A stretch of DNA of 64,000 nt from Proteiniborus ethanoligenes (GTDB lineage Bacteria > Bacillota > Clostridia > Tissierellales > Proteiniboraceae), in contig NZ_FNQE01000013.1 of the NCBI RefSeq assembly GCF_900107485.1, positions 1 to 64,000 on the forward strand, given 5' to 3'. How positions within the stretch are numbered: position 1 is the first letter of the stretch; each line of letters begins with the position of its first letter. The notes under the pieces were generated by a model that saw only the letters and a list, made by a program, of their open reading frames with translations, was not told where the DNA came from and searched no databases. Below, piece by piece: positions 1-64,000 of the stretch. The translations under genes were made by a program, and so were the position numbers.

Positions 1-297
1 TTTCATAGCGATAGAGGTTTTCAATATACTAATAATTCCTTTAAAAGTAAGATTAATAAAGCAGGGATGACACAAAGTATGTCTAGAGTTGGTAAATGTA
101 TTGATAATGGTCCTATGGAAGGATTTTTTGGGATTTTAAAAGCTGAGATGTTTTATGGAAAAACCTTTAAATCTCTTGAAGATTTAAAAGAAGAAATAAT
201 CAAATATATTAAATTCTACAATGAAGAAAGATTTCAAAAAAGATTAGGGTGTATGGCTCCTTTAGAATATAGAAACCACACACCCAAAAGTGCATAA
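1..297 (+). CDS. IS3-family transposase OrfB, C-terminal part
   Basis: The reading frame is open from the first base and ends at a TAA at 295-297; the start is outside the window. It is the rve-type integrase catalytic core that cuts and joins the element's ends. The visible part begins with FHSDRG, carrying the second acidic residue of the DDE triad, and continues to NGPMEGFFGILKAEM, where the final catalytic Glu sits. The tail with FYNEERFQKRLG and the PLEYR-type ending is typical of IS3/IS150 OrfB. The internal ATG at 67 is not the real start because the HSDRG motif lies upstream of it. No frameshift is seen in the visible portion. Confidence 0.88.
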   Translation, partial: FHSDRGFQYTNNSFKSKINKAGMTQSMSRVGKCIDNGPMEGFFGILKAEMFYGKTFKSLEDLKEEIIKYIKFYNEERFQKRLGCMAPLEYRNHTPKSA

Positions 298-339
298 AAC
301 TTAATTAAATTAGTTGTCTACTTGACAAGGGTCAGTTCA
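1..339 (+). mobile_element. IS3-family insertion sequence, right part
   Basis: The right portion of an IS3-family (IS150-like) element: the transposase OrfB C-terminus followed 17 bases later by a terminal repeat. The probable right inverted repeat lies at 315-339 and ends in gggtcagttca, a form common at the ends of this IS group. The left end lies outside the window, so length and integrity of the whole copy cannot be judged. Confidence 0.8.
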
Positions 340-751
340 AGGAGATTATTAGGAAGTATTTTAGCGAGTTAGAATAGTGTAGAATAGTATGGAATTTAGG
401 ATAAAATACACGCTCACGGTTAGCAGTCGGGCTAAACAAATTTATTTGTTCGCTACGCTCACATAAATTTGAAGCCCTTTGCATTTGGCCTACCATCGAT
501 TCACTTCATGAATCGGGTTAGGTCATAATCGGTCACGAATAATTCTATAGCTCATTTCGGTAAAAAATCCTACAACTTGCAAACTCACTACGCTTAAACA
601 GTACAAGTTGCTTAACGGATTTTTCACCTGCATTCGCTAAGAATTATAGTCGTGACCTGCAAATGTTCGCTTAGTATTTTATCCTAAATTCCTAAAATAG
701 GTATCATGATTTTATTCAAATTTGTATTTTTAAAGAATAGAGGTGTATTAA
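340..751. other. Gene-free block with nested palindromes
   Basis: No convincing gene on either strand. Almost the whole stretch is a nested palindromic element at 391-692, described separately. The remaining bases before 752 contain only the ribosome site of the MoxR gene. Confidence 0.7.
391..692. repeat. Long nested palindromic element
   Basis: Outer arms 391-409 (ggaatttaggataaaatac) and 674-692 are a perfect 19-bp inverted repeat. Inside are further hairpins: 429-477 (gggct...agccc with aaatttat/ataaattt), 487-523 (cctacc...ggttagg around gattca/tgaatc), and a pair ggtcacga (531) with tcgtgacc (650-657) enclosing another stem built on acaacttg/caagttg. No protein is encoded. A shorter block at 59357-59515 shares the cctaacccgatt...aatcg..ggtagg hairpin module. 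It could be a MITE-like element, a structured RNA or a relic; the sequence shows only the structure. Confidence 0.7.
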
Positions 752-1729
752 ATGGAAATAGCTGAAAAGGATATAATGGATTTTAGAGAGAAGACGGAAA
801 AAATCAAAGCAGAAATAGGAAAAGCGATAATAGGACAAAAGGATGTTATAGAACAGGTATTGATTGCAATCCTATGTGAAGGCAATGTACTATTAGAAGG
901 TGTACCTGGCCTAGGGAAAACTCAGCTTGTAAAGACAATAGGCAAGGTCCTTGATTTAGAATTTTCAAGAATACAATTTACTCCAGACTTAATGCCTGCA
1001 GACGTAGTAGGGACTAATATTATTTCTCAAGATGAAAAGGGTGTCGGCAGATTTACATTTCAAAAAGGACCTATATTTAGCAATATAGTCCTTGCAGATG
1101 AGATAAACAGAGCAACACCAAAAACTCAAAGTGCAATGCTAGAGGCAATGCAGGAAAAGACCGTTACAGTAGGTAATCATACTTATACCATGAGTAAGCC
1201 TTTTTTCGTATTAGCCACTCAAAACCCTATAGAGATGGAAGGAACATATCCATTGCCTGAAGCTCAAATGGACAGGTTTTTATTTAAGTTAGATGTTAAG
1301 TTTCCTAAGCTAGAGGAGCTTAGTCAAATAGTTAGTATTACCACCTCAGTTAATGAAAATGAATTAGAAAAAGTAAGCAATGGAGAAGAGCTTATTAAAA
1401 TGGCCAATATTGCTAAGGATGTTCCTGTGGCGAAGCCTGTTATGGATTATGCTATGAAGCTTATACTAGGGACACATCCAGAAGAAAGCTTAAGTCCAGA
1501 AATAACTAAAAAATATGTAAGATATGGCTCAAGCCCTAGAGGAGCACAGGCAATCATTAAAGCAGCTAGAGTAAAAGCTTTAATGGAAGGAAGATACAAT
1601 GTAGCCTTTGATGACATTAACTATGCAGCTTATCCAGTACTGAGGCACAGAGTACTACTAAACTTTGAAGCAGTATCAGATAATATTAGCAGTGAAAAAA
1701 TAATCCAAGAAATAATACTTAGTTCTTAA
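752..1729 (+). CDS. MoxR-family AAA+ ATPase
   Basis: A 325-residue MoxR-type AAA+ ATPase, of normal length for the family. These are cytoplasmic ATP-driven chaperones that work with VWA-domain proteins, often to mature or insert metals into partner complexes. Walker A GVPGLGKT is near residues 50-57 and Walker B VLADEINRA near 114-122; ATQNPIE (sensor 1) and EAQMDRF follow. The ATG at 752 is preceded by agaggtg. It heads a cluster with a DUF58 protein and two VWA membrane proteins, the classic MoxR neighbourhood. The substrate of this particular set cannot be read from sequence. Confidence 0.93.
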   Translation: MEIAEKDIMDFREKTEKIKAEIGKAIIGQKDVIEQVLIAILCEGNVLLEGVPGLGKTQLVKTIGKVLDLEFSRIQFTPDLMPADVVGTNIISQDEKGVGRFTFQKGPIFSNIVLADEINRATPKTQSAMLEAMQEKTVTVGNHTYTMSKPFFVLATQNPIEMEGTYPLPEAQMDRFLFKLDVKFPKLEELSQIVSITTSVNENELEKVSNGEELIKMANIAKDVPVAKPVMDYAMKLILGTHPEESLSPEITKKYVRYGSSPRGAQAIIKAARVKALMEGRYNVAFDDINYAAYPVLRHRVLLNFEAVSDNISSEKIIQEIILSS

Positions 1730-1828
1730 CTTAGTTGTTAGTTGCTAGCTCTTAGTTCTTAGCTAACTACTAATAAAGGATTGAGAAATAATTAAGAATT
1801 AAAAATTGATTAGAGATATTTGTTCTGT

Positions 1829-1856
1829 CATACTGAGCGTAAGCGAAGTATCTCTA
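1829..1856 (+). repeat. Dispersed TCAT.CTGAGCG-type repeat
   Basis: Short intergenic sequence tgtcatactgagcgtaagcg followed by aagtatctc, an imperfect copy of a palindromic motif widely dispersed in bacterial genomes. Similar copies occur at about 61877-61905 (opposite orientation) and 62000-62022. The flanking 1735-1825 holds ttagttgttagttgctag-like simple repeats but no gene. Confidence 0.5.
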
Positions 1857-1859
1857 AGG

Positions 1860-1931
1860 GTTTAACAACTGTTCAACTATTGTTCAACAACTGTTTAACC
1901 ATTGTTCAACTACCGTTCAACTATTGTTCAA
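1860..1931 (+). repeat. 11-bp tandem repeat, 6.5 units
   Basis: Units of GTTCAACTATT and close variants run without interruption from 1860: units start at 1860, 1871, 1882, 1893, 1904, 1915 and a half unit at 1926. The array stops two bases before the aaagga ribosome site of the DUF58 gene. Because the unit length is not a multiple of three and it lies outside the likely coding region, changes in copy number would alter leader spacing rather than the protein. Confidence 0.85.
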
Positions 1932-1946
1932 AAAAGGATTGATTAT

Positions 1947-2816
1947 ATGGAACAAAGACTTATAGATAGTGGTTTATTAAAAAAACTAGAGTCCTTAAAG
2001 CTTAATTCTAGTATAATCCTGAATAAAGGCTATGGTGGAGGCAGAAAATCTAAAAGCAAAGGTTCCTCTGTAGAGTTTTCTGATTTTAGAGAATATGCTC
2101 CTGGGGATGACTTTAGAAAAATTGACTGGAACGCATATGGAAGATTTCATAAGCTTTTTATTAAACTGTTTATGGAAGAAAGAGAAGCAAATATTAATAT
2201 TTTTATAGATAACTCTAAGTCAATGGATTTTGGGAATCCTAAAAAATCTACTATAGGAAAGCAATTAGCATTGGCAATAGGATATTTAAGCCTAGTAAAT
2301 ATGGATAGAGTCAATATTTATACTTCTAAAGAAGGCAAGCTAGAAGGCTTAGAGGGACTAAGCGGTAAAAATAACGCTTACAGATTAGCTGGATACCTAG
2401 ACAGTATAGACTTCCATGAATCAGAGGATGTTTTTTCACTTACGAAAACAAGAGGATATAAAAGAGGAATATCAATAATAATATCTGACTTGTTTTCAGA
2501 TGGCTTTGAAGAAATAGTTAAGTATTTAGCCTTTATGAATCAAAGCATAGCAGTACTAAATGTGCTTTCAGCTGAGGAAATAAATCCTTTATACTCAGGT
2601 GATATAAGGCTAATTGACAGTGAAACAGAGGAAGGAAAGGATATTAGCATAACCCAATCCGTTATCAGTTCATATGAAAAAACATTACAGAAATTTATAA
2701 ATAGAAACAAGGAAATATGTAGAAAATTTAGCTGTCAATACAGCTTGATTTCAAATCAGCTTTCAATTGAAGCAATTATTTTTGATAATTTAACTAGTGC
2801 AGGAATATTGAGGTGA
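1947..2816 (+). CDS. DUF58 domain protein (MoxR partner)
   Basis: A 289-residue DUF58 protein, the usual companion of MoxR ATPases. The conserved block YAPGDDFRKIDWNAYGR sits near residues 50-66 and is followed by a VWA-like segment with a DxSxS metal site (INIFIDNSKSM, about 83-93). The frame is open further upstream to a TTG at 1902, but that stretch is made of the 11-bp tandem repeat; the ATG at 1947 has aaagga eight bases upstream and is the better start. No membrane segment is visible, so it is probably cytoplasmic. It ends four bases before the next gene and is surely co-transcribed with it. Function beyond the association is unknown. Confidence 0.88.
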   Translation: MEQRLIDSGLLKKLESLKLNSSIILNKGYGGGRKSKSKGSSVEFSDFREYAPGDDFRKIDWNAYGRFHKLFIKLFMEEREANINIFIDNSKSMDFGNPKKSTIGKQLALAIGYLSLVNMDRVNIYTSKEGKLEGLEGLSGKNNAYRLAGYLDSIDFHESEDVFSLTKTRGYKRGISIIISDLFSDGFEEIVKYLAFMNQSIAVLNVLSAEEINPLYSGDIRLIDSETEEGKDISITQSVISSYEKTLQKFINRNKEICRKFSCQYSLISNQLSIEAIIFDNLTSAGILR

Positions 2817-2820
2817 AATA

Positions 2821-4611
2821 ATGAGCTTTTATTCTCCGATTTTCTTTTTGCTTTTTATAGGTTTGGTACCTATTATAATTATGTATTTACTAAAAAAACA
2901 GCATACAGAGCTTACCATATCTAGTAATTATTTATGGGAGAAGGCTCTCCGAGATGTGGAAGCAAACAGACCTTGGCAGAAGCTAAAGAAAAATCTTCTG
3001 CTTATTTTGCAATTATTAATTTTTTCATTAGCAGTCTTTGCATTAGCACGTCCATTTATTTTTTCAAATGCTATAAGTGGGGGTCATACTATTATAGTCC
3101 TAGATACATCCTTGAGTATGCAAGGGAAATCGAAGGACAGTACTAGATTTGACATTGGAAAAAAAGAAGGCGAAAAGCTAATAGAAAATCTTAGACCAGA
3201 TAGTAGAGTTACTATTATTGCAATGGATGCTACACCTAATATTATATTAAACAGTACAAAAGACCAGAAGCTAGCGAGGAAAAAGCTAGAGGAGCTAAAG
3301 CCTTCCAACACTGTAGATAATGTGGAGGAAACCATATCTCTTTTGAAGGCAATGGTCAAGGATGAAGAGGACTATTCCATACTTGTGTTTACAGATAAAG
3401 GGATTGAAGCGGATATAGATAATTTATTTGTAAATTACATTGATGGAGAAGAAAAAAATATAGCTATAGATAATATTTCCCACTCTATTGATAAAAATGG
3501 TATTACTGCTCTTACAAGAGTTACAAACTATTCAGACGAGGATGTAAAATTTGATTTATCACTGTATGTAGATAATAAACTTAGTGATGTTAAAGAAATT
3601 AGCCTTCCTCCAAGAGAAAGCAATAATATTTATTGGCAGGGAATTCATCCTAATGTAGGAATAATAACAGTAGAAGCAGATATAGATGACAGCTTAAAAG
3701 AGGATAATATAAGATATCATGTAGTAAATCCTAATCCTATAAAAAAAGCATTATTAATGACTAAGGGAAATGTATTTCTAGAGAAGGCCATTAGCTTAAA
3801 TAATAATGTAGAATTATATAAGATAAATGAAGCTTCAGAGAATATAGAAGGATATGATTTATATATTTTTGATGGTATGGCTCCAGAAAAGCTTCCTACA
3901 GATGGCAATATTATTATGATAAATCTTGAAAACAATGAATTGTTTAAAGCTCCTGTTGTAAAATTTGGTGAGCTAAAGGCATTAAATGATGAATTGTTTA
4001 AATATGTGAATCTTGACTTTTCTCTAAGTGAGGCCAGATATATTAAAGACGCTGATTGGATTGAACCAGTGCTTTTAATAGATGATAATACTGTAATTGG
4101 AAAGGGACAAAAAGATAATCAAAAGATGATAGTCTTAGGCTTTGACTTTCACCATACAGATTTTCCGCTTAAAATAGACTTTCCTATTTTTGTTCAAAGC
4201 ATGCTAGATTATACTTTAAACATTGGAATTCAAGAAAAGACTAACATATTAGTAGGGGAAGGCCTGAATCTAAACATTTTACCTAAAACTGAGGAAATAA
4301 GTATAATAAAACCAGATGGAAAAAAAGAAATGCTGTCCTTATCTTTAGCATTGTCACCATATACTGCACAGGAGCTAGGTGTATATAAGATAGAACAAAG
4401 GATAGGAGAAGAATTGCCTATTAGCTACTTTGCTTCAAATGTAAATACACAGCATGAGTCAATGTACCAATCCATGACAAATGAAGAGAGAGAAGAAATG
4501 GCTCAGGAAGGAAAAAAGGTAAAAGGTGAGAGAAGCATTAGCAATATATTGCTGCTTTTAGCAATTCTAATATTAGCAGCTGAATGGGTGGTGTATAGTC
4601 GTGGTAATTAA
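2821..4611 (+). CDS. BatA-like VWA membrane protein
   Basis: A 596-residue membrane protein. Residues about 1-80 match the BatA N-terminal domain: a hydrophobic helix, LLKKQ, then RPWQKLKKNLLLILQ leading into a second helix and ALARPF. A VWA domain follows with the metal-site motif DTSLSM near 95-100. A long extracytoplasmic region and one C-terminal membrane helix (about 574-592) complete it. Such proteins present a VWA domain at the membrane and work with MoxR/DUF58 partners. It overlaps the next gene by 11 bases, implying translational coupling. The Bat name reflects family likeness only; a role in aerotolerance is not shown. Confidence 0.82.
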   Translation: MSFYSPIFFLLFIGLVPIIIMYLLKKQHTELTISSNYLWEKALRDVEANRPWQKLKKNLLLILQLLIFSLAVFALARPFIFSNAISGGHTIIVLDTSLSMQGKSKDSTRFDIGKKEGEKLIENLRPDSRVTIIAMDATPNIILNSTKDQKLARKKLEELKPSNTVDNVEETISLLKAMVKDEEDYSILVFTDKGIEADIDNLFVNYIDGEEKNIAIDNISHSIDKNGITALTRVTNYSDEDVKFDLSLYVDNKLSDVKEISLPPRESNNIYWQGIHPNVGIITVEADIDDSLKEDNIRYHVVNPNPIKKALLMTKGNVFLEKAISLNNNVELYKINEASENIEGYDLYIFDGMAPEKLPTDGNIIMINLENNELFKAPVVKFGELKALNDELFKYVNLDFSLSEARYIKDADWIEPVLLIDDNTVIGKGQKDNQKMIVLGFDFHHTDFPLKIDFPIFVQSMLDYTLNIGIQEKTNILVGEGLNLNILPKTEEISIIKPDGKKEMLSLSLALSPYTAQELGVYKIEQRIGEELPISYFASNVNTQHESMYQSMTNEEREEMAQEGKKVKGERSISNILLLLAILILAAEWVVYSRGN

Positions 4612-7399
4612 ATTTAGCAATCCATTAGCTTTAGTATTAATGCCTTTAATCTTGATTTCCTTTTATTATTTTAGTAGAAGCTTAAAGTCTATGAATAAGG
4701 ATAAATATAGAATGATATTAGCTATAAGGAGTACAGTAGCGATTTTGTTAATACTAGCTTTAGCAGGGATGAATATTAGAACATATGTAGATAATATAGC
4801 TACTGTATTTGCTGTAGATTTATCAGATAGTACAAGAAACCAGCATGAAGAGTATAAAAAGTTTATAGAGGAAGCACTGGAGCATACTACAAAAAAAGAC
4901 AAGGTAGGGATAATTACCTTTGGACAAAATGGGGAAATAGAATATCCATTAAGAGATGATTTAGAGTCTATAGAATTTCAGACAAAGCCTAATGGAGGCC
5001 TTTCTAACATAGAAAAAGGACTTAAAATAGCTCAGACACTACTTCCTGATGATAGTATGAGAAGAATAGTTCTTCTCACTGATGGAGAAGAAAATACGGG
5101 AAATAGTAGTCTCGAAGCCTCCTTAATTAAAAATAAAGATATTAGCTTTAAAATATATAGTCCCGAAAAAATTCAGAGAGAAGATGTTCAGTTAAAAGGA
5201 ATAGATGTTCCTAGCAAGCTTTATGAGAATCAGGAATTTGACATAGTTATAGAGATATTTAGCAATGTAAAAACCAAGGGAAGACTTTCCTTGTATAGAG
5301 ATAATGAATTGTCAGGTGAAAGAGAAATAAATATTGAAAAAGGTAAAAATAGATTTGTATTTAGTGATGTGGCACAGGGATCGGGTTTTAAAACATATAA
5401 AGCAGTCATAACTTCACCTGTAGACAGCCTAACACAGAACAATGAATACTCTACATTTACAGAAATACAAGGTACACCTAGAATATTGTTAATTGAGGGA
5501 GAAAGCGGACAGGGAAGAGAAATATATAAGCTACTAGAAGCCTCTAGTATAGAGGTGGATTATATAAAGGATAAGGAGGCACCTATAAGTCTTTCTGAGT
5601 TGGTTAAATATAAAACTATAGTTATGAGCGATGTGTCTCTTGAACACATAGAAGGTGGTTTTTTAAATTCATTGAAAAGCTATGTACGAGACTATGGAGG
5701 AGGACTACTAGTATCCGGAGGAGAAAATAGCTTTGCACTAGGTGGATACTATAAAACACCTTTAGAGGAAATACTACCTGTAGACATGGAGATGAAGGTA
5801 AAGGGAGAGGTGCCTAGTCTAGGCCTTATGCTGGTCATAGATAAGTCAGGCAGTATGGAAGGCGGACAATTTGGTATAAACAAAATGGAAATAGCAAAGG
5901 AAGCAGCAATTAAGGCTGTAAACTCTCTTAAGCCAAAGGATAAAATAGGTGTTATAGCCTTTGACGGAACAGCCCAATGGGTAGTGAGGATATCTACAAC
6001 AGATGATGAGGAAAGCATTAAATCAGCCATTGGAGCTATTAGAGCAGGTGGTGGCACTAGTATTCTCCCTGCATTAGACGAAGCATATTTAGCTTTAAAG
6101 GATGCAGATACTAAGCTAAAGCATATAATTCTTCTTACAGATGGACAGGCAGAATCAACAGGCTATGAAGTTTTAATGGATAATATAAAAGAAGAAGGTA
6201 TCACAGTATCTACAGTAGCTGTTGGTGGTGATTCAGATACTAGACTATTAGAATGGATTGCTGGTACTGGTAACGGCAGATATTATTTTGCAGATGAATT
6301 TTCATCAATACCTGAAATATTTACTAAGGAAACATTCTTAGCTTCAAAAGCCTATATAAACAATAGGAGCTTTACACCGGTGATTTCAAATATCCATGAT
6401 ATAATAAGTCCATTTCATGAAGGAATACCTAACTTAGATGGATATATTGGAGCATCTAGCAAGGAAAGAGCAACTACAATACTTATTAGTGATGTAGGAG
6501 ATCCAATATTAGTTTCATGGCAATATGGCTTAGGTAGGACTGTAGCATGGACATCAGATTTAAATGGAAGCTGGAGTGGGGAATATTTATCTACCCAGGA
6601 AGGGATAGATTTTATTAAAAACATGATTGAATGGACCTTCCCAAGAGCATCTAGCGATACAATTGCCTTTGAAACGGTTAATAATGGAGATGAACAAGAA
6701 ATAATTGTAACAAATATTGATGAATTTCATCAGGATATAAGTACTGTAGCTACTATAATAGCACCAGATTTAAATACTTTTGATATAGAATTAGTACCTT
6801 CTAAGCCAGGAGAATATAGAGGAAATTTCCCAGTTTCTAATAAAGGTGTATATATAGTTAAGGTAAACCAATATAAAGATGGAGATATAGTAAATTCTTC
6901 AAACAATGTAGTGTTATCAAATTATTCTAAGGAATATGATAATACTTCTAATATGAATATATTAGAAGTATTAAAAAACAGGTCTGGTGGAGAATTTATT
7001 ACAAACCCAAATGAAGTATTTATAGATGATTTAGATAGAGTATATGGAAGCAGAGAATTGTATCCCTTACTTATTTCAATGGCATTAGTGCTATTCATTT
7101 TTGATATTGGAATAAGAAGACTAAATTTAGGATTGATTAGATTTAAACGAAAAAAGGAAAGCATTCAAGAGAATGTTACTAATAATATTAAGAATGCAAC
7201 TAAAGCAAAAAAAGAAGCTCATATAAGAAGTACTATGTCCCAAAGCTTTAATGACCTAGGAGCTGATGCCCTTAGCTATAAGACAGAAAAAGAAGAAGCA
7301 GGTAAAACTAAAGAAGAAAAAAGAGAAAGTGAGAAATCATCAGACCAAAGCCTAGATACTTCTAGACTGTTAAAAGCAAAGGATAAGAAAAGGAGATAA
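4601..7399 (+). CDS. Large membrane protein with two VWA domains
   Basis: A 932-residue protein starting at a GTG inside the previous gene. Two N-terminal membrane helices (about 8-26 and 38-58) precede a first VWA-like domain (AVDLSDSTR near 71). A glutamine-amidotransferase-like segment (GGGLLVSGGENSFALGG near 365) leads into a second VWA domain with an intact DKSGSM metal site (about 412) and LLTDGQAE. A late membrane helix near 820-840 is followed by a highly charged tail of about 90 residues, Lys/Glu-rich and probably cytoplasmic. The layout matches VWA proteins at the end of MoxR-DUF58-BatA operons in Clostridia. The first VWA has DxSxS-like DLSDS. Substrate unknown. Confidence 0.8.
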   Translation: MVIKFSNPLALVLMPLILISFYYFSRSLKSMNKDKYRMILAIRSTVAILLILALAGMNIRTYVDNIATVFAVDLSDSTRNQHEEYKKFIEEALEHTTKKDKVGIITFGQNGEIEYPLRDDLESIEFQTKPNGGLSNIEKGLKIAQTLLPDDSMRRIVLLTDGEENTGNSSLEASLIKNKDISFKIYSPEKIQREDVQLKGIDVPSKLYENQEFDIVIEIFSNVKTKGRLSLYRDNELSGEREINIEKGKNRFVFSDVAQGSGFKTYKAVITSPVDSLTQNNEYSTFTEIQGTPRILLIEGESGQGREIYKLLEASSIEVDYIKDKEAPISLSELVKYKTIVMSDVSLEHIEGGFLNSLKSYVRDYGGGLLVSGGENSFALGGYYKTPLEEILPVDMEMKVKGEVPSLGLMLVIDKSGSMEGGQFGINKMEIAKEAAIKAVNSLKPKDKIGVIAFDGTAQWVVRISTTDDEESIKSAIGAIRAGGGTSILPALDEAYLALKDADTKLKHIILLTDGQAESTGYEVLMDNIKEEGITVSTVAVGGDSDTRLLEWIAGTGNGRYYFADEFSSIPEIFTKETFLASKAYINNRSFTPVISNIHDIISPFHEGIPNLDGYIGASSKERATTILISDVGDPILVSWQYGLGRTVAWTSDLNGSWSGEYLSTQEGIDFIKNMIEWTFPRASSDTIAFETVNNGDEQEIIVTNIDEFHQDISTVATIIAPDLNTFDIELVPSKPGEYRGNFPVSNKGVYIVKVNQYKDGDIVNSSNNVVLSNYSKEYDNTSNMNILEVLKNRSGGEFITNPNEVFIDDLDRVYGSRELYPLLISMALVLFIFDIGIRRLNLGLIRFKRKKESIQENVTNNIKNATKAKKEAHIRSTMSQSFNDLGADALSYKTEKEEAGKTKEEKRESEKSSDQSLDTSRLLKAKDKKRR

Positions 7400-7533
7400 A
7401 GAGAATTTACTAACAATATATAAAGAATCAGTATATAAGTTAATAAATTAAACATTAATTGTAACTAGTGTCGTAATGAATCAATATTATATAGCATAAA
7501 GAAGCTTCGTAATGAGATAAAAGGAGGAATATT

Positions 7534-8460
7534 ATGCTATCTAGTGTTGAATTTATTAGGCAGTCTTTAGAAACACATCTTTTTTTTGCTAGGATTATGA
7601 AGGAACATTCATTCTTTCTAGAAGTAGGCTTTACACCGAGAGACGTGAGTTTTTCTCAACAGGCAGACATGTTTAGAGTAGAATTCGATAGACTTTTGGG
7701 AGAGGTTATTTTTCTTTCAAATGGTGTAATTAGCCCTGGTGTAATTCAATCAGGAGAAGTAGTTACTCCATATACCCTAAAAGCTGAAATGGCATCAGCA
7801 TATCTTACAGGTGTACAGATACAAACACATCTTACACAAGCAGAAGAAGGATTGATGGGTAGAGAACATTTAATGTTTGCTCCTATGCATGAGCAAGCGG
7901 TATGTATGATTAACCAAAAAGCGATAGCTTTGTTGACAGCTTTGATTGACTTTAAACAAAATATATTATCTAATGTTTTGTCCTGCAATATGTTTACTGT
8001 TAATTATCCACTATTAATTGACCACATAATGAGAGAAGCTAAGTTGTATCTAAGAATAGTTAATAGGCTTCAGATGAGAGAGAAAATCGATATAGACAAA
8101 GAGATATATGAACAAGAACTATTCTGGAATAGAATCATGGCAGAGCATTCTAAGTTTATTCGAGGTTTACTTGATCCTACAGAAGAAGATTTGTTCAATT
8201 TAGCTAACAATTTTGGTAGAGAATTTGATAAATTAACAGAAGACGTAAAAAAAGCTATTAATAGAACTCTACCGATTTCGAAAGTAACGGAGGAAAGCCT
8301 TGAAGCTACAAAAAGAGTTAGAGATTTTAATGCTCAAGGGACACAAGGATTAATTGAATGTAAAATTAAATCAACAATAATTCCACTGTTAGGAGACCAT
8401 GTTCTCCGAGAGTCTAATCATTTTATACGTTTATTAAAAAAATTCCAGCAATTAGTTTAG
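7534..8460 (+). CDS. DUF2935 protein (ferritin-like helical repeats)
   Basis: A 308-residue soluble protein of the DUF2935 family, common in Bacillus and Clostridia. It is made of two similar halves: FARIMKEHSFFLEVGF near residue 20 and FWNRIMAEHSKFIRGLL near 195, each followed by a helix with EFDRLL/EFDKLT and, later, a HxxRE-type helix (HIMREAKLYLR, HVLRESNHFIR). The repeated His and Glu residues suggest a metal-binding helical bundle. No signal peptide. The ATG at 7534 has aaaggagg upstream. It is a single-gene unit closed by a strong terminator. The biological role is not established. Confidence 0.85.
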   Translation: MLSSVEFIRQSLETHLFFARIMKEHSFFLEVGFTPRDVSFSQQADMFRVEFDRLLGEVIFLSNGVISPGVIQSGEVVTPYTLKAEMASAYLTGVQIQTHLTQAEEGLMGREHLMFAPMHEQAVCMINQKAIALLTALIDFKQNILSNVLSCNMFTVNYPLLIDHIMREAKLYLRIVNRLQMREKIDIDKEIYEQELFWNRIMAEHSKFIRGLLDPTEEDLFNLANNFGREFDKLTEDVKKAINRTLPISKVTEESLEATKRVRDFNAQGTQGLIECKIKSTIIPLLGDHVLRESNHFIRLLKKFQQLV

Positions 8461-8479
8461 TAAAATGTTGAGAGTGTGT

Positions 8480-8515
8480 AAAAGGAAGTTTTTTTACTTC
8501 CTTTTTATTTTTTTT
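8480..8515 (+). terminator. Rho-independent terminator
   Basis: Stem aaaaggaagt / acttcctttt (8480-8489 with 8496-8505) followed by a T-rich run, 20 bases after the DUF2935 stop. Confidence 0.88.
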
Positions 8516-8593
8516 GCCTGTTATAAGCTCAAACCTGGGTATATTAGATTTAAGAGTAAAAAATAATAATATATAAATTAGGGAGATGAAAAT

Positions 8594-9763
8594 ATGCTAA
8601 ACTTTAATTATTCTATACCTACTCAAATTTTCTTTGGTAAAGATCAAATTCAAGTATTAGGTAAGGAAATAAAAAAATATGGAACAAAGGTATTACTTGC
8701 TTATGGTGGAGGAAGCATTAAAAAATACGGAGTTTATGATAAGGTAGTCGGCATACTAAAGGAAGAAAATATACCTTTCTGGGAATTGTCAAATATCGAA
8801 CCTAATCCAAGAATAGAAAGCGTAAGAGAAGGAGTTAGAATCTGTAGAGAAAACCAAATAGATTTTATACTTCCAGTAGGTGGAGGAAGCTCTATAGATT
8901 GTGCTAAGGTAATAGCTGCAGGCTTTTATTATGAAGGAGATCCTTGGGATTTAGTTATTAGAAAGGCAAAAATTGAAAAGATTCTTCCAATAGGCTCAGT
9001 CCTTACATTATCAGCGACAGGTTCAGAAATGGATGCAGGTGCAGTAATTACAAATCCAGAAACAAAACAAAAGCTAGGCATAGGTCATCCTAACATGGCA
9101 CCTAAGTTTTCTATATTAGATCCAGTATACACTTATACAGTGCCTGCAAGTCAAACAGCAGCAGGAACTGCGGATATAATGAGCCATGTCTTAGAATCAT
9201 ATTTTAGTAACAATACAGGAGCATATGTGCAAGATAAAATAGCAGAAGGCTTACTAAAAACCTGTATTAAATATGGACCTGTTGCAATAAAAGAGCCTGA
9301 AAACTATGAAGCAAGGGCAAATTTAATGTGGGCATCAAGTCTTGCTATAAATGGCCTTATTAGATATGGAAAAGAAGCTATATGGAGTGTTCATCCAATT
9401 CAGCATGAGCTAGGTGCATATTATGATATTACCCATGGAGTAGGTCTAGCAATATTAACACCTGTATGGATGAGACATGTACTAGACGATGATACTCTAG
9501 ATAAGTTTGTAGAGTATGGAATAAATGTTTGGGATATTGATAGCACCAAGGACAAATACCATATAGCAAATGAGGCTATAGATAAAACACAGGAATTCTT
9601 TACCTCCTTAGGCATACCAGGAACTCTTGGAGAATTAGGTATAGGAGAAGAAAGTCTAGAAAAAATGGCTAAGGCAGTGACAGAATTTAACGGAGGAAAG
9701 GTAGGCTCCTATAAACCTCTCAGCTATGAGGATGTATTAGATATATATATAAAAGCTTTATAA
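8594..9763 (+). CDS. Iron-containing alcohol dehydrogenase (butanol dehydrogenase-like)
   Basis: A 389-residue group III, iron-dependent alcohol dehydrogenase of the BdhA/YugJ/YqhD branch, interconverting aldehydes and alcohols with NAD(P)H in the cytoplasm. The nucleotide-binding part shows LPVGGGSSIDCAK; the metal ligands are in GTADIMSHVLESYF (Asp and His, about 190-203) and HPIQHELGAYYDITHG (two His, about 266-281). Length is full. The ATG has aggga-type Shine-Dalgarno (gggagatgaaa) ahead. It stands alone between two terminators. Fermentative redox balancing or aldehyde detoxification is the likely job; the true substrate cannot be told. Confidence 0.9.
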   Translation: MLNFNYSIPTQIFFGKDQIQVLGKEIKKYGTKVLLAYGGGSIKKYGVYDKVVGILKEENIPFWELSNIEPNPRIESVREGVRICRENQIDFILPVGGGSSIDCAKVIAAGFYYEGDPWDLVIRKAKIEKILPIGSVLTLSATGSEMDAGAVITNPETKQKLGIGHPNMAPKFSILDPVYTYTVPASQTAAGTADIMSHVLESYFSNNTGAYVQDKIAEGLLKTCIKYGPVAIKEPENYEARANLMWASSLAINGLIRYGKEAIWSVHPIQHELGAYYDITHGVGLAILTPVWMRHVLDDDTLDKFVEYGINVWDIDSTKDKYHIANEAIDKTQEFFTSLGIPGTLGELGIGEESLEKMAKAVTEFNGGKVGSYKPLSYEDVLDIYIKAL

Positions 9764-9776
9764 AATAATCGTGAAG

Positions 9777-9815
9777 AAACCAAGTACAAGTTAAAATTGT
9801 ATTTGGTTTTTTTCT
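9777..9815 (+). terminator. Rho-independent terminator
   Basis: Thirteen-base stem aaaccaagtacaa / ttgtatttggttt (one G-T pair) with a seven-base loop and a run of seven T, just after the alcohol dehydrogenase stop. Confidence 0.9.
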
Positions 9816-9883
9816 TTATTAAAGAAAAAATTTCTAAATTATTACACAAATAGATAAATATATGGTATAATAAAAACACATAA

Positions 9884-9917
9884 ACAATATGAACAAAATA
9901 GACAATATGAACAAAAT
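9884..9917 (+). repeat. 16-bp direct repeat in leader
   Basis: acaatatgaacaaaat occurs at 9884-9899 and again at 9902-9917, between a possible -10 element (tataat, 9866-9871) and the lipoprotein phosphoesterase gene. It may be an operator pair or a small duplication; nothing else supports either reading. Confidence 0.5.
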
Positions 9918-9979
9918 TGATATTTTTTTAACACTCTTGTATTTTCTTTTAAGCTTTTATTAGAAAGCGTGGTGTGTTT

Positions 9980-11326
9980 ATGAGTGAGAAGAGGATATTA
10001 TTAACAGTTCTAATAGCTTTATGCTTAATAAGCTTGACAGGTTGTGTCAAGAAGCCAACCTTCTCTTCACCCTGCTGCAAAATTCCTTCAGGACATGAAG
10101 CCACCTTTATGATAGTATCAGATCCACATTATTTGTCACGAAGCACCTATGATGAAAACGAAGCCTTTAATGATTTTTGTTGTACTGCAGATGGTAAATT
10201 GATTATATATACTGAAGAAATAATAGATACTCTTATATGGGAAATAGAAAATAAAAAACCAGATTTTTTAATTATAAGTGGCGATTTGACCTGTAATGGT
10301 GAAAAAGAAAGCCATTTAGATTTTGCAAAAAAACTTGAGAAAATTGAGATACAAGGCACCTGTGTTTTCGTAATACCTGGAAACCATGATATAGAAAATC
10401 CTTGGGCTAGAAATTATTTTGGCAAAGAATCCATAATTACTGAAAGCATTACGGATGAAGAGTTTTATGAAATATACCATTCATTTGGCTATATGGAGGC
10501 TATATCAAAGGATGAGCATTCTCTTAGCTATCTACTGACTCCATCAGAAGATGTCTGGCTTCTGATGCTTGATTCTACTAAAAAGAATAAAGGAAAGCCA
10601 TTAGATATTCCTGAAAAGGGAGGGGCAATACCTTCCAAAACACTGAATTGGATAGAGGAGTGTGCAAAGCTAGCCAAAGAAAACAATGCTAGACTAATAG
10701 CTTCCATGCACCATAGTCTATTAGAGCATAATTCGGTTATAAACAAGGATTACGTAATAGATAATAAAGATGAAGTCTTAAAGTTATTCAAAAAACTAGG
10801 CATTGAAATTGTACTCACAGGACATATACATTTACAGAGTATTAATAGCTATGAAGAAGGTGATTATAGGCTGTACGACATAGCTACTGGAAGCATCCTA
10901 GCATATCCCAATGTATATGGTGAACTAAAGCATATTCCAGGCTATGGCTTTGAATATAACAGCTATAAAATTGACGTAGAAGGTTGGTCTAAAGAAAACA
11001 ACATAAAAGATGACAATTTGTTAAACTTTAAAATGTATTCAAAAGAATATTTTAAAGAAAAATCCTATGAAAAATATTATAAAGTATTAAAAGAAAAACT
11101 AGACTACGATAATGAAGAGAGCTATGAGGCTTTAGCAGATTCTGTGGCCAAAATGAATGTAGAGTACTTCCAAGGACAAAGGAATGATGTATTAAAAAAA
11201 GCTATAAAAGCCACAGAATATCAAAGGCTTATGGAATCCTTACCTGATTGCTTAAAAGCCTATATTCTAAGCATGGGAGATTGCCAATTTACAGATAATA
11301 ATACATTATTAATTCCACAAGATTAA
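9980..11326 (+). CDS. Metallophosphoesterase lipoprotein
   Basis: A calcineurin-type metallophosphoesterase anchored outside the membrane. The N-terminus is a lipoprotein signal: a hydrophobic stretch then LTGC, with the lipidated Cys near residue 22. The five phosphoesterase blocks are all present: SDPHYLS, SGDLTCNGEKESH, GNHD, MHHSLLEH and TGHIHLQS. The C-terminal 130 residues are an acidic helical extension typical of clostridial secreted relatives of cyclic-nucleotide phosphodiesterases. A GTG six bases upstream (9974) is an alternative start; neither has a strong ribosome site. Substrate unknown; nucleotides or phosphoesters scavenged at the cell surface are likely. Confidence 0.85.
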   Translation: MSEKRILLTVLIALCLISLTGCVKKPTFSSPCCKIPSGHEATFMIVSDPHYLSRSTYDENEAFNDFCCTADGKLIIYTEEIIDTLIWEIENKKPDFLIISGDLTCNGEKESHLDFAKKLEKIEIQGTCVFVIPGNHDIENPWARNYFGKESIITESITDEEFYEIYHSFGYMEAISKDEHSLSYLLTPSEDVWLLMLDSTKKNKGKPLDIPEKGGAIPSKTLNWIEECAKLAKENNARLIASMHHSLLEHNSVINKDYVIDNKDEVLKLFKKLGIEIVLTGHIHLQSINSYEEGDYRLYDIATGSILAYPNVYGELKHIPGYGFEYNSYKIDVEGWSKENNIKDDNLLNFKMYSKEYFKEKSYEKYYKVLKEKLDYDNEESYEALADSVAKMNVEYFQGQRNDVLKKAIKATEYQRLMESLPDCLKAYILSMGDCQFTDNNTLLIPQD

Positions 11327-11350
11327 AAGGGAATTTAGCAGGGGGAAAAT

Positions 11351-11396
11351 AAAAAGATTCAGGTCTAATGATTACTTTAAGACCTGAATCTTTTTA
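11351..11396. terminator. Bidirectional terminator
   Basis: Stem aaaaagattcaggtct / agacctgaatcttttt with a 14-base loop between the convergent phosphoesterase and small thioredoxin-like genes. A-rich and T-rich flanks let it work both ways; the minus-strand gene's stop codon (11394-11396) lies in its arm. Confidence 0.9.
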
Positions 11397-11639
11397 TTTA
11401 CTAAAGGCTTTATTTAATATTTCTATCATTTCTAAGAAATTAGGTACTCTACCCTCAAGGACTATTTTACCATTTATCATCATAGCAGGAGTTTTATTAA
11501 TACCCAGCTCAGATAAAATTTTAGGATTTTCTATTAGCTCATATCTATAGTTCAAATTCATTCTCTTTAATGCCTCATCAACGATGGGGGCTAATTTATT
11601 ACCGCCTCAGCAAACCTCATTTAAAAGCTTAATATCCAT
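11394..11639 (-). CDS. Thioredoxin-like small protein, candidate selenoprotein (in-frame TGA)
   Basis: An 81-residue thioredoxin-fold protein if TGA at 11607-11609 is read as selenocysteine. ATG at 11637-11639 follows ggaggg by six bases. The product starts MDIKLLNEVC, then Sec-11, then GGNKLAPIVDEAL, and goes on through NPKILSELGI to the cis-proline loop NKTPAMMINGKIVLEG and RVPNFLEMIEIL, i.e. a complete beta-alpha-beta-alpha-beta-beta-alpha Thioredoxin_3-type domain. The TGA sits exactly at the redox-active loop next to Cys-10, and the frame continues cleanly for 70 codons beyond it. A hairpin 15 bases after the TGA fits the bacterial SECIS rules. Normal CxxC is replaced by Cys-Sec-Gly-Gly. 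A nonsense mutation is the alternative, but the intact frame and good ribosome site argue against decay. Confidence 0.78.
11572..11609 (-). promoter_or_regulatory. Candidate bacterial SECIS element
   Basis: On the minus strand the UGA (11609-11607) is followed after 15 bases by gcccccatc-guu-gatgaggc (11591-11572). Pairing: GCC/GGC, one C-A mismatch, C-G, one bulged C, AUC/GAU, with apical loop GUU. The loop starts 24 bases after the UGA with G then U, which meets the known bacterial SECIS pattern (apical loop 16-37 bases downstream, G in its first two positions). SelB would bind it to insert selenocysteine. Confidence 0.68.
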
Positions 11640-11787
11640 GAAAAACCCTCCAATTTTTTTATTGTTTTTACAATCAATAAAAATAATATATATCTATTAT
11701 AGAATTATTTACTTAAATATTCAATTCTATATAGAAGAAGGCTATATTTAAATACTAAATAAAACAAATAAGCTTTTTGTAATTATA

Positions 11788-12762
11788 TTATTTTTTAAGC
11801 TCATAATAAAGGACTCCATTTTCATTAAATTTCTGGACCTTTCCGGTACTCCATAGATGCTCTAGATGAGATACTGCTTCACCAACTGCAAACCATTTTT
11901 GTGGTCTAGGGAAGTCATCCCAGTCCTTAGCTCTTATATCCCAGTGCATATTAGCAGCTATATCTCTAGGAGTCATCTTCTTATTGTTGATAATATTTAG
12001 AATTTCATCTAAACGGTGTTCATGATGTTCTAATAACTCATCTATCCTTTTCCTATGATCAGTGATAATATTTCTATGAGAAGTAAATAGATAATCTATA
12101 TCATATTCATAGACTTTTCTAAGATTACGGAAGTATACAGCTAATATGTCTTGTTCAAATCCCCAAAATGCAATGTTTGGAGTAATCCTATCAAGAATAT
12201 GGTCTCCACAGAAGAATAGCTTATGATTTTTTTCGTAAAGTCCAATCTGTCCAGGAGTATGTCCTGGAATGTCTACTACTTCAAAGGAGTAATCTCCAAC
12301 TAAGAACTTATAGCCTTCACCTACTATAATAAAATCCACAGGATTTTCTTGGGTATATCTATATCCAGGATTGTCACTTAACAGCATATTGTCCTGTTCA
12401 AGACCAAATAATTTAATATAGCTGTCATAAAATTCCCAAAACTCGTCTTTAATAGAATCATTTATCATTTTTCCATCTATTTTACTAGCATATACTTTTA
12501 CACCTTCTTTAGCTAAATCATATGCAAGACCAGAGTGATCTGAGTGAAGATGTGTAATAAATAGATTTGTTTTTTTCAAATCTATATTTAATTCCTTAAT
12601 ACCTTGCATCAATGCATCCTTACATTCCTTTAAGTTAAAGCCTGTATCAATAATTAGACTATTATCATCGGAAACGATTATATAACTATTGAGTGCTTTT
12701 AAAGGGTTATTAGGTAGTGGAATTTCATTTACATAGATATTTGGATAAACTTTTTTTAGCAT
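11788..12762 (-). CDS. MBL-fold metallo-hydrolase
   Basis: A 324-residue metallo-beta-lactamase-fold hydrolase. The zinc motif THLHSDHSG gives His-71, His-73, Asp-75 and His-76; further ligands are in GHTPGQIG (about 166-174) and FCGDHIL (about 184-190). A C-terminal helical region (about 240-324) with KMTPRDIAANMHWD resembles the winged-helix tail of LACTB2-like members. Full length with aggagg five bases before the ATG. It is transcribed alone, divergent from the acetyltransferase gene. Likely a hydrolase of thioesters, nucleic acids or small esters; substrate not assignable. Confidence 0.88.
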   Translation of the reverse strand: MLKKVYPNIYVNEIPLPNNPLKALNSYIIVSDDNSLIIDTGFNLKECKDALMQGIKELNIDLKKTNLFITHLHSDHSGLAYDLAKEGVKVYASKIDGKMINDSIKDEFWEFYDSYIKLFGLEQDNMLLSDNPGYRYTQENPVDFIIVGEGYKFLVGDYSFEVVDIPGHTPGQIGLYEKNHKLFFCGDHILDRITPNIAFWGFEQDILAVYFRNLRKVYEYDIDYLFTSHRNIITDHRKRIDELLEHHEHRLDEILNIINNKKMTPRDIAANMHWDIRAKDWDDFPRPQKWFAVGEAVSHLEHLWSTGKVQKFNENGVLYYELKK

Positions 12763-12965
12763 GTTAACCTCCTAAGCTTTAGTTTTTTCTATATTAAACG
12801 ACACAAATAAATAAATTTTAGCATTACTAAATTATAACATATAAAATCTACATAATTCTACAAAAGCACATAAAAGAGTAAAAATTCCTTTAATAAAATA
12901 AAAGTGTGTTATATATTAGTATTAAAGCATTATGTTCATACTTTAATTTTGAAGAGGGGACAAAA

Positions 12966-13415
12966 ATGGAGTGGAAAATTAAAAAATTTGAAGACTTAAC
13001 ATTAGGAGAAATATATAATATTTTAAAGGTAAGATGTGAAGTTTTTGTAGTAGAGCAGCAATGCTCTTATCAAGACTGTGATGGTAAAGACAAGGATGCC
13101 TATCACTTATTTTTAGAAAATAATGGCAACATTATTGCATATTTAAGAATTTTAGTAAAAGGAGTTTCCTATGAAGAAGTGTCCATAGGAAGATTTTTAG
13201 TTGCTAAAGAGTATCGCAAAAAAGGTATTGCCAGAGAAATGCTTGTGAAAGGGATAAAATTCATTGAAGAAAGCCTAAATGAAACTAGTATTAGAATCTC
13301 TGGACAAGAATACCTAAAGGATTTTTATGAGAGTCATGGATTTAAAATAGTATCAGACATATATCTAGAAGATAATATTCCTCATGTAGAAATGCTATAT
13401 AGAAAACATAAATAA
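12966..13415 (+). CDS. GNAT acetyltransferase, ElaA-like
   Basis: A 149-residue GNAT-fold N-acetyltransferase of the ElaA group. Diagnostic is the N-terminal segment LRCEVFVVEQQCSYQDCDGKD-like pattern (RCEVFVVEQQC, then YQDCDGKDKDAYH) and the acetyl-CoA loop RFLVAKEYRKKGIAREML near residues 75-95. The open frame extends upstream to 12906, but the ATG at 12966 has gagggga five to ten bases before it and the homologous part starts here. Cytoplasmic enzyme, substrate unknown. It stands alone, divergent from the MBL gene. Confidence 0.88.
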   Translation: MEWKIKKFEDLTLGEIYNILKVRCEVFVVEQQCSYQDCDGKDKDAYHLFLENNGNIIAYLRILVKGVSYEEVSIGRFLVAKEYRKKGIAREMLVKGIKFIEESLNETSIRISGQEYLKDFYESHGFKIVSDIYLEDNIPHVEMLYRKHK

Positions 13416-13429
13416 ACATATACATAATA

Positions 13430-13476
13430 AAAAAGGAGCTCTCGGTCTGCATTGACTAAGGACTCCTTATTTTTTG
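13430..13476 (+). terminator. Probable terminator
   Basis: aaggag / ctcctt stem with a long loop and a following T run (atttttt), after the acetyltransferase. The stem is short, so strength is uncertain. Confidence 0.55.
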
Positions 13477-13487
13477 TTTTAAAGCTA

Positions 13488-13527
13488 TTGACAAAGCATT
13501 CTTTAAAGTATATACTGTGCATATACT
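13488..13527 (+). promoter_or_regulatory. Promoter with overlapping palindromic operator
   Basis: Perfect -35 TTGACA (13488-13493), 17-base spacer, -10 TATACT (13511-13516). A perfect inverted repeat AGTATAT-N7-ATATACT (13507-13513, 13521-13527) covers the -10. This is the arrangement of YtrA-type GntR autorepression; the adjacent GntR gene is the obvious ligand-responsive repressor. Confidence 0.8.
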
Positions 13528-13549
13528 ATATATACAGAGGGGAGAAAAA

Positions 13550-13924
13550 ATGTTTATAACATTATCTAACACTAACCCAGATCCTTTATATAAACAGGTT
13601 AAGGACCAGATAGTTCATGCAATAATCACAGGGGATTTAAAGGAAGATGAATTGTTACCCTCTATAAGAGCTATGGCCAATGAGCTTAACATAAGCGTTA
13701 TTACAATTAAACGTGCATATGCAGATTTAGAAAATGAGGGCTACATAATAACACGACCTGGATTAGGCTCTTTTGTAAATACGGTTAATAAGGAAAGTTT
13801 AAAAAGTGGAAAAATTATAGAATTAAGAGAAAAGCTTAGAGATATAGTAAATGAAGCCTGTAAGTATAATATAAAAACAGATGATATTATTAGAATTATT
13901 AATGAGATAAAGGAGGAAAGATAA
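13550..13924 (+). CDS. GntR-family transcriptional regulator (YtrA subfamily)
   Basis: A 124-residue short GntR regulator: an N-terminal winged helix (DPLYKQVKDQIVHAI, LPSIRAMANELNISVITIKRAYADLENEGYI split across residues 10-72, ending RPGLGSFV) with only a small C-terminal helical dimerisation tail and no large ligand domain, as in the YtrA subfamily. The ATG at 13550 follows gagggga; the frame upstream to 13517 overlaps the promoter region and is not coding. It is the first gene of an operon with an ABC ATPase and a permease, overlapping the next start by one base. It probably represses its own operon through the palindrome at 13507-13527. Confidence 0.92.
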   Translation: MFITLSNTNPDPLYKQVKDQIVHAIITGDLKEDELLPSIRAMANELNISVITIKRAYADLENEGYIITRPGLGSFVNTVNKESLKSGKIIELREKLRDIVNEACKYNIKTDDIIRIINEIKEER

Positions 13925-14799
13925 TGGAGAATATTCTTGAAATATCAAATCTAAGGAAAGAGTATGAAGAGTTTACATTAAAAGATGTTTCCTTAACTCT
14001 TCCAAGAGGATATATAATGGGACTAGTAGGGCCTAATGGTGCAGGTAAGTCTACAACAATAAAAGCAATTATGAATCTAATAAATTACGATAGCGGAAAA
14101 ATAAAAATATTTGGTCGTGATTATGAAAACCATGAGGAAGAGATTAAAAACAGAATAGGCTATGTGGGGGAAGAACAGTTTTTTTATGAGGATATGAGTG
14201 TTAAATGGATGGAAAAGTTCATATCTCAGCATTACATACAATGGGATAGGGATGAATTTTATAATCTTTTAGAAAGATTTAATGTAAGTAGCACAAAAAA
14301 GGTTCAAGAGCTTTCAAAGGGAATGAGAGTAAAGCTTTCATTAGCTCTAGCCCTAGCTCACAATCCAGAGCTATTAATATTAGATGAACCAACCTCAGGC
14401 CTTGATCCAGTTATAAGAAGTGAGATACTAAAGATTTTATTAGAGGTAATACAAGATGAAAACAAATCAGTATTATTTTCAACTCATATAACTGAAGACA
14501 TTGAAAAAATAGCAGATTATGTCACATATATAATAGATGGAGAAATAATACTTTCTGCTCCTAAAGATGATATACTTGGGAAATGGAAAAGTATTCATAT
14601 TAAAACTGGATACGAAATTCCTGAATTAAATAGTAAGCTAATAGGCATTGAAAAAAACTTTTTTGGCATATCAGGCTTAACAGATCAATATGAGAGTATG
14701 AAGAGCATGTTAAAGCCATATCTGGAAAAGGACATAGTAAGAGTTGAAAATACTAGCATAGACCAAATATTAATATCATTTGTAAAGGAGGAAAAATAA
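13924..14799 (+). CDS. ABC transporter ATP-binding protein
   Basis: A 291-residue ATPase of the YtrB-like/ABC-2 type. Walker A GPNGAGKST at residues 36-44, signature LSKGMRVKL near 134, Walker B LLILDEPTSGLDP near 150-162, and a downstream switch His (STHI). The final 80 residues are the variable tail usual for these exporters. Start and stop overlap neighbours by one base (TAATG), so all three genes are coupled. With the small permease it forms a GntR-controlled exporter, often induced by cell-envelope stress; the cargo is not evident. Confidence 0.92.
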   Translation: MENILEISNLRKEYEEFTLKDVSLTLPRGYIMGLVGPNGAGKSTTIKAIMNLINYDSGKIKIFGRDYENHEEEIKNRIGYVGEEQFFYEDMSVKWMEKFISQHYIQWDRDEFYNLLERFNVSSTKKVQELSKGMRVKLSLALALAHNPELLILDEPTSGLDPVIRSEILKILLEVIQDENKSVLFSTHITEDIEKIADYVTYIIDGEIILSAPKDDILGKWKSIHIKTGYEIPELNSKLIGIEKNFFGISGLTDQYESMKSMLKPYLEKDIVRVENTSIDQILISFVKEEK

Positions 14800-15473
14800 T
14801 GCTCTATATAGTATATAAAGACCTTTATCAATCTAGAAAGACTATTGCATTATATTTCACTATAGGATTAGTTTTTATATTATATAGTTTTTTGAATAAT
14901 TTAGGTTTAGCTATGTCAGCAGCTTTCACCTTTGTCATGGTATATGGTGTAGTAATAAGAACTGAGTACAATGAAGATAAAAATAAAGGCTATACACTCC
15001 TAAGAATTCTTCCCATAAAGCCATACAAAATAGTAATAAGCAAATATATAACTCCTCTTTTACTAGCAACTGCTGGAATTCTGTTTTATGTTATTATTGC
15101 AAAACTATCAGGTGGAAGGATGACTATAGACAATGTTGCAATTAGTATAATATTAGCGGGCTCGGGCTTTACCCTTGTATTTACAGGGGCCGTATATGTT
15201 CTTATATATAGATATGGTGCTGCAAAGGCAATAAATATTTCGAGGATTATCTTTTTTGCATTGATGTTTTTACCAGGGCTCATATCTTCCCTACTCGTTA
15301 AATATATTCCTAAACCAAGCTTTATTCAGTCGGGAAAGCTAGAAAATTTATTAGAAAGGCTTTCTAATAACCCAGTTAACTTTAACTTACTAATTATAGG
15401 TTTAGCATTGGCAATATATCTATTAACTATGTTAATCAGTATAAGGCAATTTAATAATAAAAGGATAATGTAG
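14799..15473 (+). CDS. ABC-2 type permease
   Basis: A 224-residue integral membrane protein with about six hydrophobic helices (roughly 15-45, 78-100, 112-140, 150-170, 195-220 among them) and few charged residues between. It has the look of ABC-2 membrane subunits encoded beside YtrB-like ATPases. Translation begins at the ATG overlapping the ATPase stop. No sequence motif reveals its substrate. Confidence 0.82.
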   Translation: MLYIVYKDLYQSRKTIALYFTIGLVFILYSFLNNLGLAMSAAFTFVMVYGVVIRTEYNEDKNKGYTLLRILPIKPYKIVISKYITPLLLATAGILFYVIIAKLSGGRMTIDNVAISIILAGSGFTLVFTGAVYVLIYRYGAAKAINISRIIFFALMFLPGLISSLLVKYIPKPSFIQSGKLENLLERLSNNPVNFNLLIIGLALAIYLLTMLISIRQFNNKRIM

Positions 15474-15474
15474 T

Positions 15475-15513
15475 AAACAAAGACCTGACAAAAATCAGGT
15501 CTTTGTTTTTTTT
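15475..15513 (+). terminator. Strong Rho-independent terminator
   Basis: Perfect 14-bp stem aaacaaagacctga / tcaggtctttgttt, six-base loop, then a run of T; closes the GntR-ABC operon. Confidence 0.95.
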
Positions 15514-15639
15514 AGTATGTAATTTTTCAACCTTATGAAGGATTTTGAACCTTCAATATCGAATATATGTTCTATATAATTTTATGATTATTTGATGCTT
15601 TCTAAGAATATATAGATTTCATTTTTTGGAGGTGTAGTT

Positions 15640-16743
15640 ATGGTGATAAAATGCATCCATACAGGAGATATCCATCTTGGTATGGAGTTTAAAAGCGCAA
15701 GCTTTGATAAAAAACAGGCCAACACAAGAAGACTTGAGCTGTGGGAAACCTTTAATAGAATTATAGATAGATGTAAAGAGATAGGAGCACATATTTTACT
15801 AGTAGCAGGAGATTTATTTGAAGATGATTATTGCACAATATCAGATATTAAAAGAATAGACTCTATGTTTAGAGAGATAAGTGACACAAAAGTTATTATA
15901 TCAGCAGGAAATCACGATACTCTTGGTAAAAGGTCCCTATATAAACTGATAAAATGGGGAGATAATGTTCATATTTTTGAGCCTAATACTGTGTCAAAGC
16001 TAGAGTTAGGGAGCTTAAATACTGTCGTTTGGGGTCTAAGCTGGGATAAAAAGCTTGAGCGACAAAGACTTATTGATGGTATTAAAGTAGAAGATAATAG
16101 TAAAATCAATATTTTACTAGCTCATGGAGATGCTTTAAGCAAAGAATCTAGCTATTTGCCAATAGATAAAAACAGACTAATAAATAGTGGTTTTGACTAT
16201 ATAGCATTAGGGCATATTCATAAGCATCAATTTTTAAGCCCAAATATTTGCTATTGTGGCAGTCCCGAACCTCTAGACTTTGGTGAAACAGGCAGTCATG
16301 GAATTATAGAAGGACAAATATCAAAATATAATACTGAAATGGAATTTAAGCCATTTGCTAAAAGAAAATTTATTATTAAAGAAATAACTATAAACGAGAA
16401 TATAGACTATAATGAAATAATAGATATAATTAAAACTATTGACAACAAAGAAAGCAGAGATATGAATCTCTACAGAGTAGTTCTATCAGGTACAAAGGAT
16501 AGAGATATTGAAGTCAATACAGAAGACTTAAAAGAATATCTAAAAAATGATTTTTACTATATAGAAATAATAGATAATACTACTCCTGATTATGATTTGG
16601 ACAAGATATATATGGAGAATTCTAATAATATTCTAGGATTGTTCATAGAAGAAATGAGAAATAAGGGATTAGACAATGAAATAGTAAAAGATGCACTATA
16701 CTATGGACTTGAAGCATTACTAAGTGAGAAGGTGAAGAAATGA
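15640..16743 (+). CDS. SbcD/YhaO-like DNA exonuclease subunit
   Basis: A 367-residue Mre11/SbcD-type metallophosphoesterase. Active-site blocks: GDIHLG (9-14), AGDLFEDD (about 56-63), GNHDTLG (about 93-99), AHGDAL and GHIHKHQ (about 190-196). A C-terminal cap domain of about 120 residues follows. The gene overlaps the next, an SbcC-like ATPase, by four bases (ATGA); together they should form a DNA-end processing complex that cleaves hairpins or blocked ends. It is closest in layout to the YhaO-YhaN pair of Bacillus. The start ATG follows ggaggtg. Confidence 0.88.
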   Translation: MVIKCIHTGDIHLGMEFKSASFDKKQANTRRLELWETFNRIIDRCKEIGAHILLVAGDLFEDDYCTISDIKRIDSMFREISDTKVIISAGNHDTLGKRSLYKLIKWGDNVHIFEPNTVSKLELGSLNTVVWGLSWDKKLERQRLIDGIKVEDNSKINILLAHGDALSKESSYLPIDKNRLINSGFDYIALGHIHKHQFLSPNICYCGSPEPLDFGETGSHGIIEGQISKYNTEMEFKPFAKRKFIIKEITINENIDYNEIIDIIKTIDNKESRDMNLYRVVLSGTKDRDIEVNTEDLKEYLKNDFYYIEIIDNTTPDYDLDKIYMENSNNILGLFIEEMRNKGLDNEIVKDALYYGLEALLSEKVKK

Positions 16744-18917
16744 TTATAACAGAACTTTTTCTAAATTCCTTTGGAAAGTTCAAGAACAAAACTATTACTC
16801 TAAAGGATGGATTTAATATTATATATGGAGATAATGAAGCAGGTAAGACTACAATTCATAAATTTATCGAAGGAATGCTTTTTGGTTTTTTTAAGCCTTA
16901 TAGCAAAAAAAGAATATATTCTGAGGACTACGATAGATATTTACCTTGGGATTATCCAGAATATAGCGGAATACTTAAATGCATAATAAATGAACATGCT
17001 TTTAGAATAGAAAGAAATTTTTTAAAGGGGAGTGATGAAGTAAAAATATTTGATGAAGAAACTGGTGAAGATATAAGCCATATTTCCGAATACGATAATA
17101 TAACTAGGCTTCATCAGCCAACGACCACCTATATGGGATTAAATAGCACCGTATTCAATAATACAATATCAATTAGTCAGGGGAATAGTAAATCTGAGGA
17201 GGCTTTATCAAAAGAGGTAAAGGACAGCTTAATAAATTTAGGAGGCAGCCTAGACGAGGATATTTCCATTAAAAAGGTATTAGAGAAGCTTGATGAAAAA
17301 ATCAACGATATAGGAACTGAAAAACGAATTAAAACCTCACCTTTAGGTAAAGTTGTTGAAGAAATAGAAAAGCTGGAAAAAGAAAAGGAAAAGGCATTAT
17401 CCATTTCAATAGAAGTTAAAGACTATCAAGAAAAGGCAAATTCTCTTTTAGAAGAAATAAACCAGTTAAATGTAAAGAAAAATGAAATTGAAAACAAGAT
17501 AAATCTTTTAGAGATTTACCAAGCTTTTCAAAAATATGAGAAAAGCAAGGAGTTATTAGAGGAAATAAATGAACTAAAAGTACAATTAGATGAATATGAA
17601 AATACTAAGGATTTAATCCTGTGTAATTCTAAGGAGAATAATCCTATATTTAATAATAAGAACATAAACGAAAAGCTATATAAATATGAAGAACTAGAGG
17701 AAGAAAAAAACAAACTATTATACAATAATGAATATAATAGCCTTATGTTTTTAAATACTAGAGCCGAAGAAAAATTACGCAGTTTGAGAAAAATGAATAT
17801 GATAAAAATAATTTCTGTTATGGGAATTATAGTAAGCTTTTTACTTGGGCTTAAGATTTCTAAAACCATATACTATATTTCAGTTTTTCCCTTTGTAGTC
17901 CTCGTATATTCTTTCTTTTCATCTAAAGAACTAAATAAGTATGTTAGAAATTTAAAGCTTCAAATTGGAGAGATGGAGGGAAAAGACAATAGCAGAAAAA
18001 AGACAATAGAAGAGCTAGAAATAGAAATGGAGGATATACTAAAAATATTTAAGTGTAAAACAAAGGCTGATTTAAGAAGGTTGGCTATTGATATAACTGA
18101 AAAGGATCTTACTGTCAAAGATGATCTAGAGAAAAAGAAAAGCTATGAAAGGCTGTCACAGCTACTAGAGAGTAAAAAAAGCTTATATAATAATATATTA
18201 GATAATTATAGCATAGAATTTTTAAGAAAAAAATCAGAAGGCTTTACAGAAGCAATGGAACAGAGTGTAGAAGTCCTGGATAAACAAACATTATTGGAGG
18301 ATTTAAGCAGCATAAATGATATAATAATAGAAACAAAGGATGAACTCACAAGGCTTGAAGAAAAAATTAGGTTTTTAAGCAATTTAACAACTGAATTAGT
18401 TCAAATTGAAGAAGAAATAATAAGAAAAAAGAATATGCAAAATGAATATGAAAATAGAAGAGAGGCCTTAATCCTTGCAAGAAGCACTATAGACAAAATA
18501 TCTAAAAACATTCAAAGGGATTTTGCACCTAAATTAAACAGCATGGTTGGAGAGATTATTCAAAGTATAACATCTAATAAATATCATGATGTTAAAATAA
18601 CTGAAGGCTTAAATATAAAAGTAGTAGATCCTAGAAACAATAAGCTGGTTGATGTAGAAAAGCTAAGCTGTGGAACTATTGATCAGCTATATTTTGGTAT
18701 GAGGCTTGGAATTATTAATATAATAAAGGGAGAAAACAATCTTCCTCTTATACTAGATGATTCTTTTGTTCAGTATGATTATGATAGATTAGAAAACATA
18801 CTAAAGCTATTATCTAAAGAAGGCTTGAAAAGACAGATAATATTATTTACTTGTCATGAAAGAGAAAAGGAAATACTTAATAAACAAGGTGTAAATTTTA
18901 ACCTAGTTAATCTATAA
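16740..18917 (+). CDS. SbcC/YhaN-like AAA ATPase with central membrane helices
   Basis: A 725-residue SMC/Rad50-type ATPase. N-terminal Walker A GDNEAGKTT (30-38); C-terminal signature LSCGTIDQLYFGMRLGI (about 641) and Walker B LPLILDDSFVQYD (about 666-678) with the terminal switch FTCHEREK. The middle is two long coiled-coil stretches rich in Glu and Lys. Between them, at about residues 352-393, lie two hydrophobic segments where Rad50 has its zinc hook; no CxxC hook is seen there. This is the YhaN-like variant, which would tether the complex to the membrane. Shorter than SbcC (about 1050). Coupled to the nuclease subunit upstream. Confidence 0.85.
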   Translation: MIITELFLNSFGKFKNKTITLKDGFNIIYGDNEAGKTTIHKFIEGMLFGFFKPYSKKRIYSEDYDRYLPWDYPEYSGILKCIINEHAFRIERNFLKGSDEVKIFDEETGEDISHISEYDNITRLHQPTTTYMGLNSTVFNNTISISQGNSKSEEALSKEVKDSLINLGGSLDEDISIKKVLEKLDEKINDIGTEKRIKTSPLGKVVEEIEKLEKEKEKALSISIEVKDYQEKANSLLEEINQLNVKKNEIENKINLLEIYQAFQKYEKSKELLEEINELKVQLDEYENTKDLILCNSKENNPIFNNKNINEKLYKYEELEEEKNKLLYNNEYNSLMFLNTRAEEKLRSLRKMNMIKIISVMGIIVSFLLGLKISKTIYYISVFPFVVLVYSFFSSKELNKYVRNLKLQIGEMEGKDNSRKKTIEELEIEMEDILKIFKCKTKADLRRLAIDITEKDLTVKDDLEKKKSYERLSQLLESKKSLYNNILDNYSIEFLRKKSEGFTEAMEQSVEVLDKQTLLEDLSSINDIIIETKDELTRLEEKIRFLSNLTTELVQIEEEIIRKKNMQNEYENRREALILARSTIDKISKNIQRDFAPKLNSMVGEIIQSITSNKYHDVKITEGLNIKVVDPRNNKLVDVEKLSCGTIDQLYFGMRLGIINIIKGENNLPLILDDSFVQYDYDRLENILKLLSKEGLKRQIILFTCHEREKEILNKQGVNFNLVNL

Positions 18918-18918
18918 G

Positions 18919-18945
18919 GATAGTTAATGTATTACATTAACTATC
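18919..18945 (+). repeat. 12-bp inverted repeat after nuclease operon
   Basis: gatagttaatgt / acattaactatc (18919-18930, 18934-18945), perfect with a three-base loop. It lies directly after the ATPase stop but lacks a T run, so it may protect the RNA end or bind a protein rather than terminate. Confidence 0.55.
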
Positions 18946-19067
18946 AGAAAACTGTAAAATTGCTGCTTTGATAATTGATGTTGAACAATAACTTTAACAT
19001 AAGCCTTATGAGATTATTTTTAGATATTAAATTATCGATAGATTAAGCATTAATAGGAGGTGATATT

Positions 19068-19769
19068 TTGGCTATATATGGGATAGCAGATCTTCATTTA
19101 GATTCTGCAGGAGATAAGCCTATGGATATATTTGGTCATAATTGGATAAACCATCAGGAAAAGATATTTAGTAACTGGCAAAATATAATAGGAGAAGAAG
19201 ACTTAGTATTAGTTGCAGGAGATATTTCCTGGGCTCTAAAACTGTCAGAGGCCTATATTGATTTAAAGAAAATAGATGAACTTCCAGGAAAAAAAATATT
19301 TATTAGGGGAAATCACGATTATTGGTGGGGGACAAAGGCAAAGCTAAAGGAGCTAGGGTTAAAGACTATAGATTTTATTCATAATGACAGCTTTTTATAC
19401 CAATCCATTGCCATATGTGGAACAAGGGGCTGGGCATCTCACGATAGTGGGGAATTTGATCCTCATGATGAGAAAATATTTGAACGTGAACTAAGAAGAT
19501 TAGAGGCATCTATTTCTTCTGTAAGAGATAATACATTAGAAAAAATAGTAATGCTTCATTACCCACCCTTTAATTTTGAAAATAAAGCGCCTAATGAATT
19601 TGTGGAGTTAATGTTAAAGTATAATATAAGCAAATGCGTATATGGTCATCTCCATGGGGAAGGACATAAATTTGCAGTTGAAGGATATATAGAGGGAATA
19701 GAGTTTCATTGTATATCTTGCGATTTTATTGATTTCATGCCTAAAAAAATTTGGGGTAACCTACGGTAA
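19068..19769 (+). CDS. Metallophosphoesterase
   Basis: A 233-residue cytoplasmic calcineurin-like phosphoesterase of a compact clostridial type. Blocks: ADLHLD (7-12), AGDISWA, RGNHDYWWG (about 83-91), MLHYPPFNF and YGHLHGEGH near the C-terminus. The start is a TTG at 19068 placed five bases after aggaggtg; there is no competing ATG. It is separated from the SbcCD-like pair by 150 bases and lies 62 bases before the HPr gene. Substrate unknown. Confidence 0.87.
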   Translation: MAIYGIADLHLDSAGDKPMDIFGHNWINHQEKIFSNWQNIIGEEDLVLVAGDISWALKLSEAYIDLKKIDELPGKKIFIRGNHDYWWGTKAKLKELGLKTIDFIHNDSFLYQSIAICGTRGWASHDSGEFDPHDEKIFERELRRLEASISSVRDNTLEKIVMLHYPPFNFENKAPNEFVELMLKYNISKCVYGHLHGEGHKFAVEGYIEGIEFHCISCDFIDFMPKKIWGNLR

Positions 19770-19831
19770 AATAAGGATTATGCTATTGATATAAAGGTTT
19801 TAAATATGACATTAATTTAGGAGGACTATAT

Positions 19832-20095
19832 ATGTATAGCGTAGAAGTAATGCTACAAAATGAATCAGGCCTTCATGCCAGACCAGCAAGTCAATTTGTT
19901 TTTATATCATCAAAATATAAATCCACCATTACAGTTGTTAAAGATGGAAAAGAATATAATGGGAAGAGTATACTGGGGATACTTAGTATGGGTGCAATTA
20001 AAGGAGTAAAATTAATTATAAAGGCTGAAGGTGAAGATGAAAAAGAGGCTGTAGAAGCTTTAGTGTCAATAATCAATAGCAATTTTGGAGAATAG
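19832..20095 (+). CDS. ptsH: Phosphocarrier protein HPr
   Basis: An 87-residue HPr, the soluble phosphocarrier of the sugar phosphotransferase system. The phosphorylated His-15 is in GLHARPAS, and the regulatory serine is in GKSILGILSMG (the Ser-46 site used by HPr kinase in Bacillota), so it can act in both transport and catabolite control. Normal length, ATG preceded by aggagg. It is followed immediately by enzyme I, the usual ptsHI order. No enzyme II gene is in the window. Confidence 0.93.
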   Translation: MYSVEVMLQNESGLHARPASQFVFISSKYKSTITVVKDGKEYNGKSILGILSMGAIKGVKLIIKAEGEDEKEAVEALVSIINSNFGE

Positions 20096-20105
20096 GGGGG
20101 GTGCT

Positions 20106-21812
20106 ATGATTGGCATTGGCGTATCGCCTGGAATAGGAATAGGAAAGGCTATTATAAAAAAGGATACAAAAATAGACCTAGTAAAAAAGCATATAGCCGA
20201 AACAGAGGAGGAAATTCAAAAGCTAAATACTGCAAGAGAAAAAGCTAAGAACCAAATAGAAGAATTGTATGAGCATGCTTTCAATACTATTGGTAAAAAA
20301 GAAGCAGGTATATTTAGGGCCCATAGAATGATATTAGAGGATCCAGATTTTTTTGGACAAATCGAAGCTAAAATTAGAGAAGAGAAAGTAAATTCAGAAT
20401 GGGCAGTTTGGGAGGTAGCAAATATATTCATAAATATGTTTCAGGCAATGGAAGACGACTATATGAAGGAAAGAGCCTCCGATATAAAGGATGTAACAGG
20501 AAGACTTATTAGAATAATACTTAATGTTAAAGAGATGAAATTAAGTACGCTATCTCAAGAGGTTATTATAGTAGCTGAGGATTTAACTCCTTCAGATACA
20601 GCACAAATGGACAAGAATAAGGTTATTGGCTTTATTACTGAAACAGGTGGCAAAAATTCACACTCCGCAATAATGGCTAGAACTTTAGAGATACCTGCTG
20701 TTGTAGGTGTAGAAAAAGCTAGAACTTTTATTTCAGATGGAGACTATATTATTTTAGATGGAGACACAGGAGAAATAGTATTAAATCCTAATAAGGATGC
20801 ATTAGAAGCATATAAGCAAAAAAAAGAAGCCTACATTGAATCTACTAAAAAGCTCCAAATGGTAAGAGGCAAAAAGAGCATCACTAAAGATGGATTTGTT
20901 GTAAAAATTGCTGCAAACATAGGAACACCAAAGGATGTTGAAGGAGTAATTGACAATGATGGTGAAGGCGTAGGTCTTTATAGAACTGAGTTCTTGTATA
21001 TGGATAGAGACAAACTGCCTACAGAGGAGGAACAATTTGAAGCCTATAAAGAAGTTGCTATTAGACTAGAAGGTAAACCAGTAGTTATTAGAACCTTAGA
21101 CATAGGTGGAGATAAGGATTTATCTTATCTTAAGCTTCCAGAGGAAATGAATCCTTTTTTAGGCTATAGAGCTATAAGGCTGTGCCTAGACAGGACAGAT
21201 ATTTTCAAAACTCAGCTTAGAGCATTACTTAGAGCTAGTGTATACGGAGATATTAAAATAATGTTTCCTATGATATCTGCTATAGAGGAATTAAGACAAG
21301 CAAAGGGTATTTTAGAAGGTGTGAAAGAGGAATTAAGAGCTGAAAATATAAAATTTAATAATAATATAGAAATAGGAATTATGATAGAGATACCTTCAGC
21401 AGCAGTTATGTCTGATTTGTTTGCAAAGGAAGTAGACTTCTTTAGTATAGGCACTAATGACTTGATCCAATATACGACTGCTGTAGACAGAGGCAATAGA
21501 AAGGTATCCTATTTGTATAATGAGTTTCATCCAGCACTCTTAAGGCTAATAAAAACTATAATAGATAATGGACACAAAGAAGGTATAAAAGTAAAAATGT
21601 GCGGAGAGGTTGCAGGCAACCCGAAGCTCATACCTATATTAATTGGAATGGGATTAGATGAATTTAGTATGAGTGCATCCTCTATGCTCAGAGCTAGATG
21701 GATAGTTAATAATATACTAAAAAAAGATATGGAAGGCTTAGTTGAAGAAATTCTAAAGCTACCAACTGCTCAGGAAGTAAAAGAATTTATCCAAAAAAAT
21801 ATACATATTTGA
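20106..21812 (+). CDS. ptsI: PEP-protein phosphotransferase (enzyme I)
   Basis: A 568-residue enzyme I, which takes phosphate from phosphoenolpyruvate and passes it to HPr. The swivelling His is in GGKNSHSAIMARTLEIPAVVG (around residue 186); the PEP-binding barrel follows with LYRTEFLYMDR, GYRAIRLCLD, FSIGTNDLIQYT and KMCGEVAG. The frame is open upstream to a TTG at 20085 within ptsH, but the ATG at 20106 has a tagggggg ribosome site and gives the standard N-terminus MIGIGVSPGIGIG. Ten bases separate it from ptsH. Full length and intact. Confidence 0.95.
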   Translation: MIGIGVSPGIGIGKAIIKKDTKIDLVKKHIAETEEEIQKLNTAREKAKNQIEELYEHAFNTIGKKEAGIFRAHRMILEDPDFFGQIEAKIREEKVNSEWAVWEVANIFINMFQAMEDDYMKERASDIKDVTGRLIRIILNVKEMKLSTLSQEVIIVAEDLTPSDTAQMDKNKVIGFITETGGKNSHSAIMARTLEIPAVVGVEKARTFISDGDYIILDGDTGEIVLNPNKDALEAYKQKKEAYIESTKKLQMVRGKKSITKDGFVVKIAANIGTPKDVEGVIDNDGEGVGLYRTEFLYMDRDKLPTEEEQFEAYKEVAIRLEGKPVVIRTLDIGGDKDLSYLKLPEEMNPFLGYRAIRLCLDRTDIFKTQLRALLRASVYGDIKIMFPMISAIEELRQAKGILEGVKEELRAENIKFNNNIEIGIMIEIPSAAVMSDLFAKEVDFFSIGTNDLIQYTTAVDRGNRKVSYLYNEFHPALLRLIKTIIDNGHKEGIKVKMCGEVAGNPKLIPILIGMGLDEFSMSASSMLRARWIVNNILKKDMEGLVEEILKLPTAQEVKEFIQKNIHI

Positions 21813-21831
21813 AACATAATATATAATAATC

Positions 21832-21865
21832 AAGACAGATAATAAAAAAACTATCTGTCTTCTTC
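21832..21865 (+). terminator. Rho-independent terminator
   Basis: Stem aagacagata / tatctgtctt with a ten-base A-rich loop, after ptsI; the downstream arm overlaps the end of the small minus-strand gene at 21851. Confidence 0.8.
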
Positions 21866-22012
21866 TTTATCTTTAACTAATGTGGATTTTAAATCCATAT
21901 AACTTATACTATTCAGAAAACATCTTAATCTATCAATTTCTCTTTTTCGTATTTTAATTATTACAAAAAACATATAAAATAGAAATACTAAAGAGATTAG
22001 TATATATTTCAT
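21851..22012 (-). CDS. Small single-pass membrane protein
   Basis: A 53-residue ORF starting MKYILISLVFLFYMFFVIIK, a single membrane helix, followed by a charged cytoplasmic tail (KIRKREIDRLRCF, ending KDKEEDR). The ATG at 22012 has a perfect aaggaggt seven bases upstream; an ATG 25 codons earlier in the same frame lacks one. Convergent with ptsI and divergent from the CYTH gene. No family recognised. Confidence 0.65.
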   Translation of the reverse strand: MKYILISLVFLFYMFFVIIKIRKREIDRLRCFLNSISYMDLKSTLVKDKEEDR

Positions 22013-22080
22013 ACAGAATACCTCCTTAATTTGAGGATTGACATTTTTTATTAGAATAATACATAGTGGAAGGTGATAAA

Positions 22081-22632
22081 ATGGCAAAGGAACTAGAAGT
22101 AAAGGTTTTAAACATAGACAAAGGAGCTATCGAAGAAAAGCTGCAAAATATAGGGGCTAGGTTAATAAGTAAGGAGTATCAAATCAACACTTTATATGAC
22201 TCAGAAAACAAGACAATTGAGAACTTAGGTGATGGGTATTTAAGAATAAGAGAAACAAGAAATCTATTGACAGATGAAGTTGAAATCCTTTTTACATTAA
22301 AAAAGAACATATCAAGTGAAATAGCAAGAGAAAATATGGAGATAGAGACAAGGGTTTGGGATAAAGCTGCATTAAATACTATACTAAAGCATCTAAACCT
22401 TAATGTAATACATGAAGGGACTAAGGAGAGAATTTCTTATGTATTTGAAGATATAAGATTTGATATAGATACTTGGGATGTAAACACATATCCATATCCA
22501 TATTTAGAGATAGAAGTATTAAAAAAAGAAGATATCCAAAAGGCTGTAGAGCTTTTAAAAATAGAGGCTAGAAATGTTACTACAAAATCATTAAGAGAGC
22601 TTAGAGCAGAGCTAAATCTAGACAAAATATAG
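22081..22632 (+). CDS. CYTH-domain protein (class IV adenylate cyclase-like)
   Basis: A 183-residue CYTH-fold protein. The signature ExExK is at residues 4-8 (ELEVK), followed by the alternating charged strands of the triphosphate tunnel: YLRIRETR, EILFTLKK, ENMEIETR, RISYVFEDIRFDID and PYLEIEVL. Members bind triphosphates; the class IV cyclase-like group includes adenylate cyclases and tri/polyphosphatases. ATG at 22081 follows ggaaggtga; the GTG at 22066 is too close to it. After the TAG stop the same frame stays open for 21 more codons to a second TAG (22696-22698). Exact activity not assignable. Confidence 0.85.
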   Translation: MAKELEVKVLNIDKGAIEEKLQNIGARLISKEYQINTLYDSENKTIENLGDGYLRIRETRNLLTDEVEILFTLKKNISSEIARENMEIETRVWDKAALNTILKHLNLNVIHEGTKERISYVFEDIRFDIDTWDVNTYPYPYLEIEVLKKEDIQKAVELLKIEARNVTTKSLRELRAELNLDKI

Positions 22633-22739
22633 ACTCTTAAAACACATGATAGTATAGAGGCAGCTAAAGCATTTTACGAAAAATATACTAAAAGCTAGGG
22701 TCATGTTTTACAAATACTTGCTTAGATGGAGGGGTAATA

Positions 22740-23417
22740 GTGAAGAGATATTCTAGAAACATGAACATGCTAACAACGGAAGAAAATAATAGCTTAAGCA
22801 GCTTTAAAGTTTGTGTTATTGGCTGTGGAGGACTAGGTGGATATATAATAGAAATGCTTTCAAGATTGGGTATAGGACAGATTACAGCTGTAGATTATGA
22901 TGTGTTTGAAGAAACAAATTTAAATAGACAAATTTTATCCAGTATGAGCTCTTTAGGAAAATCAAAAGCCATAGTAGCAAAAGAAAGAATAAGCAATATC
23001 AATCCATTAGTAAAAATAGATCCTATTATTGAAAAACTAACGGAAGAAAACGCAGTGGAAATATTAAAAGGGCATGATGTAATAGTAGATGCATTAGACA
23101 ATGTAAAAACTCGCTTGGTTGTAGAAAAGCATGCTGAAAAACTCAACATTCCACTTGTCCATGGAGCAATAGCAGGCTGGTATGGACAGGTAACTACTGT
23201 TTTTCCTGGAGAAAAGACTCTTAGTATATTATATGGAGATAAAGATACTAAGGGACTTGAATCAGAGCTAGGTAATCCTTCCTTTACTCCAGCATTGGTA
23301 GCTTCTATAGAAGTAAGTGAAGTACTTAAAATATTGATTAAAAGAGGGGCTCTTTTACGGAAAAAGCTCCTTATGATAAATACTTTATCACAGGAGTATG
23401 AAGTAATAGAGCTATAG
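22740..23417 (+). CDS. ThiF/HesA/MoeB-type E1-like adenylyltransferase
   Basis: A 225-residue E1-like protein that would adenylate the C-terminus of a ubiquitin-like sulfur carrier or a similar substrate. The nucleotide-binding motif GCGGLGGY is near 28-35, then DYDVFEETNLNRQ (ATP-binding Asp, Asn, Arg) and VDALDNVKTR. The GTG start follows ggaggggtaata. It lacks the zinc-binding CxxC pairs and rhodanese domain of MoeB and is shorter than 250 residues, so it belongs with the short ThiF/HesA forms. No thiS- or moaD-like gene is adjacent, leaving the partner open. Confidence 0.87.
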   Translation: MKRYSRNMNMLTTEENNSLSSFKVCVIGCGGLGGYIIEMLSRLGIGQITAVDYDVFEETNLNRQILSSMSSLGKSKAIVAKERISNINPLVKIDPIIEKLTEENAVEILKGHDVIVDALDNVKTRLVVEKHAEKLNIPLVHGAIAGWYGQVTTVFPGEKTLSILYGDKDTKGLESELGNPSFTPALVASIEVSEVLKILIKRGALLRKKLLMINTLSQEYEVIEL

Positions 23418-23505
23418 TAGCTAATAATTAATCACCTTTATAATACTAATACATAAAATAAAATAATGAGATATTATGGACTTAGAGTATAAGGTGGTTA
23501 TTAAT

Positions 23506-24093
23506 ATGGACAATAATACATTCAAAAACCTCAAAAACATAGCTATAGTAGCACTGCCTCTTTTAATGCTTTCTCTTCTAAAAAAAGATGAAGGATTTAA
23601 ATTGAATATGAACCTTAGTAATAACTATGAAGACAAGGCTAAGATGCTAAGGGAAATAAAACCCTATTTTCTTCAAGAAGACCAGCATATCCTAGGCAAG
23701 GTACAGGATATTTTCGAAATACTTAATATGATTAAAAGAATAATTGAAAATGATTATAATGATAAGGTTAAATCCTCAAATCTAAACCTATCTATTATAG
23801 ATAGAAAGGGAAAGATACTATCTGAAATGGTAAATTATCTGGGGGACAATAACAAAACAATGGCTGAAAGCATTGTAAATACCAAAAACAATATACTTAA
23901 AGCAAAAGAAAATCTTAAAGGGTATTCTCAATTAGCTTCAACTCAAAACTTAGATAGACTCACATCTATGGTTAAGCTTGCAAACTGCATAGAACCAATT
24001 CTTCCTGATAAAGGGAAGGTGCAATCTAGAAAGCTACAGCAGATTGTAAATATAATGAAAGCCTCTGACGAGAGCTTTAGGCCTTTATATTAA
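23506..24093 (+). CDS. Uncharacterised protein with N-terminal hydrophobic segment
   Basis: A 195-residue protein I do not recognise. It begins MDNNTFKNLKNIAIVALPLLMLSLLKK, where residues 11-24 are a short hydrophobic helix that could anchor it; the rest is helical, charged and rich in Lys, Asn and Leu, e.g. FEILNMIKRIIENDY and SMVKLANCIEPILPDKGK. ATG at 23506 follows aaggtgg; an upstream in-frame ATG at 23476 lacks a ribosome site. It sits alone between the ThiF-like gene and the aminopeptidase. Real gene likely because of codon use and ribosome site. Confidence 0.65.
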   Translation: MDNNTFKNLKNIAIVALPLLMLSLLKKDEGFKLNMNLSNNYEDKAKMLREIKPYFLQEDQHILGKVQDIFEILNMIKRIIENDYNDKVKSSNLNLSIIDRKGKILSEMVNYLGDNNKTMAESIVNTKNNILKAKENLKGYSQLASTQNLDRLTSMVKLANCIEPILPDKGKVQSRKLQQIVNIMKASDESFRPLY

Positions 24094-24222
24094 TAAGGGC
24101 TTTTTAATTTCTCTTTGTTACCTTTTATTGCCTTTTGTTAAAAAACTGTAATTTTTAAAGGGATTATAATAGGGATATAGAATACTAATATTTGATATAA
24201 TTATAATTTTTGAGGAGGGAAA

Positions 24223-25350
24223 ATGATGAGAGACATTAGATTACAAAAGTTAGCACATTTGATAATCAACTATTCATTAAATATCAAGAAAGGCGAATAT
24301 TTGCAAATACGTGGAAGTGTAGTTACTGAGCCTTTGCTAAAGGAATTATATAGGGAGGCACTAAAGGTAGGTGCATATCCTGAAATAACAACTTATTTAG
24401 AAGGTGTTGGAGAAATTCTATTAAAAGAGGGAAATGACGAGCAACTTAACTTTGTATCTCCAGTTAGTAGAACTTTCGCAGAAAAATATGATGCTACGAT
24501 ACACTTGCTAGGTGGAGTAAATACAAAGGAATTAGCTGGCGTTGATCCGCAAAGAATCGTTGCAAGAAGAAGGGCAATGAAAGAAATCATAGATATTCAG
24601 CAAAAACGTGAAGCTAAAGGTGAATATAGATGGTGCTTAACTCAATTTCCTACACATTCTGATGCTCAAGAAGGTAATATGTCTCTTGATGAGTATGCAG
24701 ACTTTGTCTTTAAAGCAGGTCTAATTGATAAAGAAGACCCTACAGCAGAATGGAAGAAGATTTCTGAACAGCAAGAAAAGGTTGTAAAATATTTAGACCA
24801 AAAGAAGGAGATCCATATAATATCAAAGGATACTGACTTAAAAATGAGAACAGAAGGTAGAAAATGGATTAACTGTGATGGTAAAGTGAACTTCCCTGAT
24901 GGAGAAGTATTTACAGGACCAGTAGAGGATTCTGTAGAAGGGTACATAAGGTTTAGCTTCCCTGGAATATACGCAGGAAAGGAAATAGAAGATATTAGAC
25001 TTACTTTTGAAAAAGGAAAAGTAGTTAAGGCTGAAGCAGCAAAGGGAGAAGAACTTTTACTTGCTATACTAGACACAGACCAAGGCTCTAGAACTCTAGG
25101 CGAAATAGCCATAGGTACAAACTATGGAATTCAACAATTTACAAGGAACATGCTTTTTGATGAGAAAATAGGTGGAACAGTACACGCCGCAGTAGGGTCT
25201 GCTTACCCAAGTACAAATGCGAAAAATGAATCTAGTATTCACTGGGATATGCTATGTGACATGAGAGATGGAGGCAAGATATATGCTGACGGCGAGCTAT
25301 TCTATGAAAATGGAGAGTTTTTATTTGATGTAATAGAAAAAGGAATATAA
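24223..25350 (+). CDS. M29-family aminopeptidase
   Basis: A 375-residue metallo-aminopeptidase of the M29 (AmpS/PepS/aminopeptidase T) family, which removes N-terminal residues from peptides in the cytoplasm. Family features: the N-terminal LIINYSLNIKKGEYLQIRG, the central NFPDGEVFTGPVEDSVEGYIRF with metal-binding Glu residues, LGEIAIGTNYGI, and the C-terminal VHAAVGSAYPSTN and SSIHWDMLCDMRDGG with metal-binding His and Asp. Two adjacent ATG codons (24223, 24226) follow gaggaggg; the second has the better spacing. A monocistronic unit closed by a strong hairpin. Fits peptide or amino-acid fermentation. Confidence 0.92.
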   Translation: MMRDIRLQKLAHLIINYSLNIKKGEYLQIRGSVVTEPLLKELYREALKVGAYPEITTYLEGVGEILLKEGNDEQLNFVSPVSRTFAEKYDATIHLLGGVNTKELAGVDPQRIVARRRAMKEIIDIQQKREAKGEYRWCLTQFPTHSDAQEGNMSLDEYADFVFKAGLIDKEDPTAEWKKISEQQEKVVKYLDQKKEIHIISKDTDLKMRTEGRKWINCDGKVNFPDGEVFTGPVEDSVEGYIRFSFPGIYAGKEIEDIRLTFEKGKVVKAEAAKGEELLLAILDTDQGSRTLGEIAIGTNYGIQQFTRNMLFDEKIGGTVHAAVGSAYPSTNAKNESSIHWDMLCDMRDGGKIYADGELFYENGEFLFDVIEKGI

Positions 25351-25398
25351 ATAGGTAAAAAGAAAAAGTCGGATACCCGACTTTTTCTTTTTACCTAT
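25351..25398. terminator. Bidirectional terminator, 22-bp perfect stem
   Basis: Inverted repeat 25351-25372 / 25377-25398 with loop atac, 22 bp and perfect, with T-rich and A-rich arms. It separates the convergent aminopeptidase and DUF378 genes; the latter's stop codon is in the arm. Confidence 0.95.
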
Positions 25399-25591
25399 CA
25401 ACTCTTTCTCTATCTCTAAATAATAAGGTTATACAGTACAATCCAGCCAATCCTACAAGCCCATATACTATTCTGCTTAAAATAGTAGCAGGACCTCCAA
25501 AAAGAGTAGCCACAAGGTCAAATCTAAATAGAGAAATAAGTCCCCAGTTCAGTGCCCCAATAATAACAAGCACTAGTGCTACTGTATCCAT
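25391..25591 (-). CDS. DUF378 small membrane protein
   Basis: A 66-residue protein of the DUF378 (YuzA-like) family: two membrane helices with the conserved GALNWGLISLFRFDLVATLFGG between them and VYGLVGLAGLYCI as the second. Ends with a charged tail RDRERVDR. ATG preceded by aaggaggga. Widespread in Bacillota; function unknown. Confidence 0.88.
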   Translation of the reverse strand: MDTVALVLVIIGALNWGLISLFRFDLVATLFGGPATILSRIVYGLVGLAGLYCITLLFRDRERVDR

Positions 25592-25791
25592 AGAATCCCT
25601 CCTTAAATTATTATAGATTCATAAATTATTATTTCATTTTTTTGCCTAATTATACCTATTCGATTAGAGATTAACAATTACTTGTATAAAAAGTAACATT
25701 TTTCTCTTAGGAGAATAAGATATAGTATGAAACTTTAGCTTACATAGCTTTGAGTTCACTAATAAATTATATATTTGAAGGGGAGGATAGT

Positions 25792-25989
25792 ATGTCACAG
25801 GAAATCAGTAGTAACATTCCAGTTGAAAGAGAATCATTTTTTGGGGAAAACAACGAAAGCTTATTATTTTTCTTCTTAATACTAGTTATTATCTTTTGCA
25901 ATTGTGGTTTATTTGATGAAATGAACGAAAGTTTACTTTTCTTCTTTTTACTGTTAATCATAATATTTTGTAAATGCTTTGATTTCTAA
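25792..25989 (+). CDS. Small hydrophobic protein with internal repeat
   Basis: A 65-residue protein with two near-identical hydrophobic segments: NESLLFFFLILVIIFCNC (about 22-39) and NESLLFFFLLLIIIFCKC (about 46-63), each starting with Asn-Glu-Ser and ending with two Cys. ATG at 25792 follows aggggagga; the upstream ATG at 25750 has no ribosome site. It resembles short hydrophobic proteins seen repeatedly in clostridial genomes, some linked to spores or the envelope, but I cannot name a function. A hairpin terminator follows. Confidence 0.72.
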   Translation: MSQEISSNIPVERESFFGENNESLLFFFLILVIIFCNCGLFDEMNESLLFFFLLLIIIFCKCFDF

Positions 25990-26009
25990 ACAGTAGTTTT
26001 TGAGCCCCC

Positions 26010-26050
26010 AAAATACAGATTTCAATCCTATTGAGATCTGTATTTTTGTT
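26010..26050 (+). terminator. Rho-independent terminator
   Basis: Stem aaaatacagat / atctgtatttt with short mismatched inner part, followed by T-rich sequence, after the small hydrophobic protein gene. Confidence 0.8.
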
Positions 26051-26154
26051 TAGATATTAACACTATTATGTGCTATAATGTAAAAGTAATAAATGTATAA
26101 TTTAGAACAATAAAGCAGCAAGAAAACAGCAAGACTAAGGAGAATAAAGTAAAG

Positions 26155-27036
26155 ATGAGAGATGAATATACTAAAGGCACAAATACAAAAATGTCAAAAA
26201 CTATTTTCAAAAAAATATTCTTTATTATCTTGGGTAATTTATTATGTGCTATAGCCTTTAATGTGTTTTTTATACCAAACAAGCTTCTAAGTGGAGGTAT
26301 AGGTGGTATTGGAATTATGATACAATATTTAACCGATATACCATCAGGAATATCTGTCTTAGCTATGAATTTACCGATTTTTATCATGGGAGTACGTTTA
26401 GTAGATAAGGAATTTGTAACCTATGCATTTATTTCTATGCTTATTTTTTCTTTTTTACTAACTGTGACTAATGGCCTTGGAGAGTATATTGTAATTGACG
26501 ATAGATTGCTAGGCTCAGTTTTTGGAGCAGTATTGAACGGAACTGGTATGGGACTTATGTTCAGACATAGAACCTGTCAAGGAGGCCTTGACATAATAGC
26601 TGCAATTCTTAAGAAAAAATATAATGTAAATATAGGAACAGGGCTTATGATGGTAAACACTGTAGTTATGCTTATCGCATCCTTATTATTTGGCTATAAA
26701 TCAGCAATGTATACATTAATAGCAATGTATATAGGATATCAAATATTAGATAAGGTACAGATAGGATTTAATATGAAAAAGAATATATTAATAGTATCGG
26801 ATAAGTCAGAAGAGTTGGCAAAAGCAATAATTGAAGAACTTCATAGGGGAGTAACTTTTCTAGAGGGCATGGGTGGATATAAAAAGGAAAACAAAAAAGT
26901 TATATATTGTATAGTAACATCTAGCGAGGTAGTTAAGCTAAAGAATATTGTTGAATTAATAGACCCAAAGGCTTTTTTAACAATAAATGATATAGTAGAA
27001 GTAAAAGGAAGTAGTTTTCAATCTGTAGGAATGTAA
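26155..27036 (+). CDS. YitT-family membrane protein
   Basis: A 293-residue YitT-type protein: about five or six membrane helices (FFIILGNLLCAIAFNVFF, IMIQYLTDIPSGISVLAMNLPIF, AFISMLIFSFLL, MMVNTVVMLIASLLFGY, among others) making the DUF161 domain, then a C-terminal soluble DUF2179 domain (about 205-290) with RGVTFLEGMGGYKKENKKVI and FLTINDIVEVKG. The Gly-Gly pattern LLSGGIGGIGIMIQY is typical. Function of the family is not established, transport is suspected. Start ATG at 26155 has aaggag rather far upstream (about 12 bases). Confidence 0.9.
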   Translation: MRDEYTKGTNTKMSKTIFKKIFFIILGNLLCAIAFNVFFIPNKLLSGGIGGIGIMIQYLTDIPSGISVLAMNLPIFIMGVRLVDKEFVTYAFISMLIFSFLLTVTNGLGEYIVIDDRLLGSVFGAVLNGTGMGLMFRHRTCQGGLDIIAAILKKKYNVNIGTGLMMVNTVVMLIASLLFGYKSAMYTLIAMYIGYQILDKVQIGFNMKKNILIVSDKSEELAKAIIEELHRGVTFLEGMGGYKKENKKVIYCIVTSSEVVKLKNIVELIDPKAFLTINDIVEVKGSSFQSVGM

Positions 27037-27112
27037 TATAGATTAATTAATTGGACTATTAAAGCTTATAAATGTATTATTATAAGATGAAAATTGGATT
27101 AATTAACTTATC

Positions 27113-27155
27113 AAAGAAGTATAAAAAGCTTAAATCTTTTTATACTTCTTTTTAT
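27113..27155 (+). terminator. Rho-independent terminator
   Basis: Perfect 16-bp stem aaagaagtataaaaag / ctttttatacttcttt with a seven-base loop and trailing T-rich bases, downstream of the YitT-like gene. Confidence 0.88.
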
Positions 27156-27241
27156 ATTTAATATTCCTTAATTTACCAATGCATAGTATAAGCCTTTTTT
27201 AATTTTTTGGTTAAACTAAATACACTGGGAGGTGTATTTAA

Positions 27242-28654
27242 TTGAAAAAAGTGATTTTGACTATATGTGTTTTAGCTTTGATACTTACATCATGTAGCAT
27301 TGATGGATTAAGAGTACCAGAAAAGCCTAATAAGAACATTCAAAAAAGTGGACCAGATATTGACACTAGTGAAGGAGGAACTGGGGGAGAAAGCATTACC
27401 TATAGAGATGATTTAGAGAATAACATAAACTATATAGACGTAAATGTGGATATGGGATTGACAAAAGATTTTATTAGTGAAGCTAATGGCAAGAAAGACA
27501 TATTGTTTCAAAATAATATGGCAAATAAGGATGTAAATAGACCTAACACAGATAGACTTACTAATAGTATAAATGTCGCTGGCAATGCACAAATGTATGT
27601 AACTCTAATACCTGATGACATAGATGTGGATTTACTATACAAAGAATACAATATACCTCTAGATTATCTTTTAATTACATCAGAAGACACAAATATTTAC
27701 TCAGAACCAAATCTAGATTCAGATGCTTTAGGAAAGGCTGAACAGCTTTCTAAGGTAAAGCTTGAGGGCAAAGCAACCTTCAACTATTTAAATCAGACAA
27801 ATGAATGGTATTTACTGTCTTGGATAGAAAATGGGAATACAACCTATGGATATGTTACAGTAGACAAAGGAGTTCCTAGAAAATTTAGATTTGACAAAAT
27901 GTCTGAAGAAATAAAGAGTTTAGAATTTGAATTAGAAAAATATCAATATGGATATATATCAAATTATAAGGATAGAAATGGTTCTCCTCCCCTTATCAAT
28001 GGTAAAGCTGTAGATAGTTTTGGAATTCAAGCATATCAAAGTGCTCCTGCTTATTATAGCCTTGAAAACAAAAATGAATTTAGATATTTTCCAGATGGAA
28101 TGCTCGTGTCTATATTAGATGAGGATAAGGGGCATTTTAAAGTCAAAAATTTAGCTTATGAAGGAGAATATTGGATACCTAAGCAGTTCATATCCTTTGA
28201 TGATAATTTAGATAATTTAAATAAGGTTATAGTAGTAGATAAGACAAACCAAAATGAAGCTTTATTTGAAAACAGAAATGGAAGATGGACTATGATTTCA
28301 TACACATTAGCTACTACTGGGATGTCAGAAGAAAACAAATATGAAACACCTACTGGTAGCTTTAAGGTGCTTCAAAAGAGAGATAAATTCTATTACTTAA
28401 ACCATAGAACTAATCAAATAGCAGGCTATGCACCCTATGGCACAAGATTTTCTGCTGGAGCTTATGTTCATGGCATCCCAGTAGAATATAAAGTTGTAGA
28501 TGGAGAAAAAATAGACCCTGGAATGAAAGAATATTTAGTAACCATAGGCACTACTCCTAGATCTGCAAAATGTGTAAGAAACTATACCAGCCATGCAAAG
28601 TTCGTATATGATTGGGCAGATATGAACGATACAGCTGTAATTATAATGGATTAA
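27242..28654 (+). CDS. L,D-transpeptidase-like lipoprotein
   Basis: A 470-residue lipoprotein with lipobox LILTSC (Cys near residue 18) and a Gly/Ser/Asp-rich linker. The middle contains an SH3-like segment (DTNIYSEPNLDSDALGKAEQ ... WYLLSWI ... TYGYVTVD, about 150-215) and a second one near 270-320. The C-terminal 150 residues are an L,D-transpeptidase (YkuD) domain: TYETPTGSFKV-type strand (KYETPTGSFKVL), HGIPVEYK and PRSAKCVRNYTSHAKFVYDW with the nucleophilic Cys. The usual S/T-H-G-C motif reads S-A-K-C here. It would cross-link or edit peptidoglycan outside the membrane. TTG start at 27242 follows gggaggtgt. Confidence 0.82.
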   Translation: MKKVILTICVLALILTSCSIDGLRVPEKPNKNIQKSGPDIDTSEGGTGGESITYRDDLENNINYIDVNVDMGLTKDFISEANGKKDILFQNNMANKDVNRPNTDRLTNSINVAGNAQMYVTLIPDDIDVDLLYKEYNIPLDYLLITSEDTNIYSEPNLDSDALGKAEQLSKVKLEGKATFNYLNQTNEWYLLSWIENGNTTYGYVTVDKGVPRKFRFDKMSEEIKSLEFELEKYQYGYISNYKDRNGSPPLINGKAVDSFGIQAYQSAPAYYSLENKNEFRYFPDGMLVSILDEDKGHFKVKNLAYEGEYWIPKQFISFDDNLDNLNKVIVVDKTNQNEALFENRNGRWTMISYTLATTGMSEENKYETPTGSFKVLQKRDKFYYLNHRTNQIAGYAPYGTRFSAGAYVHGIPVEYKVVDGEKIDPGMKEYLVTIGTTPRSAKCVRNYTSHAKFVYDWADMNDTAVIIMD

Positions 28655-28735
28655 AAATGCAGAGATTTAATATGAAGATATAGCTGAGAGATTAAAATAT
28701 GATTTAAATTTAAACAATATTTTGTAATGCTTTTA

Positions 28736-28760
28736 GAGGACGCCATCAGGCGTCCTTTAA
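28736..28760 (+). terminator. Hairpin, possible terminator
   Basis: GC-rich stem aggacgcc / ggcgtcct (28737-28744, 28749-28756) with loop atca. Only a short T run follows, so termination is uncertain; it lies 80 bases after the transpeptidase-like gene. Confidence 0.5.
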
Positions 28761-28766
28761 AAAGGC

Positions 28767-28875
28767 TAAATGTGACACGCTAAATATATTTTTATGCTTT
28801 GAATATAAAAAAACATGTAAATACATAATAAAAACACAAAAAAAGTATGTCACATTTAACTATATGTGATATAAT
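28767..28875 (+). promoter_or_regulatory. ppsA promoter region with TGTGAC dyads
   Basis: A -10 TATAAT (28870-28875) with a possible -35 atgtca 17 bases upstream (28847-28852). The -35 lies in tgtcacattta (28848-28858), a perfect inverted copy of taaatgtgaca at 28767-28777. A second inverted pair, tcacat / atgtga (28850-28855, 28864-28869), sits between -35 and -10. These TGTGA half-sites placed on the promoter look like binding sites for a dimeric regulator of the Crp/Fnr type or similar; the protein is not known. Confidence 0.6.
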
Positions 28876-28907
28876 ATATAAAGAAATATAAGAAAGGAGC
28901 AAAACAA

Positions 28908-31262
28908 ATGGGGAAATACAATTATATAGTGTGGTTTAATGAAACAAATAAGGAAGACATACCAATAGTAGGAGGAAAGGGTGCAAACTTAGGGGAGTTA
29001 ACTATTAAGGGAGTAAACGTGCCACCTGGATTTTGTGTAACAGCTTCTGCCTATACAGATTTTATTAGTAAATCAAAATTAGAAAAGGAAATAGTAAAGA
29101 TATTAGAGGATTTAGACGTTGAAGATTCTTCAGAATTGCAATTAAGAAGCGCAGGCATAAGGAGCTTAATCATTAAAGCTGGTATACCCATTGAAATAGA
29201 GAAAGAAATAATCAAGGCATATAAGGAGTTTAGTAAAAGAATAAACATGGACAATCCTCAGGTAGCTATTAGAAGTTCAGCTACAGCAGAAGATTTACCA
29301 GAGGCTTCTTTTGCTGGACAACAAGATACATATCTTCATATAAGTGGAATAGAAGAAATACTAAGGCATATAAAAAGGTGCTGGGCATCCCTTTGGACTT
29401 CAAGGGCTATTTATTACAGACATCATCAAGGCTTCAAGCATCAAGATGTAGCATTAAGTGTTGTAGTTCAAAAAATGGTAAATAGTAAAATATCTGGAGT
29501 TATGTTTACAGCAAATCCTGTGAATAGCGACTTAAATCAAATTATGATTAATGCAAGTTGGGGGCTTGGAGAAGCTGTAGTTTCAGGAATAGTAACACCA
29601 GATGAATTTATCCTTGATAAAAAAACCTTAGATATTGTTGAGAAGAATATTGCTGAAAAAAATCTGATGGTAATTAAAAATTCAAATGATGTAGGAACTC
29701 TTGAGGTAAAAGTTGAGGAATATTTAGGATATGACAAAGTAAACAAGCCTTGTTTAAATGATTTAGAAGTATCAAATTTAGGTAGAAATGGACTTATAAT
29801 TGAAGATATTTATAAATCGGCTCAGGATATAGAATGGGCATTAGATGCTGATACGGAAGAATTATATATTTTACAAGCAAGACCTATTACTACTTTGAAA
29901 AAGGAGAGTGCAGATATGAATATTGAACAAAATAATGAATTAGTAACCTTAGTAAGAGGTTTACCTGCATCCCCAGGAATAAGTAGCGGTAAAGTAAGGA
30001 ACATTAAAGATATTACTGAAATTGATAGAGTAGAGGATGGAGATATACTAGTAACAGTAATGACAAATCCAGATATGGTTCCAGCCATGAGAAGAGCAGC
30101 TGCAGTAGTTACTGATGAGGGCGGAAGAACATGTCATGCAGCTATTGTTTCAAGAGAGCTAGGTATACCATGTATAGTAGGTGCAAAAAAAGCAAGCGAA
30201 GAGCTTACAGAGGGAATGGAAATAACTGTAGATGCTACTAGAGGAGTAGTATATAAAGGAACAGTACTTCAAGAAAAGCAAAAAAAAGAAGAAAAAGTGA
30301 CTACAACAGTAGGTATAAATGAAGAATTAATACATCAATTAGCACCAATTACAGCAACAAAGATATACATGAACTTAGGCGAGCCAGAAATGATACAAAG
30401 ATATAAAAGCCTTCCTTTTGATGGTATAGGCTTAATGAGAACAGAGTTCATTTTCACAAATCTAGTAGGAGCACATCCTATGTATCTATTAAAAACTGGT
30501 CAAGGGCAACTACTTATAGATAAAATGTCAGAAGGAATTACAAAAGTAGCTCAAGAAATATACCCAAGACCTATAGTAGTTAGACTAAGTGATTTTAGAA
30601 CAAACGAATTTAGAGGATTAAAGGGTGGAGATGAAGTAGAGCCAATAGAAGCTAATCCAATGATAGGTTGGAGAGGTGTATCTAGATATATTTCACCAGA
30701 ATACGAAGAAGGCTTTAGGCTTGAATGTAGAGCTATAAGAAAAGTAAGAGAAGAATATGGACTTACAAATGTATACGTAATGCTTCCATTTGTGAGAACC
30801 ACATGGGAATTAAAAAAGGTTAAGGAAATAATGGCTGAAGAGGGGCTAGAACAAGGCAGAAACTTTAAGCTATGGATAATGGCAGAGGTACCATCTGTAG
30901 TATTTGAAGCAGAAGAATTTGCACAAATGGTAGATGGATTTAGTATAGGAAGTAATGACTTAACTCAGCTTACAATGGGGGCTGATAGAGACTCAGGTAT
31001 CCTAAACAACATGGGATATTTTGATGAAAGAAATGAAGCAGTTAAAAGAGCGATATCCATATTAATAAAAGCTGCTCATAAATATGGAAAGACTATATCC
31101 ATATGCGGACAAGGCCCATCCCAATACCCAGAATTTGCAGAGTTTCTAGTTCAAGAGGGAATAGACAGCATGAGTGTAAATCCAGACACGGTTTCCTACA
31201 CAAGAAGACTTGTAGCATCAGTTGAACAAAAAATTATGTTAAATAAGTTGAGAAGCTTATAA
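28908..31262 (+). CDS. ppsA: Phosphoenolpyruvate synthase
   Basis: A 784-residue PEP synthase (pyruvate, water dikinase), making PEP from pyruvate and ATP for gluconeogenesis. Three domains in order: ATP-grasp-like N-terminal part (VGGKGANLGELT, AIRSSATAEDLPEASFAGQQDTYL, MVNSKISGVMFTANP), a phosphohistidine domain with DEGGRTCHAAIVSRELGIPCIVG (His near 410), and a PEP-binding barrel with GLMRTEFIF, FSIGSNDLTQLTMGADRD and the active Cys in SICGQGPSQ (about 732). Length matches the E. coli enzyme. ATG preceded by gaaaggagc. Monocistronic, between its own promoter and a terminator. Confidence 0.95.
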   Translation: MGKYNYIVWFNETNKEDIPIVGGKGANLGELTIKGVNVPPGFCVTASAYTDFISKSKLEKEIVKILEDLDVEDSSELQLRSAGIRSLIIKAGIPIEIEKEIIKAYKEFSKRINMDNPQVAIRSSATAEDLPEASFAGQQDTYLHISGIEEILRHIKRCWASLWTSRAIYYRHHQGFKHQDVALSVVVQKMVNSKISGVMFTANPVNSDLNQIMINASWGLGEAVVSGIVTPDEFILDKKTLDIVEKNIAEKNLMVIKNSNDVGTLEVKVEEYLGYDKVNKPCLNDLEVSNLGRNGLIIEDIYKSAQDIEWALDADTEELYILQARPITTLKKESADMNIEQNNELVTLVRGLPASPGISSGKVRNIKDITEIDRVEDGDILVTVMTNPDMVPAMRRAAAVVTDEGGRTCHAAIVSRELGIPCIVGAKKASEELTEGMEITVDATRGVVYKGTVLQEKQKKEEKVTTTVGINEELIHQLAPITATKIYMNLGEPEMIQRYKSLPFDGIGLMRTEFIFTNLVGAHPMYLLKTGQGQLLIDKMSEGITKVAQEIYPRPIVVRLSDFRTNEFRGLKGGDEVEPIEANPMIGWRGVSRYISPEYEEGFRLECRAIRKVREEYGLTNVYVMLPFVRTTWELKKVKEIMAEEGLEQGRNFKLWIMAEVPSVVFEAEEFAQMVDGFSIGSNDLTQLTMGADRDSGILNNMGYFDERNEAVKRAISILIKAAHKYGKTISICGQGPSQYPEFAEFLVQEGIDSMSVNPDTVSYTRRLVASVEQKIMLNKLRSL

Positions 31263-31269
31263 AGTATAT

Positions 31270-31319
31270 AAAAGAGAGACTCTTCATTCAGAATGCAAAT
31301 GGAGAATCTCTCTTTTTTG
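31270..31319. terminator. Terminator between convergent ppsA and metQ
   Basis: Stem aaaagagagactcttca / tggagaatctctctttt (two mismatches) followed by T run; can serve both convergent genes. Confidence 0.85.
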
Positions 31320-31371
31320 TTTTTAGTTGAGTAAACTAAGGGGTGAATCTAGTTAAAACCTTGAGTCTATA

Positions 31372-32175
31372 TTAAAATGATGGTATAACTCCGCCTTCAT
31401 ATTTTTCTTGGATGAATGCTTTAATCTTTTCAGATTGAAGAGCTTTTAATAGAGCTTTAAGCTTAGGACTACTTTCTTCTCCTTTTCTTACTGCAACTAT
31501 ATTAGCAAAAGGTGAATCAGATCTTTCCAGAAGAATAGCATCTTTGGCAGCAGATAAATTAGCTTGTATAGCATAGTTTCCGTTGATTAAAGCAGCATCT
31601 ACTTCATCTAGTGTTCTAGGTAGAAGTGCAGCTTCAAGAGGTTTGATTATAAGGTTTTTAGGATTTTCAACTATATCATTTTCAGTAGCATTTAGTCCTA
31701 CGCCTTCTTTTAACTTAATAAAGCCTTTATCCTCAAGAAGATTAAGAGCCCTTCCACCGTTAACTGTATCGTTTGGAATAGCTATTGTTGCTCCATCCTT
31801 TAATTCATTTATATCACTAAATTTATTTGAATATAGTCCCATAGGTTCTATGTGAACATTCCCCAATGAAACTAAATCAAGCTTATTTTTTTCATTAAAT
31901 TCAAGTAAGTATGGTAAATGTTGAAAGAAGTTTGCATCTAGTTCTTTTTGAGCCACAGCAAAGTTTGGCTTTACATAGTCAGTAAATTCAATTATTTGAA
32001 GTTCATAGCCTTCTTTTTCTAAATCTTCTTTTATTAGATTTAGCATTTCACCATGGGGTTCTGGAGTAGCACCTACTATTATAACCTTATCATTACCTGT
32101 CTTAGGCTGACAGCCTGTGATTATTACCGATGTTAATAAGACAATTACTAATAAAACATTCAAATATTTTTTCAT
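31372..32175 (-). CDS. metQ: Methionine ABC transporter substrate-binding lipoprotein
   Basis: A 267-residue NlpA/MetQ-family lipoprotein that captures methionine outside the membrane. Lipobox IITGC with Cys-22; mature part with VGATPEPHGEMLNLI, QKELDANFFQHLPYL, GATIAIPNDTVNGGRALNLLE and AALINGNYAIQA, all characteristic of MetQ. Third gene of metN-metI-metQ, 13 bases after metI. Regulation by the SAM-I riboswitch at the head of the operon supports methionine as substrate. Confidence 0.94.
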   Translation of the reverse strand: MKKYLNVLLVIVLLTSVIITGCQPKTGNDKVIIVGATPEPHGEMLNLIKEDLEKEGYELQIIEFTDYVKPNFAVAQKELDANFFQHLPYLLEFNEKNKLDLVSLGNVHIEPMGLYSNKFSDINELKDGATIAIPNDTVNGGRALNLLEDKGFIKLKEGVGLNATENDIVENPKNLIIKPLEAALLPRTLDEVDAALINGNYAIQANLSAAKDAILLERSDSPFANIVAVRKGEESSPKLKALLKALQSEKIKAFIQEKYEGGVIPSF

Positions 32176-32188
32176 TTATTATTCCTCC

Positions 32189-32842
32189 TTATTTTCTTTT
32201 GTCAATTGAATACGAAATCTTATTACCTAATAGCTGTATTAATTGAACTAATACTATAATAACTATTACAGAAGCTATCATTACATCTGTTTGATATCTA
32301 TGATATCCATAACGTATGGCTAAATCTCCTAGTCCACCTCCTCCTATAGCACCTGCCATGGCAGAATATCCAATTAAATTTATTATGGTCATAGTAATTC
32401 CTAGTACTAATGAAGGCATAGCTTCTGGAATCAATACTTTTGTAATAATTTCAAATGTAGAGGCACCCATTGATGAAACTGCTTCAATTATTCCTTTATC
32501 AACTTCTTTAAATGCACTTTCCACAATCCTAGCTACGAAAGGAGCTGCTGCAATAGATAGTGGTACAACAGTGGCAAGGGTTCCTATGGTTTTACCAACT
32601 ATTAATTTTGTAAGTGGCATTATAAAAATCATTAATATAATAAATGGGAAAGAACGAAATATATTTACTATTCCATTAAGAATAGAATTTAAGGTTATTC
32701 TTTCCCATATTCCATCCTTTTCTGTAATGACTAATAAAATACCCAGAGGGAATCCAAGTATCAATGAAAATATTGTAGATATTGCAACCATTATAATAGT
32801 CTCCCATAAGGAAGGAAGTAAAAGAAGGATAATATTACCCAT
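32189..32842 (-). CDS. metI: Methionine ABC transporter permease
   Basis: A 217-residue MetI permease with five or six membrane helices. The family hallmarks are SLWETIIMVAISTIFSLILGFPLG at the start, the loop SMGASTFEIITKVLIPEAMPSLVLG (EAA-type coupling loop, about 120-145) and GYSAMAGAIGGGGLGDLAIRYGY. It overlaps the end of metN by eight bases, so it is translationally coupled. Confidence 0.95.
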   Translation of the reverse strand: MGNIILLLLPSLWETIIMVAISTIFSLILGFPLGILLVITEKDGIWERITLNSILNGIVNIFRSFPFIILMIFIMPLTKLIVGKTIGTLATVVPLSIAAAPFVARIVESAFKEVDKGIIEAVSSMGASTFEIITKVLIPEAMPSLVLGITMTIINLIGYSAMAGAIGGGGLGDLAIRYGYHRYQTDVMIASVIVIIVLVQLIQLLGNKISYSIDKRK

Positions 32843-33848
32843 TCCATATCACCTCTAGGTCTATATTTTGACTTCTAAGCCAATCAAATGCTTTTTCTTT
32901 TTCCTTGTTTTCACCAGTTATTTGAACTAAAAGATTACCTACGCTAGTCGTCTGAAGCTCATCTATATCTCCTGACAATATATTTATGTCTATTTCAAAT
33001 TTTCTAATTAGATTAGATATAATTGGTTTTTTAGCAGAATCTCCTAGATAGCTTAATTTAATTACTGTAGAGCCAGAAATCTTAGGATATATATTCTCTG
33101 ACTGACTGCTTCTTTGAATATGCGAGATAAAAGCTTTGGCAGTGCTGGTCTTAGGCTTTGCAAATATTTCTTCTACAGTATTTAGTTCTATGATTTTACC
33201 ATCTTCTATTATGGCAACCCTATTACATATCTCTTTAATAACCTCCATTTGATGAGTTATAAGCACTACTGTTAAGTTAAACTCCTGTTGAATTTTTTTC
33301 AATAGATTAAGTATTGCTTTAGTAGTTTTTGGATCAAGTGCTGATGTAGCTTCGTCACATAAAAGTATCTTTGGATTATTTGCTAATGCACGAGCTATAG
33401 CTACTCTTTGTTTTTGACCACCACTTAGCTGAGATGGATAGGCATCTTTTTTATCAGCCAATTCTACAACTTCAAGCAGCTCATTTACTCTTTTTTCTAT
33501 AGAACTTTTATCGTACCCACTTATCTCCAAAGGGAATGCAATGTTTTCAAAAACTGTTCTTGAATTTAGAAGGTTAAAATGTTGAAATATCATTCCAATT
33601 TCTTTTCTTGTACTTCTTAGTTTCTTTTTATCTAGTTTTATAATGTCAGTGTCCTCGATAAATATTGTACCTTCTGTTGGTTCTTCAAGCCTATTAATAG
33701 TCCGAATAAGTGTAGATTTTCCAGCACCACTAAGACCTATGATTCCAAAAATTTCGCCTTTATATATTATTAGGTTGATATCCTTTAAAGCTTCTACATT
33801 AGAAGTTTTGCCTTTAAAGCTCTTGCTTAAATTCTTAATTTCAATCAT
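32835..33848 (-). CDS. metN: Methionine ABC transporter ATP-binding protein
   Basis: A 337-residue MetN ATPase. Walker A GLSGAGKST (about 38-46), Q-loop QHFNLLNSRTVFENI, signature LSGGQKQRV (about 141), Walker B LLCDEATSALDP, and the C-terminal NIL domain (about 260-337) that senses methionine and inhibits transport. ATG at 33848 follows ggaggtaaag; an upstream in-frame ATG at 33887 has no such site and lies in the leader. First gene of the operon, directly after the SAM-I riboswitch. Confidence 0.95.
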   Translation of the reverse strand: MIEIKNLSKSFKGKTSNVEALKDINLIIYKGEIFGIIGLSGAGKSTLIRTINRLEEPTEGTIFIEDTDIIKLDKKKLRSTRKEIGMIFQHFNLLNSRTVFENIAFPLEISGYDKSSIEKRVNELLEVVELADKKDAYPSQLSGGQKQRVAIARALANNPKILLCDEATSALDPKTTKAILNLLKKIQQEFNLTVVLITHQMEVIKEICNRVAIIEDGKIIELNTVEEIFAKPKTSTAKAFISHIQRSSQSENIYPKISGSTVIKLSYLGDSAKKPIISNLIRKFEIDINILSGDIDELQTTSVGNLLVQITGENKEKEKAFDWLRSQNIDLEVIWNG

Positions 33849-33951
33849 TGCTTTACCTCCATAATGAATTACTGTAATAAAACTCATTGCTAAACGAGTG
33901 CATGAACATAAATAATAAACCTGTATTTATTTTAAGAACTCAATATAACTG

Positions 33952-34106
33952 AAAAGCCTCTTTCAAATGAAAGAGGCTAAATTGCATACACTATCTATCC
34001 TTTCTCATCTATCAGCATATTATGCTGCTGGAATTAGCACCTCGTGTTACACAACACCGGTTGCTGGGCTTCATTGGGCCAGTCCCTCCGCCTCTCTTGA
34101 TAAGAG
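33952..34106 (-). promoter_or_regulatory. SAM-I riboswitch (S-box) with terminator
   Basis: On the minus strand: ctcttatcaagagaggcgga, then gggactggcccaatgaagcc, cagcaacc, ggtgctaattccagcag and gatagatgaga: every conserved block of the S-box aptamer (34106-34003). P1 forms between ctcttatc and gatgaga. It is followed by a terminator hairpin gcctctttc-atttg-aaagaggc (33977-33956). High SAM should stop transcription of metNIQ; low SAM lets it proceed. The whole gap 33849-34264 is otherwise occupied by the promoter below and the leader of the coat gene. Confidence 0.96.
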
Positions 34107-34145
34107 TTTATTATTATTTAATTTTTAAGGTTATTATATTTACTT

Positions 34146-34174
34146 ATTTTAAGGCTAATGAGCAACATTGTCAA
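34146..34174 (-). promoter_or_regulatory. metNIQ promoter
   Basis: Minus strand TTGACA (34174-34169), 17-base spacer, TAAAAT (34151-34146). Transcription would start near 34139, some 30 bases before the riboswitch P1 helix. Confidence 0.82.
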
Positions 34175-34264
34175 TAGTTTTTTTAAAAGTTTTTTATAAA
34201 TATTAATAATTTTTAATCAATTGAGACAAAATACTAAATGATTAAATATGAAAGGAGAGGTTAA

Positions 34265-34471
34265 ATGGCTTTACAAAACCCAATAAATTTAAACCAAATT
34301 AACCAATTAGAGCTTCAAAATTTAAGAGAGATAGTTAGTAGTCACAAGCTTATGAATACTAAGCTCAATGAGTATGCTAGCATGTGTCAGGACACTCAAC
34401 TAAAGCAAATGTTTAGTCAAGGAGCTCAAGACGCTAATACTACAGCACAAAACTTAATTCAATCTATATAA
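34265..34471 (+). CDS. Small CotF-like spore coat protein
   Basis: A 68-residue helical protein: LNQLELQNLREIVSSHKLMNTKL-type helix (residues about 12-36), then EYASMCQDTQLKQMFSQGAQ. It looks like half of a coat F (CotF) domain, a ferritin-like helical unit found in spore coats. ATG at 34265 follows aaaggagagg. Next to a second small CotF-like gene 15 bases downstream, so they form a pair that may assemble one helical bundle. Confidence 0.75.
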   Translation: MALQNPINLNQINQLELQNLREIVSSHKLMNTKLNEYASMCQDTQLKQMFSQGAQDANTTAQNLIQSI

Positions 34472-34486
34472 GAGGAGGTTTGCAAA

Positions 34487-34735
34487 TTGCAAGAAAGAGA
34501 TATAGTAAATGATGTATTATCAATGACAAAGGCTAGTATGCAATGTTATGGCACTGCTATAAGTGAATGTTCAAATCAACAGCTTAGAAGCGCTTTACAA
34601 AAGCTAAGGGACGAAGCAGAGCAATTTCAATATCAATTGTATCAAATAGCAGAGCAAAAAGGTTATTATACGCCTGCACAAAATGCTAACCAACAAGATA
34701 TATCTCAAGTAAAAAATCAGCTTAATCAAGGATAG
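34487..34735 (+). CDS. Small CotF-like spore coat protein
   Basis: An 82-residue helical protein of the coat F type: ERDIVNDVLSMTKASMQCYG, then ECSNQQLRSALQKLRDEAEQ and QLYQIAEQKGYYTPAQNA. The C-terminal Gly-Tyr-Tyr and Gln/Asn-rich tail are usual for CotF relatives. Starts at a TTG eight bases after aggagg (34473-34478). Pairs with the gene just upstream; expected in the mother cell late in sporulation, though no sporulation promoter was identified. Confidence 0.82.
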   Translation: MQERDIVNDVLSMTKASMQCYGTAISECSNQQLRSALQKLRDEAEQFQYQLYQIAEQKGYYTPAQNANQQDISQVKNQLNQG

Positions 34736-34766
34736 AATAGGGACTCATTTTGAGTCCTATTTTTCC
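34736..34766 (+). terminator. Rho-independent terminator
   Basis: aataggGactca / tgagtcctatt stem (one bulged G) and T run directly after the coat-like gene pair. Confidence 0.88.
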
Positions 34767-34929
34767 ATAAATTTTTATTGATTTTTAGAAACTATAGTGA
34801 TAACATACATAAGGAAATAAAAAACTTAATTAACTAGTGAAGTTTGGAGGGGGGATATTAAAAAACAACCACTTTATGTTGACATTTTAAAGCCTTAAGC
34901 TAGCCGGCAATACTAAGAGGAGGAATAAT

Positions 34930-35871
34930 ATGCTAAAAGGAAGACATTTAATTGACCCCATGGATTTTGCGATTGAAGAACTAGAAGAAATATTTGAATT
35001 GGCAGACGAAATAATAAAAAATCCAGAGAAATATTGTCATTTATGCCATGGGAAAATACTGGCCACAATGTTTTTTGAACCAAGTACTAGAACTAGATTG
35101 AGTTTTGAAGCCGCCATGCTAAGACTTGGTGGAAGGGTGCTAGGGTTTTCAGAGCCTAACTCAAGTTCAGTTGCAAAAGGAGAAAGTATTGCAGACACCA
35201 TCAGAACAGTTGGTTGCTATACTGATATAGCAGTTATAAGGCATCCAAAAGAAGGAGCACCAAAACTTGCATCAATGTATTCTAACATTCCATTAATCAA
35301 TGCAGGTGATGGAGGACACCATCATCCCACTCAAACATTAACAGATCTTTTAACCATCAGAAGCGTTAAAAAAAGTCTTTCAAATTTAACCATAGGCCTA
35401 TGTGGAGATCTTAAATTTGGTAGGACAGTCCATTCTTTGATAAAAGCAATGTCTAGATACGAAAACAATAAGTTCATTTTGATTTCCCCACAAGAATTAC
35501 GCATACCAGAATATATAAGAAAAGAAATCCTACAAAAAAACAAAATCCCTTTTATAGAAACAGAAAAAATTGAAGAGCATATGTCGGGACTGGATATACT
35601 CTATATGACAAGAGTACAGAAAGAGCGATTTTTTAATGAAGAAGACTATGTGAGACTAAAAGATAGCTACATTTTAGATGTGGAGAAAATGAAGCTAGCA
35701 AAGTCAAACATGGTTGTTTTGCATCCTCTTCCAAGAGTTAATGAAATCTCCCATGAGATTGATAAGGATCCTAGAGCTTTCTATTTTAATCAAGCAAAGT
35801 ACGGTATGTATGTAAGGATGGCTTTAATATTAAAACTATTGGGGGTGGTAGATAATGGTTATGATAAATAA
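34930..35871 (+). CDS. pyrB: Aspartate carbamoyltransferase catalytic subunit
   Basis: A 313-residue catalytic chain that joins carbamoyl phosphate and aspartate, the first committed step of UMP synthesis. Motifs: phosphate-binding STRTRLSFE (52-60), HPTQTLTDL (about 136), TRVQKERF and HPLPR (about 262). Full length. ATG preceded by gaggagga. First gene of pyrBICFKDE; overlaps pyrI by 17 bases. The 164-base leader has no PyrR-type loop I can recognise. carA/carB are not in this operon. Confidence 0.96.
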
Positions 35872-36286
35872 TATTAAAAAAGGAATAGTAATTGATCACA
35901 TTGAAGCAGGTCAAGGAATAAAGATATTTAACTATTTAGGTTTAGATAAGGCAGACTATACAGTAGCTTTTATAAAAAATGCACCTAGTAAAAAATTTGG
36001 GAAGAAGGATATGATCAAGATAGAGAATGTAATTGACTTCGATTTAACAGTGCTTGGTTTTATTGACTCTAATATTACAATAAATATTATTGAAAATGAA
36101 GTTATTATAGAAAAGTTAAAACCAAAACTTCCTCTTAAAGTAGAAGATGTAATGAAATGCAAAAACCCTAGATGTGTAACTTCAATAGAGAGAAATATAG
36201 TTCATTCATTTATACTAGTAGACGAAAAGAATGGACACTATAGATGCGAATATTGTGATGAGATATATCATTTTCTAGAGGTGTAA
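35855..36286 (+). CDS. pyrI: Aspartate carbamoyltransferase regulatory subunit
   Basis: A 143-residue regulatory chain. An N-terminal allosteric domain binding nucleotides ([19 protein letters not shown]) and a C-terminal zinc domain with Cys at about 102, 107, 131 and 134 (CKNPRCV, CEYC) that contacts PyrB. Its presence implies nucleotide feedback control, as in enterobacteria, archaea and many Clostridia. Coupled to pyrB by overlap. Confidence 0.95.
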
Positions 36287-36289
36287 AAT

Positions 36290-37492
36290 ATGGAGCTATT
36301 AATAAAAGGTGCTAGAATAATAGATTGGCGCCAAGATATTACATCAGATGTGTATATAAAAAACGGTACTATTCAAGATATAGGCAATAATATACAGGTG
36401 GATTGTAAAATTATTGAGGCTAAGGGTTTGGCCCTTCTCCCTTCCTTTGTAGATATGCATTGCCATTTTAGAGAACCAGGTTTTGAGTATAAGGAGGATT
36501 TACTGTCAGGAAACCTTGCTGCAGTTAGAGGCGGATACACAGCAGTTAATCTTATGGCAAATACAAATCCAGTATGTAGTAATATGGAAGTAGTTAACTA
36601 TGTACTAAATAGAGCTAAAGAAATTGGATTAATTGATGTACATCAATCTGTTTCTATAACTAATGGATTTGATGGACATAGTATTTATCATCTTGACAAT
36701 ATAGATGAGTCAGTAAAAATCATATCTGACGATGGAAATGGAGTAGAAAACAATAGAGTAATGCTTCAAGCCATGTTAAAGGCAGTGGAAAAAAACCTTA
36801 TTATAATGTCACATGCAGAGGATAGAGAATTAAGCCTATATGATACTGCATTATCAGAAAACATATCTACGATTAGAGATATTGAGCTAGCAAATTATAC
36901 TAAAGCCAGACTTCATATGGCTCATGTAAGTACAAAAGAGGCTTTACAATATATTATTGACGGAAAAAGGAAAGGAATAAATATAACCTGTGAAGTTGCT
37001 CCCCATCATATTGCTCTAGATAATAGTACAGAGTATAAAGTTAATCCTCCCTTAAGAAATAAAGAGGATGTAAATTTTCTAATAGAAGGTATAAAGCAGG
37101 GGTGGGTAGATGTAATAGCCACAGATCATGCACCTCATAGTGCTTTAGATAAGGAAAAAGGCTTACCAGGGATATCAGGACTAGAAACTGCTTTTTCAGT
37201 ATGTTTTACCAAGCTTGTAAAAGAAAAACATATTTCACTTAATAAGCTGTCAGAGCTAATGTCTAAAAATCCTGCTAATATAATGAGATTAAACAAAGGT
37301 CAAATAAAAAAAGGTTATGATGGAGATTTAGTAATAGTAGACTTAGAAAAAATGTACCATATAGATATATCTAAATTTGCATCTAAGGGTAAAAATACCC
37401 CTTTTGACAAAAGTAAAGTTTGGGGTAGTATAGAAGCTACTATAAAAGCAGGGGAAATTATATATTCAAGGGAGGGATTATATGATAGTTGA
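36290..37492 (+). CDS. pyrC: Dihydroorotase
   Basis: A 400-residue amidohydrolase of the type I (Bacillus/Clostridium) dihydroorotase class, closing carbamoyl aspartate to dihydroorotate. Metal ligands: HCHFREPG (His-58 and His-60 region), SHAED, the His in EVAPHH and ATDHAPH. RGGYTAVNLMANTNP is the usual substrate segment. Starts four bases after pyrI and overlaps pyrF by 11. Confidence 0.94.
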   Translation: MELLIKGARIIDWRQDITSDVYIKNGTIQDIGNNIQVDCKIIEAKGLALLPSFVDMHCHFREPGFEYKEDLLSGNLAAVRGGYTAVNLMANTNPVCSNMEVVNYVLNRAKEIGLIDVHQSVSITNGFDGHSIYHLDNIDESVKIISDDGNGVENNRVMLQAMLKAVEKNLIIMSHAEDRELSLYDTALSENISTIRDIELANYTKARLHMAHVSTKEALQYIIDGKRKGINITCEVAPHHIALDNSTEYKVNPPLRNKEDVNFLIEGIKQGWVDVIATDHAPHSALDKEKGLPGISGLETAFSVCFTKLVKEKHISLNKLSELMSKNPANIMRLNKGQIKKGYDGDLVIVDLEKMYHIDISKFASKGKNTPFDKSKVWGSIEATIKAGEIIYSREGLYDS

Positions 37493-38354
37493 TAAATTAT
37501 ATGAATCAGTAAGGAAAAAAAGTGTTGTATGTGTAGGATTAGACACAGCAATTGAATATGTACCAAAAAGTTTTCAGGAGAAGTATTTCGCAATATCAGA
37601 TACAATATTTGAATTTAATAGAAGAATTATAGATGCTACCTATGATATAGCAGCTTGCTTTAAGCTACAAATCGCATATTACGAAGCTTTAGGAATAGAG
37701 GGACTTATAGCTTATAAAAGGACAATTCAATATATTAGGGAGAAAAAATGTATTGTGGTAGCAGATATAAAAAGAGGAGATATTTCAAAAACGGCTGAAA
37801 TGTATGCAAAGGCTCATTTTGAAGGAGACTTTGAAAGTGACTTTATTACACTAAATCCTTATATGGGAATGGATAGCATAACACCTTATTTAAGCTATGT
37901 TAGAGAAAAAGAGAAAGGATTATTTATACTTATTAGAACCTCTAACGAAGGAGCTCATGATATTCAATATATTAAAGATTCAAATGATAAACCTGTATAC
38001 AAACTTGTAGGAGATAAAATAGAAAACCTAGCAAATGATTACATTGGTAAATGTGGATATAGCTCTGTAGGTGGAGTTGCAGGGTGTACCCATGTAGATG
38101 AAGCTAAGGATATTAGGAAAGATTTAAGTAATATGTTTTTCCTTATTCCTGGATATGGTGCACAAGGAGGAAAGGCTAAGGATGTTGCTAGATATTTGAA
38201 AAATGGGAATGGAGGAATAGTTAATTCATCAAGAGGTATTCTGCTCGCTTATAAAAAACATGATAATGATGATAATTTTGATGTCTATGCTAGAGAAGAA
38301 GTATTATTCATGAGGGAGGACATTAATAATGCAGTCAAAGCATATGAAGGCTAA
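37482..38354 (+). CDS. pyrF: Orotidine 5'-phosphate decarboxylase, type 2
   Basis: A 290-residue decarboxylase producing UMP. The longer, type 2 form: SVVCVGLDTAIEYVP at the N-terminus, catalytic ADIKRGDISKTAEMYA (about 92-107), ITLNPYMGMDSI, RTSNEGAHDIQ and PGYGAQGG. Overlaps pyrC (11 bases) and pyrK (26 bases). Confidence 0.95.
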   Translation: MIVDKLYESVRKKSVVCVGLDTAIEYVPKSFQEKYFAISDTIFEFNRRIIDATYDIAACFKLQIAYYEALGIEGLIAYKRTIQYIREKKCIVVADIKRGDISKTAEMYAKAHFEGDFESDFITLNPYMGMDSITPYLSYVREKEKGLFILIRTSNEGAHDIQYIKDSNDKPVYKLVGDKIENLANDYIGKCGYSSVGGVAGCTHVDEAKDIRKDLSNMFFLIPGYGAQGGKAKDVARYLKNGNGGIVNSSRGILLAYKKHDNDDNFDVYAREEVLFMREDINNAVKAYEG

Positions 38355-39069
38355 AATTCTTGAAAACAAAGAAATAGCACAAAGTATTTTTAAGCTAATA
38401 ATTAAAGGTAAGTTTGAGGGAAAGTCAGGACAATTTTATATGTTGCGTAGTTGGAATAGAGAACCTTTATTATCTAGACCTATTAGTATTCATAACATAG
38501 ATGAAAATAAGATAGAATTTCTTTATGAAATAAGGGGAAAAGGAACAGAAATATTTAGTAATTTAGAGAAAGATGATTATATTGAGCTTTTAGGGCCTTT
38601 AGGTAATGGGTTTGATATAGATAATATTAAAGGCAGAGTAGCTATCGTTACTGGCGGGATTGGCATAGCTCCAATGTATTATGTAGCAAAATCCCTCAAT
38701 GGTTGCGTAATTGACTTCTATGCAGGCTTTAGAGACATAGCGTATCTAATTGATGATATTAATAAAATAGCAAATAGAGTATATATATCTACAGATACAG
38801 GAAGCTATGGTTATAAAGGATTTATTACAGAAATATTTGATTCAATTAATTATGATATTATACTTTGTTGTGGTCCTAACATTATGATGGATAAGGTTGT
38901 GAAGACTTGTTTAGATAACAATAAAAAAATATATATTTCTAAGGAAAATTACATGGCCTGTGGAATAGGAGCATGCTTAGGCTGTACATGTAGTACAAGC
39001 AATGGAATGAAAACAGTGTGTAAAGATGGACCAGTTTTTAGCGGTGAGGAAGTGATGAACTATGCTTAG
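38329..39069 (+). CDS. pyrK: Dihydroorotate dehydrogenase B, electron transfer subunit
   Basis: A 246-residue FAD and [2Fe-2S] protein passing electrons from PyrD to NAD. FAD-binding RPISIHN, NAD-binding [14 protein letters not shown] (about 105-118), and the cluster cysteines in [11 protein letters not shown] plus a later Cys in VCKDGPVF. Start at 38329 has gggagga upstream, inside pyrF; ATG at 38344 is an alternative. Followed at once by pyrD, overlapping eight bases. Confidence 0.94.
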
Positions 39070-39964
39070 TGTGAACATATGTGATGTGGAATTAAAGAAT
39101 CCTGTTATAGCAGCATCTGGTACTTTTGGATTTGGGAAGGAATATTCCGGATTTTTTGATGTCTCTAAGCTAGGTGGTATATGTACTAAGGGCTTAACAA
39201 TACATAAAAAAGAAGGCAATAAAGGTATTAGGCTTTATGAAACAACTGGCGGTTTAATAAATAGTATAGGGCTTCAAAATCCAGGCATAGATAATTTTAT
39301 ATCTAATGAACTACCTTTTATGAATGAGCTTGATACAGGTATTATTGCTAATCTTGGCGGAGGAAGTATAGAAGAATACATTGAAGGGATATATAAACTA
39401 AATGAAACTAATGTAGATTTTATAGAGCTAAATATATCTTGTCCTAATGTAAAAGCAGGGGGAATGGCTTTTGGTATAAAATCTAGTGTTGCATATAAAG
39501 TTGTGTTAGAAGTATGTAAACTTTCTAAAAAGCCTATTATTGTAAAACTTTCCCCAAATGCAGAAGATATTGTAGACATGGCCATAAAATGCTGTGAAGC
39601 AGGAGCAGGGGCAATATCATTAGTAAATACTTTTAAGGCCATGGCTATAGATATATACAACAAAAAACCAGTATTTGATAATGTGTTTGCTGGATTATCT
39701 GGTCCAGCTATAAAACCTATAGCACTAAGAATGGTTTATGAAGTATCAAATGCAGTAGAGGTTCCTGTAATTGGGATTGGTGGAATAATGGATTGGAAAG
39801 ATGCTATAGAATTTATAATGGCAGGTGCAGCTGCTGTTCAAGTAGGTACTGCAAATTTTATTAAGCCTGATATATCCTTAGACATTATTCAAGGAATAGA
39901 AGCTTTTTTAAAAGCAGAGGGAATCAAATCAATAAATGAAATAAAAGGAATAGCAAGGAGGTAG
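39062..39964 (+). CDS. pyrD: Dihydroorotate dehydrogenase B, catalytic subunit
   Basis: A 300-residue FMN enzyme of class 1B. Substrate loop with active Cys in [13 protein letters not shown] (around residue 127), FMN-binding [26 protein letters not shown] and [12 protein letters not shown]. The 1B class uses NAD through PyrK, encoded just before it, consistent with an anaerobe. Five bases before pyrE. Confidence 0.95.
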
Positions 39965-39968
39965 GGTT

Positions 39969-40538
39969 GTGGTTTTAGATATACTTAGAAAAACTGAAGC
40001 TTTATTAGAGGGACACTTTTTATTATCATCAGGTAAGCACAGCAATAAATATATTCAGTGTGCTAAGGTTCTTCAATATCCAGAGGAATCAGAAAAAATA
40101 TTAAGCAAAGTTGCTAATCAATTGACTGATTTAGAAATAGACATAGTTTTAGGTCCTGCTATGGGTGGAGTAATAGTGGCTTATGAACTAGGAAGACAAT
40201 TAGGCAAAAAAGCAATATTTACAGAACGAGAAAAGGAAAATGATACTGTAGTTTTAAGAAGAGGATTTGAGATAAAGAAAGGAGAAAAGGTTTTAATATC
40301 TGAAGATGTAATAACCACTGGAAAATCTGCTTTAGAAGCTATAGAATTAGTTGAAAATATGGGAGGAGAAGTAGTTGGTATAGCTTGTATAGCTGATAGA
40401 AGTAAAGGGAAATTAAGGTATCCTGTATATAGTGCTGTAGAATTAGATATAGACAGCTATGAAAGTGACCAGTGTCCACTTTGTAAAAAAGGAATACCTT
40501 ATGTAAAGCCTGGTAGCAGGAAAAAATTTAAGGGTTAA
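39969..40538 (+). CDS. pyrE: Orotate phosphoribosyltransferase
   Basis: A 189-residue enzyme joining orotate to PRPP. The PRPP motif [18 protein letters not shown] (about 107-124) and [18 protein letters not shown] are clear; the last 30 residues carry [21 protein letters not shown], the Cys-containing tail typical of the archaeal/clostridial form. GTG start at 39969 follows aaggaggtaggg. Last gene of the operon. Confidence 0.95.
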
Positions 40539-40578
40539 TAATAGATGTAATTATTTAATATAGGTCAAACAATGCAAA

Positions 40579-40620
40579 ATGGAGTTACATGAGGAATTAA
40601 AATATCTGTAACTCCATTAA
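40579..40620. terminator. Terminator between convergent pyrE and degV
   Basis: Stem atggagttaca / tgtaactccat (40579-40589, 40607-40617). T runs are short on both sides, so strength is moderate. Confidence 0.65.
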
Positions 40621-40647
40621 GTTTAATAGAGAGTATCTGTTTTGGTT

Positions 40648-41505
40648 TTATATCTTTTCATTTAATATGTATAATATTCCAACGGTATTAGGACCGCAAT
40701 GGCTAGAGATGACACAGCCTGCGTCAGTAATGATGACTTCTTCTACATCTAATTCCTTTTCAAGCTGTTCCTTTAAAAAGTTAGCATCTTCAAGGCCTTC
40801 AGTATGAGTTACAAATACTCTTTTCTTATCCATGCTATCCTTGTCTTTTAGAGCATTTTCTAGCATAGTTTCAAGAATCTTTTCTCTTTTTCCCCTTGCT
40901 TTCTGTCCTACAATCATACCACCATCTACTACTTTAATTATAGGCCTAATTTTCAAAACACTTCCCATTAATGCTTGAGTAGCAGAACATCGTCCACCCT
41001 TATAGAGGTAATCTAAAGTATCTGGTACAAAGGCAGTTTCCACATTAGGAGCCAATTCTCTTAATTTGGCTGCAATATCTTCTACACCCATACCTTCATT
41101 GGCAAAATCTACAGCTTTCATTACAAGTAATCCTATGCCAGTAGACAAGTTAAAGGAGTCTACTATTTCTATTTTTGCATTAGGAAACTCGCTTGCAGCG
41201 ATCTTTGCATTTTGTAGTGTAGATGATAGCTTTGATGAAATACCTATATAAAGTATATCTCTTCCTTCTTCAACAAATGGTTTAAAAGCATTAACAAAGT
41301 CTAAGGGTGATGGGGCAGAGGTTTTAGGAAGCTTATCGTATTCAGCTACCTTAGTATATAGATCTTTGGTTGTTATCTGGACTCCATCCTTATAGGACTC
41401 GTCATCAAACCCTACATAAAGAGGAACTATAGAAATTTGATTGTTTTCTATAAGATTCTTGCTTAAATCGGAAGTGCTATCAGCAAATATTTTAATTTTA
41501 CTCAT
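40648..41505 (-). CDS. DegV-family fatty-acid-binding protein
   Basis: A 285-residue DegV protein (FakB-like), which binds a fatty acid for phosphorylation by a fatty-acid kinase. Signature FADSTSDLSKNL at the start, SAPSPLDFVNAF, IGISSKLSSTLQNA and DSFNLSTGIGLLV for the lipid pocket, and SSHCGPNTVGILY at the end. Full length. ATG preceded by aagggggatt. Monocistronic, divergent from the T-box/trpS unit; no FakA gene nearby. Confidence 0.93.
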   Translation of the reverse strand: MSKIKIFADSTSDLSKNLIENNQISIVPLYVGFDDESYKDGVQITTKDLYTKVAEYDKLPKTSAPSPLDFVNAFKPFVEEGRDILYIGISSKLSSTLQNAKIAASEFPNAKIEIVDSFNLSTGIGLLVMKAVDFANEGMGVEDIAAKLRELAPNVETAFVPDTLDYLYKGGRCSATQALMGSVLKIRPIIKVVDGGMIVGQKARGKREKILETMLENALKDKDSMDKKRVFVTHTEGLEDANFLKEQLEKELDVEEVIITDAGCVISSHCGPNTVGILYILNEKI

Positions 41506-41646
41506 AGATGTAAATCCCCCTTTCTACGCCTATAAAAATATTATACTATTAATCGTGACAATATAACAATAATAATTATCTATAATAAAATTGATTTAAA
41601 AACAATACCCAAATATAGGATAATAATATAAAAAATAATAAAAGTG

Positions 41647-41674
41647 TTTACATTTATATATAATTATATATAAT
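41647..41674 (+). promoter_or_regulatory. trpS promoter
   Basis: TTTACA (41647-41652), 16-base spacer, TATAAT (41669-41674). Transcription would begin near 41682, just before the T-box leader. Confidence 0.65.
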
Positions 41675-41699
41675 AGTTATAATAACATATTTAAATCAA

Positions 41700-41920
41700 T
41701 GAATGAGAGTAGTAGACATTTTTTCTAGCCAAAGCGATTCAGGGATGGTGCAAGCCTGAAGCTTAGATATTTGTTGAATGGACTCATGAGTTTAAGCTTG
41801 AAATAGCAGTAAAGCTTAACGGGAATCTACCGTTATAGATAGAGGGAGTCATTTGACTAACTAGAGTGGTACCGCGGAATCAGCCTTTCGTCTCTTATTG
41901 AGATGAGAGGCTTTTATTTT
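41700..41920 (+). promoter_or_regulatory. Tryptophan T-box leader
   Basis: A T-box riboswitch. The specifier loop reads gaatggac with the Trp codon TGG at 41779-41781; the T-box sequence aactagagtggtaccgcgg is at 41859-41877; the terminator agcctttcgtctc / gagatgagaggct with T run is at 41882-41920. Uncharged tRNA-Trp pairs with TGG and the T-box bulge, favouring the antiterminator and trpS expression. This accounts for most of the gene-free 41506-41974. Confidence 0.96.
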
Positions 41921-41974
41921 TTATTTATAATATGTATAAAAATAGACTATTTAAAATAATAGGAGGTAATAAGT

Positions 41975-42970
41975 ATGAGTGAAAAGAAGGTAATATTTAG
42001 TGGAGTTAAGCCTACAGGAGAACCTACCTTAGGCAATTACTTGGGAGCACTAAAAAACTGGGTAGAGCTTCAGGATGACTATGATTGTTATTATTGTATA
42101 GTAGACCTACATGCTATTACTGTACCTCAAGAGCCTAAAGATTTAAGAAGACGCTCATTAGAAATATTAGCTCAATATATAGCAACAGGTATAGAGCCTG
42201 AAAAAAACACATTGTTTTTTCAATCTCATGTAAGTGCACATGCTGAGCTATCTTGGGTGCTAAACTGTATTTCATATATGGGGCAATTAGGTAGAATGAC
42301 CCAATATAAAGAAAAGTCACAAAAAGGTGAAGAAAATCTAAATGCGGGATTGTTTACTTATCCTGTTTTAATGGCGGCTGATATATTATTATATGGAGCT
42401 GACCTAGTACCAGTAGGAGAAGATCAAAAGCAGCATTTAGAGCTCGCTAGAGATTTAGCTATTAGGTTCAATAATAGATACAGCGAAACCTTTAAGATTC
42501 CTGATGTTTACATGTCGAAGTTTGGAAACAGAATAATGGGTCTACAAGATCCTTTAAGCAAAATGTCAAAATCAGGTGATGACGAAAATGATTATATATT
42601 AATAATTGAGGATGCAGATGTAACAGCAAGGAAAATAAAAAGAGCAGTTACGGATTCTATAGGCATAGTTAAATATTCGGATGAGCAGCCAGGAATAAAA
42701 AATCTAATTACAATATATTCTAAGTTTTCAGGAGAAAGCATAGCTGATATTGAAAACAAGTATGAAAATCAAGGCTATGGCAAGTTTAAAGGAGATTTAG
42801 CTGAAATAGTAGTTGAAGGACTAAGACCAATTAGAAAGAAATATTCTGACCTTATGAATAACAAAGACTATTTACAAACAATATATACAGAGGGAGCAAG
42901 AAAAGCAGAATATGTAGCTAATAAGACTTTAAGAAAGGTATATAAGAAGGTTGGATTTATACCAAGATAG
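41975..42970 (+). CDS. trpS: Tryptophan--tRNA ligase
   Basis: A 331-residue class I aminoacyl-tRNA synthetase. The HIGH-like motif is in KPTGEPTLGNYLGAL (about 11-25, GNYLG) and KMSKS is at about 195-199. Other markers: QSHVSAHAELSWVLNC, MAADILLYGADLVPVGEDQKQH. Full length, ATG after ggaggt. Placed under the tryptophan T-box, which confirms the amino acid. Confidence 0.96.
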   Translation: MSEKKVIFSGVKPTGEPTLGNYLGALKNWVELQDDYDCYYCIVDLHAITVPQEPKDLRRRSLEILAQYIATGIEPEKNTLFFQSHVSAHAELSWVLNCISYMGQLGRMTQYKEKSQKGEENLNAGLFTYPVLMAADILLYGADLVPVGEDQKQHLELARDLAIRFNNRYSETFKIPDVYMSKFGNRIMGLQDPLSKMSKSGDDENDYILIIEDADVTARKIKRAVTDSIGIVKYSDEQPGIKNLITIYSKFSGESIADIENKYENQGYGKFKGDLAEIVVEGLRPIRKKYSDLMNNKDYLQTIYTEGARKAEYVANKTLRKVYKKVGFIPR

Positions 42971-42986
42971 TGTAAAAGATTATATC

Positions 42987-43037
42987 AAAAAAATCTATTG
43001 CTTAAGAAAATCTATAGCAATAGATTTTTTTAGTTTT
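42987..43037 (+). terminator. Rho-independent terminator
   Basis: Stem aaaaaatctattgct / agcaatagatttttt with following T-rich bases, after trpS. Confidence 0.9.
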
Positions 43038-43067
43038 TCCAAATGATAATGTTTATCATTTGGAAAA
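43035..43067 (+). promoter_or_regulatory. Fur-like operator before superoxide dismutase
   Basis: A perfect inverted repeat with 15-bp arms (ttttccaaatgataa / ttatcatttggaaaa) around tgt. Its core TGATAATGTTTATCA (43044-43058) differs by one base from the 7-1-7 Fur box TGATAATNATTATCA, and is also close to PerR boxes. A -10 TATAAT follows at 43079-43084, so the repeat covers the -35 region. Expected binding of a Fur-family repressor (Fur or PerR) responding to iron or peroxide. Confidence 0.72.
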
Positions 43068-43132
43068 GTGGATATATATATAATACATTGCAAATAAACA
43101 AATTAACATATATAAAGTAGAGGAGAGATATT

Positions 43133-43744
43133 ATGAAATTTGTATTACCTAAATTAAATTATTCCTTTGATGCATTAGAGCCGCATATAGATAAATTAAC
43201 CATGGAAACACATTATTCTAAGCATCATCAAGCCTATGTAGATAACTTGAACAAAGCCTTAGAGGGACATGAGAAGTTTGCTGATATGGATATTGAAGAC
43301 ATATTAAAAGGTCTAGAAGGCTTACCAGAAAGCATTAGAAAAGCTGTAAGAAACAATGGTGGAGGACATTATAATCATACACTGTTTTGGGATATAATGT
43401 CATCTGAAGGTGGCGGAAGCCCAGAAGGAGAGTTAGCTTCAAAAATTGATGAAGATTTAGGTGGATTCAATAAATTTAAAGAAGAATTTAAAAAAGCAGC
43501 CTTAGGACAGTTTGGAAGTGGCTGGGCTTGGTTAGTCATAGATACTGATGGGAAGCTGGCTATTGAAGCTACTCCAAACCAAGATAACCCAATTTCAAAT
43601 GGCAAAAAACCAATCCTTGGTATAGATGTATGGGAGCACGCATATTATCTAAAATATATGAACAGAAGAGGAGACTATATTGATTCTTGGTGGAATGTAC
43701 TAGATTGGAAAAAGGTAGCTGAAAGATTTGAAAAATTAAAATAA
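43133..43744 (+). CDS. sodA: Superoxide dismutase, Mn/Fe family
   Basis: A 203-residue cytoplasmic dismutase turning superoxide to oxygen and peroxide. Metal ligands: His-27 (ETHYSKHH), a His near 81 (NNGGGHYNH), and Asp and His in DVWEHAYY (about 163-170). The NNGGGHYNH and PNQDNP patterns point to the manganese type. Slight insertion between the first two ligands (LEGLPESIR) is common. ATG after gaggaga. Oxygen defence in an anaerobe; likely derepressed through the palindrome upstream. Confidence 0.94.
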   Translation: MKFVLPKLNYSFDALEPHIDKLTMETHYSKHHQAYVDNLNKALEGHEKFADMDIEDILKGLEGLPESIRKAVRNNGGGHYNHTLFWDIMSSEGGGSPEGELASKIDEDLGGFNKFKEEFKKAALGQFGSGWAWLVIDTDGKLAIEATPNQDNPISNGKKPILGIDVWEHAYYLKYMNRRGDYIDSWWNVLDWKKVAERFEKLK

Positions 43745-43756
43745 GAGTAATATTTA

Positions 43757-43793
43757 GGGCCCTGTAGAAGTTCAATGCAGGGTCTATTTTTTT
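43757..43793 (+). terminator. Rho-independent terminator
   Basis: Imperfect stem ggccctgta / tgcagggtc and a run of seven T, after sodA. The rest of the gap to 44003 shows no convincing gene (a 28-codon frame at 43899 has no ribosome site). Confidence 0.75.
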
Positions 43794-44003
43794 GCTATAA
43801 ATTATAGTGAAACCAAATTTAGAGGAATATGCATGTATGTTGTAGAATAGATTATTTAAATTTTTTTATATACTATACTCAGGCAACTGGATTAGTTAAT
43901 GCTCATATTACAAGATGCTTTAGATATGAAGGCTGACTGTTATAAGAGAAAGAAATTAGTTTCTAGTATTTTAAATAAAATCTGATAAGAAAGGATGTTA
44001 CAT

Positions 44004-44387
44004 ATGAATAGTTTTCCAACCATAGAAGAGGTTCACGCAATACTTGATGAAATAGCTGAGGAGTTGCCTCAAGAATTATTTGAAAAATTAAATGAAGGAA
44101 TTATTCTCCTACCAGAATATAAAATGCACCCAGAAAGCAGAGCAACAGATATACTTTACATCATGGGAGAGTATTCTCATGGTATAACTGGAAGACGTAT
44201 AACAATATATTATGGTTCTTTTAAGAAAATTTATAGCGGTACATCTCTTATAGCTTTGCGAGAAAAATTAAAAGGTACACTATTACACGAGTTTACTCAT
44301 CATTTAGAGTCCTTAGCAGGTGATAAAGATCTTGAGATAGAGGATGCTGAAAATTTAGCAAGATACAAAGAAAATAAGCTAAAATGA
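44004..44387 (+). CDS. Zincin-like metallopeptidase family protein (DUF1025)
   Basis: A 127-residue protein of the small zincin-like family (PF06262/DUF1025). The zinc motif HEFTH (HExxH) is at about 95-99 in LLHEFTHHLESLAG; the N-terminal FPTIEEVHAILDEIAEELPQ and LFEKLNEGIILLPEY are family traits. ATG at 44004 has aaagga eight bases upstream; the ATG at 43995 is too close to it. No signal peptide. It lies 42 bases before the peptide-type transporter genes and could be co-transcribed. Catalysis has not been shown for the family. Confidence 0.87.
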   Translation: MNSFPTIEEVHAILDEIAEELPQELFEKLNEGIILLPEYKMHPESRATDILYIMGEYSHGITGRRITIYYGSFKKIYSGTSLIALREKLKGTLLHEFTHHLESLAGDKDLEIEDAENLARYKENKLK

Positions 44388-44429
44388 TAAAGCCTATACC
44401 TAGCTTTACAATTCTTGGGGGGGATATGT

Positions 44430-45446
44430 TTGAAAAGGATAATTAAATTGCTAATTAAATCTATTTCATGGCTTTTGATTGCATTTATTATTTTGACCCT
44501 AGTTATAGCTATAACTAAACTATCTAAGCCTAGACAGATAGACATAGATATTAGTTCCTTAAGTGATATTCAAAGGGAAATATTCTTAAGAAGATATGGT
44601 GGAAGCACTACCATAACTACGAGCACTTCCTTTGAAACCTTAAAGGATGATGTTATTAGCTATTATAAACTGCTATTGAAAGGTGATCTTGGCTGGACAT
44701 ATAAGATAGTTAGAAAAGTAGATTCTATGGGCAATCGCGTATCTTATCGAGAGAACCTAGAGCCAATAAATGAAATCTTAAAAACAGGATTTTTTAGATC
44801 TATGAAGCTATTAGTTAGTTCTTTAGGCTTAGCTTTAGTCTTAGGAATCCTTAAAGGCGTATTTGATAGTAAAAAACATAAAAAAAACAACTCAACCTTT
44901 AAATTATTTACTACAGTAATTGGACTATCAATTCCAGTTATTTTCTTAGCTCCTTTATTTCAATTCTTAGGCATATGGCTTAGAAATAAATATGGATTCA
45001 ATATAGATGTTGTAGGATATGAAAAATTGAAGCATATGGTATTACCTATGATAGTTCTTTCTATTCTTCCAACCATGTATATTGCTAGGCTAATTGCAGT
45101 TGCCATGGACAAGGCTTATGAAAATGAATATGTTAGAACAGCAATAAGTAAGGGGAGTTCAAGGCTTAGAGTAATGTGGGTACATGTTTTTAGAAATGCT
45201 ATTGTAGAAGTAGCAGGCTCACTTCCTGCAGTTTTGACTATAATTATTTCAGATCTTGCAATTGTTGAATATTTATTTGAGTATAAAGGCCTGACATATA
45301 TGATGATTGATTTTTATGATAAGGGTCAACCAGATGCAGTAACTGGCTTGGCTTTAGTGCTATGTGCAATATATTTATCCTTTTATTCCCTATTTAAGCT
45401 TCTGAAATTTGTTTTAGATCCCAAAAGAGGGAGGGCTGTCATATGA
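44430..45446 (+). CDS. Peptide-type ABC transporter permease (DppB-like)
   Basis: A 338-residue BPD_transp_1 permease of the Dpp/Opp class. One N-terminal helix (ISWLLIAFIILTLVIAI), a periplasmic-side loop of about 100 residues, then five helices. The coupling loop is YVRTAISKGSSRLRVMWVHVFRNAIVEV (EAA-type, near 230-258). TTG start at 44430 after gggggg is favoured; an earlier TTG at 44415 overlaps that site. Shows an insertion of Ser/Thr (GGSTTITTSTSFE) in the first loop. Overlaps the next gene by four bases. Confidence 0.85.
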   Translation: MKRIIKLLIKSISWLLIAFIILTLVIAITKLSKPRQIDIDISSLSDIQREIFLRRYGGSTTITTSTSFETLKDDVISYYKLLLKGDLGWTYKIVRKVDSMGNRVSYRENLEPINEILKTGFFRSMKLLVSSLGLALVLGILKGVFDSKKHKKNNSTFKLFTTVIGLSIPVIFLAPLFQFLGIWLRNKYGFNIDVVGYEKLKHMVLPMIVLSILPTMYIARLIAVAMDKAYENEYVRTAISKGSSRLRVMWVHVFRNAIVEVAGSLPAVLTIIISDLAIVEYLFEYKGLTYMMIDFYDKGQPDAVTGLALVLCAIYLSFYSLFKLLKFVLDPKRGRAVI

Positions 45447-47884
45447 GAAAGATTAATATTCCACTAATAGTAGGACTTATAATAGTTTTAGGTGTATTAG
45501 TTTTAATTTTCTTCGGTGAGTATTTTGCGCCTTATGACGCTAGCTATGGTGAAACCTCGGGATGGTTTATGAATGATAAAGGTGAAAAAGTTTTTAGAAG
45601 AGCACCATTTCCACCAGATAAAAATCATATTTTTGGAACTGATAATGGGGGTAGAGATGTTCTCAGTGTAATAATGGCGGGAGCAAAAAACACGTTTATG
45701 ATTGTTTTTATAGCTACATTTTTGAGATTTTTAATTGCTACACCTATTGCTTTCTTTGCTGCTTTTGGAGAAGGGATTTCTAAACGCCTAATAACTATAT
45801 TTTCTTCTACCTTTAGTGCAGTACCTAGCTTGTTAATATGTATAATGATTTTAAAAATAGATGCAATAAAAAATCTAGAGCTAATACCTTCTATTATAGC
45901 TTTTATAATAGTTTTTACTATTGTAGGCTGGGGGAGATTGGCTAGTACTATTGAAGACAAAATAAAGGATATATTAAATCAAGACTTTATTCAAGGTGCT
46001 ATTGCAGCAGGAAAAAGTAAGTTTGCCATTGCAACACAAAATGTTTCTGTGCATATTATGCCTTCAATGATTATTTATTTATTTCTTGAAATTGCATTAG
46101 TACTATTATTACTTGCCCAGTTAGGGATATTTGAAGTATTTGTTGGTAATAAGCAAGTATTCGTTGTAAAAACTGTAGGTAGCATAAGCAGGTCAAATTT
46201 TAATTATTTCCCAGAATGGGGTGCTATGCTTGCATCAACTAAAAGATCTGTAACAGGAAATATGTTTTGGATTTCTGCCTTTCCCTTATTAGTTTTTTCA
46301 GTTAGTATAATTGGATTTAATCTATTAGGTGAAGGATTAAATTTTGAGCTTAATAAGAGAAATTCAAGATTTATTTCATATGTGAATAAATTTTGGTTCC
46401 ATTTATCACCCTTAACCTACATAAGTGAATTAATGCATTTTAAAGAAAAACGAAAAAATGTTATAGTAAAAACATTGACAATTGTTGTAATAGTATTATT
46501 GATAGTTGTTCCAGTGTTAAATGCATTGCTAATATTGGATAATGGGGTAATGGGCCATGTTATGGAAGTTGATAATGATATATACCAGGGTAGACTAATT
46601 GGTTCCATAGGCCATGAAGAATTTGGGAATTATATCATAGATAAACTAAAGAGCTACAATATTAAGCCTTTATTTAATGGAGATTATATTAGTGAATTTA
46701 CAATAAATCCAACTATAAATATTATTAATGATTCTAAATTCACTATATTAAATGAAAAAGACGAGATAATAGATGATTTAAAATACAAGGTAGATTATTA
46801 CTTAGAAAGCTGGTATTCTAATTCAATAGATAGATTAGAGGGAGAAATTATTACGGTAGATACTTATCTCTCAAAGGAATACACTCCATCAAAAAACTAT
46901 ATTCTTTTGTTAAATCCTAATGGAAGTCAAAATGCTATTTATGACAAATTAGTTAATGAAAGAAAGGAACACAAGCATATAAAGGGAGTTATAGTTCCAG
47001 ATATTAAGTACTCAACATTTATTCAAAAGAGAAATGATTTAGATGAGAAGGGATTAACTAGAGTATTAGACAATGTACAGGCTTATAATGAAACTGCGCC
47101 TCCTATTAAGATTAATGTAGGGAAGATTGCTGCTATGAAGCTGTGGAAGCTGGAGGGGAGTAAGGTATTAATAAATAGTTTTATAGACAATCAAGAAGGA
47201 CTTGTAGGTAAAAACATTGGTGGTATTATACAAGGAAAAAATCAAGAAAATCCTATTATAATAGCTACTACCTATGATTATTTAGGCTTTCACGATTTAG
47301 GGGCAACCACTGGTGTAGAAGATTTTACTAAATACAAAGGACTTTACGAAAATGGTACATCTATAGCAGGTAGTTTGGAAATAGCCAAGAATTTAGGAAA
47401 TATTAAGCAAACCCCTGAAAGGTCAATTATTTTCATGTTTATAGATGGATCTAAAATAACTATTGAAGGCTTCTTAGATATTGAAAAACAAGGCATACTT
47501 GATGAACAACCACTATTAATTCTTTTAAGGTTTATGGGAATTAACAAATGGGGTAGAACGGAGGACAGTCTTTATTATAATACAATTGTAAATTCAAATA
47601 TTGGACTAGAACAGGATTTTCATAAATGGCTTAGAAGAAATTCCTCAAAGGATTATTTTATCATAGGAGATAATCAAATTAGCGAAAGAAATTTGCTGGT
47701 ATTATCAGATAAGGACATGGTAGGTATTGTATTGCAAGGTATTAAGGAAAAGGAAAGAGGCTTGCATTATGGTATGGTTCAATCAAACGTAGAAGAAATA
47801 GATACTGATAGATTGACTGCACATATTCAATATCTTTTAGATAGTATTATAGATATGGTTTATGGGAAGATATGGCTTAAATAG
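45443..47884 (+). CDS. DppC-like permease fused to an M28-peptidase-like extracytoplasmic domain
   Basis: An 813-residue fusion. Residues 1-315 are a DppC-type permease: N-terminal helix, HIFGTDNGGRDVLSVI, and the coupling loop DFIQGAIAAGKSKFAIATQNV. A cytoplasmic linker and a seventh helix (about 340-362) lead to a domain of some 445 residues, predicted outside. Its middle (about 490-590) resembles a PA-like insert, and its end an M28 peptidase core: IIIATTYDYLGFHD near 606, YENGTSIAGSLEIAKNL near 635, FMFIDGSKITIEG near 664. The M28 metal and catalytic residues are mostly changed (H of HxD to Thr, DDNASG to ENGTS, EE to SK), so it is probably a binding rather than cleaving domain. Ordinary DppC has about 300 residues. 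Confidence 0.8.
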   Translation: MRKINIPLIVGLIIVLGVLVLIFFGEYFAPYDASYGETSGWFMNDKGEKVFRRAPFPPDKNHIFGTDNGGRDVLSVIMAGAKNTFMIVFIATFLRFLIATPIAFFAAFGEGISKRLITIFSSTFSAVPSLLICIMILKIDAIKNLELIPSIIAFIIVFTIVGWGRLASTIEDKIKDILNQDFIQGAIAAGKSKFAIATQNVSVHIMPSMIIYLFLEIALVLLLLAQLGIFEVFVGNKQVFVVKTVGSISRSNFNYFPEWGAMLASTKRSVTGNMFWISAFPLLVFSVSIIGFNLLGEGLNFELNKRNSRFISYVNKFWFHLSPLTYISELMHFKEKRKNVIVKTLTIVVIVLLIVVPVLNALLILDNGVMGHVMEVDNDIYQGRLIGSIGHEEFGNYIIDKLKSYNIKPLFNGDYISEFTINPTINIINDSKFTILNEKDEIIDDLKYKVDYYLESWYSNSIDRLEGEIITVDTYLSKEYTPSKNYILLLNPNGSQNAIYDKLVNERKEHKHIKGVIVPDIKYSTFIQKRNDLDEKGLTRVLDNVQAYNETAPPIKINVGKIAAMKLWKLEGSKVLINSFIDNQEGLVGKNIGGIIQGKNQENPIIIATTYDYLGFHDLGATTGVEDFTKYKGLYENGTSIAGSLEIAKNLGNIKQTPERSIIFMFIDGSKITIEGFLDIEKQGILDEQPLLILLRFMGINKWGRTEDSLYYNTIVNSNIGLEQDFHKWLRRNSSKDYFIIGDNQISERNLLVLSDKDMVGIVLQGIKEKERGLHYGMVQSNVEEIDTDRLTAHIQYLLDSIIDMVYGKIWLK

Positions 47885-47914
47885 ACTCTATAAGCTGAAT
47901 GGAGGAGGGTGCAA

Positions 47915-48889
47915 ATGAGGTTATTAGAGGTTAAGGATTTAAGGACTTATTTTAAGCTTGAAGATAAAACTATTTATGCAGTAAGTGGAGTAAGCTTTAC
48001 TATAGATGAGAAAGAAGTAGTAGCATTAATAGGTGAGTCAGGAAGTGGTAAAAGTGTTACAGCCTTATCTATTATGGGATTAGTTCCTCAACCACCAGGT
48101 ATTATAGAATCTGGAATTATAGAATTTCAAGGTGAGGATTTATTAAAGAAAAAAGAAAAAGAAATGAGAAGCATAAGAGGAAATAAACTAGCTATGGTAT
48201 ATCAAGAGCCTATGAATTCACTTAATCCTTCACTTACAGTTGGATATCAAATAAAGGAATGTTTGACTATACATAAAAAAGCAAAAGGAGAAGAAGCAAA
48301 AAAAATGGCCATAGAAATGCTTAGAAAAGTAGAAATGGCAGATCCAGAATCCATATATGATTCTTATCCTCATAAGCTTAGTGGAGGCATGAGACAAAGA
48401 ATAATGATAGCTATGGCTCTGATATGCAATCCCAAGCTATTAATAGCAGATGAACCTACTACTGCTTTAGATGTAACTATACAGGCGGAAATACTTGATT
48501 TAATCAAAAGATTAAAGGATGAAATTGGCACATCAGTGTTATTGATAACTCATGATTTAGGTGTAGTTACAGAGATGGCAGATAAAATAATTGTAATGTA
48601 TGGTGGTAAAATCATGGAGATAGCTTCAACAAATGCTTTATATAGCAACCCATCACATCCGTATACAATAGGCTTGATGAAATGTATACCAAGAATGAAT
48701 AAAACGAAGGAGAAGCTTTACACCATAGAGGGGGCAGTTCCAGATATGTCTTTCCTGGCAGCAGGCTGTGAGTTTTATGATAGATGTGAGAAAAAAACTC
48801 AAATATGTAAAGAAAATACGCCAGAATTATTAGAAATAGAAGAAAACCATTTCGTAAGGTGCTTTTTATACACTCAGGGGGTGAAATAA
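47915..48889 (+). CDS. Peptide-type ABC transporter ATP-binding protein (DppD-like)
   Basis: A 324-residue ATPase of the Dpp/Opp class. Walker A GESGSGKSV (about 40-48), QEPMNSLNPSLTVG, signature LSGGMRQRI, Walker B LLIADEPTTALDVT, and the oligopeptide-type C-terminal extension with CxxR..CxxxxP-like cysteines (GCEFYDRCEKKTQICKENTP), which in relatives bind an iron-sulfur cluster. ATG at 47915 after ggaggaggg; a GTG at 47909 lies within that site. Adjacent to its partner ATPase. Confidence 0.93.
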   Translation: MRLLEVKDLRTYFKLEDKTIYAVSGVSFTIDEKEVVALIGESGSGKSVTALSIMGLVPQPPGIIESGIIEFQGEDLLKKKEKEMRSIRGNKLAMVYQEPMNSLNPSLTVGYQIKECLTIHKKAKGEEAKKMAIEMLRKVEMADPESIYDSYPHKLSGGMRQRIMIAMALICNPKLLIADEPTTALDVTIQAEILDLIKRLKDEIGTSVLLITHDLGVVTEMADKIIVMYGGKIMEIASTNALYSNPSHPYTIGLMKCIPRMNKTKEKLYTIEGAVPDMSFLAAGCEFYDRCEKKTQICKENTPELLEIEENHFVRCFLYTQGVK

Positions 48890-49870
48890 ATGGAAGGGAA
48901 AACACCCTTGATAGAAGTAAGAAATTTAACTAAACACTTTCCTGTAAATCTAGGTATTATAACTGACAAGCCTAAGACTATAAAAGCAGTAGATGGAGTA
49001 TCTTTTAAAATCCATAAGGGAGAGACCTTCGGACTTGTAGGAGAATCAGGATGTGGCAAAAGTACTACAGGAAATCTTATTCTTAGGCTACTACCAGCAA
49101 CTTCAGGTGAAGTATTATTAAATGGTGTTAACATTCAAAATTATAGGGAAAAAGAATTTAGAAAGCTAAGGAAGGATTTACAGATAATATTTCAAAACTC
49201 CTCCTGTGCTTTAGATCCTAAAATGACCATAGAAGATATATTGTCTGAACCCTTGCTAATTCATAAAATAGTTCCAAGAATGGAAATATCAAAAGAAGTA
49301 AATAGGCTACTCCAGCTAGTTGGACTGTCGAGCTTAGCAGCAAAAAAATTCCCTCATGAGTTTAGCGGAGGTCAAAAACAAAGGATTGGCATAGCCAAAG
49401 CATTATCAACAAGGCCTAAATTCATATTATGTGATGAGCCGGTTTCATCATTAGATGTATCTATTCAATCTCAAATATTAAACTTAATGGGTGATTTGCA
49501 AAAAGAATATAGCTTAACATATTTATTCATAGCACATGGGCTAAATGTAGTGAGACATGTTTCAAGTAGGGTAGGAGTTATGTATTTAGGGAAAATAGTA
49601 GAGATAGGTGATGTTGAGCAAATATACAACAATCCTAGACATCCATATACACAGGCATTAATATCGGCATTTTTGGAGCCAGATCTGGAGTATAAAAGAG
49701 ACAGGGTTATACTTAAAGGGGAGATACCAAGTCCAATTAATAGACCTAAGGGTTGTGCTTTTCATCCTAGATGTCATAAAGCAATGGATATTTGTAAGGA
49801 AAAAGAGCCTTTATTAGCAGAAATTGAAGAAGGTTATTCGGTTTCTTGCTTTTTAAATGAATGTAATTAA
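48890..49870 (+). CDS. Peptide-type ABC transporter ATP-binding protein (DppF-like)
   Basis: A 326-residue partner ATPase. Walker A GESGCGKST (51-59), QNSSCALDPKMTIEDI, signature FSGGQKQRI, Walker B FILCDEPVSSLDVS, and the C-terminal GCAFHPRCHKAMDICKEKEP cysteine-rich extension. Starts immediately after the DppD-like stop. The operon has two permeases and two ATPases but no gene for a substrate-binding lipoprotein, the part normally needed for import. Confidence 0.93.
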   Translation: MEGKTPLIEVRNLTKHFPVNLGIITDKPKTIKAVDGVSFKIHKGETFGLVGESGCGKSTTGNLILRLLPATSGEVLLNGVNIQNYREKEFRKLRKDLQIIFQNSSCALDPKMTIEDILSEPLLIHKIVPRMEISKEVNRLLQLVGLSSLAAKKFPHEFSGGQKQRIGIAKALSTRPKFILCDEPVSSLDVSIQSQILNLMGDLQKEYSLTYLFIAHGLNVVRHVSSRVGVMYLGKIVEIGDVEQIYNNPRHPYTQALISAFLEPDLEYKRDRVILKGEIPSPINRPKGCAFHPRCHKAMDICKEKEPLLAEIEEGYSVSCFLNECN

Positions 49871-49894
49871 CACAAATACTATATTATTAATTTG

Positions 49895-49932
49895 AGCATA
49901 GGTGTTCATAAAACTACCTATGCTTTATTTAT
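49895..49932 (+). terminator. Probable terminator
   Basis: Stem agcataggt / acctatgct (49895-49903, 49916-49924) followed by ttatttat, after the transporter operon. Confidence 0.75.
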
Positions 49933-50232
49933 CTTATGCTGTGTTTTCTAGAATAATTAGGGTATGTATATTGTAAGTTAACGGCACACAAATACCCTTC
50001 GTTAACTATCAACAAATTAATCCCAGAAAGATGAAAATTTTTGTAATAAAAGCTTAGTAGAGATAGGGTACAATTAAGAGCAGATACATGTTGGGGATTA
50101 GCTGTAAAAGGAGACATTATCACCCAACTAGAATCAAAGCATAGAAAAGAGGAGGTGAACACTAAGCAATCGTTTTCAATATTAAAAGGAATTATAATTA
50201 AATTACTAATGCCAAACTAAAAGGAGGAAAAC
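49933..50232 (+). other. Leader of the uracil/xanthine permease gene
   Basis: No gene is supported. Inverted repeats agttaacg / cgttaact (49976-49983, 50000-50007), gggtat / ataccc (49960-49965, 49992-49997) and gttggg / cccaac (50090-50095, 50123-50128) suggest a folded leader. A 21-codon frame from GTG at 50154 has its ribosome site too close to the start. No known purine, PRPP or PyrR element was recognised, and no T run marks an attenuator. Confidence 0.4.
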
Positions 50233-51492
50233 ATGAGTAAACAGAAGAAACAAGTTCAATATCCAATTACTGACATTAGTGTTTTGGGACCTGGAAGAGG
50301 AATAGCTCTTGGGCTACAGCACGTATTCACATTATTTGCTTCAACAGTATTAGTTCCCATACTAACTGGACTTGATGTAGGAGTAGCTCTAATTACATCA
50401 GGAATAGGAACATTACTATTTCACTTTATTACCCAAGGCAAGGTTCCTGCTTATCTAGGATCGTCTTTCTCATTTATTGCACCTGTAATAATGGCAGGAG
50501 AGTTATATGGTCTTGAATATGCACGTGGTGGTATTATTGTTGCAGGTATAATATATCTTATATTTGCATGGTTAATATCTGTTTTTGGTGTTGAAAAAAT
50601 AGTAAGATTTTTCCCGCCTATCGTAACAGGACCAATAATTATTGTTATTAGTATGACTCTTGCACCTAATGCTATAAATATGGCATCGCAGGATTGGCTT
50701 TTATCTATGGTAACACTAGCTACCATTATTGGAGTTGCAATGTTTGCAAAAGGATTCTTTAAAATAGTACCAGTTATCATTGGACTAGGAGTAGGCTATA
50801 TATTAGCCGCTGTATTGGGCAGAATAGATTATACACCTATTGTTCAAGCAGCTTGGATAGGAGTTCCAAACTTCTCGCTACCTAAATTCAATATAGGAGC
50901 AATAATGATTGTAGCACCTATAGCACTAACTACAATAGTAGAACATATAGGTGACGTTTTGGCAATGAGTGGAGTAGTTAAAAGAGATCTTGCTAAAGAT
51001 CCTGGATTAAGCAGGACTCTTATGGGAGACGGTGTAGCTACATCATTTGCTGCTTTAATTGGTGGACCAGCTAACACAACTTATTCTCAAAACACTGGTG
51101 TTGTTGCTCTTACTCAGGTATGGGATCCAAAGGTTATGAGAATAGCTGCTGTAATGACTATAATGATAGGGCTTATTCCTAAGCTAAATGCATTTACAAG
51201 TACTATACCAAAGCCTGTAATTGGTGGGGCGGTAATAGTATTATTTGGTATGATAGCTTCCATAGGAGCTAGAACACTTGTAGATAATAGAGTGAACTTC
51301 TCAGTAACTAGAAACATGATAATAGCTGCAGTTATATTAGTATTTGGTCTAGGTGGAGCTGTAATTCCTATAAAAATAGGACTTGTAGAAATTAAACTTG
51401 TAGGAATGGCTCTAGCCGCGATTGTAGGTATTATTTTAAATATAATATTACCTCATGACAAAGAAGAGGAAGCTGAAAAATCAGCAGCTTAG
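50233..51492 (+). CDS. Uracil/xanthine permease (NCS2 family)
   Basis: A 419-residue nucleobase transporter of the NCS2 (UraA/PyrP, PbuX) family with about 12-14 membrane segments. Characteristic: LGLQHVFTLFASTVLVPILTG, PAYLGSSFSFIAP, and the substrate-site helix with the Glu of TIVEHIGDVLAMSG followed by GDGVATSFAALIGGPANTTYSQNTGVVALT. The Glu and GPANTTY..N pattern is that of uracil transporters. ATG after aaggagga. Provides pyrimidine salvage alongside the pyr operon. Whether uracil or xanthine is preferred is not certain. Confidence 0.9.
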   Translation: MSKQKKQVQYPITDISVLGPGRGIALGLQHVFTLFASTVLVPILTGLDVGVALITSGIGTLLFHFITQGKVPAYLGSSFSFIAPVIMAGELYGLEYARGGIIVAGIIYLIFAWLISVFGVEKIVRFFPPIVTGPIIIVISMTLAPNAINMASQDWLLSMVTLATIIGVAMFAKGFFKIVPVIIGLGVGYILAAVLGRIDYTPIVQAAWIGVPNFSLPKFNIGAIMIVAPIALTTIVEHIGDVLAMSGVVKRDLAKDPGLSRTLMGDGVATSFAALIGGPANTTYSQNTGVVALTQVWDPKVMRIAAVMTIMIGLIPKLNAFTSTIPKPVIGGAVIVLFGMIASIGARTLVDNRVNFSVTRNMIIAAVILVFGLGGAVIPIKIGLVEIKLVGMALAAIVGIILNIILPHDKEEEAEKSAA

Positions 51493-51551
51493 TATTTCTC
51501 TTTATATGTATCATGACTTGAAACTATATTAAAATTATATTAAGGCATAGG

Positions 51552-51592
51552 AAGGAGGATATTGCTCTAAACAAAGCAATATCCTCCTTTTG
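51552..51592. terminator. Strong terminator
   Basis: Perfect 15-bp stem aaggaggatattgct / agcaatatcctcctt (51552-51566, 51575-51589) with T run, after the nucleobase permease; may also serve the convergent P1 peptidase gene. Confidence 0.9.
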
Positions 51593-51662
51593 CATAAAAC
51601 TTCTTTATCGATAAAGCTTATGATGATATACTAAAATAGTAAAAGCTAATAAGGAGCTTGAT

Positions 51663-51725
51663 GTGAATATGATTTATTGGGTTACTGATATGATAATACC
51701 TAATCTAATACTCATTGTTTTTTAA
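51663..51725 (+). pseudogene. 20-codon hydrophobic micro-ORF, possible SpmB-like gene remnant
   Basis: GTG at 51663 follows aaggag by six bases and gives MNMIYWVTDMIIPNLILIVF before TAA. The pattern resembles the N-terminal helix of spore maturation/nucleoside recognition membrane proteins, but the frame stops there. It runs into the end of the convergent peptidase gene. Either a chance micro-ORF or the stump of a lost gene. Confidence 0.25.
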
Positions 51726-52767
51726 CAATATCAATAAAATCCACAAGGGAATAGACCTTCTTATTATCTCTACCAACCGTAGTGTTAGAGCAAATTAAAG
51801 AATTTATGATAGCTTCTTCTGTAGCTTCTACAGTGGCTCTAAAAACCTTATTGATTTTATTTTCGTTTATAACACTTATATTTATTATGCTCTCAGTCTC
51901 ATAATGACTGATTATATTTGCAGTTGAAAAGCCTATACATACTTCACCACTACTACTGCCTGTATAGCTACCAGTTCTAGATATGCCTGGATGCATTCTT
52001 TTTATAACTCTTTTTATTTGCCTGGAGGATAAAGGCAAGTCTGTGGCTAAGATACATATAATTGAACCCTTGTCCTCAGACTCTTCGCATTTATCTATTA
52101 ATTTTTTTATCTTTGGGCCAATATGCTCCTTGTTGAGAGTAAAATCCTCTAAGGAGCCAAAGTTAGATAACACTAATACACCAATAATATATTTTTTATC
52201 ATCTAGCTCTATTACTCTGGAGGAAGAGCCAATCCCTCCCTTTAAGCCATAGCATATCATACCAGTACCGGCTCCTACATTTCCTTCGAGAAAATCTTCA
52301 TTGCAATCATTTAATGCTTCAAATATATATGAAGGCTTTATATGTAGACCTCTAATATCATTTAGTTCACCATCATTACATTCACAAACAATTGGATTAA
52401 CTGTACTAGTTGATACTCCAATATCTTCGTTGGATTCTAACATATACCTGACTATGGCCTCATATCCAGTGCCTACGCTTAAAGTATTCGTAAGTATTAT
52501 TGGGGTTTCTATTGTACCTAACTCTTCAATTTGTATAAGACCAGTAGATTTTCCAAAGCCATTTATTACATGGCAAGCAGCTACTAGCTTATCTTTAAAC
52601 AGATTACCGCTATGAGGCATAATTGCTGTTACACCTGTTTTTATGGCGCCATTATCTAAAGTATAATGTCCTATCTTTACTCCAGGAACATCGGTAATAG
52701 AATTTTTATTACCTACAGGAATAGAACCAATGATAATACCGTATTCTCTAATTTTTTTATTATACAT
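51712..52767 (-). CDS. P1-family (DmpA-like) peptidase
   Basis: A 351-residue N-terminal-nucleophile hydrolase of peptidase family S58/P1 (L-aminopeptidase/D-esterase DmpA type). The precursor cleaves itself before a Ser: GNVGAGTGMICYGLKGGIG then Ser-181 followed by SSRV, which becomes the nucleophile of the small subunit. Upstream, ITDVPGVKIGHYTL and VTAIMPHSGNLF are the family's N-terminal features. Full length, no signal peptide. ATG follows aggggg. Likely an intracellular aminopeptidase. Monocistronic on the minus strand. Confidence 0.9.
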   Translation of the reverse strand: MYNKKIREYGIIIGSIPVGNKNSITDVPGVKIGHYTLDNGAIKTGVTAIMPHSGNLFKDKLVAACHVINGFGKSTGLIQIEELGTIETPIILTNTLSVGTGYEAIVRYMLESNEDIGVSTSTVNPIVCECNDGELNDIRGLHIKPSYIFEALNDCNEDFLEGNVGAGTGMICYGLKGGIGSSSRVIELDDKKYIIGVLVLSNFGSLEDFTLNKEHIGPKIKKLIDKCEESEDKGSIICILATDLPLSSRQIKRVIKRMHPGISRTGSYTGSSSGEVCIGFSTANIISHYETESIINISVINENKINKVFRATVEATEEAIINSLICSNTTVGRDNKKVYSLVDFIDIVKKQ

Positions 52768-52942
52768 ACTGCACCCCCTAAAAATATTTTAACAAAATAA
52801 TATTTACTTGACTACAATTCATGTTCATTCTAAAATAGCTTAGAAATTAATATTTTTATGTTTTCAAACATATTGATGTATTTATTCTAATTCTTTCTAT
52901 TTATAATATACTTTAGCAAAGAATTTATGAGGAGGGGATAAA

Positions 52943-54403
52943 GTGTATGATGTCATTATAATTGGGGCAGGCATAATAGGAACTAGTATAGGTAGAGAGC
53001 TGTCTAGGTATAAGGTTAAGGTATTGATTCTTGAAAAAAACATGGATGTATCTATGGGAGCCACAAAGGCTAATAGTGCAATTGTACATGGGGGCTATGC
53101 AGAAAAAAGTACAACATTAAAGGGAAGACTCTGCTATGAAGGAAGATTACAATTTAAGAAACTAAACGAGGAGTTGAATTTTGGATTTGAAGAAAGGGGC
53201 TCCTTAGTAATTACTAAGGAAGATGACAAAGAGCCGCTGGAAAGGTTAATGGAAAATGGAATTAAAAATGGACTCTCTGATTTAAGTATTATTGGTCCAG
53301 ATGAAACAAGGAAAATAGAACCAATATTAACTCATGATGTTAAATGGGCATTATACTGTAAAGGTGCAGGGATTTGTTCTCCATATGAAATGGCTATAGC
53401 TATGGCAGAAAATGCAATAAAAAATGGCGCTACATTAGAGCTCGAAAAAGAGGTTATAGATGTAAAAAGGGTAGAAAATGGGTTCAGAGTAATAACAAAT
53501 GTAGGAGAATATTATGGTAAATATGTAGTCAATGCTGCAGGATTATATTCAGATAAGATTTCTAAAATGGTAGGAATAGATGATTTTGAAATACTTCCAA
53601 GAAGCGGAGAATATATCTTATTTACAAGAGGTACTGGTGAGCCAATCAATACAGTTGTTTTCCAACTTCCAACTAAGCTTGGTAAGGGTGTTTTAGTTGC
53701 ATCTACCTATTATGGAAATCTTTTAATCGGACCAGATGCAAATGATAATACTGATAAGGAAGATACATCAACACATTTGGAAAGAATAGCGAAAATATAT
53801 AATCAAACTAAAGCTTTATATAACAAAATAGATCCTAGACAATTTATAAGAAGCTTTACTGGGATCAGGGCTAGAAGCTCAACAGATGATTTCATTATCG
53901 AAGAAACAAGAGTTAAAGGCTTTATTAATGTGGCGGGCATACAATCTCCAGGCTTAACATCATCACCAGCTATTGCAAAAATGGTTATAGGAATTCTAGC
54001 TGATGGAGGACTAAAACTAGAAATTAATCCAAATTTTGATCCATATAGAAAACCAATTATAACTAAAAAGCCCCTAAGACCAATTAAGGAAATAAAGGAT
54101 TTAATAGAGCTTCCTTTAGGCTCTAAAGGAAGGATAGTATGCAGGTGTGAACAGGTATTAGAAGAGGAAATTGTAGATGCATTACATAGGGAAATAAAAG
54201 TCAAGACTGTAGATGGTGTAAAGAGAAGGACTAGGGCAACTATGGGATGGTGCCAAGGTGAATTTTGTAAGCCAAGGGTTATAGAAATCATGGAGAGAGA
54301 ATATGGTGAAAAAATAGATCCCTCATATGACATAGAACATAGTGGAGTAAATAGAGTTCAAAAGTCGGAGCTGTTAGATTATCTGAAAAGCCTTAAAGAA
54401 TAA
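52943..54403 (+). CDS. FAD-dependent oxidoreductase with [2Fe-2S] BFD domain (GlpA-like)
   Basis: A 486-residue flavoprotein. N-terminal FAD fold IIGAGIIGTSIGRELS (about 5-20), DAO-type body with GATKANSAIVHGGY and FTGIRARSSTDDFII, then a C-terminal BFD-like domain (about 395-460) whose cysteines CRCEQV and GWCQGEFC would hold a [2Fe-2S] cluster. This is the layout of anaerobic glycerol-3-phosphate dehydrogenase A and related 2-hydroxyacid oxidases. Normally it is followed by a GlpB-like flavoprotein and another gene; here the next gene is leucine dehydrogenase, so the partner is missing locally. GTG start after ggagggga. Substrate uncertain. Confidence 0.85.
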   Translation: MYDVIIIGAGIIGTSIGRELSRYKVKVLILEKNMDVSMGATKANSAIVHGGYAEKSTTLKGRLCYEGRLQFKKLNEELNFGFEERGSLVITKEDDKEPLERLMENGIKNGLSDLSIIGPDETRKIEPILTHDVKWALYCKGAGICSPYEMAIAMAENAIKNGATLELEKEVIDVKRVENGFRVITNVGEYYGKYVVNAAGLYSDKISKMVGIDDFEILPRSGEYILFTRGTGEPINTVVFQLPTKLGKGVLVASTYYGNLLIGPDANDNTDKEDTSTHLERIAKIYNQTKALYNKIDPRQFIRSFTGIRARSSTDDFIIEETRVKGFINVAGIQSPGLTSSPAIAKMVIGILADGGLKLEINPNFDPYRKPIITKKPLRPIKEIKDLIELPLGSKGRIVCRCEQVLEEEIVDALHREIKVKTVDGVKRRTRATMGWCQGEFCKPRVIEIMEREYGEKIDPSYDIEHSGVNRVQKSELLDYLKSLKE

Positions 54404-54559
54404 TAATAAATTTGGGCTATTTTTTTCAGCTTTATTAAGGAAAATTAATAGTTATTAACAATTGTTGAAAACGTTATCATTTAGGTTTATAATTTAAAAG
54501 GACAGATTATATTTTTTACACAAAGCATTATAAAAAATATAAATATAGGGGGAAGCATT

Positions 54560-55621
54560 ATGAAAATATTTGATTACTTAGAAAAATATGATTATGAACA
54601 GTTAGTTTTTTGTCAAGATCGTAATACTGGATTAAAAGCGATTATAGGAATTCATGACACTACTTTGGGACCTGCTTTAGGGGGAACAAGATTTTGGAAC
54701 TATGAAAGCGAAGAGGACGCAATCATAGATGTTCTAAGATTAGCAAGAGGTATGACTTATAAGAGTGCAGCAGCGGGTTTAAACCTAGGGGGAGGAAAGG
54801 CAGTAATTATAGGAGACCCAGAAAAGCTAAAAAGTGAAGAGTTACTAAGAACATTTGGAAGATACGTAGAAGGCTTAGCTGGCAGATACATTACTGCAGA
54901 AGATATGAATATTGGAACTCAAGACGTGGCATACATAAATGATGAAACTGATTATGTTGTAGGCCTAGAAGGTAAAAGCGGGAATCCATCTCCAGTAACA
55001 GCGTTTGGAGTATTTAGAGGAATATTAGCAGCTGCTAATGAAGTTTTCGGGAGCGATGATTTAACAGGAAAGGTAGTTGCAGTTCAAGGAGTAGGTTCAG
55101 TGGGATATCATGTATGTAAGCATCTACATGAATCCGGGGCAATACTATATGTTACAGATATTAAAAAAGCTAATATTGAAAGAGTAGTAAATGATTTTGG
55201 TGCTACAGCAGTTGCTCCAGATGAAATTCATAAAATCCAATGTGATATTTATGCTCCATGTGCAATGGGTGCAGTAATAAACGATTTCACAGTTGATCAA
55301 CTTAAATGTAAAATAGTTGCAGGTGCTGCAAATAATCAATTAGCTGAAGAAAAACATGGGGATATGCTAAAAGAAAAAGGCATCCTTTACATTCCTGACT
55401 ACGTAATTAATGCTGGCGGTGTAATTAATGTATATGAAGAATTACAAGGATACAATAGAGAAAGAGCTATGAATAGAGCTGCTAATATTTATAATGTTGT
55501 GAAGAAAGTAATAGAAATATCTAAGAGAGATAATATATCAACCAGTAAAGCAGCTGATAGAATGGCTGAAGAAAGAATAGAAAAGATTGGGAGAACTAAA
55601 ACTCTTTATTTGAATAAATAA
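54560..55621 (+). CDS. Leucine dehydrogenase (Glu/Leu/Phe/Val dehydrogenase family)
   Basis: A 353-residue NAD-dependent amino acid dehydrogenase that deaminates branched-chain amino acids. Lys-68 (GMTYKSA) and catalytic Lys-80 ([11 protein letters not shown]) match leucine dehydrogenases; the nucleotide fold has [11 protein letters not shown] (about 177-187) and the C-terminal hinge has [14 protein letters not shown]. The short length (about 350, not 450) excludes glutamate dehydrogenase. ATG after aggggga. Fits oxidation of leucine, valine and isoleucine in an amino-acid fermenter. Confidence 0.92.
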
Positions 55622-55656
55622 TTATTTGTATATTTACTGGTCTTTTTGATTTGCTT

Positions 55657-55693
55657 AAATTAAGCCTCTGCAGTCTGCAGAGGCTTAATTTAT
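55657..55693. terminator. Bidirectional terminator, 17-bp perfect stem
   Basis: aaattaagcctctgcag / ctgcagaggcttaattt around one central T: a perfect palindrome after the leucine dehydrogenase gene, also abutting the stop codon of a small minus-strand ORF. With a loop of a single base, the inner pairs must open in RNA. Confidence 0.88.
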
Positions 55694-55842
55694 TTTATAT
55701 TTTTCATAGCATTTTCAGCAAATATTGTAGTCACAATATTCTCATAATCAGCCCTTTTATCTAATTGTCCAGCCATTTCCATAATGTCCATCATGTGATT
55801 TTGACCATCCTCAAAAAAAGCTATATAAATTTTAAAAAGCAT
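55690..55842 (-). CDS. Small uncharacterised ORF
   Basis: A 50-residue frame, MLFKIYIAFFEDGQNHMMDI... ending AENAMKNIK, with protein-like composition and a stop codon (55690-55692) touching the bidirectional terminator, which is where a real convergent gene would end. The ribosome site is weak (aagaag). The frame stays open for some codons upstream without a good start, so it may be the remaining end of a decayed gene. No family recognised. Confidence 0.42.
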   Translation of the reverse strand: MLFKIYIAFFEDGQNHMMDIMEMAGQLDKRADYENIVTTIFAENAMKNIK

Positions 55843-55976
55843 AATCTTCTTAATTAATATATAAGGGTTTTGTTTTGGACAAATCCTGCCTTTTTTGTTA
55901 AAATAAATAATAGGATTAAAAAATTAACAAAAATTTTGACAAATAAATTTTAAGATAAGTATTTGGAGATTAAACT

Positions 55977-57191
55977 ATGAAAAAACGAATAATTTTGTTA
56001 GTATTCATTTTTAGTATAATTTTTCTACTAAGTTGTGAAAAACAAGGCTATAAAAGAATAATAGTAGAAGAAGATGTTGGATTAGAAAGGGAATCCCCTA
56101 TAGATCCTTCTATTTTTGGACAAGTATATCTGGATATAGATAGAATTGATTATTTTTACCCAGCCTTCTATCATAGGGGGGAAGTATATGGATATCTAAA
56201 AAAAGGCCATGGCAACGACTCCATTGGTAGAAGATATTTATATAAATTAGATATAAATAATAAATTAACGGAAACATTGAAGGAAAGCATAGACTTCAAG
56301 CAAGGGTCTAACAAGGTTGGATTTATGGAAGATCAAGTTTACACCATCGATTACATCGCGGGAAATAAAGCTACTCCACTACCAAAATTATCTAAAATAA
56401 TTAATGAACTAAGAGAAGATGAAAAGGGAAACCAATATGAAATATCCTATGTGTCTGGAAGTAATAGATACTTAGTTATAAATGAAATATCCCCCAATGG
56501 GGAAATAGCAAATATTTTCTTATATGATTTAGCTCAACAAATGTTCTATAAAAATTATAACAATAGATATGGTGATATATGCTATGTTTTTGAGTTAGGA
56601 TCATTGATATGGATAGATCAAAAAGATTTTAAGATTTATAAAATCCAACTTACAAATAATTATTACACTTTAGAAGAATATATTGATTTAGGAACAGATG
56701 AAGATATAAGTAGAGTAAGGGGAATTATGAAAAATGGTTATGAGTTAATCCTTTTACATGATGTAAGATTAGGAAATAAAGACGATTGGAATTTAATGGG
56801 GACATCTGCTGTTACAAGTTATAATTTTGAAACTAATGGATATGTTAATTTATTTAATAAATCTATTGATGAAAACTTGTACATTGAATATTTAGGACAT
56901 GGAATCTTTATATCAGAAAGCTTTGATATATTTAGAGACTATATTGAAATAACTGAGAGAAGAATCTACTATCATAATTATACTGAACTTGTACTAGTTT
57001 ACAATGAAGAGCTTCAAGAAAAATCACAACAAATTTATCCAGAAATAAATGTGATAGTTAATGTGGCCGAGAATGAGATATTTTCCACTAAGGAAATAAA
57101 GAAAATGATTGACGGTATTCCTGTTACTAAAAGCGTCATTTACCAGAGAATTAATATATTTCGCCCAAATAGGAGCTTGAAACCAAACTAG
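55977..57191 (+). CDS. Uncharacterised lipoprotein
   Basis: A 404-residue lipoprotein: hydrophobic signal then LLSC (Cys near residue 20). The mature part is rich in Tyr, Asp and Ile with recurring short strand patterns (YLYKLDINNKL, IFLYDLAQQMF, LIWIDQKDFKIYKIQ, YNFETNGYVNLFNKS), which suggests a beta-propeller-like fold, though no motif is decisive. It lies 19 bases before a response regulator and sensor kinase and is probably in their operon; an extracytoplasmic partner of the kinase is a reasonable guess. Confidence 0.75.
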   Translation: MKKRIILLVFIFSIIFLLSCEKQGYKRIIVEEDVGLERESPIDPSIFGQVYLDIDRIDYFYPAFYHRGEVYGYLKKGHGNDSIGRRYLYKLDINNKLTETLKESIDFKQGSNKVGFMEDQVYTIDYIAGNKATPLPKLSKIINELREDEKGNQYEISYVSGSNRYLVINEISPNGEIANIFLYDLAQQMFYKNYNNRYGDICYVFELGSLIWIDQKDFKIYKIQLTNNYYTLEEYIDLGTDEDISRVRGIMKNGYELILLHDVRLGNKDDWNLMGTSAVTSYNFETNGYVNLFNKSIDENLYIEYLGHGIFISESFDIFRDYIEITERRIYYHNYTELVLVYNEELQEKSQQIYPEINVIVNVAENEIFSTKEIKKMIDGIPVTKSVIYQRINIFRPNRSLKPN

Positions 57192-57210
57192 AGAAATAGG
57201 GGGGACAGAA

Positions 57211-57879
57211 ATGACCAAAAAGATATTAGTAATTGAAGATGAATACTCAATTAATGATATATTGACATTAACCTTAATAAATGAAGGATATGAGGTAGAA
57301 AGTTTTTTTGATGGAAAAACAGCATTGGAAAGGATAGAAGTATTTAAACCAGATTTGGTACTTTTAGATTTAATGCTTCCTGATATAGATGGTTTTGAAA
57401 TCTGTAAGAAAATATCTAAAGACCTTTTAGTTATTATGATTACGGCTAGGGATAGTATTTTTGATAAAATTATAGGATTAGAGCTAGGAGCAGATGATTA
57501 CATAATTAAACCATTTGAAATTAAGGAAGTAATAGCTAGAGTAAAAGCATTATTTAGAAGTATTGAAAAAGAAAAACAAATTTTATCAGAAGAGTTTATT
57601 GAACTAGGGGGAAGTATAAAAGTAGATTTACTTGGTGAACGAGTATTTAAAAATGGCGAGGAAATTCAATTAAAGAGACAAGAATCTGACTTGTTTTTCT
57701 TTCTATTAAAAAACAGAAATAGAGTATTTACTAGAGCTGAGCTCTTAGATAGTGTCTGGGGATATGATTATTACGGAGGCTCTAGAACAGTTGACGTTCA
57801 TATTAGAAGAATTAGAGATAAGCTAGAAACATCCACCATTATAGAAACTGTATTTGGGAAAGGCTATGTAATGAGGTAG
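57211..57879 (+). CDS. OmpR/PhoB-type response regulator
   Basis: A 222-residue DNA-binding response regulator. Receiver domain with acidic pocket (Glu-9/Asp-10), phosphoacceptor Asp-53 in PDLVLLDLMLPDIDG, and the conserved Lys in YIIKPFE near 100. C-terminal winged helix (about 130-222) with ESDLFFFLLKNRNRVFTRAELL and SRTVDVHIRRIRDKLE. ATG after tagggggga. Five bases before its cognate kinase. Targets unknown; the downstream ABC genes are the natural candidates. Confidence 0.94.
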   Translation: MTKKILVIEDEYSINDILTLTLINEGYEVESFFDGKTALERIEVFKPDLVLLDLMLPDIDGFEICKKISKDLLVIMITARDSIFDKIIGLELGADDYIIKPFEIKEVIARVKALFRSIEKEKQILSEEFIELGGSIKVDLLGERVFKNGEEIQLKRQESDLFFFLLKNRNRVFTRAELLDSVWGYDYYGGSRTVDVHIRRIRDKLETSTIIETVFGKGYVMR

Positions 57880-57883
57880 AACA

Positions 57884-59317
57884 ATGTTAAATACTATTAG
57901 AGGCAAGATAACCACTGGAATTATTTTAATCAGTTTCATAATCCTAATAATAATAAACCTTACCATATGGAAGATATTTGAGGATAATTTGCAAACTTCC
58001 ATATTAAATGACATGAGGAGAATTATGTCAATAATACATTATGGACTTGAAAGACAAGTAATAAATCCACAGGGAAACATAAATTTATATAATAGAAGTA
58101 ACTTATGGTCAGTTATGAATAAAGAAAATCTCCAATATGATATATATTTGTCAATAAAGTATGATAGTGATGATTATATCCAGTTTGCAGGTGATATCAT
58201 TGATAAAAAGAGCACAGAAAAAATTATGGAAGATAGTGATAAGAAATCATCACTACTATATATTCACAATGAGGGTACAAGATATTTTGCTACCTATTCA
58301 TATCCAGTATATTTAAAGGATAAATATATAGGTATATTCGTATTTCAAAAGGATTATTTAGCTCAATATAATAATAATAAATATTTGATGACAAGAATAT
58401 TAGTTATTCAATTTATTTTGTTTATAATAATGATACTAGTAAATTTTATTTGGCTAAAAAAGTCAACTAACTCCCTAAACACATTGTTAAAAGGAATAAG
58501 GTTTATAGGTGAAGGGGAATTCTCCAATAGATTAGAAGCAAAAAGTAATGACGAAGTGGCTATAATCATTCACCATTTCAATAAAATGCAGGATCAAATA
58601 TCAACACAAATGGAATATTTGCAACAGGAGAAAATTAAAAGCGAGAAACTGGAGAAAGCCTCTAGGAATTTTTTCAACTATGCAACCCATGAGATGAAGA
58701 CTCCAATTACTTCAATTACAGGATACGCACAATTATTAAGTCAGAGTAAGATAGATGATAAAACAAAGGATAGAGCATATGAAAGGATAATAACAGAAGC
58801 TGATAGAATGAATAAAATGGTTCAAAACATGTTAATTGTAGCTAAAGGTAAAGAAATAGAAAAGGAACATTACGAATACTTTGACTTAAATGAACTGATG
58901 AGCAAAATAATTAAAGAATATGAAGTAATATATAATAGAGGAAAGATAGAACTTAATTTAGAAAATGAAAGTATTATTATCCTTAGCAGTGAAGAAGAAA
59001 TCCGGGCAGTTATTTTAAATCTTATTGATAACGCTATAAAATATAGTGTAGATGGACAAATAAAAATAAGATCATATTTAGATAACTATGCATATATAAC
59101 ACTAGAAAACAAAACATTACCTATACCTGAGGGAATAAAAAATACCCTATTTGAGCCATTTGTTAAATATAATCATGGCAATCAAAAACAAGCTAGCTCT
59201 GGACTAGGACTCTATATATGTAGAGAATTAATTGAGAAAAATAACGGTAAATTAAATTATAATTTATATGGAGATATAATTAGTTTTACAATTAAGCTAC
59301 CCATAGTTACCAATTAA
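57884..59317 (+). CDS. Membrane sensor histidine kinase
   Basis: A 477-residue two-helix sensor kinase. First membrane helix about 8-30, an extracytoplasmic domain of about 130 residues, second helix about 168-190 (ILVIQFILFIIMILVNFIW), HAMP (about 192-245), dimerisation domain with phospho-His near 269 in THEMKTPITSITGYAQLL, and an ATPase domain with N-box NLIDNAIKYS (about 380) and G-box SSGLGLYICREL (about 440). Its ribosome site gaggtag overlaps the regulator's stop. All catalytic parts are intact; the sensed signal is unknown. Confidence 0.93.
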   Translation: MLNTIRGKITTGIILISFIILIIINLTIWKIFEDNLQTSILNDMRRIMSIIHYGLERQVINPQGNINLYNRSNLWSVMNKENLQYDIYLSIKYDSDDYIQFAGDIIDKKSTEKIMEDSDKKSSLLYIHNEGTRYFATYSYPVYLKDKYIGIFVFQKDYLAQYNNNKYLMTRILVIQFILFIIMILVNFIWLKKSTNSLNTLLKGIRFIGEGEFSNRLEAKSNDEVAIIIHHFNKMQDQISTQMEYLQQEKIKSEKLEKASRNFFNYATHEMKTPITSITGYAQLLSQSKIDDKTKDRAYERIITEADRMNKMVQNMLIVAKGKEIEKEHYEYFDLNELMSKIIKEYEVIYNRGKIELNLENESIIILSSEEEIRAVILNLIDNAIKYSVDGQIKIRSYLDNYAYITLENKTLPIPEGIKNTLFEPFVKYNHGNQKQASSGLGLYICRELIEKNNGKLNYNLYGDIISFTIKLPIVTN

Positions 59318-59356
59318 AATAGATGCGGATTTACAAGTCCCCATCTATTTTTTTTA
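59318..59356 (+). terminator. Probable terminator
   Basis: aatagatg / catctatt stem with a 15-base loop and eight T, after the histidine kinase gene. It separates the two-component genes from the transporter genes. Confidence 0.8.
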
Positions 59357-59515
59357 TGACCTAACCCGATTGTTTCGGATGCCTTTCCGAAAGAATCGTA
59401 GGTAGGTCAAACGCAACGAGCACCAAATCTGTACGACCGTAGGGAGTAAACAGATTTGTGTAGCGAGACTGCGGAAAATGCCTAACCCGATTGTTTCGGA
59501 TGCTTTTCCGAAATA
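59357..59515. repeat. Palindromic repeat block with 30-bp direct repeats
   Basis: Two near-identical copies of cctaacccgattgtttcgga followed by tg(c/t)tttccgaaa lie at about 59361-59393 and 59480-59513. Between them are aaatctgt / acagattt and gacctaac...ggtaggtc stems. The cctaacccgatt hairpin module is shared with 487-523 in the block at the left of the window. This fills most of the 312-base gap before the solute-binding gene; no gene is seen. Confidence 0.7.
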
Positions 59516-59629
59516 TATTTAACAACTTGGAAACATCTGGGTCATATTTGGCAAAAACTTGTTGATATAATTTTTCTTAAGATATCTTTATATTTGGCAC
59601 TATACAAATTGTAAGAAGGAGGATACAAA

Positions 59630-61858
59630 ATGTCATACAAAAAAGTATTAATTATTTTACTAACATTTTCACTCATGTTTGTATTCTATGGGTGTACTAA
59701 AGATAGAGGGACCACAGACGTAGCTAAGAATATCACAACATATAAAGAAATTATTTTAAATGATGTATTAGAAGCGAAGAATATATTAAGCGTGGGCTTA
59801 GATATTAATAACCAGCCAGTGTTATTTATTCTTGGCAAGGATAGTAGAAAGTATATAGTTTTAGATGAAAATGGAGCAGTTAAAAAGGAGATAAACACTG
59901 ACTTTAGTGGAAGACCAAATGTTTTCACTTTTGATAAAAACAATAATATGTACATACTAGCAGATAAACCAGAGTTAAATGAGAATAGAGAAATAACGTC
60001 AATAAGTAAAAAGCTTCTTTTTTATGATAATGAGTCTGATTCTATTACTGAAAATAATGTAATAGGACAATTAAATGATACTACAGCAAGGTCAATAGAA
60101 GATACTACGAGAAAAATAAAAGTAGATAGTAAAGGTAACATATATGCTCTAAAGCTAGGCGGAAGCATAGAAGTATTTGACAGTAACTTAAATATAAAAA
60201 AAGTATTAGATTCAACACCATATTGGGACATAGAAATGGATGAGGAAGACAATATTTTAGCACTGAAGTATGGTAGAGATGATAATATTCTAGACAAAAT
60301 AGACACAAACAACTATAAAACAATATGGAGCAAAGAGTATAGCTACACAGATGGACCAAATAAAATCTACTATAACAAAAACACTAAGAATCTGTATGGA
60401 ATAAATGCAGGATGGGTAGCAAGATATGATTCAAAAGGAAATCTAACAAGTAGAATTTTAAACACTGGAGAATTATCAGAAATAGATATGATACTTGATT
60501 TTATGGTGGATAATAGTGAAGAAATATATTTATTAGCAGATTGTCAAGATAGTTATAAGCTAATCAAATATATAGAATCAAAATCTGAAACAATGGCAAA
60601 TACAGGAACAGAAGAAGAAAAGACAGAAATAACTGTTGAATTAACTAGAGACTATGACAATCTATTTACTAAGGCAGCAAGGAAATTTGAGGAAATTAAT
60701 CCTGATATAAAGGTTACAGTTAATTTATATCCTGACCTTGATGAATATCAATATAGTGATAAGCTAAATACAGAGATAATGGCAGGTAAGGGACCAGATA
60801 TCTTATATCTACGTCCATGGGACTATATAAGAACATATATAGAAAAAGGTATACTAGTTAACCTAGATGAGGTCATAGAAAAGGATAGTGAATTTATTAT
60901 CAAAGATTACAACACCCATATAATTGACAATGCAAGGTATAAGGATGAATTATATACTATGCCTATAAACTACTACCAATTTTATACCTTTGTACTAAAT
61001 GAAAAACTACTAGATGAAAAAGGAATAAATTTAGATAATAATCTAAATTGGAAGGATGTATATGCCCTTTCAAAAAAACTAAATGAAAATAGTCTAGAAC
61101 AAATATATGTTTTACCTAAAATTGATGATTGGACCTTATATGAACTTATACTATTACAGGATATAGATTATTACTTGAACTGGAATAAAAAAGAGGCTAA
61201 GTTTAATAGCAAAGAATTTATTGAAACCTTAGAACTAATGAGGTCCATAAAAGAAGACAATATACTACATCCAGATTTATTATGGTATGAGATAATGAAT
61301 GCAACTAACTATGGCGAAATAAAAGATTTAAGCAATATAGCAATATATCTAGGGCAAACCCATTCGTATGGCTATATACAGGGCCTAGGGTCTTTCTATG
61401 ATGGCTTTACTGCCGTATCGGCACCTAAGGGAGAGTATACAGGAAATAGGTTATACTATAGCGATTTTTTAGCTATAAATTCTAATTCTCAGCATAAAGA
61501 AGAGGTATGGGAATTTATAAAATTTATAATAACAGAGGAAGCTCAAACTTTTGATGAGAGGATAATACAAGGAACTTTCCGTATTAATAATAATGCAAGC
61601 CAAAAACAAATTGATAGGATGTTCGAGTATCAAGAAAAAAACAAATCGTACATGGAAAAAAATAAAAGCTATTTTGCAAATGAAGAAGATATAGAGAAAC
61701 TTAACAGGGTAATAGGCAATCTAAACAAGCCTAAAACGTCAGAACCTTTATATGATGTAATAAAAGAAGAAGTTGATCGATTCTTAAATGGTGAAAAATC
61801 AGCAGAGGAAGTAGCTGAACGACTGCAAAATAAGGCTGATATATATTTAAATGAATAG
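59630..61858 (+). CDS. Lipoprotein fusing a beta-propeller-like domain to a sugar-type solute-binding protein
   Basis: A 742-residue lipoprotein with lipobox FYGC (Cys-22). Residues about 35-325 contain repeated propeller-like strands (YIVLDENGAVKKEI, NVFTFDKNNNMYILADK, IEVFDSNLNIKKVLD, GWVARYDSKGNLTSRI). From about 335 a family 1 solute-binding domain starts: EITVELTRDYDNLFTKAARKFEEINPDI, AGKGPDILYLRPWDY, MPINYYQFYTFVLNEKLLDEKG and FIKFIITEEAQTFDER. Plain binding proteins are about 430 residues, so this is a fusion. It heads two permease genes. Substrate probably a carbohydrate or oligomer. Confidence 0.85.
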   Translation: MSYKKVLIILLTFSLMFVFYGCTKDRGTTDVAKNITTYKEIILNDVLEAKNILSVGLDINNQPVLFILGKDSRKYIVLDENGAVKKEINTDFSGRPNVFTFDKNNNMYILADKPELNENREITSISKKLLFYDNESDSITENNVIGQLNDTTARSIEDTTRKIKVDSKGNIYALKLGGSIEVFDSNLNIKKVLDSTPYWDIEMDEEDNILALKYGRDDNILDKIDTNNYKTIWSKEYSYTDGPNKIYYNKNTKNLYGINAGWVARYDSKGNLTSRILNTGELSEIDMILDFMVDNSEEIYLLADCQDSYKLIKYIESKSETMANTGTEEEKTEITVELTRDYDNLFTKAARKFEEINPDIKVTVNLYPDLDEYQYSDKLNTEIMAGKGPDILYLRPWDYIRTYIEKGILVNLDEVIEKDSEFIIKDYNTHIIDNARYKDELYTMPINYYQFYTFVLNEKLLDEKGINLDNNLNWKDVYALSKKLNENSLEQIYVLPKIDDWTLYELILLQDIDYYLNWNKKEAKFNSKEFIETLELMRSIKEDNILHPDLLWYEIMNATNYGEIKDLSNIAIYLGQTHSYGYIQGLGSFYDGFTAVSAPKGEYTGNRLYYSDFLAINSNSQHKEEVWEFIKFIITEEAQTFDERIIQGTFRINNNASQKQIDRMFEYQEKNKSYMEKNKSYFANEEDIEKLNRVIGNLNKPKTSEPLYDVIKEEVDRFLNGEKSAEEVAERLQNKADIYLNE

Positions 61859-61876
61859 GATGAAGCACATCTATAG

Positions 61877-62022
61877 AGATCCTTCACTACGTTCAGGATG
61901 ACTGGGATCTTGTTAGGATGACAGAGAGTTTGTTATTAGGTGAAGAAACTAAGCGATGAACACAAAGCCAAAAACATGGCTTTGGTTCCCTGCTTATCTG
62001 AGGCGCAGTCGAAGAATCTTGC
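61877..62022. repeat. Two copies of the dispersed TCAT.CTGAGCG-type repeat
   Basis: agagatccttcactacgttc-aggatgact (61877-61905) and tatctgaggcgcagtcgaag-aatctt (about 62000-62022) are opposite-facing copies of the motif seen at 1829-1856. The gap 61859-62068 also includes gatcttgttaggatgacaga and caattgtgaactgtgaattg-like simple repeats; no gene. Confidence 0.5.
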
Positions 62023-62068
62023 TTTTCAATTGTGAACTGTGAATTGTAGTAGAAAGGGGGAATGTACT

Positions 62069-62941
62069 ATGCTTTCTAGGTTCAGCATAAAAGATAAGTT
62101 TATAGCTGTACTATTCATTGCTCCAAGTGTAATTGGTATATCAGTATTTTATATCATTCCATTTATATGGATGGTAATTTATTCCTTCTTTGATAAGCCT
62201 GTAAATGGAAGTTTTGTAGGATTCAAAAATTATATTGATTTAATCAATAATGGGATATATAGGAAAGCACTGTCCAATACTGCCATATTTACAGGAATCA
62301 GCGTCCCATTGATTATAATATTATCTTTAATATTAGCAATCTTATTAAATCAAAAGATACATTTCAAACACACACTAAGAACTTCTTTTATAGTTCCATT
62401 AGTTGTACCAGTGGCTTCAGTTATTTTATTCTTTGAGTACATATTTGATTATCATGGGCTTGTAAACAAAATTTTTTCAATGCTTAATATAAACGCTACA
62501 GATTGGCTAAATTCACCTCATGCTATGCTTGTAGTGATTATAATATATGTATGGAAAAACCTCGGATATAACATGATATTATTTTTAGCAGGACTTCAAG
62601 GTATACCTAAAGAATACTATGAAGCTGCAGATATAGATGGAGCTGGAGCTCTAACTAAATTTTTCAATATAACATCAATTTATCTAATGCCTACTACTTT
62701 TTTCGTAATAATCATATCTATAATCAGCTCTTTCAAGGTATTTAAGGAAGTATATCTTTTATCAGGCAGCTACCCACATGAAAGCATATATATGCTCCAA
62801 CATTATCTCAATAATATGTTTAGTAAACTTGATTATCACAAGCTGGTCACATCAGCTGTCCTGATGGCTGTCGTATTATATTTAATCATATTTATATTAT
62901 TCAAGATTCAAAAAAAAGTAGAAAGATATATTGAAGGCTAG
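62069..62941 (+). CDS. Sugar-type ABC transporter permease (MalF-like)
   Basis: A 290-residue permease with six membrane helices: AVLFIAPSVIGISVFYIIPFIWM first, then TSFIVPLVVPVASVILFFEYIFDYHG. The coupling loop YYEAADIDGAGALTKFFNITSIYLMP is near 180-205. The ATG at 62069 follows aaaggggg; the frame is open upstream to 62039 but through repeat sequence. Pairs with the MalG-like permease; binding protein upstream. No ATPase gene is in the visible part, so a shared MsmX-like ATPase or a downstream gene must serve it. Confidence 0.92.
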   Translation: MLSRFSIKDKFIAVLFIAPSVIGISVFYIIPFIWMVIYSFFDKPVNGSFVGFKNYIDLINNGIYRKALSNTAIFTGISVPLIIILSLILAILLNQKIHFKHTLRTSFIVPLVVPVASVILFFEYIFDYHGLVNKIFSMLNINATDWLNSPHAMLVVIIIYVWKNLGYNMILFLAGLQGIPKEYYEAADIDGAGALTKFFNITSIYLMPTTFFVIIISIISSFKVFKEVYLLSGSYPHESIYMLQHYLNNMFSKLDYHKLVTSAVLMAVVLYLIIFILFKIQKKVERYIEG

Positions 62942-62951
62942 GGGGATAAGC

Positions 62952-63815
62952 ATGAGGAAAAACAAAAAACTAGCAGTTACTATATTCTTAATTACATTTG
63001 CTTTATTGATACTTTTGCCTCTTATAGTGACAGTTACCAATTCCTTTATGGGAAACCCTGAAATTATGGAAAGCCATGGAGTCTTTACAAGAGAAGCTAC
63101 AGAGAGAGAAAAAGAAAAATTTAGAAGCGTTAAATTGATTCCAGATAGTATTGTGTTTGAACAGTACTATGAAGTTTTAGTAGGAAAATCAAAGTTTTTA
63201 AGGATGTTTTGGAACTCGGTTTTTCTAGTACTTCCTATAGTAATATTTCAAACAATAATATCTTCATCAGCTGCATTTGTATTTGCTAAAATGAAGTTTA
63301 AAGGAAGAGATACGCTCTTTTTCATATATATTATAATTATGATGATGCCATTTCAGGTTACTCTCGTACCAAACTATTTAGTATTAGACAAGCTAGGCAT
63401 TTTAGACAATTACATGTCCATAATACTTCCCGGAATCTTCGGGGCATTTGGAGTCTTTCTTTTGAGACAGTTTATGATTTCAATTCCAAATGAATATATT
63501 GAGGCAGCAATGGTTGATGGATGTTCATTGGCACAGATTTTCTTTAAGGTCATTCTTCCACAGTCAAAAGGAGGAGTAGCTTCGCTAGCCATATTATCAT
63601 TTATAGATAATTGGAATATGGTTGAACAGCCATTGATATTTTTAAAGGATACAAATAAACACCCGTTGTCCATATATCTTTCTGTAATAAATAATTCTGA
63701 ACTAGGTATTGCCTTTGCGGCCAGTGTTATATATATGATACCTGCTCTTTTGGTATTCTTATACGGACAGAATTATCTAATCGAGGGCATATCTAATTCT
63801 ACAATTAAAAAATAA
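62952..63815 (+). CDS. Sugar-type ABC transporter permease (MalG-like)
   Basis: A 287-residue second permease. First helix VTIFLITFALLILLPLIVTVTNSF, then a loop of about 70 residues, and five further helices; coupling loop YIEAAMVDGCSLAQIFFKVILPQSKGG near 180-205. ATG at 62952 after agggggat; a TTG at 62931 in the preceding gene is less likely. Eleven bases after the MalF-like stop, so one operon. Confidence 0.92.
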   Translation: MRKNKKLAVTIFLITFALLILLPLIVTVTNSFMGNPEIMESHGVFTREATEREKEKFRSVKLIPDSIVFEQYYEVLVGKSKFLRMFWNSVFLVLPIVIFQTIISSSAAFVFAKMKFKGRDTLFFIYIIIMMMPFQVTLVPNYLVLDKLGILDNYMSIILPGIFGAFGVFLLRQFMISIPNEYIEAAMVDGCSLAQIFFKVILPQSKGGVASLAILSFIDNWNMVEQPLIFLKDTNKHPLSIYLSVINNSELGIAFAASVIYMIPALLVFLYGQNYLIEGISNSTIKK

Positions 63816-63830
63816 GGGGGGCTAATTATA

Positions 63831-64000
63831 GTGGAAGATACTAAAAAAACCGATATGAGAAAGAAAAAAATACTTAAAGCAGGTCAAATTTTTCTTATAA
63901 CAATTATAATACTCACATTTACTTCAAAAAGCATTCGCAATTTAACCCTTCCAAAGGTTAGCACTATGGATGCAAAGTCAGGAAGTTTAATTGTAGAAAT
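63831..64000 (+). CDS. HlyD/RND-type periplasmic adaptor, N-terminal part
   Basis: The window ends within this frame. GTG at 63831 follows aaggggggc; the product begins with a basic stretch (MRKKKILKAGQ), one membrane helix (IFLITIIILTFT) and then RNLTLPKVSTMDAKSGSLIVE, which resembles the start of membrane-fusion adaptor proteins of efflux systems. Only 56 codons are visible. Sixteen bases after the MalG-like stop, so in the same operon. An adaptor beside sugar import permeases is unexpected. Confidence 0.6.
   Translation, partial: MEDTKKTDMRKKKILKAGQIFLITIIILTFTSKSIRNLTLPKVSTMDAKSGSLIVE

Follow-up and report, generated by a model that had tools for sequence, protein, structure and literature searches.

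The question raised by this locus is whether a minus-strand reading frame of Proteiniborus ethanoligenes that is interrupted by a lone TGA encodes a selenoprotein and, if so, what its selenocysteine (Sec) might do. The frame lies in the window analyzed here, a stretch of DNA of 64,000 nt, a preliminary description of which had noted an 81-residue thioredoxin-type frame with TGA at codon 11, a ribosome site in front of it, and a hairpin with an apical GUU 24 bases after the UGA, and had called the product a probable selenoprotein in which a vicinal Cys-Sec pair replaces CxxC. The following features were assigned to the locus.

11394 to 11639, minus strand: Sec-containing coding sequence of 81 residues, with Sec at position 11 and the stop codon TAA at 11394 to 11396, based on the translation and 34 homologous genes
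11607 to 11609, minus strand: UGA codon (residue 11), predicted to be read as Sec, aligned with UGA in 34 of 34 relatives and with TGC (Cys) in the relative L050
11572 to 11591, minus strand: bSECIS-type hairpin GCCCCCAUC-GUU-GAUGAGGC, with the apical loop GUU starting 24 nt after the UGA
11487 to 11489, minus strand: cis-proline codon (Pro51); two alignments show the proline as invariant among subfamily members and CxxC relatives alike
11647 to 11651, minus strand: ribosome binding site GGAGG, separated from the ATG by 7 nt
11696 to 11724, minus strand: possible own promoter TTGAAT-17 nt-TATAAT, a consensus match only
11347 to 11399, no strand assigned: perfect 20-nt inverted repeat flanked by A/T runs, probably serving as a bidirectional terminator for both this gene and the convergent phosphoesterase gene

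When TGA is translated as U, the product reads MDIKLLNEVCUGGNKLAPIVDEALKRMNLNYRYELIENPKILSELGINKTPAMMINGKIVLEGRVPNFLEMIEILNKAFSK, the frame contains that single TGA, and both the translation and a match to Pfam family PF13192 agree with the frame as first described. The GGAGG 7 nt from the ATG likewise bears out the ribosome site, and GGAGG-like sites also precede the genes of most relatives. Promoter-like sites upstream of the Sec gene were no more numerous than in shuffles of this AT-rich stretch. The 20-nt inverted repeat overlaps the stop codon; beyond it lies the convergent gene, which encodes a calcineurin-type phosphoesterase, and upstream of the Sec gene is a gene for a metallo-beta-lactamase-fold protein. 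Since a ribosome binding site, a promoter-like site, and an inverted repeat at the stop codon are all in place, the frame looks to be a complete single-gene unit, of which a gene caller using translation table 11 reports only a 55-amino-acid fragment.

Selenocysteine machinery was located by family searches of the P. ethanoligenes genome. SelA (636 bits) and SelB (363 bits) are encoded by adjacent genes on the same contig, and a tRNA-Sec with the anticodon TCA is found on a different contig. The selD gene adjoins selA on its upstream side (L001, contig 39 of G000) and has an in-frame UGA of its own, in the motif SSGUAAKI. Thus selA, selB, selC, and selD, for which the preliminary description had suggested a search, are all present in the same genome, indicating at the level of sequence that the organism uses selenocysteine. 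As a separate observation, selD is itself another selenoprotein gene, which a standard caller would start too late, at a TTG. Four other genomes (G209, G210, G211, and G636) each contain, in addition to the normal tRNA-Sec gene, another tRNA-Sec-like gene that scores about 50 bits and is possibly a duplicated or divergent UCA tRNA.

Bacterial SECIS elements are hairpins that lie shortly downstream of the UGA and carry a G where the apical loop begins. The hairpin in the window lies downstream of the UGA, has a G at the start of its apical loop, and overlaps codons 17 to 23 of the Sec gene, such that the conserved PIVD segment of the protein doubles as the hairpin. Nearly all members of the family have a stem of the GCCCAUC / GAUG.GGC kind, with a small loop about 24 nt past the UGA (30 nt in a subtype with two extra residues) and with G as the first or second loop nucleotide. 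Among 16 distinct sequences, 11 cells were altered on both sides of a pair, versus 2.6 in shuffles, and the covariation score was 0.318 versus 0.147 when shuffled, a level reached by none of 500 shuffles. Shifting the pairing partner by 1 to 3 columns abolished the covariation signal, and one stem pair was found as C-G, U-A, A-U, and G-C. Because shuffles ignore the relatedness of the sequences, a protein-preserving control was added, in which synonymous codons were redrawn with the codon usage of the window applied to all genes. Under this control the mean z-score was -1.86 for 19 Sec genes versus -0.26 for 17 CxxC or Cys genes (Mann-Whitney P value = 2.5e-5); the window gene taken alone gave a P value of 0.035, and five Sec genes (L027, L028, L029, L030, and L051) had weak z-scores. 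The stem uses CCC and ATC, which make up 5.8% of the Pro codons and 5.0% of the Ile codons, respectively, in the window. The Cys form L050 does not have a strong hairpin (-3.4 kcal/mol; z = -0.95), and no Rfam model matched the hairpin of the window gene.

Relatives of the gene were sought in the order, the class, the phylum, one related family, and a related order and by one scan with a degenerate DNA pattern. These searches yielded 34 additional genes in which UGA occupies the same place, so that 35 genes in 31 genomes of several clostridial families, including the window gene, now belong to the set; since the genomes were sampled, the true number of carriers is larger. The DNA-pattern scan gave eight named carrier genomes in a collection of genome contigs in which an earlier scan with a single protein had returned no relatives. 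Carriers include Sporosalibacterium faouarense, Maledivibacter halophilus, Alkaliphilus transvaalensis, Alkaliphilus serpentinus, Thermohalobacter berrensis, Anaeromonas frigoriresistens, and Caloranaerobacter azorensis. The gene is absent from two other species of the same genus as P. ethanoligenes and is therefore patchily distributed. A search of viral contigs found no relatives, leaving a phage origin unsupported, and a PHROGs search gave no meaningful match. In six close pairs, dN over the half that follows the UGA was about 0.13 to 0.18 of dS, indicating that this downstream half is under purifying selection.

One relative, L050, contains MNIKIFEVVCCKGGKLEN... and has TGC exactly at the UGA codon. 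Its genome, G553, is a single contig in which neither tRNA-Sec nor SelA was found, and SelA was present in all four UGA genomes tested alongside it. Judged from these gene inventories, L050 and its UGA relatives are a Sec/Cys pair that tracks the decoding machinery, and L050 is the one clear case of a Cys homologue. No tRNA-Sec was found in the UGA carriers G202 and G206, both of which are fragmented drafts and both of which have SelA. A PF13192-like protein, L128 (genome G1033), with the loop NCCGSHGKRD, was not counted as a second Cys form because its loop spacing differs; it is possibly another Cys-Cys relative with a different spacing. Also seen was a second subtype with two extra residues in the loop (CUSTSxSK; L022:1187-1429, L023:1186-1428, L028:1483-1737, and L030:1489-1737); two genomes have it as a tandem neighbor of the main type.

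Together, these results indicate, with a probability that we put at about 0.93, that the gene encodes a selenoprotein and that UGA codon 11 would be read as Sec. The selenoprotein call of the preliminary description was thus upheld by the conserved UGA, the Cys homologue, the hairpin, the sel genes, and purifying selection. Its hairpin was recovered with the loop where it had been placed and with covariation and synonymous randomization in agreement; the homologue search that it had proposed returned TGA at codon 11 in relatives and Cys in L050; and of the two findings that it had named as contrary, missing sel genes and a decayed downstream half, neither was seen.

The product matches PF13192 over positions 1 to 75 of 76 (E = 5e-14; 52.5 bits versus a gathering threshold of 24.8). 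An AlphaFold model (pLDDT of 90.7) has the order strand-helix-strand-helix-strand-strand-helix and places Sec11 in the loop that precedes helix 1. A fold search with the model matched MTH895 (1ilo; Z of 8.6 over 74 residues at 2.3 A) and thioredoxins, and KaiB scored a Z of 9.5, so that the fold by itself does not separate a thioredoxin function from other uses. The nearest described relatives are the MTH895/ArsE "redox-active disulfide protein 2" proteins (TIGR00412, within PF13192), with which the window protein shares its size, fold, M-x-I-K N-terminal strand, and cis-Pro loop and which are co-encoded beside the Sec protein in relatives. It differs from them in that a [C/G/S/F]UGG-type loop replaces CxxC, with Gly in place of the second Cys, and in that the Sec proteins form a separate clade. 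Against TIGR00412 the window protein scored 43.4 bits, below the curated cutoff of 62, and its relative L079 reached 68.3. Identity to the CxxC relatives is 25 to 33%. In a tree built on few columns, in which the inner branching was unresolved, all 20 CxxC proteins split from the Sec set and L050 with support of 100/100, and several genomes hold Sec and CxxC genes side by side.

Other selenoproteins of this domain have been described. In Brachyspira, the Thioredoxin_3 selenoproteins Sec.1 and Sec.2 are clustered with a Cys homologue (Santesmasses 2017, PMC5330540); in the same work, their Cys/Sec column is column 26, in an N-terminal extension, the domain begins at column 53, and CxxC occupies columns 61 to 64. 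The window protein, unlike these, has no extension, its domain begins at residue 1, and Sec11 lies in the active-site loop. The two PF13192 entries given in the table of a 2026 review of prokaryotic selenoproteins (PMC13188914) are the Brachyspira proteins Sec.1 and Sec.2, and the review lists SaoT as a UxxC protein. As with SaoT (NF040730) and the SAO and Tso operons, a small thioredoxin-like selenoprotein is found, in relatives, near a selenium-dependent metal(loid) transport cluster; unlike SaoT, the window protein gave no match to NF040730 (NCBIfam, E <= 1). Because its Sec does not lie in an N-terminal extension and the SaoT model is unmatched, we class the window protein and its relatives as a putative loop-Sec subfamily of Thioredoxin_3, distinct from the PF13192 selenoproteins in PMC5330540 and PMC13188914. 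The subfamily may already have been named elsewhere.

An alignment of the 35 members places U immediately after the column of the first CxxC Cys and identifies it as the only invariant residue of the loop, whose consensus, in place of CxxC, is [C/G/S/F]-U-[G/S/A/D]-x. U is preceded by Cys in 25 members and by another residue in the remaining 10 (Gly in 8, Ser in 1, and Phe in 1); the second Cys of CxxC is replaced by Gly, Tyr, Phe, or other residues; and four members are entirely without Cys. Conservation across the subfamily is seen at Sec, the PIVD segment, and the cis-Pro. Since Cys is not conserved and four members lack it altogether, Sec would be the essential residue and the Cys-Sec pair would be optional.

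Gene neighborhoods in relatives suggest a setting in which the protein could act. In 13 relatives, the gene next to the Sec gene encodes a canonical MTH895/ArsE-type CxxC thioredoxin. A PF03773 permease is encoded nearby in 10, 9 of which also have an ArsR/SmtB regulator, and two more relatives have the regulator without the permease. Eight of these 10 permeases have an in-frame UGA of their own, in the motif SPFUSCS, and the other 2 have Cys at that position. The best NCBIfam match of the permease is SaoE (NF040736), at 127 or 107 bits; because these scores are far below the cutoff of 325, we term it SaoE-like and not SaoE. The SO_0444 family Cu/Zn efflux transporter (NF033936) is a selenoprotein with UxC according to PMC13188914, and the Sec of the permease in SPFUSCS is also in a UxC arrangement; it differs from SO_0444, however, in scoring 94 to 98 versus a cutoff of 300, and it is absent from the window. 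The Sec-containing ArsP_1 (PF03773) permeases themselves (L086:4435-5484, L089:7139-8119, L090:7320-8300, L091:7303-8283, L092:7205-8203, and also L114, L115, and L119) may constitute an unnamed subfamily of Sec permeases.

These clusters in relatives suggest a role in metal(loid) or organometal handling. The window Sec gene itself stands alone, no permease of this kind was detected in its genome, and the CxxC paralogue of that genome is on another contig, beside a gene for a CobW-like GTPase. Because the window copy lies outside the cluster and its genome yielded no permease, the metal(loid) role is least certain here. Apart from these genes, a YhaO/YhaN-like nuclease-ATPase pair is encoded in the window at 15640 to 18917 on the plus strand, and such a pair also lies within a few kilobases of the Sec cluster in L089 to L092, a hint of a conserved neighborhood.

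On these grounds we suggest the following mechanism. SelB and tRNA-Sec would decode the UGA as Sec, directed by the hairpin loop 24 nt downstream, to give a small Thioredoxin_3/MTH895-type protein with the thioredoxin fold, presumably located in the cytosol. In the predicted fold, Sec11 would presumably face the cis-proline and serve as the single essential reactive group, most likely in a mono-selenol redox relay in which the substrate attacked by the selenolate is a disulfide, a persulfide, or a metal(loid)-thiol compound. The intermediate could then be resolved by the co-encoded CxxC thioredoxin (in relatives), by Cys10 (in members that have it), or by a small thiol. Physiologically, the clustering of relatives with ArsR and the ArsP/SaoE-like permease would point to detoxification of metal(loids) or organometals. 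A mono-selenol relay resolved by another thiol is the most economical mechanism that the whole subfamily could share, and we advance it, along with the metal(loid) role, tentatively, as a reading whose chances fall at or slightly below even.

The main rival is that Sec11 acts as a metal(loid) ligand, in a chaperone that would bind As(III), Hg(II), or an organometal and hand it to the ArsP/SaoE-like permease. The association of relatives with ArsR and a PF03773 permease that is itself a Sec protein in eight loci is consistent with such a role, as are a weak similarity to the ArsD metallochaperone (E = 0.02), the existence of Cys-free members, and the suggestion, in PMC13188914, that Sec in SaoB, SaoC, and UXX-star may be a metal ligand. 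However, the ArsR-permease cluster was not seen around the window gene or around most of the relatives, a lone Sec would supply one soft ligand only, and the cis-Pro and redox-loop layout of an oxidoreductase has been retained. We regard a ligand role as possible rather than probable.

A two-residue redox center made of the vicinal Cys10-Sec11 pair that the preliminary description had proposed, which would form a selenenylsulfide, appears unlikely. The pair is present in the window gene, as it had stated, and in most members, and L050 is Cys-Cys at the same positions, and so a selenenylsulfide may form in the window protein itself. Nevertheless, the 10 members with Gly, Ser, or Phe before Sec, and the four that are Cys-free, have kept the UGA, the hairpin, and the fold, and the pair is thus not required across the subfamily. 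The 35 sequences rule out the Cys-Sec pair as the defining active site, and its selenenylsulfide cannot be the shared mechanism, such that the claim held for the window gene but not as a conserved feature. Finally, two explanations without a selenoprotein are both extremely improbable: an ordinary stop after a 10-residue peptide followed by a relic would agree with the fragment reported by the gene caller but not with the identical place of the UGA in 31 genomes, the downstream purifying selection, the Sec machinery, or the covarying hairpin, and a CxxC thioredoxin of the MTH895/ArsE type with a sequencing error or point mutation would share the domain and the 25 to 33% identity but not the full separation of the CxxC genes in the tree or the presence of both kinds side by side in several genomes.

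The preferred reading, that of a relay built on Sec11, suggests a thioredoxin fold running on one Sec, in some members without a resolving Cys. Routine annotation would probably cut short or overlook the genes of this selenoprotein subfamily, and since Cys homologues are almost absent, searches relying on them would pass the subfamily over. The relatives tie selenium to an ArsR-regulated permease cluster and so lead to the hypothesis of a selenium-dependent metal(loid) or organometal resistance. We consider it an even chance that this is an undescribed subfamily with Sec as its sole reactive chalcogen and that it belongs in part to an ArsR-regulated, multi-selenoprotein export module for metal(loids) or organometals, related to but distinct from SAO, which would comprise a Sec permease, a CxxC thioredoxin, and one or two Sec thioredoxins.

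Elsewhere in the window, a T-box leader (41690 to 41898, plus strand) and a SAM riboswitch (34002 to 34106, minus strand) were both well over their Rfam gathering scores, and positions 1 to 294 on the plus strand look like the C-terminal end of an IS3-type transposase (FHSDRGFQYTNNSF...), cut by the start of the window.
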